Origin: Bacteroidales bacterium
Lineage (GTDB): Bacteria > Bacteroidota > Bacteroidia > Bacteroidales > F082
Length of the DNA: 64,000 nt
Assembly: GCA_021647205.1 (NCBI GenBank)
Contig: JAKIVD010000014.1
Coordinates: 1 to 64,000, forward strand
Reading direction: 5' to 3'
In this document: positions 1-64,000 of the stretch, in pieces
Layout of the letters: each line of letters begins with the position of its first letter
Position numbering within the stretch: the first letter of the stretch is position 1
Made by a program: the position numbers and the translations under genes
Notes under the pieces: model-generated
The model's database searches: none
What the model saw: the letters and a program-made list of their open reading frames with translations, nothing else
What the model was told of the DNA's origin: nothing

Positions 1-59
1 GTGGAAAATTTGTATTTTTATGCATGGGGGCGGTTTTGTTTTTTTACACCTCAAAGATA

Positions 60-413
60 TTAAATATCAATGAGATAACAAGGTGATCGCCCCCTTTTAT
101 TCGCTTTTTGTGAATTATTCAGGCTAGGTGTTTTTGCTGCTACTTTTGAATTTTCCATCGTTTTATGTTTTGGGTTCAAATACGCTGCTTTTTTATTTAG
201 CCTGAAAGAAAGGGCAGCCGAAGGGCATGTTTTAATTTGTTCAATCAGCAATTCGGTTTTGGTATTTTCCATCGCAATCCAGGGCTGTTCACCAGGACGA
301 TAAACCTCAGGCAATTGTTTTACACACAGGGCCGCATGAATACAAATATCCGGTTTCCAGATGATGGTGAGTTCGTCTGTTTTGTATTCTTTTGAAAGGT
401 ATTTCTTGTTCAT
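60..413 (-). CDS. Divergent 4Fe-4S mono-cluster (YjdI/Fer4_19-like) protein, C-terminus degraded
   Basis: The first ~75 residues fit the small YjdI-like ferredoxin family: a CIHAALC segment (Cys24, Cys30), a PWIAM stretch and a TCPSAALSF motif (Cys63), which together would hold one iron-sulfur cluster. The family's role is poorly known; it may be electron transfer or Fe-S storage in the cytoplasm. After residue 75 the sequence turns into a low-information, Lys/Asn/Ser-rich tail. Longer relatives in Bacteroidota often continue into a second cluster-binding domain there, so this copy may have lost that part. It lies just downstream of a pirin remnant on the same strand, which suggests a decaying operon. 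The family call is fairly firm; whether the protein still works is unclear. Confidence 0.7.
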   Translation of the reverse strand: MNKKYLSKEYKTDELTIIWKPDICIHAALCVKQLPEVYRPGEQPWIAMENTKTELLIEQIKTCPSAALSFRLNKKAAYLNPKHKTMENSKVAAKTPSLNNSQKANKRGRSPCYLIDI

Positions 414-448
414 GCTATCCGTATTGTGTTTTAATTCATCTTGATGGT

Positions 449-685
449 TTACGCAAATTCCTCGATAAGTACGCCCATCTTTCCCATTTGGTAATCGCGC
501 ATGGCTTCCATAATTTCACTTTGTGTATTCATTACGAATGGCCCGTAAGCCGTCACTTCTTCCTTGATTGGCTCACCGGTCAATAAGATGGCATGCGTAT
601 TTTCAAGTCCTTCAACCTGGATGCTTTTTCCATCGTTACTCAGCCAGATCAGATTCTTTTTATTGTTCTCAGTTTGTGCATAGGT
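449..685 (-). pseudogene. 3' remnant of a pirin-family gene
   Basis: The minus strand reads 78 codons ending at a TAA (449-451) that match the C-terminal domain of pirins: LLTGEPIKEEVTAYGPFVMN followed by an EIMEAMRDYQMGKMG stretch. There is no start codon. An in-frame TAA lies immediately upstream, and the preceding DNA (690-770) does not continue the cupin fold, so the N-terminal two thirds of the gene are missing. Intact pirins are about 230-290 residues. Loss of the 5' part fits the degraded state of the neighbouring ferredoxin-like gene. Plus-strand ORFs over this stretch are antisense shadows. Confidence 0.75.
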
Positions 686-853
686 TTAAGCGGAATTGGA
701 ATTGTAAAAAGGGAAAACTAAAATGTCATCGGTTTCATGACGAAGTAAAAGTAAAGGCTTTTTGAAGCGCTAAAACATCAGAAAGTACTTATTTTGTTAA
801 GAAGATGTTAAAGGTGTGCAATTAAGATTTTAGGAATTACTGTTATATTAATC

Positions 854-888
854 ATGCGAATCAAGGGTTGAATCATGTTGATTCGCAT
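854..888. repeat. Internally deleted copy of the ATGCGAATCAAGGGT MITE
   Basis: The left arm ATGCGAATCAA (854-864) is mirrored by TTGATTCGCAT (878-888); one more flanking base on each side also pairs, giving a 12-bp inverted repeat. The left 21 nt match the end of the 133-bp element at 32801-32933 with few changes. Here the two ends almost meet, so the body has been deleted. No 5-bp target duplication is visible. It sits in the ~400-bp non-coding stretch upstream of the superoxide reductase gene, which otherwise holds only a GC-rich direct repeat (930-965). Confidence 0.7.
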
Positions 889-1017
889 GAAAGCATTTAA
901 CCTTTATCGCATTGTCAATGTTCCACTAAATCCGCCAGTCCGCCAGTCCGGCTGGCAGGTTCGTGGCAGGACTCAAATTAATGTTACAGTCGTGTGGTTT
1001 TATTGCAAACGAACTAT

Positions 1018-1025
1018 TACCTTTG
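1018..1025 (+). promoter_or_regulatory. Possible -7 element TACCTTTG for the superoxide reductase gene
   Basis: TACCTTTG matches the Bacteroidota -7 consensus TAnnTTTG exactly and lies 62 nt upstream of the ATG at 1088. I see no convincing -33 TTG at the usual spacing, so the site is tentative. Confidence 0.35.
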
Positions 1026-1087
1026 AGCGCTTTTGTATTTACGATTGCATTTTATTTCAAACAGACTTAAATTTCAAAACAGATATC

Positions 1088-1522
1088 ATGAACAACAGAA
1101 GAAACTTTTTAAAGACCACATTGATAGTGGCTTCCGGATTAGCAGTTTCGGGAACTGCCATGGCTGCAGGAAACCTTTCCCCTGCCAAAAAAGGAAAATC
1201 CATTAAGATCTCAGGAATTATCTATTCTGAAAACGATCAGGGAGACTGGGAAGGGAAGGCCGGCAGCCATGCACCTAAAATTACAAGAAACGGACAAAAG
1301 GTCACCATCCTGACAGACCACGGGATGAGTGAGCGTCATTTTATTGTCCGGCATACTTTGGTAACGCCTAAAGGGAAAGTTTTAGGCACGCAAACCTTTT
1401 ACCCGAACGAGGATGAAAAGGCCCTTTCGACCCATGAATTGCCGGAAGCTTACTCGGGTAAATTATACGCCACCAGCTTTTGCAACAAACACGATTTTTG
1501 GGTAACCGAATTTGAAATTTAA
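1088..1522 (+). CDS. Tat-exported superoxide reductase (desulfoferrodoxin family, neelaredoxin-like)
   Basis: This 144-residue protein starts with a Tat signal (NNRRNFLKTT plus a hydrophobic stretch ending near AMA, residues 1-27), so it is probably folded and metallated before export to the periplasm. The mature part has the spacing of the superoxide reductase iron centre: His61, His78 and His84, then Cys132 and His135 in a CNKHDFW motif. The family reduces superoxide to peroxide at a mononuclear Fe(His)4Cys site. It lacks the N-terminal rubredoxin-like domain of full desulfoferrodoxins. ATG 1088 is chosen because the Tat motif begins there; an upstream in-frame extension to 875 is repeat-like DNA. 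It converges with the next gene, overlapping by 4 bp. A periplasmic superoxide reductase fits a lifestyle with oxygen exposure. Confidence 0.85.
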   Translation: MNNRRNFLKTTLIVASGLAVSGTAMAAGNLSPAKKGKSIKISGIIYSENDQGDWEGKAGSHAPKITRNGQKVTILTDHGMSERHFIVRHTLVTPKGKVLGTQTFYPNEDEKALSTHELPEAYSGKLYATSFCNKHDFWVTEFEI

Positions 1523-2628
1523 CGGATGTAAAGCTTTCGGGTGCTTGTACTTCCATCGCTAAACAGGACACGAACAAAATAAATGCCGCTTGGCAGATTT
1601 GAGGGTATGCTGTTTTTTCCCCCGACTACGTTTTTGCTTAGCATTGTTCTTCCCATCAGGTTAAAAACCACAGCCCGGCCTTTTTTATTGGCTTCAATAA
1701 CGATGGTTTTTTCGTAGCTGAAAATAGGGATGGGGTTTTCTGTTGGTTGTTCTGTTATCCCCACGGTTCCTTCCCAGCCAACCAGGCGGCACCACAACCA
1801 CCAGGAAGCATAGGCTTTCAGGTTGCCATTCAACGGTTGGGAGTGGGCTGCATTGCAGTAAAACCAGTCAACGCCGACTTCATGAGAATTTTGCCATTCT
1901 TCTGCCCAGTTTCCTAATTTATTTCCACTGTCGTCGTAATAATTGCAATTGTCGTTGGCATATTCGTAATACACACCATCGGGGTCGTAGCTTTCAATAT
2001 CGGCAAAATCGTAAAGGGTTTTGTTGTTTTCAATACAATAGTCCCTGATTAACTGGTTGTTTCTCTTCAATGTATCGTTGTTCCAAATGTCAAGATGACC
2101 TGTCATGTACACAAAGCGGATATCGGGGTAGTCAAGTTCCAGTTGGTTCATGGCATCGAGATACACATTAATCCCTTCAACCGTATTGTCTGAGCAACCG
2201 CCACACCACGACCAGATTATCACATTTATATTTTCGCTAACCGTATCATTGTCCAGATAATCTCGTGTGTAATCTGCCCATTGGGTATCCCCCAGATGTC
2301 CTAAATCGCCAGGCCGGAACTGGTCGTGAATTTCGATACAGGGGCCACCTTCTCCGGGGTATTGATAGTGATTCCAGCAATAATAGTCGCCTTTGTACCC
2401 CACCAAATCGGTGGACTGGTTTTCCAATTCTGTCATTCCGCTTATCAGTTGGCTGCCGTGGGAAGTGTGGCCATAAGCAATATGCAGGCTGTCGGATGCA
2501 AGTTCAAGTGCCCAGACCGGAATGGGCTCTAATTTGGCTGAATGGTGATCGATGATGATTCCCTGCCCGTAAATAAACGGAGTAAAAAAAAGAAGGAGCA
2601 AAACCAATAGCTGTATATTTTTTTTCAT
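1519..2628 (-). CDS. Secreted protein of unknown function with T9SS type A sorting domain
   Basis: The 369-residue protein begins with a clear signal peptide (MKKNIQLLVLLLLFFTPFIYG). Its last ~70 residues form a type A T9SS sorting domain: FNLMGRTML, PSGIYFVRVLFSDG, then a final KLYIR. It should cross the outer membrane through the gliding/PorSS machinery and be released or anchored at the surface. The N-terminal two thirds (IIIDHHSAKLEPIP, YGHTSHGSQLISGM, several Trp/Tyr/Cys-rich stretches) match no family I recognise. The repeated His/Ser motifs and a WSWCGGCSD segment hint at an enzyme or binding fold, but that is a guess. ATG 2628 is preferred over 2685 because the signal peptide starts there. 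Confidence 0.8.
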   Translation of the reverse strand: MKKNIQLLVLLLLFFTPFIYGQGIIIDHHSAKLEPIPVWALELASDSLHIAYGHTSHGSQLISGMTELENQSTDLVGYKGDYYCWNHYQYPGEGGPCIEIHDQFRPGDLGHLGDTQWADYTRDYLDNDTVSENINVIIWSWCGGCSDNTVEGINVYLDAMNQLELDYPDIRFVYMTGHLDIWNNDTLKRNNQLIRDYCIENNKTLYDFADIESYDPDGVYYEYANDNCNYYDDSGNKLGNWAEEWQNSHEVGVDWFYCNAAHSQPLNGNLKAYASWWLWCRLVGWEGTVGITEQPTENPIPIFSYEKTIVIEANKKGRAVVFNLMGRTMLSKNVVGGKNSIPSNLPSGIYFVRVLFSDGSTSTRKLYIR

Positions 2629-2750
2629 TTTGATGTGGTTTGATTTGTTTGGCTTCTCACCGTCAAAAGTAATGAAAATTAACAAAAGTTCAAAAAAACA
2701 GAAGCGAGGCAGTAGTATCGGTTACTCCCCAACAGAATCTTGTACGTCGT

Positions 2751-2868
2751 AGAATCAAGAGCCAAGAATCAAGAACCAAGAGCCAAGAACCAAGAATCGA
2801 GAGCCAAGAGCCAAGAACCAAGAGCCAAGAGCCAAGAACCAAGAGCCAAGAATTGAGAACCAAGAAAG
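2751..2868. repeat. Heptamer array AAGARYC (about 16 units)
   Basis: Near-perfect 7-bp period built from AAGAGCC, AAGAACC and AAGAATC in irregular order, between two divergent genes. It ends ~70 bp upstream of the glucosaminidase promoter. It has the same period as the AAAGTTN arrays elsewhere in the window but a different unit. Confidence 0.9.
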
Positions 2869-2940
2869 GCCCAAGACCCGGTGAACAATTGACCATCCCG
2901 CTTTCACCAACAATGAAATGTGGAAAAGTGCGTTCCGGTC

Positions 2941-2973
2941 TTTGGGTGTACATCAGGGAATCATTTACTTTTG
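2941..2973 (+). promoter_or_regulatory. Bacteroidota-type promoter TTTG-N21-TACTTTTG
   Basis: TTTG (2941-2944) and TACTTTTG (2966-2973) are 21 bp apart and match the -33/-7 consensus of the phylum. Transcription would begin near 2980, which rules out an upstream ATG at 2918 and supports a TTG start at 2993 for the next gene. Confidence 0.7.
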
Positions 2974-2992
2974 TTTACAAACAATCTGCCAA

Positions 2993-3958
2993 TTGAAGAA
3001 GTTTATCAACACCAAAATAGCAATCCTGTCTTTTTTACTTTTCTCAGTTTCCAACCTTTTGGCACAGCAGCGGATGAGTACGGAAGACTACATCGATTTG
3101 TACAAAGATGTGGCAATTAAAAAGATGAAGGAGTTCAAAATTCCCGCTTCTATTACGCTGGCACAGGGAATATTGGAATCGGGAAGCGGCAACAGTTCCC
3201 TTGCCAAAAAAGCCAACAACCATTTCGGGATTAAATGTCACAAGGGGTGGACCGGCAAAAAGTTTTACATGGATGATGATGAAAAACACGAATGTTTCCG
3301 CAAATACAAACATGCTTCCGATTCCTACCGTGATCATTCACAATTTCTGACCCAGCGCGGGCGATACTCCTTTTTATTCGATTATAAAATTACCGATTAC
3401 AAAAAATGGGCACACGGATTAAAAAAAGCGGGCTATGCCACCAATCCGAAATACCCCGAACTGCTAATAAGGATTATCGAAAAATATCATCTCGACCAAT
3501 ACGACAAAAAGAGGAGTGGGGGAAAAAGTAAACCAAAAGAAAAAGTTACAGATGCGCAAACCATAACTTTTATAGCACCTTCCGTATCCGATTTTGCCAA
3601 AGCAGGTACAAGTCCCACTGGACGAATAGTTTATATCAACAACGGAAAGAAATTAATTGTGGTCGAACAAGGCGATACTTTTTATGGTTTAGCTGAAGAA
3701 TTTGAGATTTATTCGTGGCAATTGTTCAAATACAACGAAGTCGATAAAAAGCATATCCTGCAAATCGGCGAACTGGTTTACCTTGAGAAGAAGAAAAGCA
3801 AAGCGGAAAGATCACACAAAATCCATGTGGTTTCCGAGGGGGAAAGTATGCGGTACATCTCTCAACTTTATGGTATTAAATTAAAAAAACTGTATAAGTT
3901 AAATAGATTGCCGAAAGGCAGACAGCCGCAAGCAGGCGACACCTTGAAGCTGAGGTAG
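2993..3958 (+). CDS. Secreted glucosaminidase with two C-terminal LysM domains
   Basis: Starting at TTG 2993 the protein has a signal peptide (KKFINTKIAILSFLLFSVSN, ending at LAQQ). A mannosyl-glycoprotein endo-beta-N-acetylglucosaminidase domain follows: IPASITLAQGILESGSGNS with the likely catalytic Glu, then NNHFGIKCHKGW and a YATNPKYPELL motif. After a Lys-rich linker come two LysM repeats (VEQGDTFYGLAEEF and VSEGESMRYISQLYG), which bind peptidoglycan. This is a typical FlgJ/AtlA-like cell-wall hydrolase of Bacteroidota acting in the periplasm. The upstream in-frame ATG (2918) lies before the promoter, so TTG is preferred. It converges on the NifS-SelD gene. Confidence 0.9.
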   Translation: MKKFINTKIAILSFLLFSVSNLLAQQRMSTEDYIDLYKDVAIKKMKEFKIPASITLAQGILESGSGNSSLAKKANNHFGIKCHKGWTGKKFYMDDDEKHECFRKYKHASDSYRDHSQFLTQRGRYSFLFDYKITDYKKWAHGLKKAGYATNPKYPELLIRIIEKYHLDQYDKKRSGGKSKPKEKVTDAQTITFIAPSVSDFAKAGTSPTGRIVYINNGKKLIVVEQGDTFYGLAEEFEIYSWQLFKYNEVDKKHILQIGELVYLEKKKSKAERSHKIHVVSEGESMRYISQLYGIKLKKLYKLNRLPKGRQPQAGDTLKLR

Positions 3959-3995
3959 ACGCCAGATTTTAAACCTGAAAGGATAATGCGATTTT

Positions 3996-6197
3996 TTACA
4001 ATACCTGAATCTTTCCCCTGCCATTTTCGGTAAACTCCCCAATCACAACAGCATCAGTAAGTCCGATTTGATGAAGGTCTTTCAGATAGTTTTTGGCATC
4101 TAAAGCACTCATTGCTACCAGCAGTCCGCCCGAAGTCTGGGCATCACTTAGTAATAATTGGTTGGTGCGTGGATGTTTTCCGAAGTCGACAAGAGGAGTC
4201 ACGTAATCAAGATTGTTAAATGTGCCACCCGGAACAATCCCCGCCGTTGCCAGGTTCTTCACCTCGCGCAGGAAGGGGATTTTGTCAAAATGAATGCTGA
4301 CATCACAGGCCGAACCCGCGCTCATTTCTTTCAGGTGTCCCAGCAAGCCAAAACCCGTCACATCTGTACAGGCATGTACATCGTATTTCAACATTTGCTC
4401 AGCCGGAATTTTATTGAGGGTGGCCATCAAGGCAGTGACTTCCTTTCTCAGGCCTTCATCAACCAGCCCCCTTTTAATGGCTGTTGACAGGATACCCGTT
4501 CCCAACGGTTTTGTCAACACCAGCACATCACCGGGTTTTGCGCCTGTATTTTTCACAATCTTGTCGGGATGTAATATTCCACTCACCACCATCCCGTATT
4601 TGGGTTCGGGGTCTTCGATGGTGTGCCCGCCGAGGATGCCAATTCCCGCCTCCGCAGCCTTATCCTGCGCGCCTTTTAAAATAGCTTCCAGAACAGACAG
4701 GGGCAGGGCGTCTTCGGGAAAACCGACAATGTTGAGTGCAAACAGGGGTTTGGCGCCCATGGCGTAAATGTCGCTCAAGGCATTGGCTGCAGCGATGGCG
4801 CCAAAATCGTAAGCATCGTCAACGATGGGGGTGAAAAAATCGAGGGTTTGTACGATGGCCAGCTCATCGTTGAGTTTATAAACGGTCGCATCGTCGGAAG
4901 TTTCGGTGCCGACCAGCACATTGGGACTGATGATGGGATTGAGTTTTTTGAGGACTTCCTCGAGATGTTGGGGTTGGATTTTACAGGCACAGCCCAGTCC
5001 GTGGGTGTAGCGGGTCAGTTTGATTTCCCGGGTTGATATCCCTTCCGGTTTGGGCGTTTCTGCTTTCGGCATCAGGCTTTTTGCAGTGGTGATGATTTCT
5101 TCTGCTGCTATTTTGATATCCTGCATTGAGCTTCCCCGTCCTGTTGAAAAGCGGATGGTTCCCATGGCAAAATCCAGCGGCACCAACATGGCTTCCAAAA
5201 CGGCAGAAACATCAATGCTTTCGGCATGGCAGGCCGCACCTGCAGAGGCTGCAACGCTTTCCAGCCTCGAAATTAAAGTATTGGCTTCCACTCGTGGGAA
5301 TGAAATACTCAGGGTGTTGGGCAGGCGTTTTTCGGGATGGCCGTTGAGTTTAATGTCTGGAAGGGCTTCTTTTAAAAGCTTGTGCAGATAGTCGCGGGTT
5401 TGTTGGTAGTGTTCAGCATTCTTTCCTAAATCGTTACCAGCAATTGTACAGGCTTCCCCCAACCCGACAATTTCCAATACATTTTCAGTTCCGGCACGCA
5501 GGTTCTGCTCGTGGTCGGCACCATGAATCAATTTTTCAAGATGCACGCCATTTCTGATAAACAAAGCGCCAATTCCTTTGGGGGCGTATAATTTATGTCC
5601 GGCAATGCTTAACAAATCAACACCCATTTCCTGTATATTTACCGGAATCTTTCCAAGGGATTGTGCAGCATCGGAATGGAAAATAATCCCGTGCTTTTTT
5701 GCGATGGCAGAAATATCCTCAACCGGCTGAATGCTTCCCACCTCATTGTTGGCGTGCATAATGGTGATTAAAATAGTTTCCCGTCGGATAGCGGCTTCAA
5801 TCTCTTCAAGTTTTACAATCCCAAATTCGTCCACAGCGGCATAAGTGATTTCGAAACCGTTTTTCTCCAGATAATGGCAAACTTCAAAAACGGCAGGATG
5901 TTCCACCGACGAGGTGATGATGTGGTTTCCCTGGTGTTTATTGGCCAGGGCAATTCCCTTGATGGCAAAATTGTTGGATTCCGTCCCGCCGCTGGTAAAC
6001 ACAATTTCGGAAGCTTCGCAATGAATCAACCCGGCAATTTGCTGACGGGCCTTTTCCACAGCCAGTTTGGTTTTGATGCCGTATTCGTGCACACTCGAAG
6101 GATTCCCGAAATATTCATCCAGAAAAGGCCGCATGGCGTCGGCAACCCTTTTGTCGATGGGGGTGGTGGCGTTGTAATCTAAGTAGATTGGTTTCAA
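3996..6197 (-). CDS. selD: Cysteine desulfurase (NifS/IscS) fused to selenide, water dikinase (SelD)
   Basis: Residues 1-375 are a class V aminotransferase-fold cysteine desulfurase: YLDYNATTP at the start, the PLP lysine in SIAGHK (Lys202) and the mobile-loop cysteine in GAACHAE (Cys323). After a short linker, SelD begins near residue 392 with YTHGLGCACK; Cys403 and Lys406 align with the essential Cys17 and Lys20 of E. coli SelD. The ATP-binding part follows (DDATVY, DFFTPIVDD, GGHTIEDPEP). The fusion would strip selenium from selenocysteine and pass it directly to the site that makes selenophosphate. Cys, not selenocysteine, occupies the SelD catalytic position. mnmH upstream on the same strand is the obvious user of the selenophosphate. 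Confidence 0.93.
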   Translation of the reverse strand: MKPIYLDYNATTPIDKRVADAMRPFLDEYFGNPSSVHEYGIKTKLAVEKARQQIAGLIHCEASEIVFTSGGTESNNFAIKGIALANKHQGNHIITSSVEHPAVFEVCHYLEKNGFEITYAAVDEFGIVKLEEIEAAIRRETILITIMHANNEVGSIQPVEDISAIAKKHGIIFHSDAAQSLGKIPVNIQEMGVDLLSIAGHKLYAPKGIGALFIRNGVHLEKLIHGADHEQNLRAGTENVLEIVGLGEACTIAGNDLGKNAEHYQQTRDYLHKLLKEALPDIKLNGHPEKRLPNTLSISFPRVEANTLISRLESVAASAGAACHAESIDVSAVLEAMLVPLDFAMGTIRFSTGRGSSMQDIKIAAEEIITTAKSLMPKAETPKPEGISTREIKLTRYTHGLGCACKIQPQHLEEVLKKLNPIISPNVLVGTETSDDATVYKLNDELAIVQTLDFFTPIVDDAYDFGAIAAANALSDIYAMGAKPLFALNIVGFPEDALPLSVLEAILKGAQDKAAEAGIGILGGHTIEDPEPKYGMVVSGILHPDKIVKNTGAKPGDVLVLTKPLGTGILSTAIKRGLVDEGLRKEVTALMATLNKIPAEQMLKYDVHACTDVTGFGLLGHLKEMSAGSACDVSIHFDKIPFLREVKNLATAGIVPGGTFNNLDYVTPLVDFGKHPRTNQLLLSDAQTSGGLLVAMSALDAKNYLKDLHQIGLTDAVVIGEFTENGRGKIQVL

Positions 6198-6308
6198 GGT
6201 GATTTGGTTTTTACTGGTTATAGTTTGAAGTTAAAAACAAAAAGGTTTCAGATTAAGAAGTTAAAAAATGTATCAGATTAAGTTGCAAACTTAATCCAGT
6301 TGGTTGTC

Positions 6309-6339
6309 GTTCATCTTTTTCCAAATCAAGTTCAATGAT
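6309..6339. repeat. Duplicated end of mnmH (copy outside the gene)
   Basis: These 31 nt match 7027-7057, inside the 3' end of mnmH, at 29 of 31 positions. The minus-strand reading is GIIELDLEKDE against NIIEIDVEKDE in MnmH. The flanks differ, so only this segment is shared. Together the two copies bracket the toxin-antitoxin pair. Confidence 0.8.
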
Positions 6340-6378
6340 GCCTTCCGCCTCCAAACCCTTACTTTTTAGCAAAACATC

Positions 6379-6678
6379 TCAAACTCTTTTCTTCCACTTT
6401 TCCGGGTTTCGATGGGTATTAAAAACGGCATAGACTACAATATCGGTTTTCTCAATTTCGTAAATTACAATGAATGGAAATACATCAATGATTGCTTGCC
6501 GCATGTTTTTATGCTTTTTGGCACAAATTTTAGGGTTATTTTTTATAGTAATGAAGCAATCATCCAGCTTGTTGAGAAATCGTTCTCCAAGATTGTTTTG
6601 TTTTTCTTCATACCAAAAATAAGCATCGGATATTTCTGACCGGGCTTCTTCTTTTATAATTAAGCTGAAGTTATTCAT
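6379..6678 (-). CDS. RelE/ParE-family toxin
   Basis: 99 residues with the RelE/ParE profile: an N-terminal SLIIKEEARSEISDAYFWYEE helix region, a LGERFLNKLDD helix, and the C-terminal strand pattern FPFIVIYEIEKTDIVVYAVF ending in HRNPEKW. Such toxins inhibit gyrase (ParE) or cut mRNA on the ribosome (RelE); the sequence alone does not decide which. It overlaps the upstream antitoxin by 8 bp, the usual antitoxin-first order. The pair is inserted between the two selenium genes. Confidence 0.85.
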   Translation of the reverse strand: MNNFSLIIKEEARSEISDAYFWYEEKQNNLGERFLNKLDDCFITIKNNPKICAKKHKNMRQAIIDVFPFIVIYEIEKTDIVVYAVFNTHRNPEKWKKRV

Positions 6679-6907
6679 CGGAAGAGGCTCTTAACTCTTC
6701 CTGTATTTCCTCCCAGGTAAACGACTTGCTTTTCTTACTGATATGCCTTTGTTTTCTTTCTTCAAGTACATTCTTTTGATTCTTCGTTAAGACGTATTCT
6801 TCCAGGTGCTCCTTTTCTTTAACCTGAATAAAATCAATGGTTTCGACAAATTTAATGAAAGCCTGTGCATTTTTATTGCTGAGGTCGATATCTAAAGTAA
6901 TCAGCAT
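6671..6907 (-). CDS. Antitoxin partner of the ParE/RelE-like toxin
   Basis: A 78-residue acidic/lysine-rich protein starting MLITLDIDLSNKNAQAFIKF. The first half looks like a small beta-alpha dimerisation unit (FVETIDFIQVKEKEHL), the second a charged helix with SFTWEEIQEELRASSDE at the end. This tail is common in antitoxins paired with plasmid-stabilisation ParE toxins in Bacteroidota. Function is inferred from the 8-bp overlap with the toxin and from size and charge. It probably binds the toxin and represses the shared promoter. Confidence 0.75.
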   Translation of the reverse strand: MLITLDIDLSNKNAQAFIKFVETIDFIQVKEKEHLEEYVLTKNQKNVLEERKQRHISKKSKSFTWEEIQEELRASSDE

Positions 6908-6967
6908 GATATTGAATGTTGTTTAGTGAAGCATTGTTTTTTACAAAGATACCAAATTTCTTATTAA

Positions 6968-8047
6968 TTAAGTTTTGATTTTAAACGAGGAAACAAGCTC
7001 CCTCAACATCTCCGCCGTTTTCACCGGTTCATCTTTTTCCACATCAATTTCAATGATATTTTTCGGGTTGCGGCTTTCGTTTCCGTGGTGGTAGGATTTG
7101 TCGTAATAAAACAAGATAATCCCGGCTACTTTTTTTACATTGCCCAATTCGAGTGCTTCTCTGGCTTGTTTGGTGGCCAGTCCGCCGAGGCGCTGTTCAA
7201 TTTTCTTAAGGGATTGCAACAGGCCTTCGGGCTCCAATTCGCCATATTCTTTGACCAGCCGTTTTTCGCGCTCTGCTTTTGGGACGATGATTTTCAATAG
7301 TACGCTGTTGCGCATCTTTTGAAACAAAGGGTCGGGGATGCCGCATCGGCCCAGCATCCGGCTTTCATCTTCCACCCAAATCGTCCTTTTAAAATCAAAT
7401 TTACGCCAGGCATCTGCCAGATTATTTTCAAACTGTTCGTTGCCGGGTTGAGGCTCCTGTCCTAAATGACCAAAAGCCGAGCCCTTGTGCTTGGCAATTC
7501 CTTCGATGTCCAGAAATTGCTCCCCTGATTTTTCCAGGACCTTCAAAACATCCGTTTTGCCACTACCGGTATAACCTCCCAATACAATCATTTTTGCCTC
7601 TCTTGAAAACTGCTGGCGGATAAACCGGCGATAAGCTTTGTAACCCCCATCGAGTGTTCGGGCTTTTAAACCGGCCGTTTCAAAAAGCCAGGCCATGCTT
7701 GCCGAGCGCATGCCACCACGCCAGCAATGCACCAGTATTTCTTTTTTAGATGCCAGCCTTTTGGCCTCTTTGGCAAAACCGGCCAACTTCGGCCCGACAA
7801 TTTCCAGTCCGAGCAAAACTGCGTTTTCGTTGCCTCCCTGTTTGTAACGGATGCCCACAGCAGCCCTTTCATCATCACTAAATAGCGGAATATTAACGGC
7901 TCCCGGAATATGTCCTTCGGTAAACTCTTTGGGTGAACGGACATCGACCAATGGCAGGATGTCTGTCAGTGGAAGGAAGCTTTCGATGGTTAGTTTTTCA
8001 GGCAAGTTTTTTGTATTTTGGCTCAGACGCTTCCAGGAACTACGCAC
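6968..8047 (-). CDS. mnmH: tRNA 2-selenouridine synthase MnmH/SelU
   Basis: It has the two-domain build of MnmH. A rhodanese domain (VDVRSPKEFTEGHIPGAVNI) carries the catalytic Cys-Trp pair in HCWRGGMRSASM (Cys108 when counted from the ATG at 8047). A P-loop domain follows with GGYTGSGKT (residues ~157-165). The enzyme replaces sulfur by selenium in the wobble 2-thiouridine of certain tRNAs, using selenophosphate from SelD, encoded nearby on the same strand. The first ~8 codons lie in a REP-like palindrome (8025-8059), so the true start may be the in-frame TTG at 8005, giving MPEKLTIESF, closer to family N-termini. Its 3' end shares a 31-nt repeat with DNA beyond the toxin-antitoxin pair. Confidence 0.92.
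   Translation of the reverse strand: MRSSWKRLSQNTKNLPEKLTIESFLPLTDILPLVDVRSPKEFTEGHIPGAVNIPLFSDDERAAVGIRYKQGGNENAVLLGLEIVGPKLAGFAKEAKRLASKKEILVHCWRGGMRSASMAWLFETAGLKARTLDGGYKAYRRFIRQQFSREAKMIVLGGYTGSGKTDVLKVLEKSGEQFLDIEGIAKHKGSAFGHLGQEPQPGNEQFENNLADAWRKFDFKRTIWVEDESRMLGRCGIPDPLFQKMRNSVLLKIIVPKAEREKRLVKEYGELEPEGLLQSLKKIEQRLGGLATKQAREALELGNVKKVAGIILFYYDKSYHHGNESRNPKNIIEIDVEKDEPVKTAEMLRELVSSFKIKT
7027..7057. repeat. Partner copy of the 31-nt repeat, within mnmH
   Basis: This segment encodes part of IIEIDVEKDEP in MnmH and matches 6309-6339 at 29 of 31 positions in direct orientation, 718 bp apart. Confidence 0.8.
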
Positions 8048-8059
8048 GCTGGAAGGTCT
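8025..8059. repeat. REP-like palindrome, CTTCCAG...CTGGAAG family, copy 1
   Basis: 35 nt with arms AGACGCTTCCAG and CTGGAAGGTCT. It matches the copy at 8254-8288 at 33 of 35 positions. It overlaps the first codons of the longest mnmH reading frame. Confidence 0.75.
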
Positions 8060-8203
8060 GAAGAAACATTTTCTTTTACTTTTAGTCGTCTGACCACAGA
8101 TTGTTTCGGCGTATAGTGGTCGGACGACTGCTGACTGAAGATTGCCGACTGTCCAAAGGGTTGCTTTGCAGAAGACCGGAAGGCCTTGTGTTGTTTTATC
8201 AAC

Positions 8204-8235
8204 CTTCCAGAGTCCGCCTTGGGCGGACCTGGAAG
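8204..8235. repeat. Strong hairpin of the CTTCCAG family
   Basis: CTTCCAG, a bulged A and GTCCGCC (8204-8218) pair with GGCGGAC and CTGGAAG (8222-8235) around a TTG loop: 14 base pairs with one bulge. It lies between mnmH and valS, in a 247-bp space without a gene, midway between two 35-nt palindromes. Confidence 0.75.
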
Positions 8236-8253
8236 AGTTGTTCCTTTTTATTA

Positions 8254-8288
8254 AGACGCTTCCAGGAGCTATGCACGCTGGAAGGTCT
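8254..8288. repeat. REP-like palindrome, CTTCCAG...CTGGAAG family, copy 2
   Basis: Same 35-nt unit and orientation as 8025-8059, differing at two bases. It ends 6 bp before the valS stop codon and could also act as an RNA stem-loop at the end of the valS transcript. Confidence 0.75.
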
Positions 8289-8294
8289 TTGACT

Positions 8295-10916
8295 TTATCC
8301 CAGCCCTTTCAACTGCTCTTCAATCACTTTAATCCGCGCTTCAGCATCCGCAGCTTTCTTTTTTTCTTTGTCGACCACTGCGGCCGGGGCATTGCTCACG
8401 AAGCGCTCATTGGATAGCTTTTTTGTAACCGAAGCCAGAAAACCACGGGTGTATTTCAGTTCTTCTTGCAGTTTGCCGATTTCAGCTTCTACATCAATAC
8501 TGTCGGTAACCGGAATAAAATATTCCTGTGCCCCGACCGTGAAAGTGAGGGCGCCCTCAGGTTTAGCGTCGACAATTTCGATGCTTTCGATATTTCCCAA
8601 TTTGGCCACCACAGGATTGAAAATGCAATCAGCCCATTCGCCGGATTTCACCTGCATGCTGATGCTTTCTTTTTGCGGGATGTTCTTGTCTTTGCGCACG
8701 TTACGGATGGCAATAATAATTTGTTCTGCTCTTTCAAAAGCACCAATGATTTTATTGTCAATTTGCTGCGAAACCGGCATTTTTGCAACAATAATGTCAT
8801 CGCTTTCCTTACGCTCCCGCAACAAATGCCAGATTTCTTCGGTAATAAAAGGCATAAAAGGATGCAGGATTTTCATCAGTTTCTCGAAGAACAAGAGGGT
8901 GCTTTCCAGCGTTGCAGCGTCGATAGGCTGTTGGTAGGAAGGTTTGATAATTTCGAGATACCAACTGCAAAAATCGTCCCAAATGAGCTTGTAAGTGGCC
9001 ATCAACGCTTCCGAAATACGGTAATCGGTAAAGTTGTTCTCGATGGAGGCCAGGGCTTTGTTGAAGCGGCTTTCGAACCATTGAATACCCAGCTTGCTGC
9101 TTTCGGGCTGAGGAATTTCCTCATCCGCTTGCCAGCCTTTTACCAACCGCAGGGCATTCCATATTTTATTAGAGAAATTTCGTCCCTGCTCGCAGAGTGC
9201 CGGGTCGAAAGGCAGGTCGTTGCCGGCAGGCGCGGTCAGCAACATCCCAATGCGTACACCGTCGGCACCGTAATGGTTCATCAGTTCGATGGGGTCGGGC
9301 GAGTTGCCCAAAGTTTTTGACATCTTACGGCCTTGTTTGTCACGGACAATCCCTGTAAAATATACATTTTTAAAGGGGATTTCCTTGCGGTATTCTTGTC
9401 CGGCCATAATCATCCGTGCCACCCAAAAGAAAATAATGTCGGGCCCGGTCACCAAATCGTTGGTGGGGTAGTAGTAATTGATTTCTTTGTTGTCGGGAAA
9501 ACGAATGCCATCAAAAACAGAAATGGGCCACAGCCAGGAAGAGAACCAGGTGTCGAGCACATCTTCATCCTGTTTCAGGTCGGCAGCAGTCAGGGAAGGA
9601 TTGTATTTTTCCTGAGCCAGTTTGAGGGCTTCTTCGGCTGATTTAGCCACCACGAAGTCGCCATCGGGCAGGTAGTAAACCGGGATGCGCTGGCCCCACC
9701 ACAATTGGCGCGAGATATTCCAGTCGCGCAGGTTTTCCATCCAGTGGCGGTAGGTATTTTTGAATTTTTTGGGATGGAATTGAATGCTGTCGTTTTCCAC
9801 CGCTTCGAGTGCCGGTTTGGCAAATTCACCCATTTTTAAAAACCACTGCAAGGATAGTTTGGGTTCGATAACGGCATCCGTCCGCTCCGAAAAACCGACT
9901 TTGTTCACATAGTCTTCAACTTTATCAAGGCTACCCGATTTTTCCAAATCCACCAGAATTTCTTTCCGGACTTCAAAGCGGTCTTTGCCAATGTAGAGTT
10001 CGGCCTTTTCACTCATGGTTCCGTCATCATTAAAAATATCGATGGTTTTGAGTTTGTGTTTTAAGCCCAATTCGTAGTCATGAATATCGTGGGCCGGTGT
10101 GATTTTCAGTGCGCCGGTTCCAAATTCACGGTCAACATATTCGTCCTGAATAATTGGAACCGCACGCTTCACCAAAGGCACAACAACCTTTTTCCCGTGG
10201 AATTTTACAAAACGCTCATCTTCGGGATGCACACAAACAGCCGTGTCGCCCAAAATGGTTTCGGGACGGGTGGTGGCGATGGTGATGTAGTTGTCTTCAC
10301 CTTCCACCCGGTATTTTAAATAATAGAGTTTCGATTGTAATTCCTTGTGGTTTACCTCTTCGTCAGAAACGGCTGTCTGGGCTTTGGGGTCCCAGTTCAC
10401 CATGCGGATGCCGCGGTAAATTAACCCCTTATTGAACAAATCAACAAATACGTCAATCACCGATTCGTAAAGGGATTCGTCCATGGTAAAAGCCGTCCGT
10501 TCCCAATCGCAGGAAGCACCAAGTTTTTTCAGTTGCTCCAGAATAATACCGCCGTGTTTTTCTTTCCATTCCCAGGCGTGGGCCATAAATTCATCGCGGC
10601 TGATGTCGGCTTTGTCGATACCTTCGGCTTTCAGCTTGGCAACCACTTTGGCCTCGGTGGCGATGGAAGCATGGTCGGTTCCGGGTACCCAACAGGCGTT
10701 TTTCCCCAGCATACGGGCACGACGGATGAGCACATCCTGCAAAGTGTTGTTGAGCATGTGCCCCATGTGCAAAACACCGGTAACATTGGGCGGGGGGATG
10801 ACGATGGTAAAGGGCTCCCTTTCGTCGGGTTCCGAATGAAAATAGTTTTTTTCCATCCACCAGGCGTACCACTTGTCTTCGGTTTTGGCAGGATTGTATT
10901 TGCTGGGTATTTCCAT
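8295..10916 (-). CDS. valS: Valyl-tRNA synthetase
   Basis: A class I aminoacyl-tRNA synthetase of 873 residues that charges tRNA-Val. The ATP-binding HIGH signature reads [15 protein letters not shown] near residue 40. The second signature is [12 protein letters not shown] in the catalytic domain. The editing (CP1) insertion lies between them ([25 protein letters not shown]). The anticodon domain and a C-terminal coiled coil ([19 protein letters not shown]) complete the family architecture. MEIPSKYNP at 10916 is the likely start; a -7 element at 10942-10949 argues against the longer frame from 10967. Confidence 0.97.
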
Positions 10917-10941
10917 GTTTTTGCACATTGAATTCGAGCGG

Positions 10942-10949
10942 CAAAAATA
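10942..10949 (-). promoter_or_regulatory. -7 element TATTTTTG for valS
   Basis: On the minus strand TATTTTTG matches TAnnTTTG and lies 25 nt upstream of the valS ATG. No good -33 box is seen. Confidence 0.5.
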
Positions 10950-11098
10950 GCAAAGAAAATGCTTCACGGGGATTTTCCCCGTTTGTGATTTCGTTTCAGA
11001 TTAATCCTAAATTTGCCTGTACACTGCAAAGTTGAAGCAGGCAGTCAATCCTGATTTTTTTCAAGACGAATCAGCGCCAACAAAAATGTGATTGTACA

Positions 11099-12400
11099 AT
11101 GGCATCGAAAAGCACAAAAAGCCTTATTCCCACCCCGCTCGTTCTGGCCATTATCCTGAGTTTCGTGGTGTATTTTTTAGCTTTGGTTTTTACCACTCCC
11201 GTCGACGGTAAAGTTTGGTATCCGCTGGAATTACTCAACTTTTACCAAAAAGGATTCTGGGACCTGCTGGCCTTTGCCATGCAAATGATGCTCATTTTGG
11301 TTTTGGGAAATGTACTGGCTCTCACCCCTGTTTTTCAAAGGCTCATCAAACTGATTCTGTCAAGGGTGAGAAGCGGCACCTCGGCAGTTCTGCTGACGGC
11401 CGTCTTTAGTTTGCTACTGGCCTATTTTAACTGGGGACTCGGACTTATTTTCAGCGCTTTGCTGGCGAGGTCCATTGCGGAGAATGCCCGGTTGAATTCC
11501 ATGAAACTTAATTATCCCTTACTGGTGGCTGCCGCTTATTCAGGCCTGATGGTCTGGCATGGCGGTTTAAGCGGGTCCGCCCCATTGAAAGTTGCGGAAA
11601 CCAATCATTTCTTAAGCGACAAAATCGGGCTTATCCCGGTCAGTGAAACTATTTTCTCTAGCATGAACATCACGCTCTTTGCTTTGTTTTTATCGTTCAT
11701 CCCCATTACTTTTTTTGTGTTGTCAAAGCTGAAACCAAAGTGTTTTACGGCAGAAGCAGATTTGCCCGAAACAGCCAAAGTTTTGCAGGCACAACCCAAA
11801 AGGCAGTATTTGGGTTTTTCCCTTGGCATGGTTCTCGCATTCTTGGCTGTCTACCAGTTTTACCTGAATGGTTTGCCTGCGCTGAACATCAATTTAATCA
11901 ATCTGATTTTACTGGCTTCGGGACTTTTGTTGTACGCCAACGTGGAAGAATTTATGAAAGCCGTGAATTCGGCTATTTCCTCTTCCAGTGGCATCATGAT
12001 ACAGTTTCCGATTTATGCGGGTATCATGGGGTTGATGAATTATTCAGGACTTGCTGTCATTTTTACACAAAGCCTGATTTCGGTTTCCTCTCCCGAAACC
12101 CTCCCTGTTTTTGGGTTTTTCAGTGCTGCTGTTGTCAACTTCTTTGTACCCAGCGGTGGTGGGCAGTGGGCTGTACAAGGGCCCATTTTAGTGGATGCCG
12201 CCCAACAACTGGGCGTGTCGGTTCCGAAAACAATTATGGGCCTTGCCTATGGCGACCAACTGACCAATATGATCCAGCCCTTCTGGGCCATCCCCCTGCT
12301 TTCGATTACCGGTGTAAAAGCAAAAAAAATCCTCCCTTACACTTTTGTTGTTATGCTTGTGGGCGGCATCGCCTCCGTAGTCGTCCTTTACCTGTTTTGA
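11099..12400 (+). CDS. atoE: Short-chain fatty acid transporter, AtoE family
   Basis: A 433-residue integral membrane protein with about 10-12 hydrophobic segments. It shows AtoE-family hallmarks: WHGGLSGSAPL mid-protein, NFFVPSGGGQWAVQGPI near residue 345 and GDQLTNMIQPFWAIPLL towards the end. E. coli AtoE imports short-chain fatty acids such as acetoacetate and butyrate; the exact substrate here is unknown. It stands between divergently oriented valS and sppA with no fatty-acid degradation genes beside it. Confidence 0.9.
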   Translation: MASKSTKSLIPTPLVLAIILSFVVYFLALVFTTPVDGKVWYPLELLNFYQKGFWDLLAFAMQMMLILVLGNVLALTPVFQRLIKLILSRVRSGTSAVLLTAVFSLLLAYFNWGLGLIFSALLARSIAENARLNSMKLNYPLLVAAAYSGLMVWHGGLSGSAPLKVAETNHFLSDKIGLIPVSETIFSSMNITLFALFLSFIPITFFVLSKLKPKCFTAEADLPETAKVLQAQPKRQYLGFSLGMVLAFLAVYQFYLNGLPALNINLINLILLASGLLLYANVEEFMKAVNSAISSSSGIMIQFPIYAGIMGLMNYSGLAVIFTQSLISVSSPETLPVFGFFSAAVVNFFVPSGGGQWAVQGPILVDAAQQLGVSVPKTIMGLAYGDQLTNMIQPFWAIPLLSITGVKAKKILPYTFVVMLVGGIASVVVLYLF

Positions 12401-12470
12401 GGACGGTTGTCCATACGGATATATTTCCTATTATTGTAGAGCAAAGTCGAAACACTAAAATCTTTTAATC

Positions 12471-14249
12471 ATGAAACAATTCTTTAAATTTATGTTCGCC
12501 TCCCTGTTGGGCACGCTACTCACTTTTTTCGTTATTTTTCTCATTCTTTTTGCCATGGTTGCAGGCATCGTAGCCTCTGCCGAATCGGATGATGAAAGCA
12601 TCAAACCACATAGCGTTTTGGTGGTGAACTGGAAATCGCCCATCAAAGACCGCAGTTCCGATAACCCCTTTGAGGGCTTTGATTTTAACACCATGGAATC
12701 GAAAAAACCTGTTGGCTTGAACGATATTCTGGAAACAATTGAAAAAGCAGCCGGCGACCCCAATATTGAGGGACTGTTTCTTGACATGGAATCCATCCCG
12801 GCAGGAATAGCCACCGCCACCGAAATCAGGAACAAGCTCCTTGAGTTTAAGGAGTCGGGGAAATTTATCGTCAGCTATGCCAATGGTTACGACCAACTGG
12901 CCTATTATATGGCCACGGTTTCCGATGAAATATACCTCCATCCCGATGGCATGATCCTCTTTAAAGGACTGAGTGCCCAATTGATGTTTTTCAAGGGAAT
13001 GCTTGACAAACTGGACATCGAAATGCAGGTTGTCCGCGGGCCCAACAACAAATTTAAAAGTGCCGTCGAACCCTTGTTGCTTGATAAAATGAGCGAGGCC
13101 AACCGCGAGCAATTGCAGGTACTGCTGAACTCTATCTGGGGCGGTTTTATACAGGCTCTCTCAGAAAGCCGGGGAATCAGCATTGCCGACCTCAACAATA
13201 TTGCCGACAAATTAGAGGTAACCGATGCCGGCAAAGCACTGGAATTGAATTTTGTTGACGGACTTGTTTTCCGTGATGAGTTATTGGAGAAACTGAAAGA
13301 AAAAACTGGGCGGGGCGAAGACGAAAAACTGCTGAGCGTGAGCTTCGGAAAATATACGAAAGCCAAAGACCCCAATAAGAAAAAAATCAGCAAGAACCGA
13401 ATAGCTGTCGTTTATGCCCAGGGTGGCATAGTGCAGGGAAAAAGCGGTCCCGACCAGATTGGCTCGTCAACCATCGCCAAAGCCATTCACGATGCCCGTA
13501 CCAACGACAAGGTAAAAGCCATTGTTTTCCGTGTCAATTCAGGTGGCGGGGATGCGCTGGCCTCTGAAATTATCCGCCGCGAAGTAGAACTTGCCAAAGC
13601 AGAAAAACCGGTGATTGTCTCCATGGGCGATTACGCAGCATCGGGTGGTTATTGGATTTCGACCAATGCCGACTACATTTTTGCACAGCCGGCCACGATT
13701 ACCGGCTCTATCGGCGTTTTTGGCGTTATCCCCAATTTCAAAGGCTTCCTGAACAACAAGCTGGGCATTACTACCGAAAACCTAATGACCAATGAAAACG
13801 CTAATTTTATTGATGTGATGGAGCCGATGAACGATTTCCAACGCGAAAAACTCAACCAGGAAATCACCAAAATCTACACCAATTTCATAAAACTGGTTGC
13901 CACCACCCGCAAGCTGGACGAAGCTTATGTTGACAGCATTGCCCGTGGCCGGGTGTGGACCGGCACCGATGGCCTCGACCTGGGACTGGTTGACGAATTG
14001 GGCGGACTGGGGAATGCCATTGCTTACGCCGCCGAAAAAGCCGGCCTTGACAACGACTACCGCCTGAGCGAATACCCCAAACAAAAAGAATTTATTGAGC
14101 AATTGGTAGAAGAACTGACCGGAAATATGCAGGCACGCATTATCGGCGACCAACTGGGTGAATTCAAAACTTATTTCCACCAGGTTCAGGCCATGCAGGA
14201 GATGAAAAGTGTCCAGGCCAGGCTGCCGTTTTTTATCACGATAAATTAA
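12471..14249 (+). CDS. sppA: Signal peptide peptidase SppA, 67K type
   Basis: 592 residues with an N-terminal membrane anchor (residues ~4-36), the double-domain layout of the 67-kDa SppA type, and both catalytic residues: Lys196 in FKSAVEPLL of the first half and Ser391 in GDYAASGGYWIS of the second. The enzyme degrades cleaved signal peptides in the membrane, working from the periplasmic face. A hairpin follows 18 bp after the stop codon. Spacing from the transporter gene upstream is 70 bp on the same strand, so co-transcription is possible. Confidence 0.95.
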   Translation: MKQFFKFMFASLLGTLLTFFVIFLILFAMVAGIVASAESDDESIKPHSVLVVNWKSPIKDRSSDNPFEGFDFNTMESKKPVGLNDILETIEKAAGDPNIEGLFLDMESIPAGIATATEIRNKLLEFKESGKFIVSYANGYDQLAYYMATVSDEIYLHPDGMILFKGLSAQLMFFKGMLDKLDIEMQVVRGPNNKFKSAVEPLLLDKMSEANREQLQVLLNSIWGGFIQALSESRGISIADLNNIADKLEVTDAGKALELNFVDGLVFRDELLEKLKEKTGRGEDEKLLSVSFGKYTKAKDPNKKKISKNRIAVVYAQGGIVQGKSGPDQIGSSTIAKAIHDARTNDKVKAIVFRVNSGGGDALASEIIRREVELAKAEKPVIVSMGDYAASGGYWISTNADYIFAQPATITGSIGVFGVIPNFKGFLNNKLGITTENLMTNENANFIDVMEPMNDFQREKLNQEITKIYTNFIKLVATTRKLDEAYVDSIARGRVWTGTDGLDLGLVDELGGLGNAIAYAAEKAGLDNDYRLSEYPKQKEFIEQLVEELTGNMQARIIGDQLGEFKTYFHQVQAMQEMKSVQARLPFFITIN

Positions 14250-14267
14250 ATTGAAAAGAAAATAAAA

Positions 14268-14303
14268 ACGGGATAAAGGCGATGAAGATTGCTTTTGTCC
14301 CGT
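14268..14303 (+). terminator. Stem-loop after sppA
   Basis: ACGGGATAAAGGC (14268-14280) and GCTTTTGTCCCGT (14291-14303) form a 13-bp arm pair with two non-Watson-Crick positions and a 10-nt loop. There is no strong T-run, so it may stabilise the mRNA end rather than terminate alone. From 14304 to 14520 I see no gene. Confidence 0.5.
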
Positions 14304-14520
14304 AAAGTTTAGTATTAACAATTAACCCACATTGCGTAAAAATCCGCCAAAAACAAAAATAATCTGTTAATAACCCCTGTTTTTATCAACAAAACTAAAA
14401 AGTGTGTTTTGCATCCGGTTTTAATCCAGCGGGTTACCTTTTTTGTGATTTTGGATTGTAGAATGTAGACCTACCTGGACGCTTGACAAACAACAACTTA
14501 TACACTAACATTGCATCATG

Positions 14521-14556
14521 TTTTTAAAGCCGTACCCAAATACGATTATGTGAGCA
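14521..14556 (+). repeat. 36-nt copy of CHU_C coding sequence at the intron's left edge
   Basis: Matches 19381-19416 at 34 of 36 positions. In the large T9SS gene those bases encode part of FKAVPKYDYVSK. Homology stops abruptly at 14556, where intron-like sequence begins. No other part of a CHU_C gene is seen on either side of the intron. Confidence 0.85.
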
Positions 14557-14589
14557 TAGAGGAGGCATGAGTTCTATTTAGGCTTATTT

Positions 14590-15847
14590 ATGGAACAGGG
14601 GAAGTCACATAAAGATGAAAAGGGAAATGCACAAGCAGGGCAAACACTTGTAAGGCAGAATACCGAAGCTCTATGTGATGGCGGACTCACCCGTAGTAGT
14701 GATGAAGTTCCTGTAATGGGAATGGAGCAAAGGGGTGGGGTTATACAGTTAGAGTTACCATTGGCAACCTTTTTGGATAAAGGGAGGGATAATGGGGCAA
14801 CAACGAAAAGTTTGCCGATAACCAAGCGCATGGTTTGGGAAGCCTACAAGAAAGTACGAAGCAACAAAGGAGCAGCAGGGATAGACAAAGAGACCTTGTG
14901 TATGTACAAAGAGAAGTTGAAAGACAACCTTTACATACTATGGAACCGGATGAGTTCAGGCAGTTGCAGCAGTACGGGAAAACGTACGGCAATACCGATG
15001 GGTAATCGATATGGACATAAGCGGGTTTTTTGACAATATGTCCCATAAATTGCTTTTGAAAGCACTTGAGGGGCACGTCAAAGAGCAATGGGCAAAGATG
15101 TACATCAAACGATGGCTTGAATCGCCCATTGAAGATAAGGATGGAAACATACGCCATCGAAATGGGACAGGTACGCCACAGGGAGGGGTAATCAGCCCGT
15201 TGTTGGCAAATTTGTTCTTACATTACACCCTGGACAAATGGTTAGCAATAAAACATCCGCAATTACGATATGTAAGATATGCTGATGATGCAATCATTCA
15301 TTGCAACAATCAGGCAGAAGCGGAAAAAGTATTACAAGCCATTAAGCGAAGGATGTTTGCATGTGGGTTGGAAGTAAACAAAAAGAAAACCAAAATCGCC
15401 TATTGTAAGAATGCCAACAGAAAAGGCACCTACAAGACGGTTAAATTTGATTTTCTGGGCTTTACCTTTCAGCCCCGCCCAACATCTACACGAACAGGGA
15501 AAATGTTTTTGGGTTTCGATTGTGCCATAAGCACAAAAAGTAAGAAGAAGATTACGGAAGTTTTTTGCAAATCAAAATTTCAAAGATGGACAGGAAGTGA
15601 TATATCCAGAATTGCAGATGAGTTTAACTCAAAAATTCAGGGCTGGATTAACTATTATGGAAAGTTCCGCAAATTTAGTTTAATGAAAATATTTCGTATT
15701 TTTCACCGTCGATTAATAGCATGGGCAGTTAAGCGGTATAAACGCTTTAAAGGAAGCATGAGAAAGGCAATGCGATGGATTTACAAACTGGCAAGAAGCC
15801 AACCAAATCTGTTTGTTCATTGGCAACATGGCTTTCAGGGAGCATAA
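14590..15847 (+). pseudogene. Group II intron reverse transcriptase/maturase, internally deleted and frameshifted
   Basis: The first frame (14590-15033) carries the RT0/RT1 start, ITKRMVWEAYKKVRSNKGAAG, up to LWNRMSSGS and AIPMG. The second frame (15011-15847) resumes at MDISGFFDNMSHKLL and continues with GTPQGGVISPLLANLFLH, the catalytic YADD and the maturase motif FNSKIQGWINYYGKF. In intact proteins about 70-80 residues lie between AIPMG and the MDI motif. They are deleted here and the frame shifts at ~15000, where CGAT occurs on both sides of the join. There is no HNH endonuclease domain. The enzyme cannot be functional as it stands. Confidence 0.88.
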
Positions 15848-15861
15848 ACTTTGTATAACAA

Positions 15862-15895
15862 GAGCCGTATGATGCGAGAGTATCACGTACGGTTC
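15862..15895 (+). ncRNA. Group II intron domain V
   Basis: A 34-nt hairpin starting GAGCCGTATGATGCG, with a GAGA-type loop, and closing as CACGTACGGTTC. This is the most conserved part of group II introns and the catalytic core of the ribozyme. The stem is intact even though the encoded protein is broken, so it could in principle be spliced in trans if domains I-III were supplied, but those appear missing. Confidence 0.9.
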
Positions 15896-16085
15896 TGTGA
15901 GAGGCTTGGGGTGAGATTCCCCTTGCCTACTTGACCAAACCCACCGCACTTTAAGCCTATTTAGTTTTTGCCAACGCAAAAGGCCAACACAGAAAAAAAC
16001 CAAAAAAGCTTAAATCTTGCCAGTTCCGATTTAAAATAGAAAAATAAATAATGACATAAGATTAGCACTTTGAATGTAAAAACCT

Positions 16086-16093
16086 TACTTTTG
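16086..16093 (+). promoter_or_regulatory. -7 element TACTTTTG for the large T9SS gene, very close to its ATG
   Basis: Exact TAnnTTTG match ending only 7 nt before the ATG at 16101. Transcription would start at or next to the start codon, so the mRNA could be leaderless. Confidence 0.5.
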
Positions 16094-16100
16094 CCAAACC

Positions 16101-19100
16101 ATGAAACAATCCGCACTCATTTTGTTTTTTCTTGTTTTTACTGGGTACGTTGCAACCGCCCAAAACCAGGCCAATATCTGGTACTTTGGAAATCTTTGCG
16201 GCCTTGATTTCAATTCGGGCGTCCCTGTTAAAACAAATGACATTACTTATTTCGGAATGAATGCGAATGCGGTAATGTGTGATACTGCCGGCAATTTTTT
16301 ATTCAGTTTTAATGCTAACCGGGTATTAAACAGTGATGGGGGAATCATGCCAAACGGTTTGAATCTTATCGGCTATAGTGGTACTTCAATGGGGGCTTTG
16401 ATTGTTCAACAGCCCGGATCAGATCATCTGTATTATCTATTTACTGTTGGCAGAGGTCAGGAAGAAGTGATTGGTATGCATTATTCTGTGGTGGACATGA
16501 ACTTAGATGGGGGGCTGGGGGATGTTACCTCAGAAAAAAACATTCCATTGGCTGATGCGTGGTCAGCGAGTAATAAACTTACATCCGTCCGTCATGCCAA
16601 TGGAGAAGATGTATGGATTATCACCCGTAATTTCAAGTCGGACCAGTATTATGCAGCCTTTCTTTTAACATCTTCAGGAATAGCACTCGATGAAACAGCT
16701 CTGAGTATTGTCCCCTGGAGAAGTGATTTAAATAATGCAGGAAGCATGAAAGTATCACCCGACAAAAATTACCTCGCTGCTGCGTACAAACTAAATGACT
16801 TGCCTGATGAAGCGTTTAAACAATCTTTTGATATATGCAGTTTCAATGCCTCAAGCGGTGACATTGATATACTCTACACTTTAAGTAAAAATCCGAATAA
16901 TTGGACTGAACAATATAGGCCCTGGGCTGTGGAATTTTCTCCGGATTCAAAATTATTATATCTCACCTTTTTCAATGAAAAATCAGGCTTTCGGGAGATG
17001 GAACTGTACCAGTACGACATGCAATTTATTGAAGATTCGCTTCAATTTAAACAATCAGAACTCTTTATTGCACGCGGACCGGTTAATGGTTTGCAATTGG
17101 CGAGAGACGGAAAAATTTATTGTACCGGGTTTGAATTCCATGCATATTCCAATGTCAGTGTCATCCATGAACCCTGGAAACGAGGGACAGCCTGCAATTA
17201 TGAAGCTGATGCTATATATATGGGTGAAGGTGATGTATTTAATTTTCTAAATAATGTATTAACCGACCACCTCTACCGCTTTGAGTGGGAGGGTGAATGT
17301 GCATTACATCCCATTGTTTTTCAGCCCAATTTTCTTCCCGAACCTGCCAGCATCCTTTGGAACTTTGGGGATATGCAATCATCAACTGAATTGTGGCCAG
17401 TACATTATTATCAAAATGGAGGCGAGTATGAAGTACACGTCACAGTTACTTACCCCAGCGGCAGGGTTGAAGAAACTTCAAGGGTAATCACAGTGCTTGA
17501 CTCACCCAATCCTGATTTGGGACCGGATCGACTTATCTGCGAAGGGGAAGAAACAGTACTTACAGCAGGAAGCGATACAGGCTTTTATGCATGGAGTACG
17601 GGTAGTATTGGGAACAATGTATTTAGCATCACCGTTTCGGATTCGGGAACTTATTGGGTAAAAGTAACCAACAGCCTGGGTTGCAGCTTGTCCGACACCA
17701 TCCATGTAAGCTGGTTCGACAAAGCTGTATTTCATGAAGATAATTTGCTCATCACCCCAACCGCTTGCGGTGGAAGCAGTGGAAGTATTACAGGTCTGCA
17801 GGTTGAAGGGGCCGAACCGCTGACTTCTTCATGGTACGATGGCAACAATAACTTGATTGGCACTACTCTCGATATCGCCAATTTAGCCGTGGGCAATTAT
17901 TTCCTGCACGTTTTGGACAGCAACGGTTGCGAAACCATTTCCGAAGCCTACACCATTACCGATGCCGGGGATATCCTGATTACAGCAGTTGATTTTACTT
18001 CGTCCCACTGTTTATTAAATAGTGGTTTCATCAGCATCACTGCCAGTTCAGGAGCAGGCAACGATTTTTCCTATTCCATCGACAATGGCAACAGTTGGCA
18101 AAGCAGTAATCTCTTTGAAAACCTTGCAGCAGGTAATTACTTTGTTAAAGTGAACGACCCAAGCGGTTGCGAAACAGTGTATGAAAACAACCCTGTGGTT
18201 ATTGAAAATATTGAAGGGCCACAAATTACCGCTGTAAATCTAGTCCCCGAAACAGATTACTCAGCCAATGGGCAGATTGATATTTCGGCAACCGTTTCCG
18301 AAGGGGATGTTTTTTATTCCATCGACAACGGCAGCAATTTTCAGACAAACGATGGCCTGTTTACCGGACTTTCAGCAGGAACATATTACTGCATCGTAAA
18401 GGACGGTTTTGGCTGCGATACCACTTTTACCATTGTGCTCAACCGTATTTTTTCGCAGGTCATCGATGCCATTGCGGGTGACGGTTACACCTGCATCGGC
18501 AATGCCACAGCAAGCCCCTTATTGCTAAACAACTTTACCGATGTATTTCGCTTTGAAGTCGTATTAACTTACGACAAAGATGTGATACAATGCGATGGTT
18601 ACATCCAGGTAGATCCTGAATTGGAATCCGGTTTCCAGGCAAGCATCATCCCTGCCCTTGGCGAAGTACGCATCAACTGGCAGGGGGAAACACCCGTCAC
18701 GCTACCCGAAAATTCAAAAATGGCGGAGCTTGTTTTCAGCGGACTTAACGAAGGCGTTTCGCAGGTGGACTGGAAAGCAGAACCGGGCGCAGGGCAATTT
18801 TTCAATGCCTACGGTGATGAAATTGCCGTTAATTATGAACTGGGTGCCATTCGGATATACACACGACCGGAGATTCAGATGGGAGCAGCATCCGGTTATT
18901 GTGAAGGAGATACGGTCTTTATCTGGCCCCATATTAATGGAGGAACCGGGGATATTGCCTATTTATGGGAAGGTCCAGATAATTATACCAGTACAAATAT
19001 GCTTTTGTGGATCAAAGGAATCCAGTACAACCATGGAGGAAATTACCAGCTTACTGTTACCGATACCATTAATTGTATTGAAAGTAGCAGTATTGAGATT

Positions 19101-19610
19101 ACCGTAAACGCACCGCCTGAAATTGCCTTTTCCACATACGACACCATTTGGGCAGAACCGGGTTATCTGTTAGAAGCCGGAAACGGTGCCGAATATTACC
19201 AATGGAATACAGGAGAAATAACCGAAGCCATCCAAATCGACAGCATGGGGCATTATGTTGTGGAAGTCATTTCTTATGAAGGTTGCAAATCATCCGATGC
19301 CGTAGAAATCCTTTGGGGAAACGGAACGCCCTTTTACCTGCCCAATGCCTTCACCCCCAATGGAGACGGGCTGAACGATATTTTCAAAGCCGTGCCCAAA
19401 TACGATTATGTGAGCAAATATCAACTTACCATTTACAACCGCTGGGGTCAACAAATCTTCGAATGCAACGACATCGACTGCGGATGGGATGGAAACTACA
19501 ACGGCAATGCCAGTCCCAATGGTGCCTACATTTACAAAATTGTTTACGAAGAAATTAGCCGGCCCGGACAAAGCAAAACCCTTGAGGGGACAGTGGTGCT
19601 GGTGAGGTAG
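16101..19610 (+). CDS. Large secreted adhesin-like protein with PKD domain and gliding-associated C-terminal (T9SS type B) domain
   Basis: The 1169-residue protein has a signal peptide (KQSALILFFLVFTGYVATAQ). Residues ~25-395 look like a beta-propeller (NIWYFGNLCGLDF at the start; repeated DGKIY and SPDSKLLYLTF blades). A PKD domain follows (ILWNFGDMQSS to GGEYEVHVTVTYPSG, ~415-465), then SprB-like Ser/Gly-rich repeats (each with LAVGNYFLHVLDSNGC or a close variant). A cohesin-like domain (~770-900) comes next. The end is a CHU_C domain: FYLPNAFTPNGDGLNDIF, IYNRWGQQIFE, DGNYNGNASPNGAYIYKIVY. It is exported by the T9SS and held at the surface, with an adhesion or matrix role inferred from the repeats. 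36 nt of its CHU_C code recur at the edge of the group II intron ~1.5 kb upstream. Confidence 0.9.
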   Translation: MKQSALILFFLVFTGYVATAQNQANIWYFGNLCGLDFNSGVPVKTNDITYFGMNANAVMCDTAGNFLFSFNANRVLNSDGGIMPNGLNLIGYSGTSMGALIVQQPGSDHLYYLFTVGRGQEEVIGMHYSVVDMNLDGGLGDVTSEKNIPLADAWSASNKLTSVRHANGEDVWIITRNFKSDQYYAAFLLTSSGIALDETALSIVPWRSDLNNAGSMKVSPDKNYLAAAYKLNDLPDEAFKQSFDICSFNASSGDIDILYTLSKNPNNWTEQYRPWAVEFSPDSKLLYLTFFNEKSGFREMELYQYDMQFIEDSLQFKQSELFIARGPVNGLQLARDGKIYCTGFEFHAYSNVSVIHEPWKRGTACNYEADAIYMGEGDVFNFLNNVLTDHLYRFEWEGECALHPIVFQPNFLPEPASILWNFGDMQSSTELWPVHYYQNGGEYEVHVTVTYPSGRVEETSRVITVLDSPNPDLGPDRLICEGEETVLTAGSDTGFYAWSTGSIGNNVFSITVSDSGTYWVKVTNSLGCSLSDTIHVSWFDKAVFHEDNLLITPTACGGSSGSITGLQVEGAEPLTSSWYDGNNNLIGTTLDIANLAVGNYFLHVLDSNGCETISEAYTITDAGDILITAVDFTSSHCLLNSGFISITASSGAGNDFSYSIDNGNSWQSSNLFENLAAGNYFVKVNDPSGCETVYENNPVVIENIEGPQITAVNLVPETDYSANGQIDISATVSEGDVFYSIDNGSNFQTNDGLFTGLSAGTYYCIVKDGFGCDTTFTIVLNRIFSQVIDAIAGDGYTCIGNATASPLLLNNFTDVFRFEVVLTYDKDVIQCDGYIQVDPELESGFQASIIPALGEVRINWQGETPVTLPENSKMAELVFSGLNEGVSQVDWKAEPGAGQFFNAYGDEIAVNYELGAIRIYTRPEIQMGAASGYCEGDTVFIWPHINGGTGDIAYLWEGPDNYTSTNMLLWIKGIQYNHGGNYQLTVTDTINCIESSSIEITVNAPPEIAFSTYDTIWAEPGYLLEAGNGAEYYQWNTGEITEAIQIDSMGHYVVEVISYEGCKSSDAVEILWGNGTPFYLPNAFTPNGDGLNDIFKAVPKYDYVSKYQLTIYNRWGQQIFECNDIDCGWDGNYNGNASPNGAYIYKIVYEEISRPGQSKTLEGTVVLVR

Positions 19611-19834
19611 GGGAAAGAAAATAAAATCGCAACCGGTGCAAGACTCCCGTCCGGGGGTGTTAACATACTGTCCTGCCTCAACCTGAATAGTTTTGTGTGC
19701 TGCATTGTCCTTTCAGGTCGAAGCCGGCCTGGTGTGAAAGAGACCTGAAAGTACCCCGCCCGTGCAATTTTGTCAGGTCTGCAATTTCGGCACTCCCTTG
19801 CGGCCACTTTTTCCTGTGGCACACGATTTGATCA

Positions 19835-20443
19835 ATGCAAAACCAAATTTGTGAAACGATGAATCTGAAGGAAGTTAAATCGCATCAGCAAATGCTGGAG
19901 ATGTTGCAGGACAATAAGAAGAACTACGTCCTGCTGTATAAAAAAGGCTCCGAAGCCAGCGATTGCAGCTACAACAGCATCGCAAAAGCACTGGAAAGCC
20001 TGAAAGATGTTGAAGTGCTCGCTGCCGATGTGTCGGTAGTCCGCGACATCCACCCAAAATATGCCGTTACTTCGGCCCCTTCGTTGATGATTTTTGAAGG
20101 GAAGCAATTCATCAAAACCGAAAAGGGGTGCAGCGATGTGGATTATTACAAATCGCTGTTCGAAAGCACGCTCTTCACGGCCAAAGTGGTGAACGGCGAG
20201 AAACCGCAGAAAAGGGTGACGGTGTATTCCACACCCACCTGCTCGTGGTGCAACACCCTGAAAAAGCACCTGGACAAACACGCTATCCGCTACACTGACA
20301 TTGATGTATCCAAAGACCAGAAGGCTGCCGAAGCCATGGTGAAGAAAAGCGGACAACAAGGGGTTCCCCAGACGGACATCAACGGGCAGATCATCGTGGG
20401 TTTCGACAAAACAAAGATCAATTCCCTGCTGGGGATTCAATGA
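19835..20443 (+). CDS. Thioredoxin-like/glutaredoxin fusion protein
   Basis: About 202 residues in two redox folds. Residues ~10-115 form a thioredoxin-like domain with the cis-proline motif TSAPSLMIFEGKQ but no CXXC; only one cysteine (Cys44 in GSEASDC) sits where the active site should be. Residues ~125-202 are a glutaredoxin/NrdH-like domain with a complete CSWC centre (Cys136, Cys139) and a GVPQTDINGQIIVGFD motif. The N-terminal half may bind a partner or use a single thiol while the C-terminal half reduces disulfides. The start may instead be the ATG at 19859 (MNLKEVKSHQQ). Gene-free space from 19611 to 19834 shows nothing clear. The next gene, groES, follows 50 bp downstream. Confidence 0.85.
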   Translation: MQNQICETMNLKEVKSHQQMLEMLQDNKKNYVLLYKKGSEASDCSYNSIAKALESLKDVEVLAADVSVVRDIHPKYAVTSAPSLMIFEGKQFIKTEKGCSDVDYYKSLFESTLFTAKVVNGEKPQKRVTVYSTPTCSWCNTLKKHLDKHAIRYTDIDVSKDQKAAEAMVKKSGQQGVPQTDINGQIIVGFDKTKINSLLGIQ

Positions 20444-20493
20444 GTAAATGCGAGAATGCGAAGTAAAAAATAATCAATTAAAAAATAGAAAAA

Positions 20494-20781
20494 ATGAAAG
20501 AATTACAGCCATTGAACGAGAATGTACTGCTGGATATTACGGAGGATAAAGCAGAGCAAAAAACCGCTACGGGAATCATCATCCCCGATACGGCCAAAGA
20601 AAAACCGCAATATGCCGATGTGGTGGCCATTGGAAACATCGAGAACCCGGGCATTGCCATTGGCGATACGGTGGTTTACAAGAAGTTTGCCGGTACCGAG
20701 TTTGACTTTGAAGCCAAAAAATACCTGATCGTGCCCTACGCCGATTTACTGGCAAAAATTGTAGAAACAGAGGAGATATAA
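20494..20781 (+). CDS. groES: Co-chaperonin GroES without adjacent groEL
   Basis: 95 residues with the GroES fold: LQPLNENVLL at the N-terminus, a mobile loop with KTATGIIIPDTAKEKPQ that contacts GroEL, then GDTVVYKKFAGTEF and YLIVPYADLLAKI. It caps the GroEL ring during folding in the cytoplasm. Normally groEL follows immediately, but here the next gene is a lipoprotein on the opposite strand. This may be a second, stand-alone GroES copy, perhaps linked in expression with the upstream redox protein. The upstream sequence shows no heat-shock element that I recognise. Confidence 0.93.
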   Translation: MKELQPLNENVLLDITEDKAEQKTATGIIIPDTAKEKPQYADVVAIGNIENPGIAIGDTVVYKKFAGTEFDFEAKKYLIVPYADLLAKIVETEEI

Positions 20782-20814
20782 GTTTCCCTGGCCTTCAGTC
20801 CAGGGTGAGCGGGC

Positions 20815-22302
20815 TTACCGCTCATCACCACCGCCCTGACCCGGAACGAATTCATAAGCGCCCAGGTCGGGGCTTTCTGTTCGGGGGTTGCCAAGAATAT
20901 CAAAAGGAACCTGTCCGGCAATGGCCTGACTACCGTATCCAACCGCAGGTGATAAGCTATCGAGCCTGTAATCGTTGATGTTGTAGTCAAGAAACTCAGG
21001 ATCCTGGTTTTTCAGGATGTTCTGAAAGAGGGTTTCGTCGGACAGGTTCCTGCTGGTCTTCATCATGCCAAAATCGAAGAAATACAGCGAATCGGCGCCC
21101 CCGTCCATGTCGGTGTCAAATTCATCTTTGTTGTAGCCGTAAATAATACTGTTTCCCATGCTGAAATTCAAGGGGATGGGAACGGGCTGTTCCAGCGTGT
21201 CCAGGAAATAATTGTTCAGGAATAGCGCCGGGGTATTCCGTACCGTCCCCGACCAGAAGTTGGCGATGGTGGTGTGTTTGAAATCAAATTTCCCCCCACC
21301 GGTAACAGCCATGCAGTAACCGCCGCAATTGGCCAGCACCGTGTTTTTTCCCTCCACATTGAAAGTACGGGTAAACAGGCCGATCCCTGTCATGTTTTCG
21401 ATGATCACGTTCTCCAGCACCACCTTGTTTTCCGTGGCCCGCAGAAACGATTCGGCCTGAATGCCGATGAAGCCGTTTTTGATCAGGGTGTTTTTGATGA
21501 TGTGGTCTTCGCCGGGGCGGCCTTCCATCAGCCAGATGCGGTCCCACTGACCGGGGACGTCTTCGTAAAAGTCTTCCAGTCTGTCGCCCTGAAAAATGAC
21601 CGGATTGTCCGGGTTGTCGCCACCCGCCTTTAGCACGCCATCGGCGTAAGCCCACAGTCCGGAACCTTTGTGAAAAAACACCCGGGTTCCTTCTTCAATA
21701 ATGAGTTTTCCGTAAGAATTGATGACAGCGTAACCGTAAATGACGTAAGGTTTGTCGCTGGTCCAGACAGTTGTTTGCATACTGTCGGCCACAATTTTGT
21801 AAGGGGGAAAGCCCGGGGTGTGGGTATCGGCAAGGATGTAGTGGGCATCCTGTCCCCAGGCCACCAGACTGACACTCTGTTCGTTGCCGTTGGTCAGAAA
21901 ATAAATTTCGTCTTCAACGATCAGCGGGTTATTCAGGTTGTTGGGGTCGATGGTTACGCGCAGGAAAATATAGAGGCTGTCGCCGCCGTTGATTTCCACA
22001 TCCTTAAACTGGGCGCCGGCTTCACCGTCCACATTGATGCGGTAAGCCGAGTTGGCACCTTTCCCAAGTGTAATATTCGAGATGTTGATTCTGCTGTTGG
22101 AGGTGTTGTAAACCATCAAACGGTGGGTGGCGGAGCCAAGACTTGTGAACACAGTGTCGAAAATAATGGAGTCGTTGGAAAAGCTAAGTTTCAAAGCAGG
22201 GTCATTGCTTACAATCTCCTTTTTCTTGCAGGCATTCAGGCTGGACAGGATGACGATTACGACCAAAAACACAAACGGGAGGACACTGTTCTTTAGCTTC
22301 AT
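20815..22302 (-). CDS. Lipoprotein with right-handed beta-helix domain
   Basis: A 495-residue protein with a lipoprotein signal (VFLVVIVILSSLNAC, lipidated Cys25), so it is anchored to a membrane, probably the outer one. Residues ~35-150 form an Ig-like or beta-sandwich region. From ~160 the repeated short strands (GYAVINSYGKLIIEEGTRV, IIKNTLIKNGFIGIQAE, NVIIENMTGIGLF, FKHTTIANFWSG) make a parallel beta-helix, as in pectate-lyase-like or polysaccharide-binding surface proteins. The C-terminus (GNPRTESPDLGAYEF) is the typical ending of choice-of-anchor beta-helix proteins in Bacteroidota. No catalytic residues are evident, so a binding or structural role is as likely as an enzymatic one. Confidence 0.8.
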   Translation of the reverse strand: MKLKNSVLPFVFLVVIVILSSLNACKKKEIVSNDPALKLSFSNDSIIFDTVFTSLGSATHRLMVYNTSNSRINISNITLGKGANSAYRINVDGEAGAQFKDVEINGGDSLYIFLRVTIDPNNLNNPLIVEDEIYFLTNGNEQSVSLVAWGQDAHYILADTHTPGFPPYKIVADSMQTTVWTSDKPYVIYGYAVINSYGKLIIEEGTRVFFHKGSGLWAYADGVLKAGGDNPDNPVIFQGDRLEDFYEDVPGQWDRIWLMEGRPGEDHIIKNTLIKNGFIGIQAESFLRATENKVVLENVIIENMTGIGLFTRTFNVEGKNTVLANCGGYCMAVTGGGKFDFKHTTIANFWSGTVRNTPALFLNNYFLDTLEQPVPIPLNFSMGNSIIYGYNKDEFDTDMDGGADSLYFFDFGMMKTSRNLSDETLFQNILKNQDPEFLDYNINDYRLDSLSPAVGYGSQAIAGQVPFDILGNPRTESPDLGAYEFVPGQGGGDER

Positions 22303-22324
22303 TTTACGGCTTTAAATAAGGGCG

Positions 22325-22332
22325 CAAAGATA
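22325..22332 (-). promoter_or_regulatory. -7 element TATCTTTG for the beta-helix lipoprotein
   Basis: The minus strand reads TATCTTTG, an exact consensus match, 22 nt upstream of the ATG at 22302. Confidence 0.5.
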
Positions 22333-22370
22333 ACAATCAAAACAATTACGGTGATTTTTGGTTTTTATTG

Positions 22371-22378
22371 TAATTTTG
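22371..22378 (+). promoter_or_regulatory. -7 element TAATTTTG for the small barrel gene
   Basis: Exact TAnnTTTG match, 25 nt upstream of the ATG at 22404. It is divergent from the lipoprotein promoter 38 bp away. Confidence 0.5.
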
Positions 22379-22403
22379 TCAAACACAATTTATCTACATT
22401 TCC

Positions 22404-22985
22404 ATGGTCGTTTACAAAAACATATTTTTCATTCTCATTTTCGCTTTCAACCTGACAACAGTATTTGCCCAGTATGAAAACACGAGCGGACAAAAGAAAC
22501 AGCAGAAAAAGAAAGAAAATGTGGCGAAGATAAACCGCTGGTTTGCCGGCGGGATGATTGGTGGTGGGTTTTCGTCGGGCGGCGGCGGCTTTTTCGAGCT
22601 ATCGCCGTTGGTGGGTTACAAGCTAACACCGGATTTCCATGTGGGCACACGGGTAACCTATATTTTCTCGAGTTACAGGAATATCTATTCGGGTAGCTAT
22701 AACCAATCCCATACTTATGGGGCGAGTCTTTTTGGCCGGTACACATTTCTAAAGTTTTTGTATGCGCAGGCCGAGTTTGAGGTTTTAAGTTTTAACCAGT
22801 ATTATACGCGTCCTGAAGGAGATCGATATACATTGACAAACCTTTATCTCGGAGGCGGGTATTACCAGTCGTTTGGCCGGGGGTTCTCAACCATCGGCAT
22901 TTTTTATAATGTACTCGAAGACCCGAATCTTTATTATCCCTATTCGAATCCGTTAATCAGGATTGGTTTTGGATTCGGCTTTTAG
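22404..22985 (+). CDS. Small outer-membrane beta-barrel protein
   Basis: 193 residues. A signal peptide (IFFILIFAFNLTTVFAQ) is followed by a short basic/Gln linker and then alternating amphipathic strands rich in Gly, Tyr and Phe (FAGGMIGGGFSSGGGGF, YKLTPDFHVGTRVTYIF, YGASLFGRYTFLKFLYAQAE). It ends in RIGFGFGF, a C-terminal aromatic as used for barrel insertion by BAM. About eight strands can be counted, the size of a small OmpA/OmpW-like barrel. Its ligand or role cannot be told from sequence. Confidence 0.75.
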   Translation: MVVYKNIFFILIFAFNLTTVFAQYENTSGQKKQQKKKENVAKINRWFAGGMIGGGFSSGGGGFFELSPLVGYKLTPDFHVGTRVTYIFSSYRNIYSGSYNQSHTYGASLFGRYTFLKFLYAQAEFEVLSFNQYYTRPEGDRYTLTNLYLGGGYYQSFGRGFSTIGIFYNVLEDPNLYYPYSNPLIRIGFGFGF

Positions 22986-23036
22986 TTTGCTTGTTTCTTT
23001 AACGTACCGGATCTCTTCCGACTTTGATAAAGCCGG

Positions 23037-24500
23037 CTAATCGTGTTCAGGAATGTTTTTTAAAACTTCCAGCGTAAGGTCCCAGAACTTTTGAACAGTT
23101 TCGATATTGATGGCTTCGTCGGGTGAGTGGGCGCCTTTGACCGTGGGGCCGTAAGAGATCATGTCCATGCCCGGATACTTGTCGCCGATCAGTCCGCACT
23201 CCAGTCCGGCGTGGATGGCCAGCACCTCCGGTTTGGTGTTGAACAGTTTTTCGTAAGATTTTTCCGTGATGGCCACGATCTCCGAATCGGGATTGGGTGT
23301 CCAGCCCGGGTAGCCGTCAGAGGTTTCGGTACGGCCGCCTGCAAGCCGGAAAACGCTGACAACCATGTTGGTGATATCCTGTTTCTCGGATTCCACCGAC
23401 GAGCGCTGGCTGGTGGTCACCAGGATTTCATCTTCCAGAAACTTTACGGATGCGAGGTTGGTTGAGGTTTCCACGAAGTTTTCGATGTCCTGCGACATGG
23501 CGATCACGCCGTGCGGACAGGCGTACAAGGCATTGACCAGTTCCAGGAAGGAATCGTCATCGATGACAAAATCAGGCATGTCAGCGGGCTCGGCAGAAAA
23601 GTGGAGCCCGGGCTCGGTGCCATGAAATTCTTTCCACAACATTTCTTCAAAGCCTTTGGCCTCGGCGGCAAGCAGGGTCCCTTTGCCTTTGGGCACAACA
23701 ACAATGGCAAACGCTTCGCGGGCGATGGCGTTGCGCAGGTTGCCTCCGTTAAATTCATTCAATTTGATGTCGAATTGGCCTTTGTACTCCCATAAAAAAC
23801 GGTTCAGCATTTTGTTGGCGTTGCCGCGGCCTTTGTGGATGTCGTCGCCGGAGTGCCCGCCTTTGAGCCCGGAAACCGAAATTTGCATGGCTTCGCAGTC
23901 CTCGGGAACCTCCTCTTTGTCAAATGGCAGCCATGCCTGGGTGTCCTGTCCGCCGGCACAACCCACGAACAACTGGCCTTCGTCTTCTGAATCGAGGTTT
24001 AGCAGAATTTCGCTTTTCAGAAAGCCGGGTTTCAGTCCGAAGGCGCCGGTCAGTCCGGTTTCTTCGTCAATGGTAAACAGGCATTCGATGGGGCCGTGCG
24101 CGATGTCGTCGGCAGCAAGTATTGCCAGTTGGGCGGCTACCCCGATGCCGTCGTCGGCGCCCAGGGTGGTACCCCGGGCTTTTACCCAGCCGTCTTCGAT
24201 GTAGGCTTCGATGGGGTCGTTTTCAAAATCATGTTCCTTGTCGCTGTTCTTTTCGCAAACCATGTCGATGTGGCTTTGGAGTACTACGGATTTCCGCTTC
24301 TCCATCCCGGCAGTTGCCGCTTTGCGGATGAGGACATTCCCAATTTCATCCTGTAGGGTTTCGAGTTTGTTTTTTTTGCCAAAATCCAGCAGGTAGGCAA
24401 TAATCTTTTCTTCCTTTTTTGAAGGGCGGGGAATTTCCAGGATGTCTTTAAAATATTGCCAGACAACGGCAGGTTGCAGTTTCAAAATTTCTTCGTTCAT
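23037..24500 (-). CDS. pepD: Aminoacyl-histidine dipeptidase PepD
   Basis: 487 residues of the M20-type cytosolic dipeptidase family. The zinc-binding motifs are visible: LQSHIDMVCEKN, then GTTLGADDGIGVA with the metal-bridging Asp, FTIDEETGLTGAFG with the catalytic and metal Glu, and the late SPDEAINIETV segment. The enzyme hydrolyses Xaa-His and other dipeptides such as carnosine. MNEEILKLQP at 24500 is the start; a -7 element lies 22 nt upstream, which excludes the longer frame. A 14-bp-period repeat begins right behind that promoter. Confidence 0.95.
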   Translation of the reverse strand: MNEEILKLQPAVVWQYFKDILEIPRPSKKEEKIIAYLLDFGKKNKLETLQDEIGNVLIRKAATAGMEKRKSVVLQSHIDMVCEKNSDKEHDFENDPIEAYIEDGWVKARGTTLGADDGIGVAAQLAILAADDIAHGPIECLFTIDEETGLTGAFGLKPGFLKSEILLNLDSEDEGQLFVGCAGGQDTQAWLPFDKEEVPEDCEAMQISVSGLKGGHSGDDIHKGRGNANKMLNRFLWEYKGQFDIKLNEFNGGNLRNAIAREAFAIVVVPKGKGTLLAAEAKGFEEMLWKEFHGTEPGLHFSAEPADMPDFVIDDDSFLELVNALYACPHGVIAMSQDIENFVETSTNLASVKFLEDEILVTTSQRSSVESEKQDITNMVVSVFRLAGGRTETSDGYPGWTPNPDSEIVAITEKSYEKLFNTKPEVLAIHAGLECGLIGDKYPGMDMISYGPTVKGAHSPDEAINIETVQKFWDLTLEVLKNIPEHD

Positions 24501-24522
24501 GGGTTTTTGTATTGTGGTTTTG

Positions 24523-24530
24523 CAAAGGTA
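24523..24530 (-). promoter_or_regulatory. -7 element TACCTTTG for pepD
   Basis: Exact consensus on the minus strand, 22 nt upstream of the pepD ATG. The expected -33 position (~24550) abuts the heptamer array. Confidence 0.5.
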
Positions 24531-24556
24531 GAAAAACAAGTGGAGGGGGAGGTGTT

Positions 24557-24652
24557 AAAAAAAGTTGAAAGTAAAAAGTTGAAAGTAAAAAGTTGAAAGT
24601 AAAAAGTTGAAAGTAAAAAGTTGAAAGTAAAAAGTTGAAAGTTGAAAGTTGA
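24557..24652. repeat. Heptamer array AAAAAGTTGAAAGT (6 units of 14 bp)
   Basis: Six near-identical 14-bp units (two 7-bp halves) followed by shorter GTTGAAA units, between divergent pepD and ppiC. The remaining space up to 24857 holds GTTGGATTGTT repeated 16 bp apart, but no gene. Confidence 0.9.
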
Positions 24653-24857
24653 AGGTGCGGGGGTGGTGATTTGGCTTGTGCGGGTTGTTGGAATGGGGTG
24701 GTTGGATTGTTAAACTGTTGGATTGTTTTATCAGGGCTAATTGATTTCTGAACAGAAACGCTGCGACTCCCGGCTTCCGACTCCCCGCTCCGCCTTTTCC
24801 CAGCAATTCGTAAATTTGCCCGTTCAAATTTGAACAATAATTTAAAGAATAAAAAAG

Positions 24858-25136
24858 ATGACAAAAGCACGCGCACGGCACATATTGGTGTCAACCGAAG
24901 AAAAATGTAACGAATTGAAAACGAAAATAGAATCCGGTGAGGATTTCGCCGCCATTGCCCGGGAATTTTCTTCCTGCCCTTCTAAACAACAAGGTGGCGA
25001 TTTGGGCGAGTTTGGCCCGGGAATGATGGTTGCCGAGTTTGACGCCGTTGTTTTCAGTGCCCCTTTAAATGAAGTTCAGGGCCCGGTGAAAACGCAGTTT
25101 GGTTATCACCTTGTGGAAGTAACAAGCCGGTTTTAA
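24858..25136 (+). CDS. ppiC: Parvulin-type peptidyl-prolyl isomerase PpiC
   Basis: A 92-residue single-domain parvulin: ARHILVSTEEKC at the N-terminus, FAAIAREFSSCPS, GGDLGEFGPGMMV and the C-terminal FGYHLVEVTSR. It is the same size as E. coli PpiC and has no signal peptide, so it should work in the cytoplasm. It catalyses cis-trans isomerisation of proline peptide bonds. It overlaps the end of the opposite-strand thioesterase by 4 bp. Confidence 0.93.
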   Translation: MTKARARHILVSTEEKCNELKTKIESGEDFAAIAREFSSCPSKQQGGDLGEFGPGMMVAEFDAVVFSAPLNEVQGPVKTQFGYHLVEVTSRF

Positions 25137-25669
25137 GTTCCGGTTTCTTCCTGCCACGGCCTGAGTTCATCTGCCTCTGCCCAGGCTTTGACCCAATGAG
25201 GGAGGCAGGGGAGATCGCCTTTGTGGCCCAATGTTTTCCATACCTCTTCCGGATTGACGATGCCATCTTTTGAGGTAATGGCCGCTCTCACTAGGGCTGC
25301 CGAATGGATGCGTCCCCGGCGGATGGTTTGCTGGTGGAAGTAGATCCATTTTTCGTCGTAACCGACCACCTCACTGTGGAGTTCGTATTTTTGGAACAAC
25401 TTCAGCCGGTGGCGAAACCTGACGCTGGCACCGGCAACAGCAAAACCCCATGACTTTTTTCGGGCATCTTTCAATAAACCGCTCCGAGCAGCAAGGTCGA
25501 AGCGTCCGAAATCCATCATGGTCAGGTGGCGGCCGTTGTTCATTTCCCCAAAAATGTCAATATCCCCCGGCCAGACCCTCAATCTTAACACGCCGGTATC
25601 GGCAACACGGAGCTCCGGTCTGTAGCGTCTGGTAAGCAGCATTTTCGTGATTCGAAGGTAGGGGTACAT
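25133..25669 (-). CDS. Acyl-CoA thioesterase, hotdog fold (4HBT/Them6-like)
   Basis: 178 residues with hotdog-fold features: RLRVWPGDIDIFGEMNNGRH (the Asp/Asn region of 4HBT enzymes), FRHRLKLFQKYELHSEV and a YFHQQTIRRGRIHSAALV strand pair. Members hydrolyse acyl-CoA or acyl-ACP thioesters; the substrate here is unknown. A TACCTTCG sequence (25653-25660, one change from the -7 consensus) lies inside the first codons, so the true start could be MLLTRRYRP at 25642. A heptamer array lies just upstream. Confidence 0.8.
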   Translation of the reverse strand: MYPYLRITKMLLTRRYRPELRVADTGVLRLRVWPGDIDIFGEMNNGRHLTMMDFGRFDLAARSGLLKDARKKSWGFAVAGASVRFRHRLKLFQKYELHSEVVGYDEKWIYFHQQTIRRGRIHSAALVRAAITSKDGIVNPEEVWKTLGHKGDLPCLPHWVKAWAEADELRPWQEETGT

Positions 25670-25676
25670 GGGATGA

Positions 25677-25748
25677 GTTGAAAGTTAAAAGTTGAAAGTT
25701 AAAAGTTGAAAGTTAAAAGTTGAAAGTTGAAAGTTGAGAAGTTAAAAA
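25677..25748. repeat. Heptamer array AAAGTTA/AAAGTTG
   Basis: About ten 7-bp units between the thioesterase start and the rpe stop, both genes on the minus strand. It covers the position where the -33 box of the thioesterase gene would lie. Confidence 0.9.
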
Positions 25749-25756
25749 CTTGGTTA

Positions 25757-26404
25757 TTACCCTTTAAGACTTTCGATGGTTGCTTGCGGGTTGTCAGAAG
25801 AAAAAACGGTGTTCCCGGCTACCAGCACGTCGGCACCGGCAGCTACCAGTTTGGGGGCATTTTCGAGGGTTACCCCGCCATCAATCTCGATGAGGCAGCT
25901 CGCCTGTTTTTGCAAAATCATCTCTTTGAGCCGGCTGATCTTCCGGTAAGTGTTTTCGATGAATTGCTGGCCGCCATAGCCGGGGTTGACCGACATGAGT
26001 AAAACCAGGTCAACATCTTTTACAATGTCTTTCAGCAGGTCCACGGAAGTATGCGGATTGAGCACGACGCCGGCTTTCATTCCAAGCTCCTTAATGGCGC
26101 AGATGCTGCGGTGCAAATGGATGGAAGCTTCGTAATGAATACTGAGGATATCAGCGCCTGCTTCCCAGAATTCCTTGAAATACCGCTCGGGCTGTACAAT
26201 CATCAGGTGGACATCGAGGGTTTTGGTGGCGTATTTATTAACAGTTTTGATGATGGGAAAACCGAAAGAAATATTGGGTACGAAAACGCCGTCCATCACA
26301 TCGAGGTGAAACCAGTCGGCACGACTTTGGTTGACCATTTCAATGTCGCGCCTGAGACTGGCGAAATCGGCCGACAACATGGAAGGGGCTACAAGGTGGC
26401 TCAT
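25757..26404 (-). CDS. rpe: Ribulose-phosphate 3-epimerase
   Basis: 215 residues of a TIM-barrel epimerase that interconverts ribulose-5-P and xylulose-5-P in the pentose phosphate pathway. Family motifs: APSMLSADFASL at the start, WFHLDVMDGVFVPNISFG (metal and catalytic Asp), LDVHLMI, VLLMSVNPGYGGQQF and CLIEIDGGV with the second catalytic Asp. The long frame to 26578 is not used: a -7 element sits at 26423-26430, 18 nt before MSHLVAPSML. Confidence 0.96.
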   Translation of the reverse strand: MSHLVAPSMLSADFASLRRDIEMVNQSRADWFHLDVMDGVFVPNISFGFPIIKTVNKYATKTLDVHLMIVQPERYFKEFWEAGADILSIHYEASIHLHRSICAIKELGMKAGVVLNPHTSVDLLKDIVKDVDLVLLMSVNPGYGGQQFIENTYRKISRLKEMILQKQASCLIEIDGGVTLENAPKLVAAGADVLVAGNTVFSSDNPQATIESLKG

Positions 26405-26422
26405 GGGTTTTGCAAATATCGG

Positions 26423-26430
26423 CAAAGATA
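26423..26430 (-). promoter_or_regulatory. -7 element TATCTTTG for rpe
   Basis: Exact consensus on the minus strand, 18 nt upstream of the rpe ATG. Confidence 0.5.
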
Positions 26431-26504
26431 GAAAATGTTTTGGGTGGGTTGGGTGTTTGATTGTTTGACTGTTGAGGCCTCTCCGACAATTAAAGAAAGA
26501 AACG

Positions 26505-26583
26505 CCTCTTTGCGAGCCCGTGCGCTTGCTATGTCCTTTTGACACGCCATCCCGCAAGCCTTCCCGCTGTGTTCGCAAAGAGG
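26505..26583. repeat. 79-nt element bounded by an 11-bp inverted repeat
   Basis: CCTCTTTGCGA (26505-26515) is mirrored by TCGCAAAGAGG (26573-26583). The interior is GC-rich (GCGAGCCCGTGCGCTTGC). It lies in the ~330-bp space between rpe and the rpoD terminator, which contains no gene that I can see. Confidence 0.55.
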
Positions 26584-26697
26584 TCGTTCTCAGGTTTGTT
26601 ATCTCACTTGTGTGCCATCACAGTGATGCACAGTGAAATCCCGGGGTGAGTTCATGGTTAAGACGGTTCAACTGTTCACCCCGACAACATCAAGACA

Positions 26698-26724
26698 CAA
26701 AAAAAGCGTCCTTTTCAGAACGCT
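26698..26724 (-). terminator. Rho-independent terminator of rpoD
   Basis: On the minus strand AGCGT-N10-ACGCT is followed by seven T. It begins ~10 bp after the rpoD stop. Confidence 0.75.
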
Positions 26725-26734
26725 ACAGTTTTTT

Positions 26735-27598
26735 TTATCCGAGGTAAGATTTTAAAATCTTGCTCCGTGAAGTATGTTTCAGTCTGCGGATGGCTTTTTC
26801 TTTAATTTGCCGCACCCTTTCACGGGTGAGGTCAAACTTTTCCCCAATTTCTTCGAGGGTCATGGGGTGTTCAACGTTCAGGCCAAAATACAACTGGACT
26901 ACATCTGATTCGCGCTCTGTTAATGTTGAAACGGCACGGTTAATTTCTTTCCGCAACGATTCGTAAAGCAGTCCTGTTTCCGGGGTTACCGCTTCCTCAC
27001 TTTTCAGGACATCGTACATATTGTTGTCCTCGTCCTGAATCAACGGTGCATCCATCGAGACATGCCGACCGGCATTCCGCATCGACTCTTTCACCTCGTT
27101 GGTGGTCATGTCCAGTTCGTCGGCAATCTCTTTTTGGTTCGGTGTCCTTTCGTGCTTTTGTTCCAGCCTGGCCGTGGCTTTGTTGATTTTATTGAGCGAA
27201 CCGATTTTGTTCAAGGGCAGCCTGACAATCCGTGACTGCTCGGCCAATGCCTGAAGAATAGACTGGCGGATCCACCAAACAGCATAAGAAATGAATTTAA
27301 AACCACGGGTTTCATCAAAGCGTTGTGCAGCCTTAATCAGGCCGAGGTTTCCTTCATTAATCAGGTCGGGTAGGCTAAGTCCCTGGTTTTGATACTGCTT
27401 CGAGACGGAAACCACAAAGCGAAGGTTGGCCTTGGTAAGTTTTTCAAGGGCAATTTTATCACCTTGTTTAATCCGGCGCGCAAGTTCTACTTCCTGCTCG
27501 GCAGTAATCAGGTCCACTTTCCCAATCTCCTGTAAATACTTGTCAAGAGAAGCGGTTTCCCGATTTGTTACCTGCTTGGTGATTTTGAGTTGTCTCAT
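26735..27598 (-). CDS. rpoD: Primary sigma factor RpoD (sigma-70), short Bacteroidota form
   Basis: 287 residues, typical of Bacteroidota, without the long region 1.1 of enterobacteria. Region 1.2 ([20 protein letters not shown]), region 2 ([39 protein letters not shown]), region 3 ([13 protein letters not shown]) and region 4 with its helix-turn-helix ([20 protein letters not shown]) are all complete. It directs RNA polymerase to the TTTG/TAnnTTTG promoters seen throughout this window. A terminator follows directly. Confidence 0.97.
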
Positions 27599-27661
27599 GC
27601 TTTTTATGCAGTTTTAATAGGTACGTATTTTACGTGAACACCGGTAAAAAGTTACCCTGAA

Positions 27662-29803
27662 TTATTCGTGGGTACGCTGTGGCTTTTCGATAAGTACCTT
27701 GCGCGAGAGTTTCAGTTTTCCGGTGCGGCTGTCAATACCAATCAGTTTCACTTTAACTTTGTCGCCTTCTTTCATCACATCCTCAACTTTCTCTATCCTT
27801 TTGTGGTCTATTTCAGAGATGTGCAGCAAACCGTCTTTACCGGGAAGGATTTCAATAAAAGCACCAAAAGGAACAATACTTTTTACCGTACCGAGATAAA
27901 TCTCGTTGAGCTCCGGCATGGCTGTAATACCTTTAATCCAGTTTTTGGCTGCTTCGATGGACTGTTTGTCGTCAGACATGATGTCGATGACACCGTAGTT
28001 TCCTTCTTCTTCAATAATGATGGTTGCGCCGGTTTCCTTTTGGATTTCCTGGATGATTTTTCCACCGGGTCCGATAACGGCACCGATGAATTCTTTGTCA
28101 ATCATAATTTTCTCAATCCTCGGGACAAAGTCTTTGTAATCTTCGCGTGGTTCGGTGATGGTCTTGGCCATTTCGCCCAAAATATGGAGTCTTCCCTGGC
28201 GGGCTTGTTCGAGGGCTTCTTCGAGCACATCGTACGACAGGCCATCTACTTTGATGTCCATCTGGCAGGCCGTAATCCCGTCGGTGGTTCCGGTAACTTT
28301 AAAGTCCATGTCGCCGAGGTGGTCTTCGTCACCAAGAATATCGGAGAGCACGACATATTTTCCCGTTTCGGCATCAGAAATCAAACCCATGGCAATACCT
28401 GCAACGGGTTTTGAGATTTTAATACCGGCATCCATCAGGGCAAGCGTTCCGCCACAGACCGAGGCCATGGAAGAAGAGCCGTTTGATTCGAGCACATCGG
28501 AAACAATGCGGATGGTGTAGGGGTTTCCTTCGCCGTTTGGCACCACTTGTTTGAGTGCCCGCTCGGCCAGGTTTCCGTGTCCTACTTCGCGACGGCCAAC
28601 GCCCATAAACCTTTTTACTTCGCCTGTTGAGAAAGCAGGGAAGTTGTAATGGAGCATAAATTCATGGGTGCCTTCGATGAGGGCACCATCCACTTTTTGT
28701 GCGTCCATTTTGCTGCCCAGGGTAACCGTTACCAGTGCCTGAGTTTCGCCCCGGGTAAAAATTGCCGAGCCGTGGGTGGTTGGCAGGTAATCGACTTCGG
28801 TCCAGATGGGCCTGATTTCATCCAGTTTTCTGCCATCCAGTCTTTTCTTTTCATCGAGCATGGCTTTGCGGACGGCTTCTTTTTCCACGTCGTGGAAGTA
28901 GCGTTTCACAAGGCCTTCTTTTTCTTCGCGTTCTTCTTCGGACAGCGTTTCAAGAAAGGCTTCGCGTACAGCTTCGAAGGCTTCTTTGCGGGCATGCTTG
29001 TCGGCAGTGCCCTGCAGTGCCACTTCGTAACAGCCCTGGTAAGTTGCTTTTTTTACGGCGGCCCTTAAGTCTTCATCGTTATTTTCGTGGCTGTACTCCC
29101 GCTTTGTTTTTGCTTTTTCGACCATTGCGGCGAAGTCCTTTTGGGCCTTGCACTGAATCTTGATGGCTTCGTGGGCAACTTTGATGGCTTCGAGCATAAC
29201 AGCTTCCGAAACTTCTTTCATTTCGCCTTCCACCATCATGATGTTTTCCATTGAGGCAGCAACAATGAGTTCGAGGTCGGCGACCTCAATTTTTGAAAGC
29301 GGCGGGTTGACGACAAATTCGCCGTCAATACGGCAAACCCTGACTTCGGAAATTGGCCCGTTGAAAGGGATGTCGGAAACGGAAAGTGCGGCTGATGCAG
29401 CCAGGGCGGCAAGTGCATCGGGTGCAATATCCTTGTCAGCCGACAGGAGCGAAATAAGCACCTGTGTTTCGGCATGGTAATCGTCGGGAAACAAGGGGCG
29501 AAGTGCGCGGTCAACGAGACGTGAAATCAGGATTTCGTATTCTGAAGGTCTTCCTTCGCGCTTAAAAAAACCACCGGGGAATTTGCCCGTGGCTGAATAT
29601 TTTTCTTTGTAATCGACTGACAGGGGCATGAAATCGACGTCGTCCCTGGCGTCTTTTTGTGAAACAACAGTTGCCATCAACATGGTGTCTCCCATGCTTA
29701 CAACTACTGCTCCATCAGCTTGTTTGGCAAGCTTGCCGGTTTCGAGGGTGATGGTTTTCCCGGCTTCTGATTCGAATGATTTTGTAATGGCTTTTACAGA
29801 CAT
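27662..29803 (-). CDS. pnp: Polynucleotide phosphorylase
   Basis: 713 residues: two RNase PH-like cores with an alpha-helical domain between them, then a KH domain ([21 protein letters not shown]) and an S1 domain ([20 protein letters not shown]) at the C-terminus. It degrades RNA phosphorolytically from the 3' end and can add tails. The phosphate-binding segments of both cores are present ([39 protein letters not shown]). The start is [11 protein letters not shown] at 29803. It follows rpsO on the same strand, the conserved rpsO-pnp arrangement, but a terminator-like hairpin sits between them. Confidence 0.97.
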
Positions 29804-29848
29804 AATGATTAATAGGTAAGATGTAAATATTGTTTTGACAAGAAACAC

Positions 29849-29877
29849 AAAAAAAGGCAATCAAACGATTTGCCTTT
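29849..29877 (-). terminator. Terminator/attenuator between rpsO and pnp
   Basis: On the minus strand AAAGGCAA-N9-TTGCCTTT is followed by a T-run: an 8-bp stem between the rpsO stop (29902) and the pnp start (29803). Read-through would be needed to express pnp from the rpsO promoter. Confidence 0.75.
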
Positions 29878-29901
29878 TTCAGTGTCTTCGCGTAACCTGA
29901 A

Positions 29902-30171
29902 TTATTTCCTTAATCCAAGTTGCTTAATGATGGTACGATACCTTTCGATATCTTTTTCTTTCAGGTAATCGAGTAATTTCCTTCTTTTTCCAACCAGCCT
30001 GACCAGTGAGCGTTCTGTGAACAGGTCTTTTTTGTTGCTTTTCAGGTGGCCGGTAAGGTGTTTAATCCGGTAGGTGAACAATGCAATTTGCCCTTCTGCA
30101 GACCCGGTGTCGTTATCCGACTTTCCGTATTGTTCAAATATCTCTCTTTTCTTTTCAGCAGTTAAATACAT
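29902..30171 (-). CDS. rpsO: Ribosomal protein S15
   Basis: 89 residues, the standard length of S15 in the small ribosomal subunit: [42 protein letters not shown] and [17 protein letters not shown]. It binds 16S rRNA and the central domain during assembly. The start at 30171 gives the family length; the longer frame adds 21 residues that lie upstream of the promoter. pnp follows downstream. Confidence 0.98.
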
Positions 30172-30203
30172 ACGTTTTCTTTTTCTCTGGAATTTTCGGG
30201 CTG

Positions 30204-30234
30204 CAAAAATAGAAACATTATTTAGACTGACCAA
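30204..30234 (-). promoter_or_regulatory. rpsO promoter, TTGG-N19-TATTTTTG
   Basis: On the minus strand TATTTTTG (30204-30211) has a TTGG box 19 bp upstream (30231-30234), matching the phylum's -33/-7 arrangement. The ATG lies 32 nt downstream. Confidence 0.6.
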
Positions 30235-30363
30235 TTTTTATTGCAATTATTTTTTGCACCTGCTCAATCTTTTAGAATAAACCTCCCCTGATGGGAAACG
30301 AAGGCTTAACCCGTCGCTTGTCGCGGGTTTCACCTAAACGGCAACGGCATTATTTGCTGGTTT

Positions 30364-30867
30364 TTACACTTCTTCTTTCTTGTCGAGGAATAAATAAAGA
30401 TTCGCACTTGCATATATTATCATGGCAAAACCAATCAGGTAATACACCGAATTCATACGCTCGGAACTGTAGTTAATGATGATGAAACCAAGTACGATGA
30501 GTATTATTCCCGTCAGGAGATGGAGGGGAAAGGTGTCTTTTTCCTTTGGGTTTGCCAATCCGCTACTGAGGTAAAGCGCCCCCATAAATACAAGCCAGAA
30601 CGAGAAAACGATAAGGAAAAAAAGCTCACCACTATGCGGGTACGTAAAAATAATGATCCCGGCGAAGCCGTCAATAACAAGCTCCATAATTACCTTGGGA
30701 TTGAAGGTTTTATCAAAATTGATAAACAAATGGACAACGGTAATCAAGGCAGAAATACTGAGCGTGATGCCAAACAAGGCCGAATATCCGGTCATTATTT
30801 GATTGAAGGCAATGGCTGCAATACCCGATAAAAGTAAAACTGCCGAACGTACGATGCGAAGAGACAT
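30364..30867 (-). CDS. HdeD/DUF308-family membrane protein
   Basis: 167 residues with six hydrophobic segments (IVRSAVLLLSGIAAIAF, YSALFGITLSISALITVV, VIMELVIDGFAGIIIFTY, LFFLIVFSFWLVFMGALYL, LLTGIILIVLGFIIINY, YLIGFAMIIYASANLYLFL). Pairs of short inner-membrane helices with Gly-rich turns are typical of the HdeD/DUF308 family, linked to acid resistance in E. coli but of unknown function elsewhere. A heptamer array starts 8 bp upstream of the start codon. Confidence 0.75.
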   Translation of the reverse strand: MSLRIVRSAVLLLSGIAAIAFNQIMTGYSALFGITLSISALITVVHLFINFDKTFNPKVIMELVIDGFAGIIIFTYPHSGELFFLIVFSFWLVFMGALYLSSGLANPKEKDTFPLHLLTGIILIVLGFIIINYSSERMNSVYYLIGFAMIIYASANLYLFLDKKEEV

Positions 30868-30875
30868 GGGGTGGG

Positions 30876-30980
30876 GTTGAAAGTTAAAAGTTGAAAGTTG
30901 AAAGTTAAAAGTTAAAAGTTGAATGTTGAAAGTTGAAAGTTGAAAGTTGAAAGTTGAAAGTTGAAAGTTGAAAGTTGAAA
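30876..30980. repeat. Heptamer array AAAGTTG (about 14 units)
   Basis: About 105 bp of AAAGTTG/AAAGTTA units immediately upstream of the HdeD-like gene. No TAnnTTTG element is seen between it and the start codon. Confidence 0.9.
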
Positions 30981-31026
30981 ATCACAAATCACATTTTGCA
31001 AAGTTAACGATATTCTGTTGCTAGGG

Positions 31027-32355
31027 TCAAAACGACCATTTTAAATCGAGGAAAACCATTTGGCCGATGTCGCCAAATTCGGTAAATTGATTTCCCCAAA
31101 AAAGCTGTCCGTTCAGGAGAAGGGAAATGTTGTCGGTCAGGCTGAAAGTTACCGATGGGCCAACAAAGACCGATTTGTCGTAAGGATTATAAATGGAGGC
31201 CAGGCCCAGGCTAATCAGCGGAGTGGCCGGATAAGTAAGCTGTCCGAAAATGTCAAATCTTGAGCGTGTTAGGTTTTTGGCATTGAGGTTGTTTGCAAAA
31301 ACGGAAGATGCTGAACCCAGAAAACCGCCAATGCCGGCATTGGCCGGTCCGGCTACCCCGGCGCTGTTGTAAATCCCTGAGAAATTAACAAAAATGCTGT
31401 TCTTAAAAGTATAGTTCACAGCAATTGAAGCGACCACAACAGCATTGGTGTCAGCAAAGTTGTGTCGGTCGCGAAACCAGGAGACTTCACCGGTAAAGCC
31501 CGCCCCGCCAATGTTGCCTGCCCATCCCAGGCCCGCTGTAAAGTCGGTGACCATGTAACCACCAAATACCTGGAAATCATAATTCCACTTGTTGAACCTG
31601 TACATGGCCGCCGTTGTAAGTTTGAGTTCTTTAATTACCAGGTTGGAATCGTTTAATGATTCAACGTAAGCTAATTTTCCGGCAAGTTGTACCGAGGAGA
31701 AATCGCCGGTATAGAATTCCATTTTGAGGGCATCGCTTCCGGGGCGCTCCACGTAATTGAAATCAAAATAATTATAGGCGTTAAAAATATCATTTGGGTT
31801 CCAAATCATGTTCGCTCCCCAGTTGATGCGTTGGCGCCCGACGGTCAGTTCAAACTTGTCTGCCGTCCATGTAAAATTCAGGCGGTCGAAAGTTGTGTAA
31901 AGGATGTAGGATTTGCCATCGGCGATGGTAAATGTCAAATCGAAGTAGCCGTTGTCTTTAGTAAGAAGCTCGTTGTAATCAATCCCCGCTTTGGAGAACA
32001 GCTCATTATAATTGGCAACCAGCGGGCCAAAGAAAAAGTTGTTCCGCATACCAGCGTAAAATTCCAGGTTTTTAAGCGGTGTCCACCAGAGGTTAAAGCG
32101 GTTGTAAACAGAAGATTGGTTTTGCCAGTCGGTAAATCCGATGGTATTGTAAATCTCTCCTTGCGGAATCCAGGTATTGTTGAGGTATTCAAGGAAACCG
32201 GTCATCTCGAGCTTTTTATTCTGCGCGTGGGTAAATGAAATACATGAAAAAAACAGAATAATAATAAGTGTGCTCCTGAAGAATCTAATGCTTTCGCTCT
32301 TCCGGATTTGTAACCTGGAAGTAAGGGGGATAGGATTTCTAAATCTACTTTTCAT
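31027..32355 (-). CDS. Outer-membrane beta-barrel, DUF1302/alginate-export-like
   Basis: 442 residues with a signal peptide after a long basic leader (RSTLIIILFFSCISFTHAQ). The mature part is made of amphipathic strands and contains GRQRINWGANMIWNPNDIF, a motif typical of DUF1302-like porins that sit next to LolA-like proteins and lipid or hydrophobe exporters. It ends in VFLDLKWSF, an aromatic C-terminus for barrel insertion. It is the last gene of the LolA-FtsX-FtsX-LolD cluster, but is separated from lolD by a RAYT insertion. Its ATG overlaps the RAYT stop (ATGA), so it may now depend on coupling or read-through. A later start within the basic leader is possible. Confidence 0.75.
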   Translation of the reverse strand: MKSRFRNPIPLTSRLQIRKSESIRFFRSTLIIILFFSCISFTHAQNKKLEMTGFLEYLNNTWIPQGEIYNTIGFTDWQNQSSVYNRFNLWWTPLKNLEFYAGMRNNFFFGPLVANYNELFSKAGIDYNELLTKDNGYFDLTFTIADGKSYILYTTFDRLNFTWTADKFELTVGRQRINWGANMIWNPNDIFNAYNYFDFNYVERPGSDALKMEFYTGDFSSVQLAGKLAYVESLNDSNLVIKELKLTTAAMYRFNKWNYDFQVFGGYMVTDFTAGLGWAGNIGGAGFTGEVSWFRDRHNFADTNAVVVASIAVNYTFKNSIFVNFSGIYNSAGVAGPANAGIGGFLGSASSVFANNLNAKNLTRSRFDIFGQLTYPATPLISLGLASIYNPYDKSVFVGPSVTFSLTDNISLLLNGQLFWGNQFTEFGDIGQMVFLDLKWSF

Positions 32356-32800
32356 ATTAGTGCGACATCAATCAATCCAGGTTCGCCGGCATAGTTTTTT
32401 GCTGAACTGTAAATGTATTCATGAGCATTGTCAACCATTTCTGCCTGAACCGCGTTTTCGTGTATGTAATTAACCTTTTGCTCTAAAAATGAGGTTGAAT
32501 GAATTTCTTTTGCTTCATTGCCATCTTGCCTAAACTTAAAGTTCTTGATATTTGATTTGTGCCTTCCGGCAAATTCAAACTCACTCAGCAGCCATTTTTT
32601 TCTACTTTTTTCAGCATTTTCTTCAATTTCTTTTACAGTGGCTTTGCTGGTGAGTTTTTTGAAATCGCGCAGGAAGTCTGATAAATGATGTTCATCATCA
32701 GTTTCAGCGACTAAATGTAAATGGTTGCTCATCAAACACCATGCAGAAAGTATAAGTCCTTTATTTGCCTGATTGTATTTCAATGCATCAACGATTATAT

Positions 32801-32933
32801 ATGCGAATCAAGGGTAGAGCTTAAGTCTTGTGAATTAGCCTGTTAGCTTTTCCAAAGTTTGGAACTTTGGAAAAGTTAGGTTCCTGTCTAATTGATTACG
32901 AACAGCTTTACAAATCCAACCCTTGATTCGCAT
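32801..32933. mobile_element. 133-bp MITE inside the RAYT gene
   Basis: Terminal inverted repeats ATGCGAATCAAGGGT (15 bp, perfect) bound the element. TATAT is duplicated on both sides (32796-32800 and 32934-32938). It carries no reading frame of its own, and its centre is a 29-nt hairpin. With one duplication its length is 138 nt, a multiple of three. A shortened copy is at 854-888. A transposase acting in trans must exist elsewhere, since nothing here would recognise these ends with certainty. Confidence 0.88.
32847..32875. repeat. Central hairpin of the MITE
   Basis: CTTTTCCAAAGTT and AACTTTGGAAAAG pair perfectly over 13 bp around a TGG loop. Confidence 0.85.
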
Positions 32934-33159
32934 TATATGCTTATAAACCGGGTGGGTAAAAACATCAATCCAGTAGACTACTGTCGTTGTAAGAAAGTAA
33001 GCATAAGCATCAACTATTTTATTTTTAATTCCCATTTTGGTTTGTTATTTTGGATTATTAATCCTGTTTTTCGTATTTTTTCTTTTCAATTTATTGGTTT
33101 TGTTGTGGATAATAAATTCTGTTCCCTAAAATCCATATTGCAAACCTGGAGGAGCAGCG

Positions 33160-33849
33160 CTATCTTTCAAACCGTTCATCTGACAAAATCCTGCCATCTT
33201 CAATGCTTACTATCCGTCGGGCTTTGTCCATTACACGCTGGTCGTGGGTGGCGAAAATGAAAGTGGTGTTGTATTTTTTGTTCATTTCCGCCATCATCTC
33301 CAACAAACTTGTTGTGGCTTTGGAGTCGAGGTTGGCCGTGGGTTCGTCGGCAAGGATAAATTTGGGGCGGGACGCCAAAGCCCGTGCCACGGCTACCCGT
33401 TGTTGTTGCCCGCCGGATAATTTCCCCGGACGGCTGTTTATCCTGTCCGCTAGTCCTACGGCTTCAAGTAGTTCTTTGGTTCGCATGCCGCGTTCTTTTT
33501 TGGGCATGCCCTGCAATTGCATGATGAACTCCACGTTTTCGCCGGCAGTGAGTACAGGTATTAAATTATAAGCCTGGAAAACGAAACCAATATTGTTCAT
33601 CCTGAAATCGATGAGTTTTCTTGAACTTAATTCCCAAACGTTGGCACCGCCGATAACCACTTCGCCCGATGTGGGCCGGTCGAGTCCGCCAAGCATATTT
33701 AAGAAGGTGGTTTTTCCGGAGCCCGAAGGGCCGACAATCGCCGCAAACTCGCCTTCCTCAAAATCAATACTGATACCGTTGACCGCTTTTACTTTTACTT
33801 CGCCGGTGTTGTAGGTTTTTTTCAGGTTTCTTATTTCGATTACTTTCAT
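33160..33849 (-). CDS. LolD-type ABC transporter ATP-binding protein
   Basis: 229 residues with all ABC ATPase motifs: Walker [11 protein letters not shown]-loop in [13 protein letters not shown], signature [15 protein letters not shown], Walker [13 protein letters not shown] and the switch His in FATHDQRV. It belongs to the LolD/MacB/FtsE group that drives FtsX-type permeases. The two permeases directly upstream on the same strand are its partners. It energises transfer of a lipid or lipoprotein from the inner membrane, or mechanically drives a periplasmic carrier. The gap to the next operon gene is filled by the RAYT insertion. Confidence 0.92.
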
Positions 33850-33951
33850 GGTGTGAATATATTGATTTCTGTTTTTTATAAATGCTTATAACGAGAATGT
33901 TTAATTCTCCCCCTTTTCCTACTTGCTATTTTGCCTGTTTTCTCACTTATC

Positions 33952-35169
33952 CTACTCCATCCGCAAGGCGTCAGCCGGATCGTTCTTTAAAGCTTTGTAG
34001 GCCGGATACAGTGCGGCAATTACACCGGTAATCATCACCATTATGCTTACATTCACAAGCATCACCGGGTCCACAGATGTATAAACAAACGCATCGTATC
34101 CCAGTTGCTGGTAGCCTTGTGCCCACATCGACAGGTCGACCGGATGCGTTTCCCCGTATTTCGCAGTCAGGGCGCCAATGACAATTCCCACAATTCCTCC
34201 TGTAATTGACAACAAGATAGATTCCAGGACAATCATGGTGAAAATCCGTCTTTTGTTCATGCCCACAGCCATCAGCATGCCCAGCTCTTTCCTGCGTTCC
34301 ATCACGACCATCAACATGGTGTTGATGATGCCGAAGAGCAGCGCCAGCAAAATGATGATGATGAAAACATACATGTAAATACCCATGGCTTCGGTGAGGT
34401 AGTTCATTTCGGGGCTGAGGGCTTTCCAGTTCATCACTTCTTTGTCTCCCGCTATTTCCTTTACCTGACTTTCCACGAGGGACAGGTTTTCACTCGCGTC
34501 AATGTTAATGGCAATTTCGTGTGCGGCCGTTGCGGGAAAAGCGGTGAGTTTGATTAAAGCGGACGAGCGGATGAACACCCGTGATTCATCAAACAAATTG
34601 TTGTCGGTTGAATAGATACCCGCCACCCTGAAAGCACCTGACGTAATGTTGTTGTCGAGGTCCTGAAGGGTAATAACAACTTTCGACCTGACTTTCACGT
34701 TCAGTTTTTCGGCCAGCTTTTTACCAATTACGATGGGGTTTCTTTTGATGCCGTCGAAATAGGCACCTTCAATAATTTTTGTGTTCAGGTTAGTGACCGT
34801 GGATTCGATGGCCGGATCGATGCCGGCAATCAATACACCCGAAGCCGTCTCGGCAGAGGCAAGCATTGATTGGATAAGGATACGTTGACTGACGCCTGTA
34901 ACGTGGGGCAACTGACGGATTTTTGCCGTAAGCGCGCTTCCGTCAGGAATAAAGTTGCCAAAGTCTGAATTCTGCCTGTAGTCCGGCTGGTGGATTTGGA
35001 TGTAGGACAATTCTGTATTGATGACTTTTTGAATGCGCTGATCGGCCATCCCTTTAAAAAAGGCAGCCGAGAACACGCCGGCAAAAATGCCAATCGCGAT
35101 AGAGAAAATAATCACAAGGCTTCTCACCTTGTTCCGCCAAATGTTCCGCCAGGAAATGGAAAGTATCAT
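33952..35169 (-). CDS. FtsX/LolE-type ABC permease 2
   Basis: 405 residues with the four-helix MacB/FtsX layout. One helix is at the N-terminus (IIFSIAIGIFAGVFSAAFF) after the basic motif SWRNIWRNKVRS. A ~220-residue periplasmic domain follows. Three C-terminal helices come last (YVFIIIILLALLFGIINTMLM, ERRKELGMLMAVGMNKR before the second, and VSIMVMITGVIAALYPAY). The RRKELG motif is the coupling region to the LolD ATPase. The paired permease upstream has the same length, so a LolCDE-like heterodimer is likely. Confidence 0.88.
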   Translation of the reverse strand: MILSISWRNIWRNKVRSLVIIFSIAIGIFAGVFSAAFFKGMADQRIQKVINTELSYIQIHQPDYRQNSDFGNFIPDGSALTAKIRQLPHVTGVSQRILIQSMLASAETASGVLIAGIDPAIESTVTNLNTKIIEGAYFDGIKRNPIVIGKKLAEKLNVKVRSKVVITLQDLDNNITSGAFRVAGIYSTDNNLFDESRVFIRSSALIKLTAFPATAAHEIAINIDASENLSLVESQVKEIAGDKEVMNWKALSPEMNYLTEAMGIYMYVFIIIILLALLFGIINTMLMVVMERRKELGMLMAVGMNKRRIFTMIVLESILLSITGGIVGIVIGALTAKYGETHPVDLSMWAQGYQQLGYDAFVYTSVDPVMLVNVSIMVMITGVIAALYPAYKALKNDPADALRME

Positions 35170-35173
35170 GGGT

Positions 35174-35210
35174 CAAAAGTTAAAAGTTAAAAGTTAAAAG
35201 TTAAAAGTTA
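35174..35210. repeat. Heptamer array AAAAGTT (5 units)
   Basis: Short array between the two permease genes of one operon, directly before the start codon of the downstream one. Confidence 0.85.
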
Positions 35211-35235
35211 ATAGTCAAAATCTCATGTCTGTTAA

Positions 35236-36453
35236 TCATGCTCTCAAAGCTGTATTTACTTTTATTGTCAGTGCTTTGTAAACGGGAAAGATGGCGATAA
35301 CGAGTGTAATGATGAAAATTGTAGTGGCCTGTGAGTAAAAGACAAAGGGCGCCATCGAAAAATACATGAAAGGTTCAATGCCCATTTCAATCATGGTTTG
35401 GGCGGCATCCCCGGTCAACGGTATCGGATTGTAGAAAAAATATTGAATGATGGGGATGCTGCCGACAAGTCCCGCAACTGCCCCGATAGACCCAATAAAA
35501 AGCGTTTCGTAAAACAGCAGTTTGCCCAGTTTGATTTTTTGCATACCGATGGCCACCATTACCCCCAGTTCGCGCCTGCGCTCCGAAATCATCATCAAAA
35601 TGGTGCCGAAAATCCCAAAGCCCACCAGCAGGTACAAAATGGCTTTCATCACCAATCCGCCGGCTTTGTCAGCTTCTATCATCGAAACAAGTTCGGGTTG
35701 CAACTCATCCCAGGACATGACCATGAAAGGTGCAGTTATTTTTTTCTTCAACTGTTTCATCACCCCTGGTAATTCATAGTGATCTTTCACCATAATGACG
35801 AGGGAAGTAAGTCTGTTTTCAGCTGAAAACAATTCCTGGCAGTTTGTGATGCTCATGTAAACAAATTGTTTGTTCAGCTCGGGGGAAGGGAATTTAAGAA
35901 TGCCCTTTACCGCATATTTTCCCGCGGCCATCACACCATGAAATCCCTGTCCGTACAGCACCAGCGTATCACCAATGTTTACCTGTAAATATCTGGCAAG
36001 GTCGATGGCCACCAGCACACCTTTGTCATTCTTCGTTAAATAATTCCCCTTGTGAACCCATTTCTTTGTTCCGGTTACTTTATTTTCCTGGGCAGGATCG
36101 ATGCCGATGACCAGGGTGCCCTTGGTAATTTCTTTGGAAGAGGCCAGGGCAAAGTATTCGAGGCGCGGGGCATATTCTGTAACTCCCCGGGTTTCCTCAA
36201 CGATGCGCATTAATGCATCGCCCAGTTCAAAAGAGTTGTTGATGGTCTTGTTTTCGTGGTATTCTTCCGTAAATATTTGTGCGTAGCCCGAATAGAATTT
36301 AACAATGTTGTCAATCATGGCATCATACGAACCGTACTGCATAGATGTCATTAGGGTGGAGAAGATCACACCGAAGAAAATGGAAGCTGAGGTAATCAGT
36401 GTCCGCCTGGTGTTCCTCCATAGATTTCGCCATGCCAGTATTACATCTTTCAT
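35236..36453 (-). CDS. FtsX/LolE-type ABC permease 1
   Basis: 405 residues from MKDVILAWRNLWRN. Same architecture as its neighbour: an N-terminal helix (LITSASIFFGVIFSTLM), a periplasmic domain (~residues 45-270) and three C-terminal helices, with MISERRRELGVMVAIGMQK at the ATPase contact. It probably forms the second half of a LolCE-like pair. The start at 36453 is chosen for the conserved N-terminal motif shared with the other permease. Confidence 0.88.
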   Translation of the reverse strand: MKDVILAWRNLWRNTRRTLITSASIFFGVIFSTLMTSMQYGSYDAMIDNIVKFYSGYAQIFTEEYHENKTINNSFELGDALMRIVEETRGVTEYAPRLEYFALASSKEITKGTLVIGIDPAQENKVTGTKKWVHKGNYLTKNDKGVLVAIDLARYLQVNIGDTLVLYGQGFHGVMAAGKYAVKGILKFPSPELNKQFVYMSITNCQELFSAENRLTSLVIMVKDHYELPGVMKQLKKKITAPFMVMSWDELQPELVSMIEADKAGGLVMKAILYLLVGFGIFGTILMMISERRRELGVMVAIGMQKIKLGKLLFYETLFIGSIGAVAGLVGSIPIIQYFFYNPIPLTGDAAQTMIEMGIEPFMYFSMAPFVFYSQATTIFIITLVIAIFPVYKALTIKVNTALRA

Positions 36454-36505
36454 TGGTTGGGGTTTTATGTGTTTAAGCTGTTTGCTTGTCGGAAAAAGCA
36501 CGAGT

Positions 36506-37273
36506 TTACCGCAGGCGTTTCATGTTTTGCTTGGTGAAAAAACTGTTGTCGATTGGCTGGTCGAAAACAAGGTTTTTAAATTCCATGATGGTTTTTCTGC
36601 CTGGTTCGTCGGCCGGTATCATTTCAATATGTGTGGGGATTTTCCGGTCTCCCATTTGCCGGATGCTTGAAGAAATTTCGGTATTTGCCAAATAGCCGTC
36701 CTCGTCGTAGTATTCTGACCGCCACATGTTAAAGCCTTCTTTGGTGACCCACGAAATAATTTTCCCCCAAACCACGGCGGCATCCTCATGCGGGATGAGC
36801 TCAATTTTGTAACAGTCCATTTTCCGGATGTTTTCCTCACCCAACAGGTGATGGTCGTAATCGGTAACGATGGAAGATTGTTTTACAAGGTCGTCGTTGG
36901 TAAAATCCGAACCCATCCATGACTGCATCATCATCGAAGGCGGAATTTTAATCATGCGCGAGATGGAAGGCACCCAGTTCCACATTTCTTTATCCACTTT
37001 AAGAAAAACCTGGCCTTTTTCCTTTGCCGGTGCCGTTATGTAAATAACAAAATATTTGTCCCCTTTCGACCAGGTTTTCATGCTGATGGAACGCTCCCAT
37101 TTCGGCCTGACGATGGTCATGGTCATTTCACCCTGACTGGTTTCACCACGGTTCTTTTTATCGGCTTTGGCCACAATTTCTTTGGCCGTGAGTTCCTGTG
37201 ATTGAGATTGAAATCCCGTCAGCAACAATCCCCCGAAAATGAGGGTTGCTATTATTAAACGGGTTGTTTTCAT
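36506..37273 (-). CDS. LolA-like outer-membrane lipoprotein-sorting protein
   Basis: 255 residues. A signal peptide (RLIIATLIFGGLLLTGFQSQ) is followed by one domain of the LolA-like fold: MTMTIVRPKWERSISMKTW, VFLKVDKEMWNWVPSISRM and QSWMGSDFTNDDLVKQ. This is the PF17131-type profile often encoded beside lipid/hydrophobe exporters and DUF1302-like barrels. It probably acts as a periplasmic carrier taking substrate from the two FtsX permeases to the outer membrane. It lies first in the export operon, just after the TetR gene. Confidence 0.82.
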   Translation of the reverse strand: MKTTRLIIATLIFGGLLLTGFQSQSQELTAKEIVAKADKKNRGETSQGEMTMTIVRPKWERSISMKTWSKGDKYFVIYITAPAKEKGQVFLKVDKEMWNWVPSISRMIKIPPSMMMQSWMGSDFTNDDLVKQSSIVTDYDHHLLGEENIRKMDCYKIELIPHEDAAVVWGKIISWVTKEGFNMWRSEYYDEDGYLANTEISSSIRQMGDRKIPTHIEMIPADEPGRKTIMEFKNLVFDQPIDNSFFTKQNMKRLR

Positions 37274-37390
37274 GTGCTTTAGTTTTAAATTAATCCTTTG
37301 TTTATGATTTATTGTCTTTTCAATTTTCTTGAAATTAAACATTTTTTCATTGTCTGCTTATTAATATCCGTGCATCCGCGGCTATTATTT

Positions 37391-37966
37391 TTACACAAAT
37401 CGTTCAATAATTATTTTTTTCATTTCTTCCAGGGGGTACAAGTCAGCTTTGTAAACATAATGAAAGCCCACACCATCCAATAATGCCCCGACAAGCGCTG
37501 CTTCGAGTACCGGGTCTTTTACACCTTTTTTACGGTAATAGTCAACCATTGTTTTAATGATGGGTTCAATCATCCCCGGTAGTTTAGATTCAAATAATTT
37601 CCACACTGAAGGCTGCATTATCAGGGCGAAGTACAATTTGTAAAAACTGCGCTTGGCACTCATCAGGCTGAATATATCTTCGATGAAGCAGGTGAATTCT
37701 TCACGGGTCAAAATGCCATCCTTGTCGGTGTCGAACATTTGGAGCATTTCTCCCATCCCTTCCATCATGATTGAGGTTAACAAATCTTCCTTGCTCTCGA
37801 AATAGTTGTACATCAGGCCTTTCGATACCCCTGCTTTTTTGGCAATCTTGCTGATGGACGCGCTTTCGTAACCGTGTTCTGCAAAAACTTCCAGGGCCGT
37901 ATCCGTGATGGCCTTTCTGCGTTCTTTGCGAATCTGTTCCAGTTGCTGTGGTGTACGTGGCGACAT
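37391..37966 (-). CDS. TetR/AcrR-family regulator with an embedded EF-hand loop
   Basis: 191 residues. Residues ~17-63 form the TetR DNA-binding domain with helix-turn-helix SISKIAKKAGVSKGLMYNYF. Right after it, residues 79-90 read DTDKDGILTREE, a textbook EF-hand calcium loop (Asp at 1, 3 and 5, Gly at 6, Leu at 8, Glu at 12) between helices MGEMLQMF and FTCFIEDIFSLM. The rest (SVWKLFESKLPGMIEPII, VLEAALVGALLDGVGFHYVYK) is the usual helical dimer and ligand domain. The gene heads the LolA-FtsX-LolD-barrel cluster on the same strand, so it probably represses that cluster and its own promoter. Calcium binding is inferred from the loop alone. Confidence 0.88.
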   Translation of the reverse strand: MSPRTPQQLEQIRKERRKAITDTALEVFAEHGYESASISKIAKKAGVSKGLMYNYFESKEDLLTSIMMEGMGEMLQMFDTDKDGILTREEFTCFIEDIFSLMSAKRSFYKLYFALIMQPSVWKLFESKLPGMIEPIIKTMVDYYRKKGVKDPVLEAALVGALLDGVGFHYVYKADLYPLEEMKKIIIERFV

Positions 37967-38200
37967 TTTAGTTCAAAGTTTAATGTTCAGAGTGCCTGTG
38001 GTACAAATCCAGATGAGCGGTGTGACATTATTTATGACTGAACGGTCGGTCAAAGATAAACATTAGATTTGACTTGTCAAGTGTTTTGTCATTTTCTTTT
38101 TAATCCTTGACTGTGGATTTCTTTGGTAGAGGAGTCAGGAGGCCGGAATGCCGCGACTTGAAGAGGGTAGTTCTGGTTTGGCGGAATATTTCTTCTTTTA

Positions 38201-38233
38201 TTTGTAACGATTAAAAATAGAAGAGTATATTTG
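38201..38233 (+). promoter_or_regulatory. idi promoter, TTTG-N21-TATATTTG
   Basis: TTTG (38201-38204) and TATATTTG (38226-38233), spaced 21 bp, 26 nt upstream of the idi ATG. It is divergent from the TetR gene; the 290-bp space between them may also hold the regulator's operator, though I see no clear palindrome. Confidence 0.7.
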
Positions 38234-38259
38234 CTTCTTCAAAAAAAGATGAGTGACCC

Positions 38260-38781
38260 ATGTCAGTGGAATACGTAGTACTTGTTAACAAAAACGACCA
38301 GCCACTCGGCGGGATGGAAAAGATGGAAGCCCACGAAAAAGGGGTGTTGCACAGGGCTTTCTCCGTTTTCATTTTTAATACTGAAGGAAAGATGTTGCTT
38401 CAGAAACGGGCTGATGAAAAATACCATTCGCCGGGATTGTGGACCAACACGGTTTGCAGCCATCCCCGCACGGGTGAAAAAACGATTGATGCAGCCCACC
38501 GCCGTATCGTTGAAGAAATGGGTTTTGACTGTGCGTTTGAAGAAGCTTTCTCATTTGTTTACAAGGCCGACGTAGGGCAGGGGCTTACCGAGCACGAGTA
38601 TGACCATGTTTTTATCGGCGAATCAGACACCCGTCCCAATCCCAATCCTGAAGAAGTGGGCGATTGGAAATATGTGAAGCTTGATTGGGTTGTGCAGGAT
38701 GTAAAAAACAGTCCCGGCAATTACACGGTGTGGTTTAAAATCGCCCTGAAAGAGGTGGCGGACTATTTTGAGAAAAAGTAG
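38260..38781 (+). CDS. idi: Isopentenyl-diphosphate delta-isomerase, type I
   Basis: 173 residues of the Nudix-fold isomerase that converts isopentenyl to dimethylallyl diphosphate for isoprenoid synthesis. Active-site features: Cys66 in TNTVCSHPRTGE, the Nudix-like RRIVEEMGFDC helix, and Glu111/Glu113 in the LTEHEYDHVF metal site. It is a stand-alone gene with its own promoter. Between its stop and parC (38782-39074) I see no gene. Confidence 0.95.
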   Translation: MSVEYVVLVNKNDQPLGGMEKMEAHEKGVLHRAFSVFIFNTEGKMLLQKRADEKYHSPGLWTNTVCSHPRTGEKTIDAAHRRIVEEMGFDCAFEEAFSFVYKADVGQGLTEHEYDHVFIGESDTRPNPNPEEVGDWKYVKLDWVVQDVKNSPGNYTVWFKIALKEVADYFEKK

Positions 38782-39074
38782 CTTGTTGGTACTTTTTAGC
38801 CAAACATTTTAACACAGTATCTTTCATGGGCAAGGCATTCCGTAACTCAGTTTTGGCGGGCAGTTCTCCTAAAATGTCCGTTTGACAATACCCCAACGTG
38901 GCCAAGCCGGAAAAGTCCAGACGCAGATGAACACAGATTGTTTATGATAAAAGCTCCGCCTTTTTCAACAACAATTTGTCTATTAAGCCATCAATCGTAA
39001 TAAACCTGCATAAATCAGCGTCAAATGAATATATTATAAAATTTTCTGCCAAAAAATGATCAAAGTGTTAGGCA

Positions 39075-41792
39075 CTAAAACTCCAGTTCCATCTGAATTT
39101 CATCGTCACCGCCGGGCTCGGTTTTGTCCTTGCTTTCTTCCGGGGTTTTGCTTTTTTCCTTTGCAGCCGGCGTTTCTTTTTTTGTTTCCGGTTCCGGCGG
39201 CTGCTCCCTGCCGGAAGGGACTTCTTCCGCCTCAGCGGTTTCTGTTTGACTTTCAGTAGTGTCTTCCGGGTCGTAGGGCAGCGGATCCACGAAGCGGAGC
39301 TTCTTCAACGTCTTGTTGGTCAGCCGCTTTCCCTTGGCGCGGAAAGTCTTCAAACCGATAAAATCGGTCATGGGAATGACCTCAAATTCAAGCTCATTGT
39401 TTTTTTTCGACTTCACCTCAATTTCCAGTTGCGGCAGGTAGTCCAGCGAAAAGGCCTCCATCCTGGACCCCTTGCTGCTACTGACAAAAAGGAACTTTTT
39501 GTTAGTGGGGATATCACCGGGAATTTGAAAACGTTTGACGTAATATCTTTCAATTTCGCCGTCAAAATAGATGGCCGTCAGCACCTTTTTCGGGTCGAGT
39601 TTGGAAATGTGGATCATGTTGTCGTCGAAGTGGGTCGACAAATCAAAGCCGGTGAGTTTGAATTCGCCGCTGTCAAGAACAGTGAGAATCTTGTCGTCGC
39701 CCTTGAAGGCGCCGAGGTACACACCCCGTTCATCGGTGTTGAGCCGCCGCACCGTTTCGTCGTACCAGATGTCGCGTGCGCCCAGGGTCGAAATGCCCTC
39801 TTCGCGCTGCACGATGCTCCTCACCGAATGTTTTGTCAGGATGTTCCCCTGCACACTTCTTCCTTTGATGGCCAATTGGCTGAAGTCGAAATCCAGGCTT
39901 GTTTTCTTTAATTTGGGTTTGGGCCGCAGGTTCACCCTGATGATTTCGCCTTCGCCATTGGGGTTAGCTGTAAAGTAAATGATTTTACTGCCGGTCGTTC
40001 CTTTGGTGAGCTGGTACGCTTTGTCGCGCGTAATCCCTTTAACAGCAAATCGTTTCACATAATAATTTCCGCGTTTTCCATCGCGGTAAACCATGTTGTA
40101 GGTTGTTCGGTCGTCGTTTTTCTTAAAAACGTTGATGTGCAGAATGCCTTTTCCCACAAAAATTTTGGCGCTCACTTTGGTAACGATAAGGCTGCCGTCT
40201 TCCCTGAAAACAATGATGTCGTCAATGTCGGAGCAGTCGGTTACGTATTCATCCTTTTTCAGCGACGTGCCCGCAAAACCTTCGCTACGGTTGACGTACA
40301 GTTTTTGGTTGGCTACTGCGACTGCCGTGGCACTGATGTTGTCAAAATTCCGGATTTCCGTTTTTCTTTCTTTTCCCTTGCCATATTTCTTTTTAATCTG
40401 GCGGAAATAATTGATGGTATAATCAATCAGGTTGTTGAGGTGGTTGGAAACCTCTTCCATCTCGGCTTCAACCGCTTTGATTTGTTCTTCGGCCTTGAAA
40501 GCATTGTATTTGGAGATGCGTTTGATTTTAATCTCGGTCAGGCGCACCAGGTCTTCCTCGGCAACATCCCGTCTCAACAGTTTTTTGAAAGGTTCAAGTC
40601 CTTTGTCGATGGTTGTCAATACGCATTCCCAGGTTTCGCAGTCTTCGATGGCGAGGTAAATGCGGTTCTCGATAAATATTTTTTCAAGCGAGGCATTGTG
40701 CCACAGGTTTCCTAATTCCGTCAGCCTGATTTCCAGCTCTCGCTTTAGGAGGAAGACGGTGTGGTCCGTGTTTTGTCTCAGGATTTCTTTGACAGAAATA
40801 AACTGGGGTTTGTTCTCGAAGATTACACAGCAGTTGGGTGAGATGGAGACCTCGCAACTGGTAAAGGCATACAGTGCGTCAATGGTTTGGTCGGGTGAAA
40901 CATTGTTGGCAAGGTGAATAAGGATTTCCACGTTTTCGGCCGTGTTGTCGTCAATTTTCTTTATCCTGATTTTCCCTTTGTCGTTGGCAGAAACAATGGA
41001 GTCAATTAAGGTAGTGGTTGTTGTGGAGAACGGTATTTCTGTGATGGCCAGTGTTTTTTTATCCACCTGTTTAATCCTTGCCCTGATTCTGACCTTCCCG
41101 CCACGCAGGCCTTCGTTGTAACGGGAAAAATCTGCCAGCCCCCCGGTCAGGAAATCGGGGACCAGATCGAAGTTTTTACCCTGCAGGATTTTGATGGACG
41201 CGTCGATCAGTTCGACAAAATTATGTGGAAGGATTTTGGAAGCCAGTCCGACAGCAATTCCTTCAACACCTTGTGCCAGCAGCAAAGGGAACTTTACAGG
41301 AAGCGTGACCGGTTCTTTGTTGCGTCCGTCATAAGACGATTTCCACGCAGTTGTTTTGGGGTTAAAAACCACTTCTTTGGCAAACCGTGATAATCGTGCT
41401 TCGATGTATCGCGGTGCTGCGGCGCGGTCGCCGGTGAGGGTGTTTCCCCAGTTTCCCTGCATGTCGATTACCAGCTCCTTTTGCCCGAGTTGCACCAGTG
41501 CGTCGCCAATACTGGTATCGCCGTGGGGATGGTACTGCATGGTGTGGCCGATGATGTTGGCCACTTTATTGAACCGCCCGTCATCAAGGTTGTTCATGGC
41601 ATGGAGGATACGGCGCTGAACGGGTTTCAGCCCGTCGTTTACTTCGGGGACGGCACGTTCAAGAATCACATACGAAGCATAATCGAGAAACCAGTTTTCG
41701 TACATCCCCCGCAGGGGTGTTGTCCTGTGGCCTTCGTCCGCTGGCAGATTGCTTTCCGGTAATTCTTCTTGTATATCTTCCTGCTCGTTCAT
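39075..41792 (-). CDS. parC: Topoisomerase IV / gyrase subunit A
   Basis: 905 residues of a type IIA topoisomerase A subunit. The catalytic Tyr129 lies in GDRAAAPRYIEARLS; the GLKPVQRRILHAM and YHPHGDTSIGDALVQLGQ motifs precede it. The C-terminal part has degenerate beta-pinwheel repeats rather than a clear GyrA box, which favours ParC. The last ~60 residues are a low-complexity Glu/Pro/Lys tail. It cuts and passes DNA with ParE to separate daughter chromosomes. No parE gene is next to it. A BatA-like gene lies 41 bp upstream on the same strand, possibly co-transcribed. Confidence 0.9.
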   Translation of the reverse strand: MNEQEDIQEELPESNLPADEGHRTTPLRGMYENWFLDYASYVILERAVPEVNDGLKPVQRRILHAMNNLDDGRFNKVANIIGHTMQYHPHGDTSIGDALVQLGQKELVIDMQGNWGNTLTGDRAAAPRYIEARLSRFAKEVVFNPKTTAWKSSYDGRNKEPVTLPVKFPLLLAQGVEGIAVGLASKILPHNFVELIDASIKILQGKNFDLVPDFLTGGLADFSRYNEGLRGGKVRIRARIKQVDKKTLAITEIPFSTTTTTLIDSIVSANDKGKIRIKKIDDNTAENVEILIHLANNVSPDQTIDALYAFTSCEVSISPNCCVIFENKPQFISVKEILRQNTDHTVFLLKRELEIRLTELGNLWHNASLEKIFIENRIYLAIEDCETWECVLTTIDKGLEPFKKLLRRDVAEEDLVRLTEIKIKRISKYNAFKAEEQIKAVEAEMEEVSNHLNNLIDYTINYFRQIKKKYGKGKERKTEIRNFDNISATAVAVANQKLYVNRSEGFAGTSLKKDEYVTDCSDIDDIIVFREDGSLIVTKVSAKIFVGKGILHINVFKKNDDRTTYNMVYRDGKRGNYYVKRFAVKGITRDKAYQLTKGTTGSKIIYFTANPNGEGEIIRVNLRPKPKLKKTSLDFDFSQLAIKGRSVQGNILTKHSVRSIVQREEGISTLGARDIWYDETVRRLNTDERGVYLGAFKGDDKILTVLDSGEFKLTGFDLSTHFDDNMIHISKLDPKKVLTAIYFDGEIERYYVKRFQIPGDIPTNKKFLFVSSSKGSRMEAFSLDYLPQLEIEVKSKKNNELEFEVIPMTDFIGLKTFRAKGKRLTNKTLKKLRFVDPLPYDPEDTTESQTETAEAEEVPSGREQPPEPETKKETPAAKEKSKTPEESKDKTEPGGDDEIQMELEF

Positions 41793-41833
41793 TAAAATTT
41801 GTCAGTTGACAATATTGACAGCTCACGCTTTAC

Positions 41834-43885
41834 TCAGCCTTTCCAAAATCTCAGCACCAACACTTCGGCAAGTAAGATTGAGAGGGCGAAAATAATAAAT
41901 AGCATCCATAATTTGCCCGCTGTTTGCAAGCTGTTAATAACATTTGTTTGTGTATTGACCGAACTGTCCAATACTTTAAAATTTACTAATCCGCTATTGT
42001 TTAATTCTTCCCTGATTTCGTCCGGGGAATAGTACTCGGTTTGCGATTCGCTGCGGTTGTAGTTGAAGGCAAAAACATGCCAGGTGGAATCGCCCAGCCG
42101 TAAGTTATAGAAACCATCGGTTTCCGGTTTGCTGTTCCGGAGCAGTAGGTGTAAATCGCCGTTGGCGGATTGTTGTTCAGGAATAAAAGTATAACCGGAA
42201 GTGGCCTGTTGCAGGCTGAAAACTGTCTCGCTTTCGGGAACAGTACCCAAACCGGCAGTCAGGAACTCATCTTTGTCCAGGGTATAAAACAAGCGGGGAA
42301 TCACGCCGCCGGTAACGGCGACACCGTACATTAGCGGAACAAACAGTGCCTGGGAACTGAAATTGCCAAAACCCTTGTCCAGTGAAACCGACAGCAGAAA
42401 GAGCTGTCCGGCCCCGATATTTTTCCTCAACAGAAAATCATCACCGTTCAACAGGCTGACCAGGTTTTCCAATCCCGAAGAAACAGGATAGCCATAACGG
42501 AAATGCTTGTTGACGGTAGGCAACTCAGCATTTTCGGGTATTTTGTTGACAGACTCCCGGAATAAAACATCCGATTTTTTAATACGCACCACGCGGCTCC
42601 TTGCCGTGTCCAGTCCAAGAATACGGCCTGCCTGCATGCTTTGCAGGAATTTGTTTTTTTCGGTCAATTCACTTTCTTCCCCCGGGACGAACAGGACTGT
42701 TCCCCCCTGTTCCAGGTATGATTTAAGCTGGTTCAGTAAACCGGAAGAGTAGGAGGGGAGGCTGTTCAGGATAATGAGTTTGAAGGTCTTGAGTTTGTTG
42801 TAGTCAATTTGCCGGTAATTCATTTTCACGAAGTGGAAAACACTGTCGGTCTGGTAAAACAGTTGCAGTACTTTGCTGTTTTCGCCATTGTGTACTTCCA
42901 GAACCCGAAGGTTTTGTTTTAGCTTGAAGCTGAAATAAAACTTGTCATCAAAAGTGATGGGATAGTCTTCTGTTTCGATAAGCCCGCTATGCCAGCCCGC
43001 CTTTCCCGCACTAAAACTTACCCGTACTGTTTTGGTACTACGGGCTTTCAGGTTAACCCCTGCCACTGCTTTTTGTTGCCCGTCGATACTTACGGTTAGT
43101 GGTATTTTTTCGTAATCTTCGCCCGAAGCATTGCGCAGGCGGATAAGCAGCTGAACCGGCCTGCCGGGAATGAGAACGGGTGTTGGAATCCAACACGAAT
43201 CAATATAGATGTTCCTGCTCCTGCTTTGCTTTAACGGGATGAAATAATAATTGCCCAGCGAATCTGTGGGGAAGTCGGGAGCATCGAAGGCATTCTTCTG
43301 GAAGTCGGAATAAATAAAAAGTTCGTAACGGCCAATATTTTTTTTCCCGACAAGGTGTAAGCCTTTCCACAAGGCTGACGACAGGGGTCGGTAGGCCGGC
43401 GAAATGCTGAGTTCTTCCAGCGTGGAAAACATTCGTTCTTTGTTCATGGTATTTCGTCCGCTGCCTGGTTCGTTACTGAGCAGTGCAAAGCGCATGTCGC
43501 GCGGCGATTGGGCAATCAGTTCCCTTGTGCTGGTTACAGCTTCGTTAAAAAGCTGCCCATGCTCACCTTCGGCCCGCATGCTGAACGAGTTGTCGATGTA
43601 AACCGCCCTGAGCCGCTCACCTGATTTCCCTTGTCTTTTTCCGTTCTTGCCCCATTGTGGCCCGGCAAAAGCCAATACGAGGAACAAAATGGCCAGCAAG
43701 CGCAACAGCAAAACAACAAGGTGCTTCAGTTTATTCTGCTTCCGGGTTTCGGCAGTGATGTTTTTAAGGAATTCAATATTACTGAAATAAAACTTTTTGT
43801 ACCGCCTGAAATTGAACAGGTGAATGATGATCGGAATCAGCAGGGCGAACAGCCCGTATAAAAATTCAGGATGGTTAAAACTCAT
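41834..43885 (-). CDS. BatA-like membrane protein with N-terminal Bat and vWA-like domains
   Basis: 683 residues. It starts with the BatA N-terminal motif FLYGLFALLIPIIIHLFNFRRYKKFYFSN. A second helix near residue 55 (VVLLLRLLAILFLVLAFAGP) and a von Willebrand A-like core follow, with YIDNSFSM as the MIDAS-like DxSxS site. A large periplasmic region and a C-terminal helix (LWMLFIIFALSILLAEVLVL) complete it. Bat proteins belong to the Bacteroides aerotolerance family, but this one has no batB-batE neighbours, so it is a stand-alone relative. Such proteins likely sense or stabilise the envelope; the exact role is unknown. Confidence 0.85.
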   Translation of the reverse strand: MSFNHPEFLYGLFALLIPIIIHLFNFRRYKKFYFSNIEFLKNITAETRKQNKLKHLVVLLLRLLAILFLVLAFAGPQWGKNGKRQGKSGERLRAVYIDNSFSMRAEGEHGQLFNEAVTSTRELIAQSPRDMRFALLSNEPGSGRNTMNKERMFSTLEELSISPAYRPLSSALWKGLHLVGKKNIGRYELFIYSDFQKNAFDAPDFPTDSLGNYYFIPLKQSRSRNIYIDSCWIPTPVLIPGRPVQLLIRLRNASGEDYEKIPLTVSIDGQQKAVAGVNLKARSTKTVRVSFSAGKAGWHSGLIETEDYPITFDDKFYFSFKLKQNLRVLEVHNGENSKVLQLFYQTDSVFHFVKMNYRQIDYNKLKTFKLIILNSLPSYSSGLLNQLKSYLEQGGTVLFVPGEESELTEKNKFLQSMQAGRILGLDTARSRVVRIKKSDVLFRESVNKIPENAELPTVNKHFRYGYPVSSGLENLVSLLNGDDFLLRKNIGAGQLFLLSVSLDKGFGNFSSQALFVPLMYGVAVTGGVIPRLFYTLDKDEFLTAGLGTVPESETVFSLQQATSGYTFIPEQQSANGDLHLLLRNSKPETDGFYNLRLGDSTWHVFAFNYNRSESQTEYYSPDEIREELNNSGLVNFKVLDSSVNTQTNVINSLQTAGKLWMLFIIFALSILLAEVLVLRFWKG

Positions 43886-43909
43886 CTAATCCAGCAGTAT
43901 TTAAGCTGC

Positions 43910-43917
43910 CAAAAGTA
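43910..43917 (-). promoter_or_regulatory. -7 element TACTTTTG for the BatA-like gene
   Basis: Exact consensus on the minus strand, 24 nt upstream of the ATG at 43885. Confidence 0.5.
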
Positions 43918-43952
43918 AAGAAAAAACGAAAAGGAAAAGTGCCCTTAGGGCG

Positions 43953-44070
43953 CCATTTGTGCTATGTGCTCCATTTGTTCTTCGCACGTCATTTAGCGGT
44001 CATTTGTTGTCAGTTGCCCTTTGGGCTTCATTGGGGTCATTGTCGTTCGGAGGTCAATGGGCTTCATTTT
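43953..44070. repeat. Degenerate TCATTTG-type short repeats
   Basis: CATTTG, CATTTAG, TCATTTG, TCATTG, TCAATG and CATTTT recur at irregular spacing in a gene-free space between gdhA and the BatA-like gene. This looks like an eroded short-repeat array and shows no reading frame of interest. Confidence 0.45.
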
Positions 44071-44076
44071 GAGATC

Positions 44077-44110
44077 AGAGGCTTCCAGGTGCAAGCACTC
44101 TGGAAGGTCT
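44077..44110. repeat. REP-like palindrome, CTTCCAG...CTGGAAG family, distant copy
   Basis: AGAGGCTTCCAG pairs with CTCTGGAAGGTCT across 34 nt. It shares the arms of the 8025/8254 units but has a different centre (GTGCAAGCA). It lies downstream of gdhA in a gene-free space. Confidence 0.6.
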
Positions 44111-44159
44111 TAAGATATCAGTCACCACTCACCACTGGCCACTCACCGACAACAATTCC

Positions 44160-45497
44160 CTAAATCACTCCCTGGTCGAGCATGGCGTTGGCTACTTTGA
44201 GGAAGCCGGCAACATTGGCGCCTTTCACGTAATCGACGCTGCCGTCGGTTTGTTTGCCGTGCTTTACACAGGCTTCGTGGATGCTTTTCATAATGTGGTG
44301 CAATTTGGCATCAACTTCTTCCGTAATCCATGCCATTTTCATGGCATTTTGTGTCATCTCCAAACCTGAGGTGGCAACACCGCCGGCGTTCACTGCTTTT
44401 CCGGGCCCGAATAAAATGCCATTGCTTTGCAGCACATGAACGGCTTCAGGGGTAGAGGGCATATTGGCACCTTCGGCTACACACATACATCCATTATCTA
44501 CCAGGTTTTTTGCATCATTTTCGTCCAGTTCGTTTTGTGTGGCGCAGGGTAGTGCAACATCCACTTTCACTTCCCAGGGGTGTTTTCCGGGATGGAAAGC
44601 AGCTTCGGGGAATTCTTCGGCATAGGGTTCTACTATATCCATATTTGATGCCCTGAGCTCAAGCATATAGTCAATCTTTTCCCCGGAGATGCCTTCGGGG
44701 TCATAAATATAACCGTCGGGGCCTGAAATGGTAACTACTTTTCCGCCCAGTTGGTTCACTTTGGTTGTTGCACCCCAGGCCACATTTCCAAAACCAGAGA
44801 TGGCTACCGTTTTTCCTTCAAAAGTTTCGCCTTTGGTCCCCAGCATTTCCTGTGTAAAATAAACGGCACCAAATCCCGTGGCTTCAGGGCGAATAAGGCT
44901 GCCGCCCCAGTTGATCCCTTTTCCGGTCAGTATGCCGATGTGTTCGTGCTTCAGCTTTTTGTACATGCCATATAAATACCCGATTTCTTTTCCTCCCACG
45001 CCGATGTCGCCGGCGGGCACATCAGTGTCAGGGCCAATCAGGTGCCAGAGTTCCAGCATAAATGCCTGGCAGAAACGCATGATTTCAGCATCTGATTTTC
45101 CTTTGGGGTTGAAATCAGAGCCGCCTTTGCCACCACCCATGGGCAGGGTTGTCAGCGCATTCTTGAAAATCTGCTCAAAGCCTAAAAACTTCAGGATGCT
45201 CAGGTTGACGCTGGGGTGAAATCGCAAACCGCCTTTATAGGGGCCAATGGCATTGTTAAACTGAACGCGGTAACCCAGGTTGACATGAACATTCCCCTCA
45301 TCATCCATCCACGGTATTTTAAAGGTTAGCACCCGGTCGGGCTCAACCAACCTGTCGATAATGCCGGCACTGGAAAAATGGGGGTTTTCATCCACAACAT
45401 GCTCAATGGATTCCAGCACTTCGCGCACTGCCTGAAGGTATTCGTTTTCGCCCGGATGCTTCTTTTCCAGATCGTTGATCAATTTATTTAGGTCCAT
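44160..45497 (-). CDS. gdhA: NADP-specific glutamate dehydrogenase
   Basis: 445 residues of the hexameric GdhA family. The substrate-binding region IGPYKGGLRFHPSVN, the catalytic-lysine loop LPMGGGKGGSDFNPKGKSD and the Asp of VPAGDIGVGGKE are complete. The nucleotide-binding fold is GFGNVAWGATTKVNQLGGKV. It links 2-oxoglutarate, ammonia and glutamate in nitrogen assimilation. A promoter-like sequence lies ~42-70 bp upstream. Confidence 0.96.
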   Translation of the reverse strand: MDLNKLINDLEKKHPGENEYLQAVREVLESIEHVVDENPHFSSAGIIDRLVEPDRVLTFKIPWMDDEGNVHVNLGYRVQFNNAIGPYKGGLRFHPSVNLSILKFLGFEQIFKNALTTLPMGGGKGGSDFNPKGKSDAEIMRFCQAFMLELWHLIGPDTDVPAGDIGVGGKEIGYLYGMYKKLKHEHIGILTGKGINWGGSLIRPEATGFGAVYFTQEMLGTKGETFEGKTVAISGFGNVAWGATTKVNQLGGKVVTISGPDGYIYDPEGISGEKIDYMLELRASNMDIVEPYAEEFPEAAFHPGKHPWEVKVDVALPCATQNELDENDAKNLVDNGCMCVAEGANMPSTPEAVHVLQSNGILFGPGKAVNAGGVATSGLEMTQNAMKMAWITEEVDAKLHHIMKSIHEACVKHGKQTDGSVDYVKGANVAGFLKVANAMLDQGVI

Positions 45498-45538
45498 GGA
45501 ATCAGGTGTTTGATGTTATATTTGACAAAGTGATGCCG

Positions 45539-45567
45539 CAAAATTAAGCTTAATCTTAAAAGTACAA
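45539..45567 (-). promoter_or_regulatory. gdhA promoter, TTG-N18-TAATTTTG
   Basis: On the minus strand TAATTTTG (45539-45546) has a TTG 18 bp upstream (45565-45567), 41 nt before the gdhA ATG. The remaining space up to 45719 shows no gene. Confidence 0.55.
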
Positions 45568-45719
45568 TATGCTGACGGATAAAAGCAGGGGCTCATAACA
45601 ATTTTGGATAAACCGGTTTAGCGCGATCTATCTGAAAACCAAAAAGGATGCGGCGATCAAAATAAAGGATGATACCTGCATATTCACCGGTTCAATAACC
45701 TGCAAATAACAAACCGCCT

Positions 45720-46361
45720 TCAATCTTGCTGTATCCCCTTGTCATAAACCACCATTTTTTCCAGCCGGCCTTCCTGATCGTACCATTTTTCCGGCCCGTG
45801 TTTCAGGTTCTTCACATAAGGGATTTCGCGTTGCAGTTTACCGTTGGGGTACCAGGCTTTTTGGGTGCCTGTGCCGTTTTCAAAATTGCCGACACCAACA
45901 ATGTTCCCGTAAATGTCATAATAAACCCAGCGCCCGGTGAAGTAGCCTTTGTTGTACCTGCCACTGATTTTTGGCTTACCATTCGCGTACCATTGGTTGA
46001 AAACGCCGTCCAGTGTGTCGTTCGCGTAGTTTTCTTCGGTTGCCTTGTTTCCGTTCTCGTCGTAAGTCAGTGTCCTGCCTTCCAGTTTGCCGTCTTTGTA
46101 AAAAGAAACAGACTCCGGTTTACCGTTCGGGTACCATCTCTTCAAAGGCCCGTCGAGTACATTGTCCTTATAAAATACCTCTTGTTCTTTGCGTCCGTTT
46201 TCAAAATACCAGACCGACCTGCCGTTGAGTTTTCCATTTTCGTAACTCAATTCGGATTGTACATTTCCGTTGTCCCAGAACTTTTTTTTGTTCCCGGAAC
46301 AAGCACACATCAACAGAAATGACAACAGCACAACAATGCTTAAGCTGTATTTGGAAATCAT
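45720..46361 (-). CDS. Lipoprotein with MORN/YwqK-type repeats
   Basis: 213 residues from MISKYSLSIVVLLSFLLMCAC, a lipoprotein signal with a lipidated Cys after MCA. The rest is about seven YwqK/MORN-like repeats (YENGKLNGRSVWYFENG, DNVLDGPLKRWYPNGKP, DGKLEGRTLTYDENGNK and so on), each with a GxxxxxYxNG pattern. These form short beta-hairpins found in many Bacteroidota envelope proteins, often of unknown binding role. Its ATG overlaps the stop of the LysM/binding-protein gene by one base (TGATG), so the two are translationally coupled and probably work together. Confidence 0.85.
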   Translation of the reverse strand: MISKYSLSIVVLLSFLLMCACSGNKKKFWDNGNVQSELSYENGKLNGRSVWYFENGRKEQEVFYKDNVLDGPLKRWYPNGKPESVSFYKDGKLEGRTLTYDENGNKATEENYANDTLDGVFNQWYANGKPKISGRYNKGYFTGRWVYYDIYGNIVGVGNFENGTGTQKAWYPNGKLQREIPYVKNLKHGPEKWYDQEGRLEKMVVYDKGIQQD

Positions 46362-48757
46362 CAGTGGGAGAGTTTTGGCGGCCATTTTGGGTCGGGCAGT
46401 TTTTGAATATTGTAATTGTTGTAACGAAGCATGTGCCAGTAAGTGTTTTCAAGGTTTCTGGCCCGGCCGGTTTGTTCCATCCGGTAAAACCCACGCAACA
46501 TTTTCATGGGGGCCTTTGGCAGACAGCGGTAAAGTTTCTTGTCGAAACGAAACAGTGCGTACAACATATAATAGGTAATATCAAATCCGGCAAAGCCGAA
46601 ATTGTTGGGTTCCGTTTTAAATTGTTGCCGGAAAGAATGGACAAACTGCTGAACATTCTGCGAATTGTAGTCAATAAAATCGGTGGAGAAATACAGCAGG
46701 TTCATGTTGTTGGCCTGCACATTATCAATATTGTTAAACCTTTCCCAAGATGGCATTCCAATGATTTGAATGTTCAGCGAATCGCGAAATTCGTTCAGCT
46801 TGTTCATCACATCCATCACGAAAGCTTTGTTTTCACCGTAAATAATTACCAGGTTGGTACGGAGGGGGCCGGCTGTTTCCATGAAAGGGACAAGGCCGTT
46901 GTTCATAAAGACAATCCGGGTAAGCGAATTGTCAAATGTGGTGCTGTCGGTCAGGGATTCCGAAATCATTTCCGGGTCCATCCTCCTGCCTTCGAGACTG
47001 TAAACGGGAAGCGGGCTTTGGTCGTCGAACTCCTCGTCGCGGTGTGCCACGGCAATGGCAAGGTTGTAGATGTCGGTATTGGAGATTTTGATTTGTGGTG
47101 GAACGACCGTCTTGATTTTATGCCGGATGGCTGCCAGTTTATCCTGGTCTTTAAAGGCCGATTGTGTAACAAGAAATACCCGGGCACCCTGATAATATTC
47201 GGCGATGAGCGCAGCAAGCAGGTCGGGCTGGTACTTCGTCCCTGACTTGACCTTCAACACAGTCCTGTATTTTTCCACTGTTTCGCTGCGGTAAGAGAGG
47301 GGATTGACAACCGGGATGTTGAAATTTCCGGCGAACAAAGCCACCTGATCAAAGCTTTGCTGGTAAAACGGGCCGATGATCAAATCCATCTGCCTGATTT
47401 CAGGCTTTTGCAAAACCCTGACCGTTTTGGTAATACTTTTGTCCACATCGTAAACAAACAGCTCGATTTTCATTTCCTGTGCACGCAGGGAATCCACTGC
47501 CATCAGCGCACCTTCGTAAAAATGGAGGAAGCGGAAAGGTTTAAAATTGTCCTGGTTGACGGACAGGAAGCTTTCGGTGTTGAGGCTGTCCATCTCTTCG
47601 AGGAAGAGCGGGACCATCAGGGCAACTTTGAAAGTTTTCCCTTTGATGGGTTTTTGTTTGCTGCAGCGTGAAGGGGCCTCAAGCCCGCCATGTTCTTCTT
47701 TGGGGCTTTCTTCTGTCCTGCTCTCTTTGCCTGTGCTTTCATTTGCCAGGATAGCTTTTCCGCCAATGGGTATTTTCACGGTTTGCCCTGCATACAATTT
47801 GTTGCCCAGCGATGGGTTGATGTCCAGTATTTCGTAGGCCGGAACCCGGTACAATTTAGCCACTTTCTGGATTTTCGTGGTCCTGGTAATCTTGTGAACG
47901 ATGTAAGTACCGGCAACGGTGATACGCGGAATGTTGATGATTTGTCCTGTTTTTATTTTTGGGTTCAGGCCGGGGTTGGCATTGTAAATATCATCCACAG
48001 TTAGCCCGTATTCGCGGGCAATGCTGTACAAGGTTTCTTTCCTTTTGACTTTGTAGCGAACGGTTTCGGTTTTTTGTTCCTGTTTTTTTTCCTGTTGTTT
48101 GGCTGGGGTTTGCGGAATACGCAGCCTTTCGCCGAGAGGGGGGCTGTTCGACAAACCGGCATTCACCGCCCTGATCTTTTCAGGGCTTGTTCCGTATTGC
48201 TCTGCTATACTTTGGAGGGTTTCCCCGGCAATGACGGTATGCCTGAAACCGGGAACAACCCGAATCGTCGGGTCAAAGCTCACCTGATCTTCTTCGTCAG
48301 CAGAAGGCAAAACCGGTATTTTAATGTACTCGCCCTTCCGAAGGGGCAGCATCAACATGGGGTTTGCATTTCTGATGGCCGCTACCGGAATATTATAGAG
48401 GCTGCTGATGTGGGACAATGACTCGTTATTGGAAGCAATGTGGTAGAAAAAATCAAAACCGGAAGTCTTGAGCTCTTTGCTGACCTGCTGTTCTTTGTTC
48501 ACCGTGGGGATCCACAATTTCTGGTCGATACTGATCCCGTTTTCAGTCCCGGGGTTTTCAAAATAAATTTCGTCCACACTCACGTCGTAGGCTTTGGCAA
48601 TGGCGTAAACTGTTTGTCCCTGCTGAACGGTGTGCACAAAATACTGTTTCCCCCCATGTTCTTCTATTTGTTTGGAGATGATGACCCTGAGCTGCTGCTG
48701 GGCCTGCATGCCACCGATGGAAACAAGAAAAACAAGGCTTAAAAAAAATCTTCTCAC
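46361..48757 (-). CDS. Protein with five LysM domains and a periplasmic-binding-like C-terminal domain
   Basis: 798 residues from a GTG start (VRRFFLSLVFLVSIGGMQAQ, a signal peptide). Five LysM repeats follow (QGQTVYAIAKAYDVSVDEIY; NESLSHISSLYNIPVAAI; AGETLQSIAEQYGTSPEKI; KETLYSIAREYGLTVDDIY; TTKIQKVAKLYRVPAYEIL), spanning ~30-370, which bind peptidoglycan glycan. The C-terminal ~400 residues resemble a type 1 periplasmic-binding fold (VALMVPLFLEEMD, DLIIGPFYQQSFDQVALFAG, FNIPVVNPLSYRS, GFAGFDITYYML). The frame from ATG 48814 starts upstream of a -7 element, so the GTG at 48757 is preferred. The fusion would tether a ligand-binding sensor to the cell wall. It is coupled to a MORN lipoprotein downstream. 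Confidence 0.85.
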   Translation of the reverse strand: MRRFFLSLVFLVSIGGMQAQQQLRVIISKQIEEHGGKQYFVHTVQQGQTVYAIAKAYDVSVDEIYFENPGTENGISIDQKLWIPTVNKEQQVSKELKTSGFDFFYHIASNNESLSHISSLYNIPVAAIRNANPMLMLPLRKGEYIKIPVLPSADEEDQVSFDPTIRVVPGFRHTVIAGETLQSIAEQYGTSPEKIRAVNAGLSNSPPLGERLRIPQTPAKQQEKKQEQKTETVRYKVKRKETLYSIAREYGLTVDDIYNANPGLNPKIKTGQIINIPRITVAGTYIVHKITRTTKIQKVAKLYRVPAYEILDINPSLGNKLYAGQTVKIPIGGKAILANESTGKESRTEESPKEEHGGLEAPSRCSKQKPIKGKTFKVALMVPLFLEEMDSLNTESFLSVNQDNFKPFRFLHFYEGALMAVDSLRAQEMKIELFVYDVDKSITKTVRVLQKPEIRQMDLIIGPFYQQSFDQVALFAGNFNIPVVNPLSYRSETVEKYRTVLKVKSGTKYQPDLLAALIAEYYQGARVFLVTQSAFKDQDKLAAIRHKIKTVVPPQIKISNTDIYNLAIAVAHRDEEFDDQSPLPVYSLEGRRMDPEMISESLTDSTTFDNSLTRIVFMNNGLVPFMETAGPLRTNLVIIYGENKAFVMDVMNKLNEFRDSLNIQIIGMPSWERFNNIDNVQANNMNLLYFSTDFIDYNSQNVQQFVHSFRQQFKTEPNNFGFAGFDITYYMLYALFRFDKKLYRCLPKAPMKMLRGFYRMEQTGRARNLENTYWHMLRYNNYNIQKLPDPKWPPKLSH

Positions 48758-48787
48758 AGTACTGTTTTTTGGTTGGGAAACGAATTT

Positions 48788-48795
48788 CAAAAATA
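48788..48795 (-). promoter_or_regulatory. -7 element TATTTTTG for the LysM/binding-protein gene
   Basis: Exact TAnnTTTG on the minus strand, 30 nt upstream of the GTG start; a TTTG lies 16 bp further up, slightly too close for an ideal -33 box. Confidence 0.5.
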
Positions 48796-49089
48796 AAAAT
48801 AAACCGTAACACAAACGCGGGGCATTTAAGATTGTTGTGTTTTCAGCGGCGAATGTCTTTACACGGCTGGAAAGCTGCTGCGAAACCCGCTGAACGGGCT
48901 TTTGCTTTCACCGGGTTGAAATCAGGGAGTTGGTAAAACGCTTTCAATACTGCCCGGATACTTTGAGTGTCTGTTTTTTTCCTGCTACTTCCATCTGCTG
49001 CGGTGTGTTTTAATCTGGGGTATTTTTGAATGGGTGGCGAATAAATGTACCGCGGGAAGCCACATGCCCTGAAACAACTATTCCGACCT

Positions 49090-49112
49090 GCTAAGTCCTT
49101 CGGCGACTTAGC
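49090..49112. repeat. Stem-loop just after guaA
   Basis: GCTAAGTC and GACTTAGC pair perfectly over 8 bp around CTTCGGC, starting 6 bp beyond the guaA stop. There is no T-run, so it may be an mRNA stabiliser rather than a terminator. The rest of 48815-49089 holds no gene that I can see. Confidence 0.6.
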
Positions 49113-49118
49113 GTGTCG

Positions 49119-50648
49119 CTACTCCCACTCAATCGTAGCCGGTGGTTTTGAGCTGATGTCGTACACCACGCGGTTCACCCCTTTTACTTTGTTGATGATA
49201 TCGCTGGAAACTTTTGCCAGGAACTCATAAGGGAGTTGCGACCAGTCGGCCGTCATGCCGTCGGTGGAGCCGACTGCGCGAAGGGCAACCACATTTTCAT
49301 AGGTTCTTTCGTCACCCATCACACCCACTGTCTGCACCGGTAACAATACGGCAAAAGCCTGCCAGACTTCGTCGTACAATCCCATTTCTTTCATGGTGTT
49401 GATGTAAATGTAATCCACCTCCTGCAAGACCCTCACACGCTCCGGGGTAACATCGCTGATGATACGGATGCCCAGTCCCGGGCCGGGGAAAGGGTGGCGG
49501 TTAATCAGGTCGGCCGGCATGTTCATGGCACGGCCGATGCGCCGTACCTCATCTTTAAATAAGGAGTTGAGCGGCTCCACTACTTTCAACTTCATGAAGT
49601 CGGGCAGGCCACCCACATTGTGGTGCGATTTAATCGTCGCCGAGGGCCCTTTTACCGAAACAGACTCAATCACATCCGGGTAAATGGTCCCCTGGGCCAG
49701 CCACTGAACATCTTCAATAAGGTGTGCTTCGTGGTCGAATATTTCGATGAATTTATTACCGATGATTTTGCGTTTGGCCTCGGGGTCTTCCACCCCTTTC
49801 AGGGCATCGAGAAAATCGCCGGAGGCATTCACCCCTTTCACATTCAGCCCCATGTCTTTGTAGGAATACAACACATCTTTGAATTCATTCTTCCGCAACA
49901 AGCCATTGTCCACAAAAATACAATACAGGTTTTTGCCGATGGCTTTGTCCAGTAAAACGGCAGCTACAGAGGAATCGACACCGCCCGAAAGGCCAAGTAC
50001 GACTTTGTCGTCTTTCAGTTTTTCCTTCAGCGATTGTACCGTTGTTTCGATGAATGAATCGGGCGTCCAGTTTTGGGAACAGCCACAAATTTCCACGATA
50101 AAATTCTTCAGTAATTGTTTGCCTTCGCTTGTGTGGTAAACCTCGGGGTGGAATTGAATGCCATAAGTTTTCTCGTTATCAATTTTAAAGCCTGCAACTT
50201 CCACGCTTGCCGTGCTGGTAATCTTGCTGAAATTTTCCGGAAGGTGAAGAATGGTATCGCCATGCGACATCCAAACCTGTGTGCCGTCTGACAAACCGCG
50301 CATCAACACACAATTCTGGTCGATAAAACCCAGGTTGGCCCTGCCGTATTCGCGTATCTCCGATGGGAGGACTTCACCACCTTCGGCTTGCGCCATATAT
50401 TGTGCGCCATAGCAAACACCGAGCAGTGGAAGTTTCCCGCGGATTTTGCTCAAGTCAGGGATGGGTGCCTCTTTGTCCCTCACCGAGAAGGGGCTTCCGG
50501 AAAGGATAACCCCTTTTACACCGGTGGTCAGTTCCGGGATTTTATTGAAGGGAAAAATTTCGCAGTAAACATTTAACTCTCTCACCCTGCGTGCAATAAG
50601 CTGGGTGTACTGGGAGCCGAAATCGAGGATGATGATGGTTTCTTGCAT
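49119..50648 (-). CDS. guaA: GMP synthase (glutamine-hydrolysing)
   Basis: 509 residues. The N-terminal glutamine amidotransferase domain has the nucleophile in [14 protein letters not shown] and His/Glu in [11 protein letters not shown]. The ATP-pyrophosphatase domain has [12 protein letters not shown]. The C-terminal dimerisation domain ends PPATIEWE. It converts XMP to GMP; guaB, encoding the preceding step, is at 60.6 kb. A -7 element ends only 5 nt before its ATG, and a heptamer array covers the -33 region. Confidence 0.97.
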
Positions 50649-50653
50649 GGGTG

Positions 50654-50661
50654 CAAAGATA
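50654..50661 (-). promoter_or_regulatory. -7 element TATCTTTG 5 nt before the guaA ATG
   Basis: Exact consensus on the minus strand. Transcription from it would begin at about the start codon, implying a leaderless or nearly leaderless guaA mRNA. Confidence 0.5.
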
Positions 50662-50671
50662 GGGGAAAATG

Positions 50672-50722
50672 AAAGTCTAAAGTTTAAAGTTTAAAGTTTA
50701 AAGTTTAAAGTTTAAAGTTTAA
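50672..50722. repeat. Heptamer array AAAGTTT (7 units)
   Basis: Perfect 7-bp period, starting 10 bp upstream of the guaA -7 element and covering the -33 position. Beyond it, 50723-50883 shows no gene but a TATTTTCG (one mismatch to the -7 consensus) near 50866, upstream of the next gene. Confidence 0.9.
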
Positions 50723-50883
50723 TGTATAAAAGAAATGGCGGGATCCGGAATTGCCTTGCGTACATTCTTTCGACAACATATCCCAACATGGCAGGCTCAG
50801 ATGCTTCCGGGTTTTTTGAACGCCGGATTGCCTTCAAACTTCAATACTTCTAAATACATTGCTTATTTTCGCAAACAAAAACC

Positions 50884-51384
50884 ATGGTAGTGAAATCCCG
50901 AAAAAAAAGAAGTTCCGGTAGCCCGAAAAGCCCGGTGAAACAATTTGCATTCATCCTGATTCTTCTTGCTATTCTTTCTGTTGTAATTGGCTATTTTGTC
51001 TTGAAGAGTGAGGATACAGAAGAGGGGTTGCCGGTCAAAACAACAACAGAAGCGATGCAGGAAGAAGAGCCCGTACTTGATGTGGAACCTGCTTACACGG
51101 GAACCTGGGTGAGTAATTACGATGGGGCCATATTGACGATGAACCGGTTTTCATTTACGCTCGAAATGCCGTCAGTTGATCAGAAAGCAGCCATTAAAGG
51201 TGAACTTTCTGTTGTGAAAAATGTGTTGACTTTTGTTTATACGACTGGATCGGAAAGCTGCCACGGGGAGGAAGGCCATTACCAATTTACCCTGGAAGAC
51301 AATGGCGACATCTTTTTCAAATTGATTAAAGACAATTGTAAAAGCCGGAAAGCAAGAATGGAAGAAAGCTGGTTCAGGCTTTAA
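50884..51384 (+). CDS. Membrane-anchored protein of unknown function
   Basis: 166 residues. A basic N-terminus (KSRKKRSSGSPKSPVKQ) leads to one transmembrane helix (FAFILILLAILSVVIGYFVL, ~21-41). A 25-residue acidic linker follows, then a C-terminal beta-rich domain (GTWVSNYDGAILTMNRFSF, VLTFVYTTGSESCHGEEGHY, DGDIFFKLIKDNC-like ending). The C-terminal domain looks like a small lipocalin-like or glutamine-cyclotransferase-like barrel with two cysteines that may bond. The topology suggests the domain faces the periplasm. No named family recognised. Confidence 0.7.
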   Translation: MVVKSRKKRSSGSPKSPVKQFAFILILLAILSVVIGYFVLKSEDTEEGLPVKTTTEAMQEEEPVLDVEPAYTGTWVSNYDGAILTMNRFSFTLEMPSVDQKAAIKGELSVVKNVLTFVYTTGSESCHGEEGHYQFTLEDNGDIFFKLIKDNCKSRKARMEESWFRL

Positions 51385-51499
51385 CGGGTTGCCCTTCGGG
51401 TTTGCTTCGCTTCGCAGGTTGCGTGTTATTGGGTGCTTTCGAAACCTGACATTGTCCGATGAATCCTGAAGCACCGGTGAGCAGGCGGTTAAGCCACAA

Positions 51500-53245
51500 T
51501 TAGTAAACAATCACCGCTTCGTAAACTGTTTCGTTGCCGAGCAGGTCGGTCACCACCAGTTTAAAAGTATTTTCCCCTTTTCTGATGTACTCGTCGTAAT
51601 TATATGTCAACAGGTTTTTCTTGGGGTTGTATTCCATCAATATCCAGTGTCCGTTAAGTGTGCCACGATATGATTTAATGCCGGTTTGTTTTTCCCTGAT
51701 CCTGACTTTCAGCGAATGCTGTTTCGAAACATTTTTTCCCGGATAAAAATTAACGGTACTTATTTCGGGGGGAATTGTATCTGCCAACACCGCATATTTT
51801 CCAAGCAATCTTGATTTTGCCGTCAGTTTGTCGCCCTTCCATTTCGCGCCCATAAAATAATAAGCCTGGTCCGCATCTGGTGTGTAGGCAATGTACATCT
51901 TGTCTTTCAATTTGCCCGGAATACTGTCTGGCGTGATGGCAACCGAAAAATACTTTTGTGCCGGTGTGAACGGATTGTGCACCTCGAAGACGGGAGTGAA
52001 AGAAAACTCCTCCGCGGGCAGTGTTTTCAGCTGAAAGTAAAACGACCGGTAAAAAGTGTTGGCAGGGAAAGTCAGTGAAATATGAGGCGTGCTGATTTTA
52101 TTTTCGCGACTAAACCTGAAAAATGTCCCATTATTTTCAGCATGCCCCTTTTTGCTTTCTGCAGCCTGCCTTTCCTGCGATTCCACACGAAAAGAAAAAA
52201 CAGAACGGTTTTCATAAACGTCGCTTATTACATATTGAAAAAGGTGTGGCAGGCTGTCCGAAAAAGAATAAATCCCGTTGTTGTTTACCCCGCGGTAGTT
52301 GAACAGGCGGTTGTTGGTGTCAACCTGCGTCCGGATTAACCTTCGTTTTTTGCGTTTGTAGTACGGGTAATCGATCAGGCTGTTTAAGTAGCGGGTGGTG
52401 GCAAAGGACAACTTATCCATTTCCAGGCCAAATACCTTTTCTTCATCAAGCAGCAAATCCACGCTGAAGATACCGTTTTTGTTAGTGGCACCGTTCATCT
52501 GATCATAGGTCAGGATGCCGAGTGAGAACGGGCCAGAAATACTGATTTCCCTGTGCGGGGACAAAACATAATCTTTCCCTTTTTTTTCAACCGTAAAATA
52601 GGCGGTGTCATTCTTTCCGTTAATGAGCGTTAGCCCGCCAAGGGGGTAAACCGCCAGCAAGCTTATTCTAGGGCTGACCTGGTCTTTAATGGTAATGTTG
52701 TTAAAAAACAATGGGTTAAGCGGGTATTGTGTTGCTTCTTCCCTGATCTCGAAATGCAGGTGTGGTCCGTCGGAGCCACCGGTATTTCCCGAAAGTGCAA
52801 TGAGTTCACCTTTTTTTACTTTCAACTCGTTTTTTCCCGGGAAGGCTTCAACAGTATAGCTTTCTTTCTTGTATTGCAGATTGCGGACAAACTTCCGGAT
52901 GCTGTCGTTAAACTGTTTCAGGTGTCCGTAAACCGAAACAAACCCGGAGGGATGGGTCATGTAAATAACTTTCCCGTAACCACCCGTTGAAACCTTAATG
53001 CGGGAAACGTACCCGTCAGCGATGGCAAATACCTTTTCCCCTTCAGCCCCCTGAGTTTTAATGTCGATGCCGGCATGAAAATGGTTGGCGCGCAATTCCC
53101 CGAATGTCCCTGACAGTAAGAGCGGTATGTCAAGCGGAGAACGGAAATCAGCAGATGCGACATCGATTCTCTGCCCGACAAGGCGAAGGGTTGTGAAGAG
53201 AAAAACAACGAGATACAATATGCTGAGTTGCCGGGCTGTCATCAT
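51500..53245 (-). CDS. Secreted M23 (LytM-like) metallopeptidase
   Basis: 581 residues with a signal peptide (ARQLSILYLVVFLFTTLRLVG). A LytM-type zinc peptidase domain is at ~45-190: HFHAGIDIKTQG supplies the first His and Asp, YGHLKQF and HLHFEIREEA the later histidines. It would cut peptidoglycan cross-bridges in the periplasm or act on envelope proteins. The remaining ~390 residues are beta-rich and of unknown fold, with no LysM. Such Bacteroidota M23 proteins often have this long C-terminal part. The zinc ligands are intact, so it is probably active. Confidence 0.87.
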   Translation of the reverse strand: MMTARQLSILYLVVFLFTTLRLVGQRIDVASADFRSPLDIPLLLSGTFGELRANHFHAGIDIKTQGAEGEKVFAIADGYVSRIKVSTGGYGKVIYMTHPSGFVSVYGHLKQFNDSIRKFVRNLQYKKESYTVEAFPGKNELKVKKGELIALSGNTGGSDGPHLHFEIREEATQYPLNPLFFNNITIKDQVSPRISLLAVYPLGGLTLINGKNDTAYFTVEKKGKDYVLSPHREISISGPFSLGILTYDQMNGATNKNGIFSVDLLLDEEKVFGLEMDKLSFATTRYLNSLIDYPYYKRKKRRLIRTQVDTNNRLFNYRGVNNNGIYSFSDSLPHLFQYVISDVYENRSVFSFRVESQERQAAESKKGHAENNGTFFRFSRENKISTPHISLTFPANTFYRSFYFQLKTLPAEEFSFTPVFEVHNPFTPAQKYFSVAITPDSIPGKLKDKMYIAYTPDADQAYYFMGAKWKGDKLTAKSRLLGKYAVLADTIPPEISTVNFYPGKNVSKQHSLKVRIREKQTGIKSYRGTLNGHWILMEYNPKKNLLTYNYDEYIRKGENTFKLVVTDLLGNETVYEAVIVY

Positions 53246-53290
53246 TTACAGGAATAAATCAGGGTTGATGTTTTTGTCAGAATTAAGCCG

Positions 53291-53298
53291 CAAAGATA
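53291..53298 (-). promoter_or_regulatory. -7 element TATCTTTG for the M23 peptidase gene
   Basis: Exact consensus on the minus strand, 45 nt upstream of the first ATG. Confidence 0.45.
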
Positions 53299-53411
53299 GC
53301 AAATTGAATACCGGCGCTACTTTTGGACACGCGAAAAAGCCTCCCAGTTCCACTCTGCAAAAACCTGAATCAATATCCGTTCTAAAAAATCATTCGCAAT
53401 TGCTTTTTTCG

Positions 53412-53419
53412 TAGATTTG
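53412..53419 (+). promoter_or_regulatory. -7 element TAGATTTG for the DUF5011-like lipoprotein operon
   Basis: Exact TAnnTTTG, 26 nt upstream of the ATG at 53446. It would also serve the diacylglycerol-kinase-like and SUI1 genes that follow closely. Confidence 0.5.
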
Positions 53420-53445
53420 CCTCTGCAAAGAATAAGCTGCTGACA

Positions 53446-53790
53446 ATGAATAAACAAGCTTTCGTTTTTTTACTGGTTGTTTCATTCTTTCTTGCACCGG
53501 GATGCAAGAAAGATGACAATCCTGACAAGAGCAAACCTTTCATCGTGCTAAAAGGGGCCAATCCCTTGACCTGGAACCAGGGCGATTCACCTTATACCGA
53601 TCCGGGAGCAGAGGCCTGGGACATTAACGAAAACAACGACACCATTAGCATTACCGACAGACTTACCGTTACAGGGAATGTTGACGTAAATACTGCCGGG
53701 GATTACAATCTGAAATTCAATGTCAGCGATGCAGCGGGCAACAGCGCCGATGAAAAAACCAGGCTTGTTGAAGTGAGGCTCACAAAATGA
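53446..53790 (+). CDS. Lipoprotein with DUF5011/Ig-like domain
   Basis: 114 residues with a lipoprotein signal (VFLLVVSFFLAPGC, Cys20). One immunoglobulin-like DUF5011 domain follows, with GDSPYTDPGAEAWDINENND and VDVNTAGDYNLKFNVSDAAG, the usual stabilising motifs. These domains occur as single modules or within adhesins. A single small lipoprotein such as this is probably a surface or periplasmic structural factor. The next gene starts 8 bp after its stop. Confidence 0.85.
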   Translation: MNKQAFVFLLVVSFFLAPGCKKDDNPDKSKPFIVLKGANPLTWNQGDSPYTDPGAEAWDINENNDTISITDRLTVTGNVDVNTAGDYNLKFNVSDAAGNSADEKTRLVEVRLTK

Positions 53791-53797
53791 GTGGGGG

Positions 53798-54745
53798 ATG
53801 CAGTTGGGTGCAAAGACAGTGGTGGCAGTAAATGCTGATGTTTCCGGGAAGGCTGTACAGGCCAAGAGAAAAAAAATCCTTTTTATAGTCAACCCGTTTT
53901 CAGGAAAAAAAACGAAACCGGATATTTCTAAGATAATCCGCTCGCATATTGACCACGAAAAATTCGAGCCCGAAATCTTCTTGACCAAAAAAGCCGGGCA
54001 TGCCCGGCACTTAAGCCGGCAAGCAGTTGATGCCGGTGTTGCTGTTGTTGTTGCCGTTGGCGGCGATGGCACCATCAACGAAGTGGCCTCACAACTGATT
54101 CACTCCGAAACCGTATTGGGAATTGTTCCGCAGGGCTCGGGCAACGGGCTGGCAAGGCATCTCGGTATTCCGTTGTCGGCTGTGAAAGCTGTTCAGCTTA
54201 TTAACAAGGCAAGGACAACAACTATTGACACGGCAGCAGTCAATAATGTACCCTTTGTAAGCATTGCCGGCATCGGGTTCGACGCACTGGTGGCCCGGAA
54301 GTTTTCTAAAAACACGAAAAGGGGGTTCTTTTCTTATCTGCACATCATCACCAAAGAATACCGCAACTACAAACCCAAAAAATACGAACTGCTGTTTGAC
54401 GACGGAAAGCAGTTAAAGCTAAAGGCTTTCTTTATCAGTTTTGCCAACTCCAACCAATTTGGTTACAATACGTCCATTGCGCCCCTGGCAAAACTGGATG
54501 ATGGGCTGCTGGATGTTTGCATTGTGCAAAAACCACGTATCTTTGACGTGCCGCTGCTTGCCAATCTCTTATTTTTAAAACAAATTCATAAGTCGTCCCT
54601 GGTAACAATTATCCCTGCAAACCAGGTTATTGTAAAACGGAGTAAACGGGCAGTTAACCTTGATGGTGAAACCGTAAAACTGAAAAAAGAATTGACAATT
54701 AAAGTGAACCCATTGTCGCTGAAAATATTAATCCCCGAAAAATGA
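53798..54745 (+). CDS. Diacylglycerol/lipid kinase (DagK/YegS family)
   Basis: 315 residues with the family's ATP-binding motif VVVAVGGDGTINEVA, preceded by KILFIVNPFSGKKT, and PQGSGNGLARHLGIP. The C-terminal half (LAKLDDGLLDVCIVQKP, RAVNLDGETV) fits lipid kinases of the YegS/DgkB type. It phosphorylates diacylglycerol or a related lipid at the membrane. ATGA overlap with the next gene implies translational coupling. Start chosen as the first ATG after the upstream stop; ~25 residues precede the first motif, so a later start is possible. Confidence 0.9.
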   Translation: MQLGAKTVVAVNADVSGKAVQAKRKKILFIVNPFSGKKTKPDISKIIRSHIDHEKFEPEIFLTKKAGHARHLSRQAVDAGVAVVVAVGGDGTINEVASQLIHSETVLGIVPQGSGNGLARHLGIPLSAVKAVQLINKARTTTIDTAAVNNVPFVSIAGIGFDALVARKFSKNTKRGFFSYLHIITKEYRNYKPKKYELLFDDGKQLKLKAFFISFANSNQFGYNTSIAPLAKLDDGLLDVCIVQKPRIFDVPLLANLLFLKQIHKSSLVTIIPANQVIVKRSKRAVNLDGETVKLKKELTIKVNPLSLKILIPEK

Positions 54746-55074
54746 CAGCAAAAAACAGACTGGTTTATTCCACAAACCCCGATTTCGTACCTTATGATAA
54801 CACAGAAGATAAAGTTGAGACCCTTCTTCCTTCATCGCAAACATTGTACATTAGCCGCGACAAAAAGCAGCGGAAAGGAAAGCAGGTGACGCTGGTTGAG
54901 GGATTTGCCGGGACATCCGCTGACCTGGCAGCATTGGGAAAAATGCTAAAATCCAAATGCGGGGCCGGCGGTTCGGTGAAGGAGGGAGTGATACTGGTTC
55001 AGGGCGATTTTAGGGAAAAAATCAAAGAAATACTCGAGCGCCTTGGCTACAAATGTAAATTGAAAGGGGGGTGA
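54742..55074 (+). CDS. SUI1/YciH-family translation factor
   Basis: 110 residues. The C-terminal half has the SUI1 fold: KKQRKGKQVTLVEGF, LAALGKMLKSKCGAGGSVKE and ILVQGDFREKIKEILERLG. It resembles bacterial YciH, a homologue of eukaryotic eIF1 thought to influence start-codon choice or ribosome stress responses. The N-terminal ~35 residues are a short flexible tail. It overlaps the lipid kinase gene by 4 bp. Confidence 0.9.
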   Translation: MTAKNRLVYSTNPDFVPYDNTEDKVETLLPSSQTLYISRDKKQRKGKQVTLVEGFAGTSADLAALGKMLKSKCGAGGSVKEGVILVQGDFREKIKEILERLGYKCKLKGG

Positions 55075-55077
55075 GGG

Positions 55078-55104
55078 TTGGAAGTTTAAAAGTTTAAAAG
55101 TTGA
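55078..55104. repeat. Short heptamer-type array AAGTTTAAA
   Basis: About three AGTTTAAA/AGTTGAA units just upstream of the C1 peptidase start. It reads in the coding direction, unlike the arrays upstream of minus-strand genes. Confidence 0.7.
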
Positions 55105-55109
55105 ATGTT

Positions 55110-56510
55110 ATGAAAAAAGTTTTAGCAACAATCTGTGTGATTTTCTTACATCTACCATGGCAGTTAAATGCGCAGGAATTACAAGGAAGCCTGGATGATC
55201 AAACCATTCAGCAGCTCAGGGAAAGTTTTATACAAAGCCCCGAAAACACGGCATTGATGAATGCGGTTTCCCACAACGATATTAAGAAACTGGCGGTCAG
55301 CAGGGAGAACGATGGTAAAGTCAACCATTATTTTTCCAACCGTGTTGAGGTCAGCGGCATTACAAACCAAAAAAAATCAGGGCGGTGTTGGCTGTACACC
55401 GGTTTAAATACTTTGAGGCCTCTGGTTCAGAAAAAATACGCGCTCAATGAATTTGAGTTTTCCCAAACCTACAATTTCTTTTGGGATCAGCTCGAAAAAG
55501 CCAACCTGTTTTTAGAGATTGCCATGGCGACAGCAGACAAGCCGCTGGACGACCGCAAGGTGGAGTGGTTGTTTAAAAACCCGATTGGCGATGGGGGGCA
55601 GTGGACCACTTTTGCCGACATTGTCAATAAGTACGGACTGGTTCCGGCTTCGGCCATGCCCAATACCTTTCAGAGTGAAAACACAGCCACCATGTCGCGG
55701 TTGCTGCGCCGGAAACTCAGGGAACAGGGCTTGGAAATCAGGCTTGTGGCACATTCGAGAATGAGTGAGCAAGCCAAGCTGATCAGGAAAAACCAAATGC
55801 TGGCAGAAATATACCGGATACTGGCATTGAGCCTTGGAGAACCCCCGGAACAATTTTCGTGGCAATACAAAAACAAGGACGGGGAGATTAGCGAAGCTGT
55901 CGCCTTCACCCCTAAGCAGTTCTACGATGAAATCATCGGCGTCGACCTGAACGATTATGTTATGCTGATGGATGATCCGGTAAAGAAATACGATCGATTG
56001 TACGAAGTTGAGTTTGACCGCAACCTGGTGGAAGGTGCCAATTGGCGGTACATAAACCTGCCCGTTGAAAAAATTAAGGAATTTGCAAAGAAATCCATCC
56101 TGGCCAATGAAGCCATGTATTTTTCCTGCGATGTGGGCAAACAACTGAACGTCCAACACGGAACCCTTGATGTGAACAATTACGACTACGACGAGTTGTT
56201 TGGCCTGACTTTCGGGATGGACAAAAAAGCCCGCATCAGGACGTATGAAAGCGGATCGACCCACGGTATGGCGTTGGTAGCAGTAAACATCCTGCCAGAT
56301 GGCAGTGTGGACAAATGGCAGCTCGAAAACAGTTGGGGGGCCGATAAAGGCGACAAAGGATACCTGACCATGACCGACCAGTGGTTCGACGAATACATGT
56401 TCCGCCTGGTCATCAATAAAAATTATATGGATGCCGAAACCCTGAAAATACTGGAACAGGATGCTGTTTTGCTCCCTCCCTGGGATCCGATGTTTGCCGA
56501 TGAAGAATAA
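55110..56510 (+). CDS. Secreted C1-family cysteine peptidase (PepC/bleomycin hydrolase-like)
   Basis: 466 residues of the papain-like C1B family. The signal peptide (KKVLATICVIFLHLPWQLNA) sends it to the periplasm, whereas classic PepC is cytosolic. The catalytic set is complete: Gln87 and Cys93 in NQKKSGRCWLYTGLN, His in STHGMALVAVNI and Asn in LENSWGADKGDKGYL. It is an aminopeptidase acting on short peptides. ATG 55110 is preferred over an upstream TTG (55101) because the signal peptide begins there. Confidence 0.92.
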   Translation: MKKVLATICVIFLHLPWQLNAQELQGSLDDQTIQQLRESFIQSPENTALMNAVSHNDIKKLAVSRENDGKVNHYFSNRVEVSGITNQKKSGRCWLYTGLNTLRPLVQKKYALNEFEFSQTYNFFWDQLEKANLFLEIAMATADKPLDDRKVEWLFKNPIGDGGQWTTFADIVNKYGLVPASAMPNTFQSENTATMSRLLRRKLREQGLEIRLVAHSRMSEQAKLIRKNQMLAEIYRILALSLGEPPEQFSWQYKNKDGEISEAVAFTPKQFYDEIIGVDLNDYVMLMDDPVKKYDRLYEVEFDRNLVEGANWRYINLPVEKIKEFAKKSILANEAMYFSCDVGKQLNVQHGTLDVNNYDYDELFGLTFGMDKKARIRTYESGSTHGMALVAVNILPDGSVDKWQLENSWGADKGDKGYLTMTDQWFDEYMFRLVINKNYMDAETLKILEQDAVLLPPWDPMFADEE

Positions 56511-56681
56511 TAATTTTGCCACCGAACTTCTTCAGGTCCCGAAACATGATGAAGCTCAGCGGCTCACATTTTAAACCCGTGAAACCAATATGACAAAGAC
56601 TACTGGCTCCCCGGCAGGCAAACAAGGGAATGATTGCTGTTATCTCCGCGTTATTGCATCTATGCGGGAAAATGTAAACAC

Positions 56682-57266
56682 ATGAAAATATTCTCAAGTC
56701 AATATTGGAACCAGAGATACCTTGCTGAACAAACAGGCTGGGACATCGGGGATGTTTCCACACCGCTGAAGGCTTACTTTGATCAGCTGACCGACAATAA
56801 ACTGCGCATTCTTGTTCCGGGCGCCGGAAATGCCTGGGAGGTGGAATATTTATTCAACAAGGGTTTTCAGCACACATTCTTACTTGACTTTGCCGGGCAG
56901 GGCATCGCCAATTTCAGGAGACGCTGTCCCGTATTTCCTGAAACCAATATTATTAAAGATGACTTTTTCAGACATCAGGGAAATTATGATTTGGTGGTGG
57001 AACAAACTTTTTTCAGTTCGATTCCCCCGCAAATGCGACCGGCCTATGCCGGAAAAGTCCACCAATTGTTGAAACCCGGCGGTAAACTGGTGGGCTTGCT
57101 GTTCAATACTGAATTTGGTTTTGAAGGCCCTCCTTTTGGTGGGACGGAACAGGAATACAGGGATTTATTCGCTGGTTTTTTCGGGTTTGAGGCATTCAAA
57201 ACTGCCTACAATTCAATCAAACCCAGGCAGGGCAGAGAATTATTTTTATTGTTGAGAAAATCTTAG
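56682..57266 (+). CDS. Thiopurine S-methyltransferase-like SAM methyltransferase
   Basis: 194 residues. MKIFSSQYWNQRYLAEQTGWDIG is the TPMT-type N-terminus that closes over the substrate. The SAM motif ILVPGAGNAWEVEYLFNKG follows. DDFFRHQGNYDLVVEQTFF and LKPGGKLVGLLFNTEF are the later strands. Substrates in bacteria include selenium, tellurium and sulfur anions or small thiols. Given the selenium locus 50 kb away, a selenite/selenol methylation role is possible but not shown. The ATG at 56682 gives the family N-terminus. Confidence 0.85.
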   Translation: MKIFSSQYWNQRYLAEQTGWDIGDVSTPLKAYFDQLTDNKLRILVPGAGNAWEVEYLFNKGFQHTFLLDFAGQGIANFRRRCPVFPETNIIKDDFFRHQGNYDLVVEQTFFSSIPPQMRPAYAGKVHQLLKPGGKLVGLLFNTEFGFEGPPFGGTEQEYRDLFAGFFGFEAFKTAYNSIKPRQGRELFLLLRKS

Positions 57267-57330
57267 GCTGCCCAACCGAAATTATTTTTATCTTAGCCTC
57301 TCAGGTATTTTCATAAAAAACACAAATACG

Positions 57331-58035
57331 ATGAGCCAAAATATCATTCAAACCGTAGGGACAATCACGAAAAAAGAAACACTCACTTCAGTAGAAAACG
57401 AAATGTATTGCAACAGCCTGGTGCTCGAATCGCGACAACCTTTTCCGGGTTATCACGGATCAACGGTTCCTGACTCACTGGAACCTGAATCACTCTTTGC
57501 CATTACCACCGGAAAGTTTAACGATGAGTTTATCATCCGTGCTGTTCGCGACATCAAAAAAGGACTGGATTACAATTTTTCTGCCACACCCGGTACCATT
57601 CAGTTTCAAAACGGGCTGGCTGAGGTAATTCGGTTTAAGTATTTGCCTTACGCCAAAGTCGGGGAAGTAATCAATAAGTTCACGGCGAAAGGCCTGGCAT
57701 TTAAAAAAGGCCGGAAGATTCAGCCTTATGCAAGTATCATCAAGATCAGAAAATTCTTTCAGGTTGAAAATATTGCACCGAGGCTGTACCGCGATATTGT
57801 TGATGAGAAAACTTTTTATCTGCAGATACCACTGCTCTTGGATTGGGATGAGTTTGAAAGAATGACCCTCGACATAAAATACAACATTGATAACCCTAAT
57901 TTCGATGCTGCGCTGACAAGCGTTTACTACGAAAAAGGAATCATGGACCTGGTACGTATTTATGATGCCGAAACCAATCAGGAAAAACTGAATTTTATAC
58001 TCGAAAAATACCTCGAAGCCATCAGGAGGCTTTAA
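57331..58035 (+). CDS. Conserved-looking cytoplasmic protein of unknown function
   Basis: 234 residues with no signal peptide or membrane segment. Two related halves are suggested: NEMYCNSLVLESRQPFPGYH and PESLFAITTGKFNDEFIIRAV early, and KTFYLQIPLLLDWDEFERMTL and DLVRIYDAETNQEKLNFILEKYLEAI later. Mixed alpha/beta composition with a helix-rich end. I do not recognise the family. It is preceded by a TATCTTAG sequence (near the -7 consensus), so it may have its own promoter. The following MscS gene is 80 bp downstream on the same strand. Confidence 0.7.
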   Translation: MSQNIIQTVGTITKKETLTSVENEMYCNSLVLESRQPFPGYHGSTVPDSLEPESLFAITTGKFNDEFIIRAVRDIKKGLDYNFSATPGTIQFQNGLAEVIRFKYLPYAKVGEVINKFTAKGLAFKKGRKIQPYASIIKIRKFFQVENIAPRLYRDIVDEKTFYLQIPLLLDWDEFERMTLDIKYNIDNPNFDAALTSVYYEKGIMDLVRIYDAETNQEKLNFILEKYLEAIRRL

Positions 58036-58115
58036 CGCCCTGGCCCCTGCGGCTTGACCAGGCTATTGCAGGCATGGAAAAATGACGGAAAGTATTCAAA
58101 TAATTTTTTGAAAAT

Positions 58116-59387
58116 ATGGAGCAGTATGTGCAACAGTTGAAGGACTTCCTGACCGAATGGCTGGGTAAAACGGGCATTTCTGATACATTGGCCACTTATT
58201 CCGGTGAATTCATTACGCTGATACTGCTTGTTCTTGCTGCCTATATTGGCTACGTTGTTTCATGGAAACTGATGCGGAAGATATTGCTTCCCTTATTCCA
58301 GCGCTCTAAGAACCAATTTGACGACCTGCTTGTTAAGCACAGTTTTTTCCGCAGGATTTCATATCTGGTCCCCGCCCTGATCCTTTATTATTTTATTGAT
58401 GATGCCCTGTTCAGCCAGAAAATTGTTACTACTTTTATTGAAAGGCTGCTTGAGGTATTCTTTGTTTTTAACATTGTACTGGTTCTCGACAGTGTCTTGT
58501 CAACTGTTAACGATTTTTATTCCCGTTTTGATTTTGCGAAAGACCATCCCATCAAAGGCTTGATTCAAATCTTAAAGATTGTTCTTTACCTTGTTGCCGG
58601 GATGATAGTCATCGGAGTGCTTTTCGATCGTGACATTTCGACCCTTGCCCTCAGCCTGGGAACCATGTCGGCAGTCATCATGCTGATTTTTAAAGACCCG
58701 ATTCTTGGTTTTGTCGGCGGATTGCAATTGATTTTCAACAAAATGCTTTCCATCGGCGACTGGATTACCGTCCCGAAATATGGTGCTGACGGAACGGTAC
58801 TGGAGTTAAACCTGACGACGGTAAAAGTGCAGAACTGGGACAAAACAATTGTTACCCTCCCTACCTACAGCCTCATCACCGATTCGTTTCAGAACTGGCG
58901 TGGAATGGAAGATTCAGGGGGGCGGAGGATCAAAAGGTCCATTAACATTGATATGGACAGCATCGGGTTTTGCTCGCAGGAAATGCTCAACAGGTTTCGG
59001 AAAATCCATGTGCTGAGAACCTACATTGATGAAACGGAGAAGCTTGTTAACGACTACAATGAGAAGCATAAAATTGATCCTTCGGTGCTTGTCAACGGGC
59101 GCCGACAGACCAATATTGGTGTTTTTCGGGCTTATTTAAAAGCGTATCTTCACAACCGCACGGATATTCATGACGACATGACCTTTCTGGTCAGACAATT
59201 GCAGCCGTCCGAGAAAGGCTTGCCTGTTCAGATTTATGTATTTGCCAAAACTATTGAATGGGCTGAATACGAGGATGTCCAGGCCGATATCTTCGATCAC
59301 ATCCTTGCTGTCATCCCTCAATTCGGGTTGAAAGTATACCAGTTTCCCAAAAGCGGTGATTTTGCCGGGATGTCCGCTAAAGGCTAA
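58116..59387 (+). CDS. MscS-family mechanosensitive ion channel
   Basis: 423 residues. N-terminal helices (FITLILLVLAAYIGYVVSW, ISYLVPALILYYFID, VVFVFNIVLVLDSVL-like, VLYLVAGMIVIGVLF) lead to the pore-lining helix near LALSLGTMSAVIMLIFKDP. The beta domain follows (GFVGGLQLIFNKMLSIGDW, GADGTVLELNLTTVKVQNWDK, LPTYSLITDSFQNW). It is the size of the YbdG/MscM type, which opens under membrane tension and releases solutes on osmotic downshock. Confidence 0.92.
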   Translation: MEQYVQQLKDFLTEWLGKTGISDTLATYSGEFITLILLVLAAYIGYVVSWKLMRKILLPLFQRSKNQFDDLLVKHSFFRRISYLVPALILYYFIDDALFSQKIVTTFIERLLEVFFVFNIVLVLDSVLSTVNDFYSRFDFAKDHPIKGLIQILKIVLYLVAGMIVIGVLFDRDISTLALSLGTMSAVIMLIFKDPILGFVGGLQLIFNKMLSIGDWITVPKYGADGTVLELNLTTVKVQNWDKTIVTLPTYSLITDSFQNWRGMEDSGGRRIKRSINIDMDSIGFCSQEMLNRFRKIHVLRTYIDETEKLVNDYNEKHKIDPSVLVNGRRQTNIGVFRAYLKAYLHNRTDIHDDMTFLVRQLQPSEKGLPVQIYVFAKTIEWAEYEDVQADIFDHILAVIPQFGLKVYQFPKSGDFAGMSAKG

Positions 59388-59407
59388 AACCACCCCGGAT
59401 GAGTTGC

Positions 59408-60070
59408 TCAGGTGAAAGTTCCGGCCATGATTGCCGGTAATTTACCTTCATCCCTCAACAGCCTGACCACGCCATGCCCGCCTCCTGTAGATTTATACAC
59501 CTTGACACCGGGAATGTCCTCAATGTGAGAAGTGTGCACATTATCCAGCTTGTCTGTGTCCGACACAAAAATTGAAATTTTGTTTCTTGTGCCTGAATTT
59601 AATAAAAGAGGCTTAAGGTTCCAGACTTTCCGTTTAAAAAAGCTTTTCATGTAAATATTAAAAATCTGTTTTCTCCATCGGGCATCTCTGTGCCTGAGGC
59701 GCAAAAGAGGAGAAATAAATGTTTGTGGTGCAAAAGCAATCACCTCACCTTCGCCAATTAAGCAGGAAAATAGTATTGCTGCAAATCCTCCCATTGAATT
59801 TCCCACGAAGAATACTTTGCCTGGCTTTATTTTTTCAACCTGGCCTTTAATATAGGATGCCGTTGAATAAACATCTTCACTTATTCCGGGTAAGCCAACC
59901 TGATACCAGCACTGCTGAAAATCACGGATGAATATCTTGTGTTCGTTAATTATTTTTGACGCGTTATAAAACTCAAATTGTGGCATTTCAATTCCAGCAG
60001 CAATACCTCCGAAGAAGATGTAAAGGTTTGTGCCTTCCGGTGATAATTGAATTTCTATTGGTTTTTTCAT
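59408..60070 (-). CDS. Alpha/beta hydrolase
   Basis: 220 residues. The nucleophile elbow is GNSMGG after VFFVGN. The acid is in SIFVSDTDKLD and the His in TGGGHGVVRLL, so the catalytic triad is complete. No signal peptide. This is a general esterase/lipase-type fold with unknown substrate. It converges with the MscS gene, 20 bp apart. Confidence 0.8.
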   Translation of the reverse strand: MKKPIEIQLSPEGTNLYIFFGGIAAGIEMPQFEFYNASKIINEHKIFIRDFQQCWYQVGLPGISEDVYSTASYIKGQVEKIKPGKVFFVGNSMGGFAAILFSCLIGEGEVIAFAPQTFISPLLRLRHRDARWRKQIFNIYMKSFFKRKVWNLKPLLLNSGTRNKISIFVSDTDKLDNVHTSHIEDIPGVKVYKSTGGGHGVVRLLRDEGKLPAIMAGTFT

Positions 60071-62067
<1,997 letters not shown>

Positions 62068-62180
62068 AAAAAGCAGCAGGCAGAATACAAGCCGGAGTTA
62101 ATAACGAGACAAATTGTCAAATGCTCCCGGGCTTTATTGACGCATTAAAAAAAACCATCAAACAATAAATCCTTGAAAGA

Positions 62181-64000
62181 ATGAAACAATTACTTAAATG
62201 GCAAAAAAGCCTGACGATTTTGATTGCCCTGTTAGTTTTTAGCACACTTAGTTTCGGGCAAAGCAGTATTGACAAGAAAGCATTGGTGACCATCGGGGAT
62301 GAAAAAATTACCGTTGGTGAGTTTATGCGTGTTTATGAAAAAAACAATTCGCTGGCCGACGACCAAAGTGCAGAGTCGATTACCGACTATCTGAACCTGT
62401 TTATCAACTTCAAACTCAAAGTTGCTGAAGCCGAAGCCATGCAGTTGGATACGCTTGCTTCGTTTAAAAACGAACTGAAAGGTTACCGGGCTCAATTGGC
62501 CAAACCTTATTTTATTGATGAAAGCGTGAACGAAGCATTGTTGCAGGAAGCCTACCAACGCAAATTGAGCGATGTACGGGCCAGCCACATTCTAATCATG
62601 CTCGATGCCAACGCCAGCCCCGAAGATACACTGGCCGCCTATAACAAGATTGTAAAAATCAGGGAAGAGATAATGGCTGGTAAAGATTTTGCCGAAGCCG
62701 CCGTTGAATATTCCGACGACCCTTCCGCCAAAGACCGCGAAGCCATCCCGAATCAGCAACGTTTCAGGCCCGGGAATAAAGGCGACCTGGGGTATTTTAC
62801 AGTTTTTAACATGGTTTATCCTTTTGAAAATGCAGCTTACAATACTGCCGTGGGCGAAGTTTCGCAACCCGTGCGTACCCAGTTCGGTTATCACCTGCTG
62901 AAAGTGACCGACAAAAAGGAAGCCCTGGGTACTGCCCTGGTTGCGCATATTTTTATCCCGGTAAAAATGGAGGCCACAGCCGAAGAAGTACAGGAAGCAC
63001 AGGATAAAATTGATAATATTTATCAGAAAATAGTTGACGGTATGCCCTTTGAGGAAGCGGTGGTCGCCTACTCCGAAGACAAAGGGTCGGCCAAAAACAA
63101 AGGCCAGTTGTCGAAGTTTACCTGCAACAGGGTCGTGCCCCAATTTGTACTGGCTGCCCAGTCGCTTAATATCGATGAAATTTCGGAGCCCGTACGTACC
63201 TTGTACGGCTTTCATATCATCAAACTCATTAGCCGCGAAACACCCGGTGCCTTCGAGGAAGAAAAACCAAAACTGAAAGAACGCCTGGCCAAAGACCAGC
63301 GTTCGCACAAAAGCAAAGAGGCCGTGTTGCAAAAAATTAAGGCTGACTACAAGCTGAAAATCTACGAAAAAGGAAAACTGGCCGCCTTTGCTGCCATCGA
63401 TACCAGTGTCCTGGATAAGAAGTTTGTTGCCGACAGTGTAAAAGGGATGATTAAACCAGTAATGAAAATTGGCAATATGAAATTTAACCAGGATGATTTT
63501 GCCGGATTTGTGGAACAGAAGCAGCGCATCCAGGAAAACATTGATAAAGACGTTTACCTGCAAAAACTTTTTGATGAGTTTGTCGACAAAAACTGCCTGG
63601 ACTATCAGGATGCCCATCTCGAGGAAAAATATCCTGAATTTGCCGAATTGATGCAGGAATACCACGACGGCATCCTGCTCTTTAACCTGACCGATGAAAA
63701 AGTCTGGAGTAAAGCGGTAAAAGATACCGTCGGATTGGAGAAATTCTTTAACAAACACCGCTCGGATTATATGTGGGGAGAAAGGGTTGATGCCACAGTT
63801 TACCACATACGTAACAAGGACGATGTGGAAAAAGTGAAGGCCATCATCGAACAAAATATCGATGACGGTGAGATTGCACAAATACTGGATCGCGACAGCA
63901 TCACCTCAACACGCATTATTCCTGATACTTTTGAAAGGGGCGATGACAAATATGTTGACCAGGTTGAATGGGTAACAGGCAGGCTTCAGCAAATAGACTC
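62181..64000 (+). CDS. SurA-like periplasmic peptidyl-prolyl isomerase with two parvulin domains (cut at the window edge)
   Basis: The frame is open from ATG 62181 to the end of the window (606 complete codons). A signal peptide (QKSLTILIALLVFSTLSFGQ) is followed by a SurA-N-like helical region. Two parvulin domains come next: VRASHILIMLDANAS to FGYHLLKVTDKK (~residues 133-250), and VAHIFIPVKMEATAEEV to YGFHIIKLISRE (~255-353). The C-terminal part (~370-606+) has further helices and is truncated here. Members assist folding of outer-membrane proteins in the periplasm. A long open frame on the opposite strand (62592-63881) is an antisense shadow. Confidence 0.93.
   Translation, partial: MKQLLKWQKSLTILIALLVFSTLSFGQSSIDKKALVTIGDEKITVGEFMRVYEKNNSLADDQSAESITDYLNLFINFKLKVAEAEAMQLDTLASFKNELKGYRAQLAKPYFIDESVNEALLQEAYQRKLSDVRASHILIMLDANASPEDTLAAYNKIVKIREEIMAGKDFAEAAVEYSDDPSAKDREAIPNQQRFRPGNKGDLGYFTVFNMVYPFENAAYNTAVGEVSQPVRTQFGYHLLKVTDKKEALGTALVAHIFIPVKMEATAEEVQEAQDKIDNIYQKIVDGMPFEEAVVAYSEDKGSAKNKGQLSKFTCNRVVPQFVLAAQSLNIDEISEPVRTLYGFHIIKLISRETPGAFEEEKPKLKERLAKDQRSHKSKEAVLQKIKADYKLKIYEKGKLAAFAAIDTSVLDKKFVADSVKGMIKPVMKIGNMKFNQDDFAGFVEQKQRIQENIDKDVYLQKLFDEFVDKNCLDYQDAHLEEKYPEFAELMQEYHDGILLFNLTDEKVWSKAVKDTVGLEKFFNKHRSDYMWGERVDATVYHIRNKDDVEKVKAIIEQNIDDGEIAQILDRDSITSTRIIPDTFERGDDKYVDQVEWVTGRLQQID

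Follow-up and report, generated by a model that had tools for sequence, protein, structure and literature searches.

A TetR-family repressor encoded in the window (the whole 64,000-nucleotide stretch of Bacteroidales DNA analyzed here) may be one of the rare bacterial gene switches that respond directly to calcium. Its sequence suggests an autoregulating repressor of a Lol-like envelope export operon in which the turn between helices alpha4 and alpha5 has become a single, unpaired EF-hand-type loop, and Ca2+ binding at this loop may modulate repression. The use of Ca2+ as an intracellular signal by bacteria is an old open question, and to our knowledge proteins that read Ca2+ straight into transcription are scarce.

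An EF-hand-type loop in the hinge of a TetR-type regulator

The regulator, 191 aa long, is made up as follows.

37391..37966, minus strand: TetR-family repressor, head of the operon (translation; TetR_N match; AlphaFold2 model; fold match)
37775..37909, minus strand: TetR_N DNA-binding domain, residues 20-64 (Pfam coordinates)
37733..37792, minus strand: alpha4, residues 59-78, joined to the DNA-binding domain and predicted to form the E-helix of the EF-hand (AlphaFold2/DSSP)
37697..37732, minus strand: EF-hand-type loop DTDKDGILTREE, residues 79-90 (translation, Pfam, conservation, shuffles)
37655..37705, minus strand: alpha5, residues 88-104, predicted F-helix of the EF-hand (AlphaFold2/DSSP)

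The initial annotation had placed a calcium loop at residues 79-90 of a TetR-family regulator, and the translation agrees: DTDKDGILTREE runs from 37732 down to 37697 on the minus strand and satisfies the EF-hand consensus at positions 1, 3, 5, 6, 8, 9 and 12. The protein matches the TetR_N model (PF00440) at 66.5 bits (cut-off 24, E 1.7e-18) and the EF-hand_1 model at 24.2 bits (E 2.1e-5), just missing the curated Pfam cut-off of 25.4. In alignment A1, composed of the window protein plus 50 of the 80 loci from the contig scan described below, TetR_N was found in all 51 members and EF-hand_1 in 29, both at E<=0.01, and the stretch KGLMYNYFESK in the DNA-binding domain is invariant or nearly so. 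When ten loop-bearing relatives were scanned singly, three scored above the EF-hand_1 cut-off (L048, L051 and L061, at 28.3, 27.0 and 25.8 bits), four fell at 19-22.5 bits, and three had no EF-hand match at E<=0.001. Pairing, the usual trait of EF-hands, is absent here, the regulator's EF-hand being single; no second EF loop was found elsewhere in the protein or in the six neighboring proteins checked. Because the score lies below the cut-off and the loop is unpaired, we class the window protein among the TetR proteins, as one that bears an EF-hand-type loop, and not as a member of the Pfam EF-hand family. A chance motif was rejected, as the loose EF pattern arose in 58 of 200,000 shuffles of the regulator and the strict pattern in one of 200,000, and in the 102 relatives the loose pattern occurred at none of the 15,511 positions that lie beyond the loop region.

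The AlphaFold2 model, built from 51 rows (pLDDT 93.6, pTM 0.86), has a helix at residues 59-78, a loop at 79-87 and a helix at 88-104, which are alpha4 and alpha5 of the TetR fold, and the all-helical C-terminal ligand domain of that fold is also present. The model thus gives a helix-loop-helix at the loop and not a continuous helix, in keeping with the initial annotation; the flanking helices described there are indeed present, but as written they were too short, alpha4 spanning 59-78 and alpha5 88-104. By prediction, then, the helices are arranged as in an EF-hand, at an angle that the weak fragment matches give no more than roughly. Among PDB entries the best fold match is 1vi0 and Bacillus subtilis FadR (TMq 0.72), and the 50 matches that Foldseek listed for the full model are all TetR-type regulators by title.

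Modeled alone, the fragment 58-108 (pLDDT 84.7, pTM 0.51) gave 24 Foldseek matches at E<=10, with 22 in the EF-hand superfamily by title or inference; 3ll8, 8gm4, 1m8q, 3pn7 and 9syu are presumed members, counted there from their titles. These matches are weak singly, with a best E of 0.51 and two top-ranked ones at an rmsd of 8 Å or more. The fragment lies within 0.6 Å of the calmodulin C-lobe over 30 columns in Foldseek, and a second aligner, VIA, placed it at 0.8 Å from EhCaBP1 over 42 residues (Z 4.8); the best Z from VIA was 5.6, a value that the tool warns may mean merely a common arrangement, and AlphaFold2 may have learnt the helix-loop-helix shape from the sequence. A profile of 16 loop segments had 274 matches at E<=0.1 among PDB sequences, the best 60 of the 274 being nearly all EF-hand or calcium-binding proteins by name. 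Lanmodulin came out on top (7.2e-10), in a search whose E-values add up several EF-hands per chain and whose single stretches are weak (i-Evalue 0.26 for lanmodulin, 0.029 for 2m7n). The segment sets behind these tests, A2 (16 rows) and A3 (32 rows), were picked among loop-bearing relatives, L073 entering A3 with five of the six positions, and both the PDB profile and the fragment models speak to what the loop looks like where it is present, not to how frequent it is. Taken together, the loop segment resembles Ca2+-binding EF-hands in profile and predicted fold, weakly match by match.

The insertion of a foreign domain was considered and rejected, as FadR departs by a single residue at the turn and relatives that lack the loop align across the alpha4-alpha5 turn with no or few gaps. 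The loop looks like an altered TetR turn rather than an inserted domain, because FadR, which has none of the ligands there, aligns across this turn with a single gap. In TetR proteins alpha4 carries the DNA-binding head.

Conservation and history of the loop

Relatives were collected in two ways, from 60 related genomes and by a contig scan with six peptide patterns, none of them inside the loop, which gave 80 loci. From the 110 best open reading frames we removed the remote homologues L027-L030 and four identical proteins, leaving 102 relatives; L058, L183 and L193, with unread letters (X) in the region, were retained. Conservation of the Asp and Glu positions, on which the initial annotation had let its case depend, is borne out in many of these proteins: of the 102 distinct relatives, 52 show the complete set of six consensus positions, with partial loops of five positions in 6, four in 4 and three in 3, and the remaining 37 have 0-2. 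The loop is not a chance product: 52 relatives keep all six positions although identity outside the loop drops to 28%.

To rank the columns we took the 50 relatives most similar to the regulator outside the loop (lowest identity 44%) and the 123 columns of the ligand domain. Loop positions 1, 5, 6, 8 and 12 rank 32, 48, 54, 29 and 28, with position 9 at 35 and position 3 at 59, whereas the non-ligand positions 2, 4, 7 and 10 rank 93, 105, 87 and 94; non-ligand position 11, at 53, is level with ligand positions 5 and 6. Conservation in several other columns of the ligand domain exceeds that of every loop column, and the ligand positions are not among the most conserved because whole lineages are without the site. 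On the tree, with a chosen state for each loop position, 9-14 changes were counted at positions 1, 3, 5, 6, 8, 9 and 12 and 15-22 at positions 2, 4, 7, 10 and 11. Both measures indicate that most metal-ligand positions are held while most neighboring loop positions drift. Within the 52 canonical loops, position 12 is Glu in every one, though the classification allowed a wider choice, and position 3 is Asn or Asp only, though the definition permitted more. For a coupled loss of ligand residues the tree offers only five independent pairs on well-supported branches, too few for a sign test to reach 0.05. Half of the relatives, some inside the window's own family, are without the full site, and the loop is therefore dispensable for the regulator's core task.

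For the wider distribution we searched with a family profile from alignment A1 at E<=1e-25, a profile that includes the loop and is biased toward loop-bearing matches. A homologue was present in 50 of 198 genomes of the order Bacteroidales, and the 52 homologues in this sample comprise 25 with six positions, 6 with five, 8 with three or four and 13 with two or fewer. The class sample had a match in 21 of 198 genomes and the phylum sample in 20 of 148; leaving aside the genome of the window itself, the loop is canonical in 2 of 22 rows of the class sample and in none of 19 rows of the phylum sample, and L135 enters both of these counts. Loop-bearing relatives of known order belong to Bacteroidales or Marinilabiliales, and loop-less ones include Flavobacteriales, Saprospirales and Cytophagales, and Bacteroidales too. 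Canonical loops are clustered, with 16 changes versus 34.3 in shuffles, on a quick tree from which the loop columns had been left out and in which 37 of 99 inner branches are open; this tree is too loose for counting gains and losses. The trait appears to lie mainly in one order, Bacteroidales, and its history is most likely a gain within that order followed by several losses, some of them in the window's own family.

Promoter, predicted operator and operon

The upstream region and the genes that follow the regulator contain these features.

38078..38080, minus strand: -33 element TTG (promoter pattern)
38051..38058, minus strand: -7 box TATCTTTG, overlapping the operator by two bases (promoter pattern)
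38035..38052, minus strand: predicted operator TGACCGACCGTTCAGTCA, an 18-bp near-palindrome (upstream comparison, assembly scan)
36506..37342, minus strand: LolA-like outer-membrane lipoprotein-sorting protein, next gene after the regulator (PF17131, 6.9e-58; synteny)
35236..36501, minus strand: FtsX/MacB-type permease, LolC/E-like (domain matches)
33952..35169, minus strand: second FtsX/MacB-type permease, LolC/E-like (domain matches)
33160..33849, minus strand: ABC ATPase, LolD-like (ABC_tran, 5.4e-34; LolD_lipo_ex, 1.6e-70)
31027..32355, minus strand: putative outer-membrane protein, syntenic last gene (synteny)

Operator statistics were taken from 81 of the 102 upstream regions, those with a recognized start and at least 60 bases. 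With up to two mismatches, the TGACCGACCGTTCAGTCA pattern, which was drawn from the same 81, occurs in 79 of them, versus 0 of 1620 base-shuffled sequences, whose shuffling preserved single-base composition only, and 0 of 81 reversed ones. It is equally common whatever the state of the loop (48/48 with a full loop, 9/10 with a partial one and 22/23 with none). The loop-less relatives L012 and L018 have an operator identical to that of the window. We take TATCTTTG to be a -7 box of the Bacteroidota TAnnTTTG type; the operator starts on the last two bases of such a box in 71 of the 79, and 64 of these upstreams have, besides the box, a TTG 18-21 bases further up. The module of TTG, TAnnTTTG and TGACCGACCGTTCAGTCA marks the regulator across Bacteroidota, independent of the loop.

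In the 3.53-Mb assembly, 38035-38052 is the only site with fewer than two mismatches to the operator pattern. A wider regulon was rejected, the 27 oriented matches with up to two mismatches comparing with 22 for a control pattern. Read from sequence, the layout is that of a dedicated self-regulating repressor blocking its own promoter at a predicted operator, and we infer that the palindrome is bound by the regulator itself, as TetR-family proteins usually, though not always, bind a palindrome at their own promoter. An isopentenyl-diphosphate isomerase gene (38260-38781) is divergent from the regulator, the intergenic region being common to both, an arrangement that recurs in L004, L005, L009, L010, L031, L046 and L052.

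The initial annotation had the gene heading an envelope export cluster, and the LolA-like gene, two permeases, ATPase and outer-membrane candidate downstream uphold this. The LolCE and LolD models match operon proteins, all below their curated cut-offs (LolD_lipo_ex on the ATPase scores 237.1 bits, below 307.75), and for that reason we judge the operon from these matches to be Lol-like rather than Lol. The outer-membrane candidate had no Pfam match at E<=0.01 and no NCBIfam match at E<=1e-10. Between the ATPase and this gene, the open reading frame 32352-32783 resembles a REP-associated transposase, of which we take its MSNHLHLVAE to be a motif; in L031 the outer-membrane gene stands close behind the ATPase. 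L031, L040 and L046 have an extra permease, with two matches like the first permease and one like the second, and the window has two permeases (33952-36501).

A LolA-like gene lies in the loci of 85 of the 102 relatives, nearly always adjoining the regulator, and of the 17 loci without one, three (L008, L088 and L105) end within 300 bases. The canonical loop occurs in 46 of the 85 relatives with a LolA-like gene and in 6 of the 17 without; loop presence does not track the operon. Four loop-bearing relatives without a LolA-like neighbor have other surroundings, with names guessed from translations: in L067 a possible AraC-like gene, in L087 a second TetR gene with TolC/HlyD-type genes, in L049 a lone small protein, and in L096 an outer-membrane-like gene followed at some distance by ABC parts. 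Between the ABC transporter parts of L096 are two gene copies (7796-8137 and 9482-9910), which presumably resemble four-helix-bundle proteins.

Calcium as an added input, alternatives and comparison with known systems

How might such a loop act on the operon? We propose that it would bind Ca2+ in the cytosol and thereby shift the angle between alpha4, with its DNA-binding head, and alpha5. Fixing alpha4 or swinging it against alpha5 would change how far apart the two DNA-binding heads stand and could lower the affinity for the operator, so that the operon would be derepressed on a rise of cytosolic Ca2+, for example after envelope damage. Of the two directions we favor derepression, since TetR proteins are commonly induced through a shift of alpha4. 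The initial annotation suggested that calcium could signal envelope or outer-leaflet state; as the main signal, Ca2+ is unsupported so far and would be at most an added input, since loop-less relatives retain the same operator and operon. That the DNA target and the operon stay constant while the metal site comes and goes likewise suggests an added input rather than the core inducer. The other ligand of the switch would perhaps sit in the pocket, and the regulator's resemblance to FadR leads us to propose a lipid or an acyl-CoA-like molecule. Taken as a whole, Ca2+ as a modulating input to the regulator is the best explanation we can offer, and we give it an even chance of being right. Counting against it, lone EF-hands are often weak binders of Ca2+, and the bacterial cytosol contains little free Ca2+. 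More tentative, and held with less than even confidence, is the fuller proposal of a one-component bacterial transcription factor that reads cytosolic Ca2+ directly, whose hinge would have become an EF-hand in one or a few events within Bacteroidales, with repeated losses, while operator and operon stayed fixed and the envelope export operon became Ca2+-gated.

Alternatively, a permanently bound Ca2+ or Mg2+ might merely stiffen the alpha4-alpha5 turn and carry no signal, the inducer being a lipid or some different molecule bound in the C-terminal pocket. The operator and operon retained by loop-less relatives, whose turn aligns with no or few gaps, would fit such a role, as would a fold nearest the FadR proteins, some of which were solved with acyl-CoA; retention of Glu12 and of Asn or Asp at position 3 favors Ca2+-type coordination and is neutral on signaling. 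We consider this account somewhat unlikely, and improbable the further one that the loop is conserved for capping a helix and binds no metal in the cell. A cap would agree with the conservation of non-ligand position 11, which matches that of positions 5 and 6, and with relatives of very different loop letters that cross the same turn at nearly equal length, but most non-ligand positions vary while most ligand positions hold, and Gly6 and Glu12 would hardly be needed by a mere cap.

The metal itself might be another, the loop preferring lanthanides as lanmodulin does. Lanmodulin tops the PDB matches of the loop-segment profile, and Pro stands at loop position 2 in 34 of the 52 canonical loops (16 of 25 in the order sample), a residue that a study of lanmodulin peptides describes as very rarely seen in EF-hands of the calmodulin type and connects with selectivity for lanthanides (PMC12603986). 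The residue at position 2 of the window protein, however, is Thr, position 9 is Asp in lanmodulin loops 2 and 3 but mostly Thr or Ser among the relatives here, and the regulator is expected in the cytosol, all of which make a rare-earth sensor very improbable. A modulating Ca2+ input stays our preferred reading, and its candidate is ready for testing, being a small, apparently soluble protein with a predicted operator, a recognizable promoter and a single strong genomic site, for which the loop-less relatives that retain the operator form a natural control set. If the reading is true, no domain fusion is needed for an EF-hand to emerge within a fold that is already all-helical.

Among the closest known systems is FadR (YsiA) of Bacillus, an acyl-CoA-responsive TetR-type repressor (1vi0, 3whb, 3whc). 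It has the TetR fold in common with the regulator, and its N-terminal half aligns with it at 1.3e-16, through the alpha4-alpha5 turn; it is also the regulator's best NCBIfam match, at 71.1 bits, far below the cut-off of 200. The FadR turn is without EF-hand ligands, whereas that of the regulator has them, and FadR, with its TGA...TCA operator, controls fatty-acid genes, whereas the regulator heads a Lol-like export operon. Like calmodulin, EhCaBP1, NCS-1 and lanmodulin, the regulator has a 12-residue loop with consensus ligands between two helices. Those proteins carry paired EF-hands; here the EF-hand is single and made from two TetR helices.

Metal responses are found among TetR-family members, to which SczA also belongs. 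ComR, of the same family, is released from its promoter by copper (PMC10141476), and SczA is named a zinc efflux activator in the title of a reference in the cited literature; the two respond to metals other than calcium, and the excerpts at hand mention no EF-hand for either. EfhP of Pseudomonas aeruginosa is a bacterial EF-hand Ca2+ sensor that affects transcription (PMC11559002, PMC9132961). No TetR DNA-binding domain is described for it in the portions of these articles at hand, whereas the loop of the regulator sits inside a DNA-binding protein. Among the matches listed from the open-licence full-text literature, none describes a TetR regulator with an EF-hand, an absence that is not proof, and databases may well carry automatic annotations of such proteins. 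One apparent report, PMC7407188, was rejected, words such as "tetra-phosphatases" lying behind the match in the text at hand. The operon itself has counterparts in Porphyromonas gingivalis (PG1175-81) and Prevotella intermedia, where TetR/LolA-like/MMPL operons are reported to be raised under iron or hemin limitation (PMC10434189, PMC10470040). As in the window, a TetR regulator stands there with a LolA-like protein and exporter genes; those operons list an MMPL transporter, whereas the window operon has the FtsX pair.
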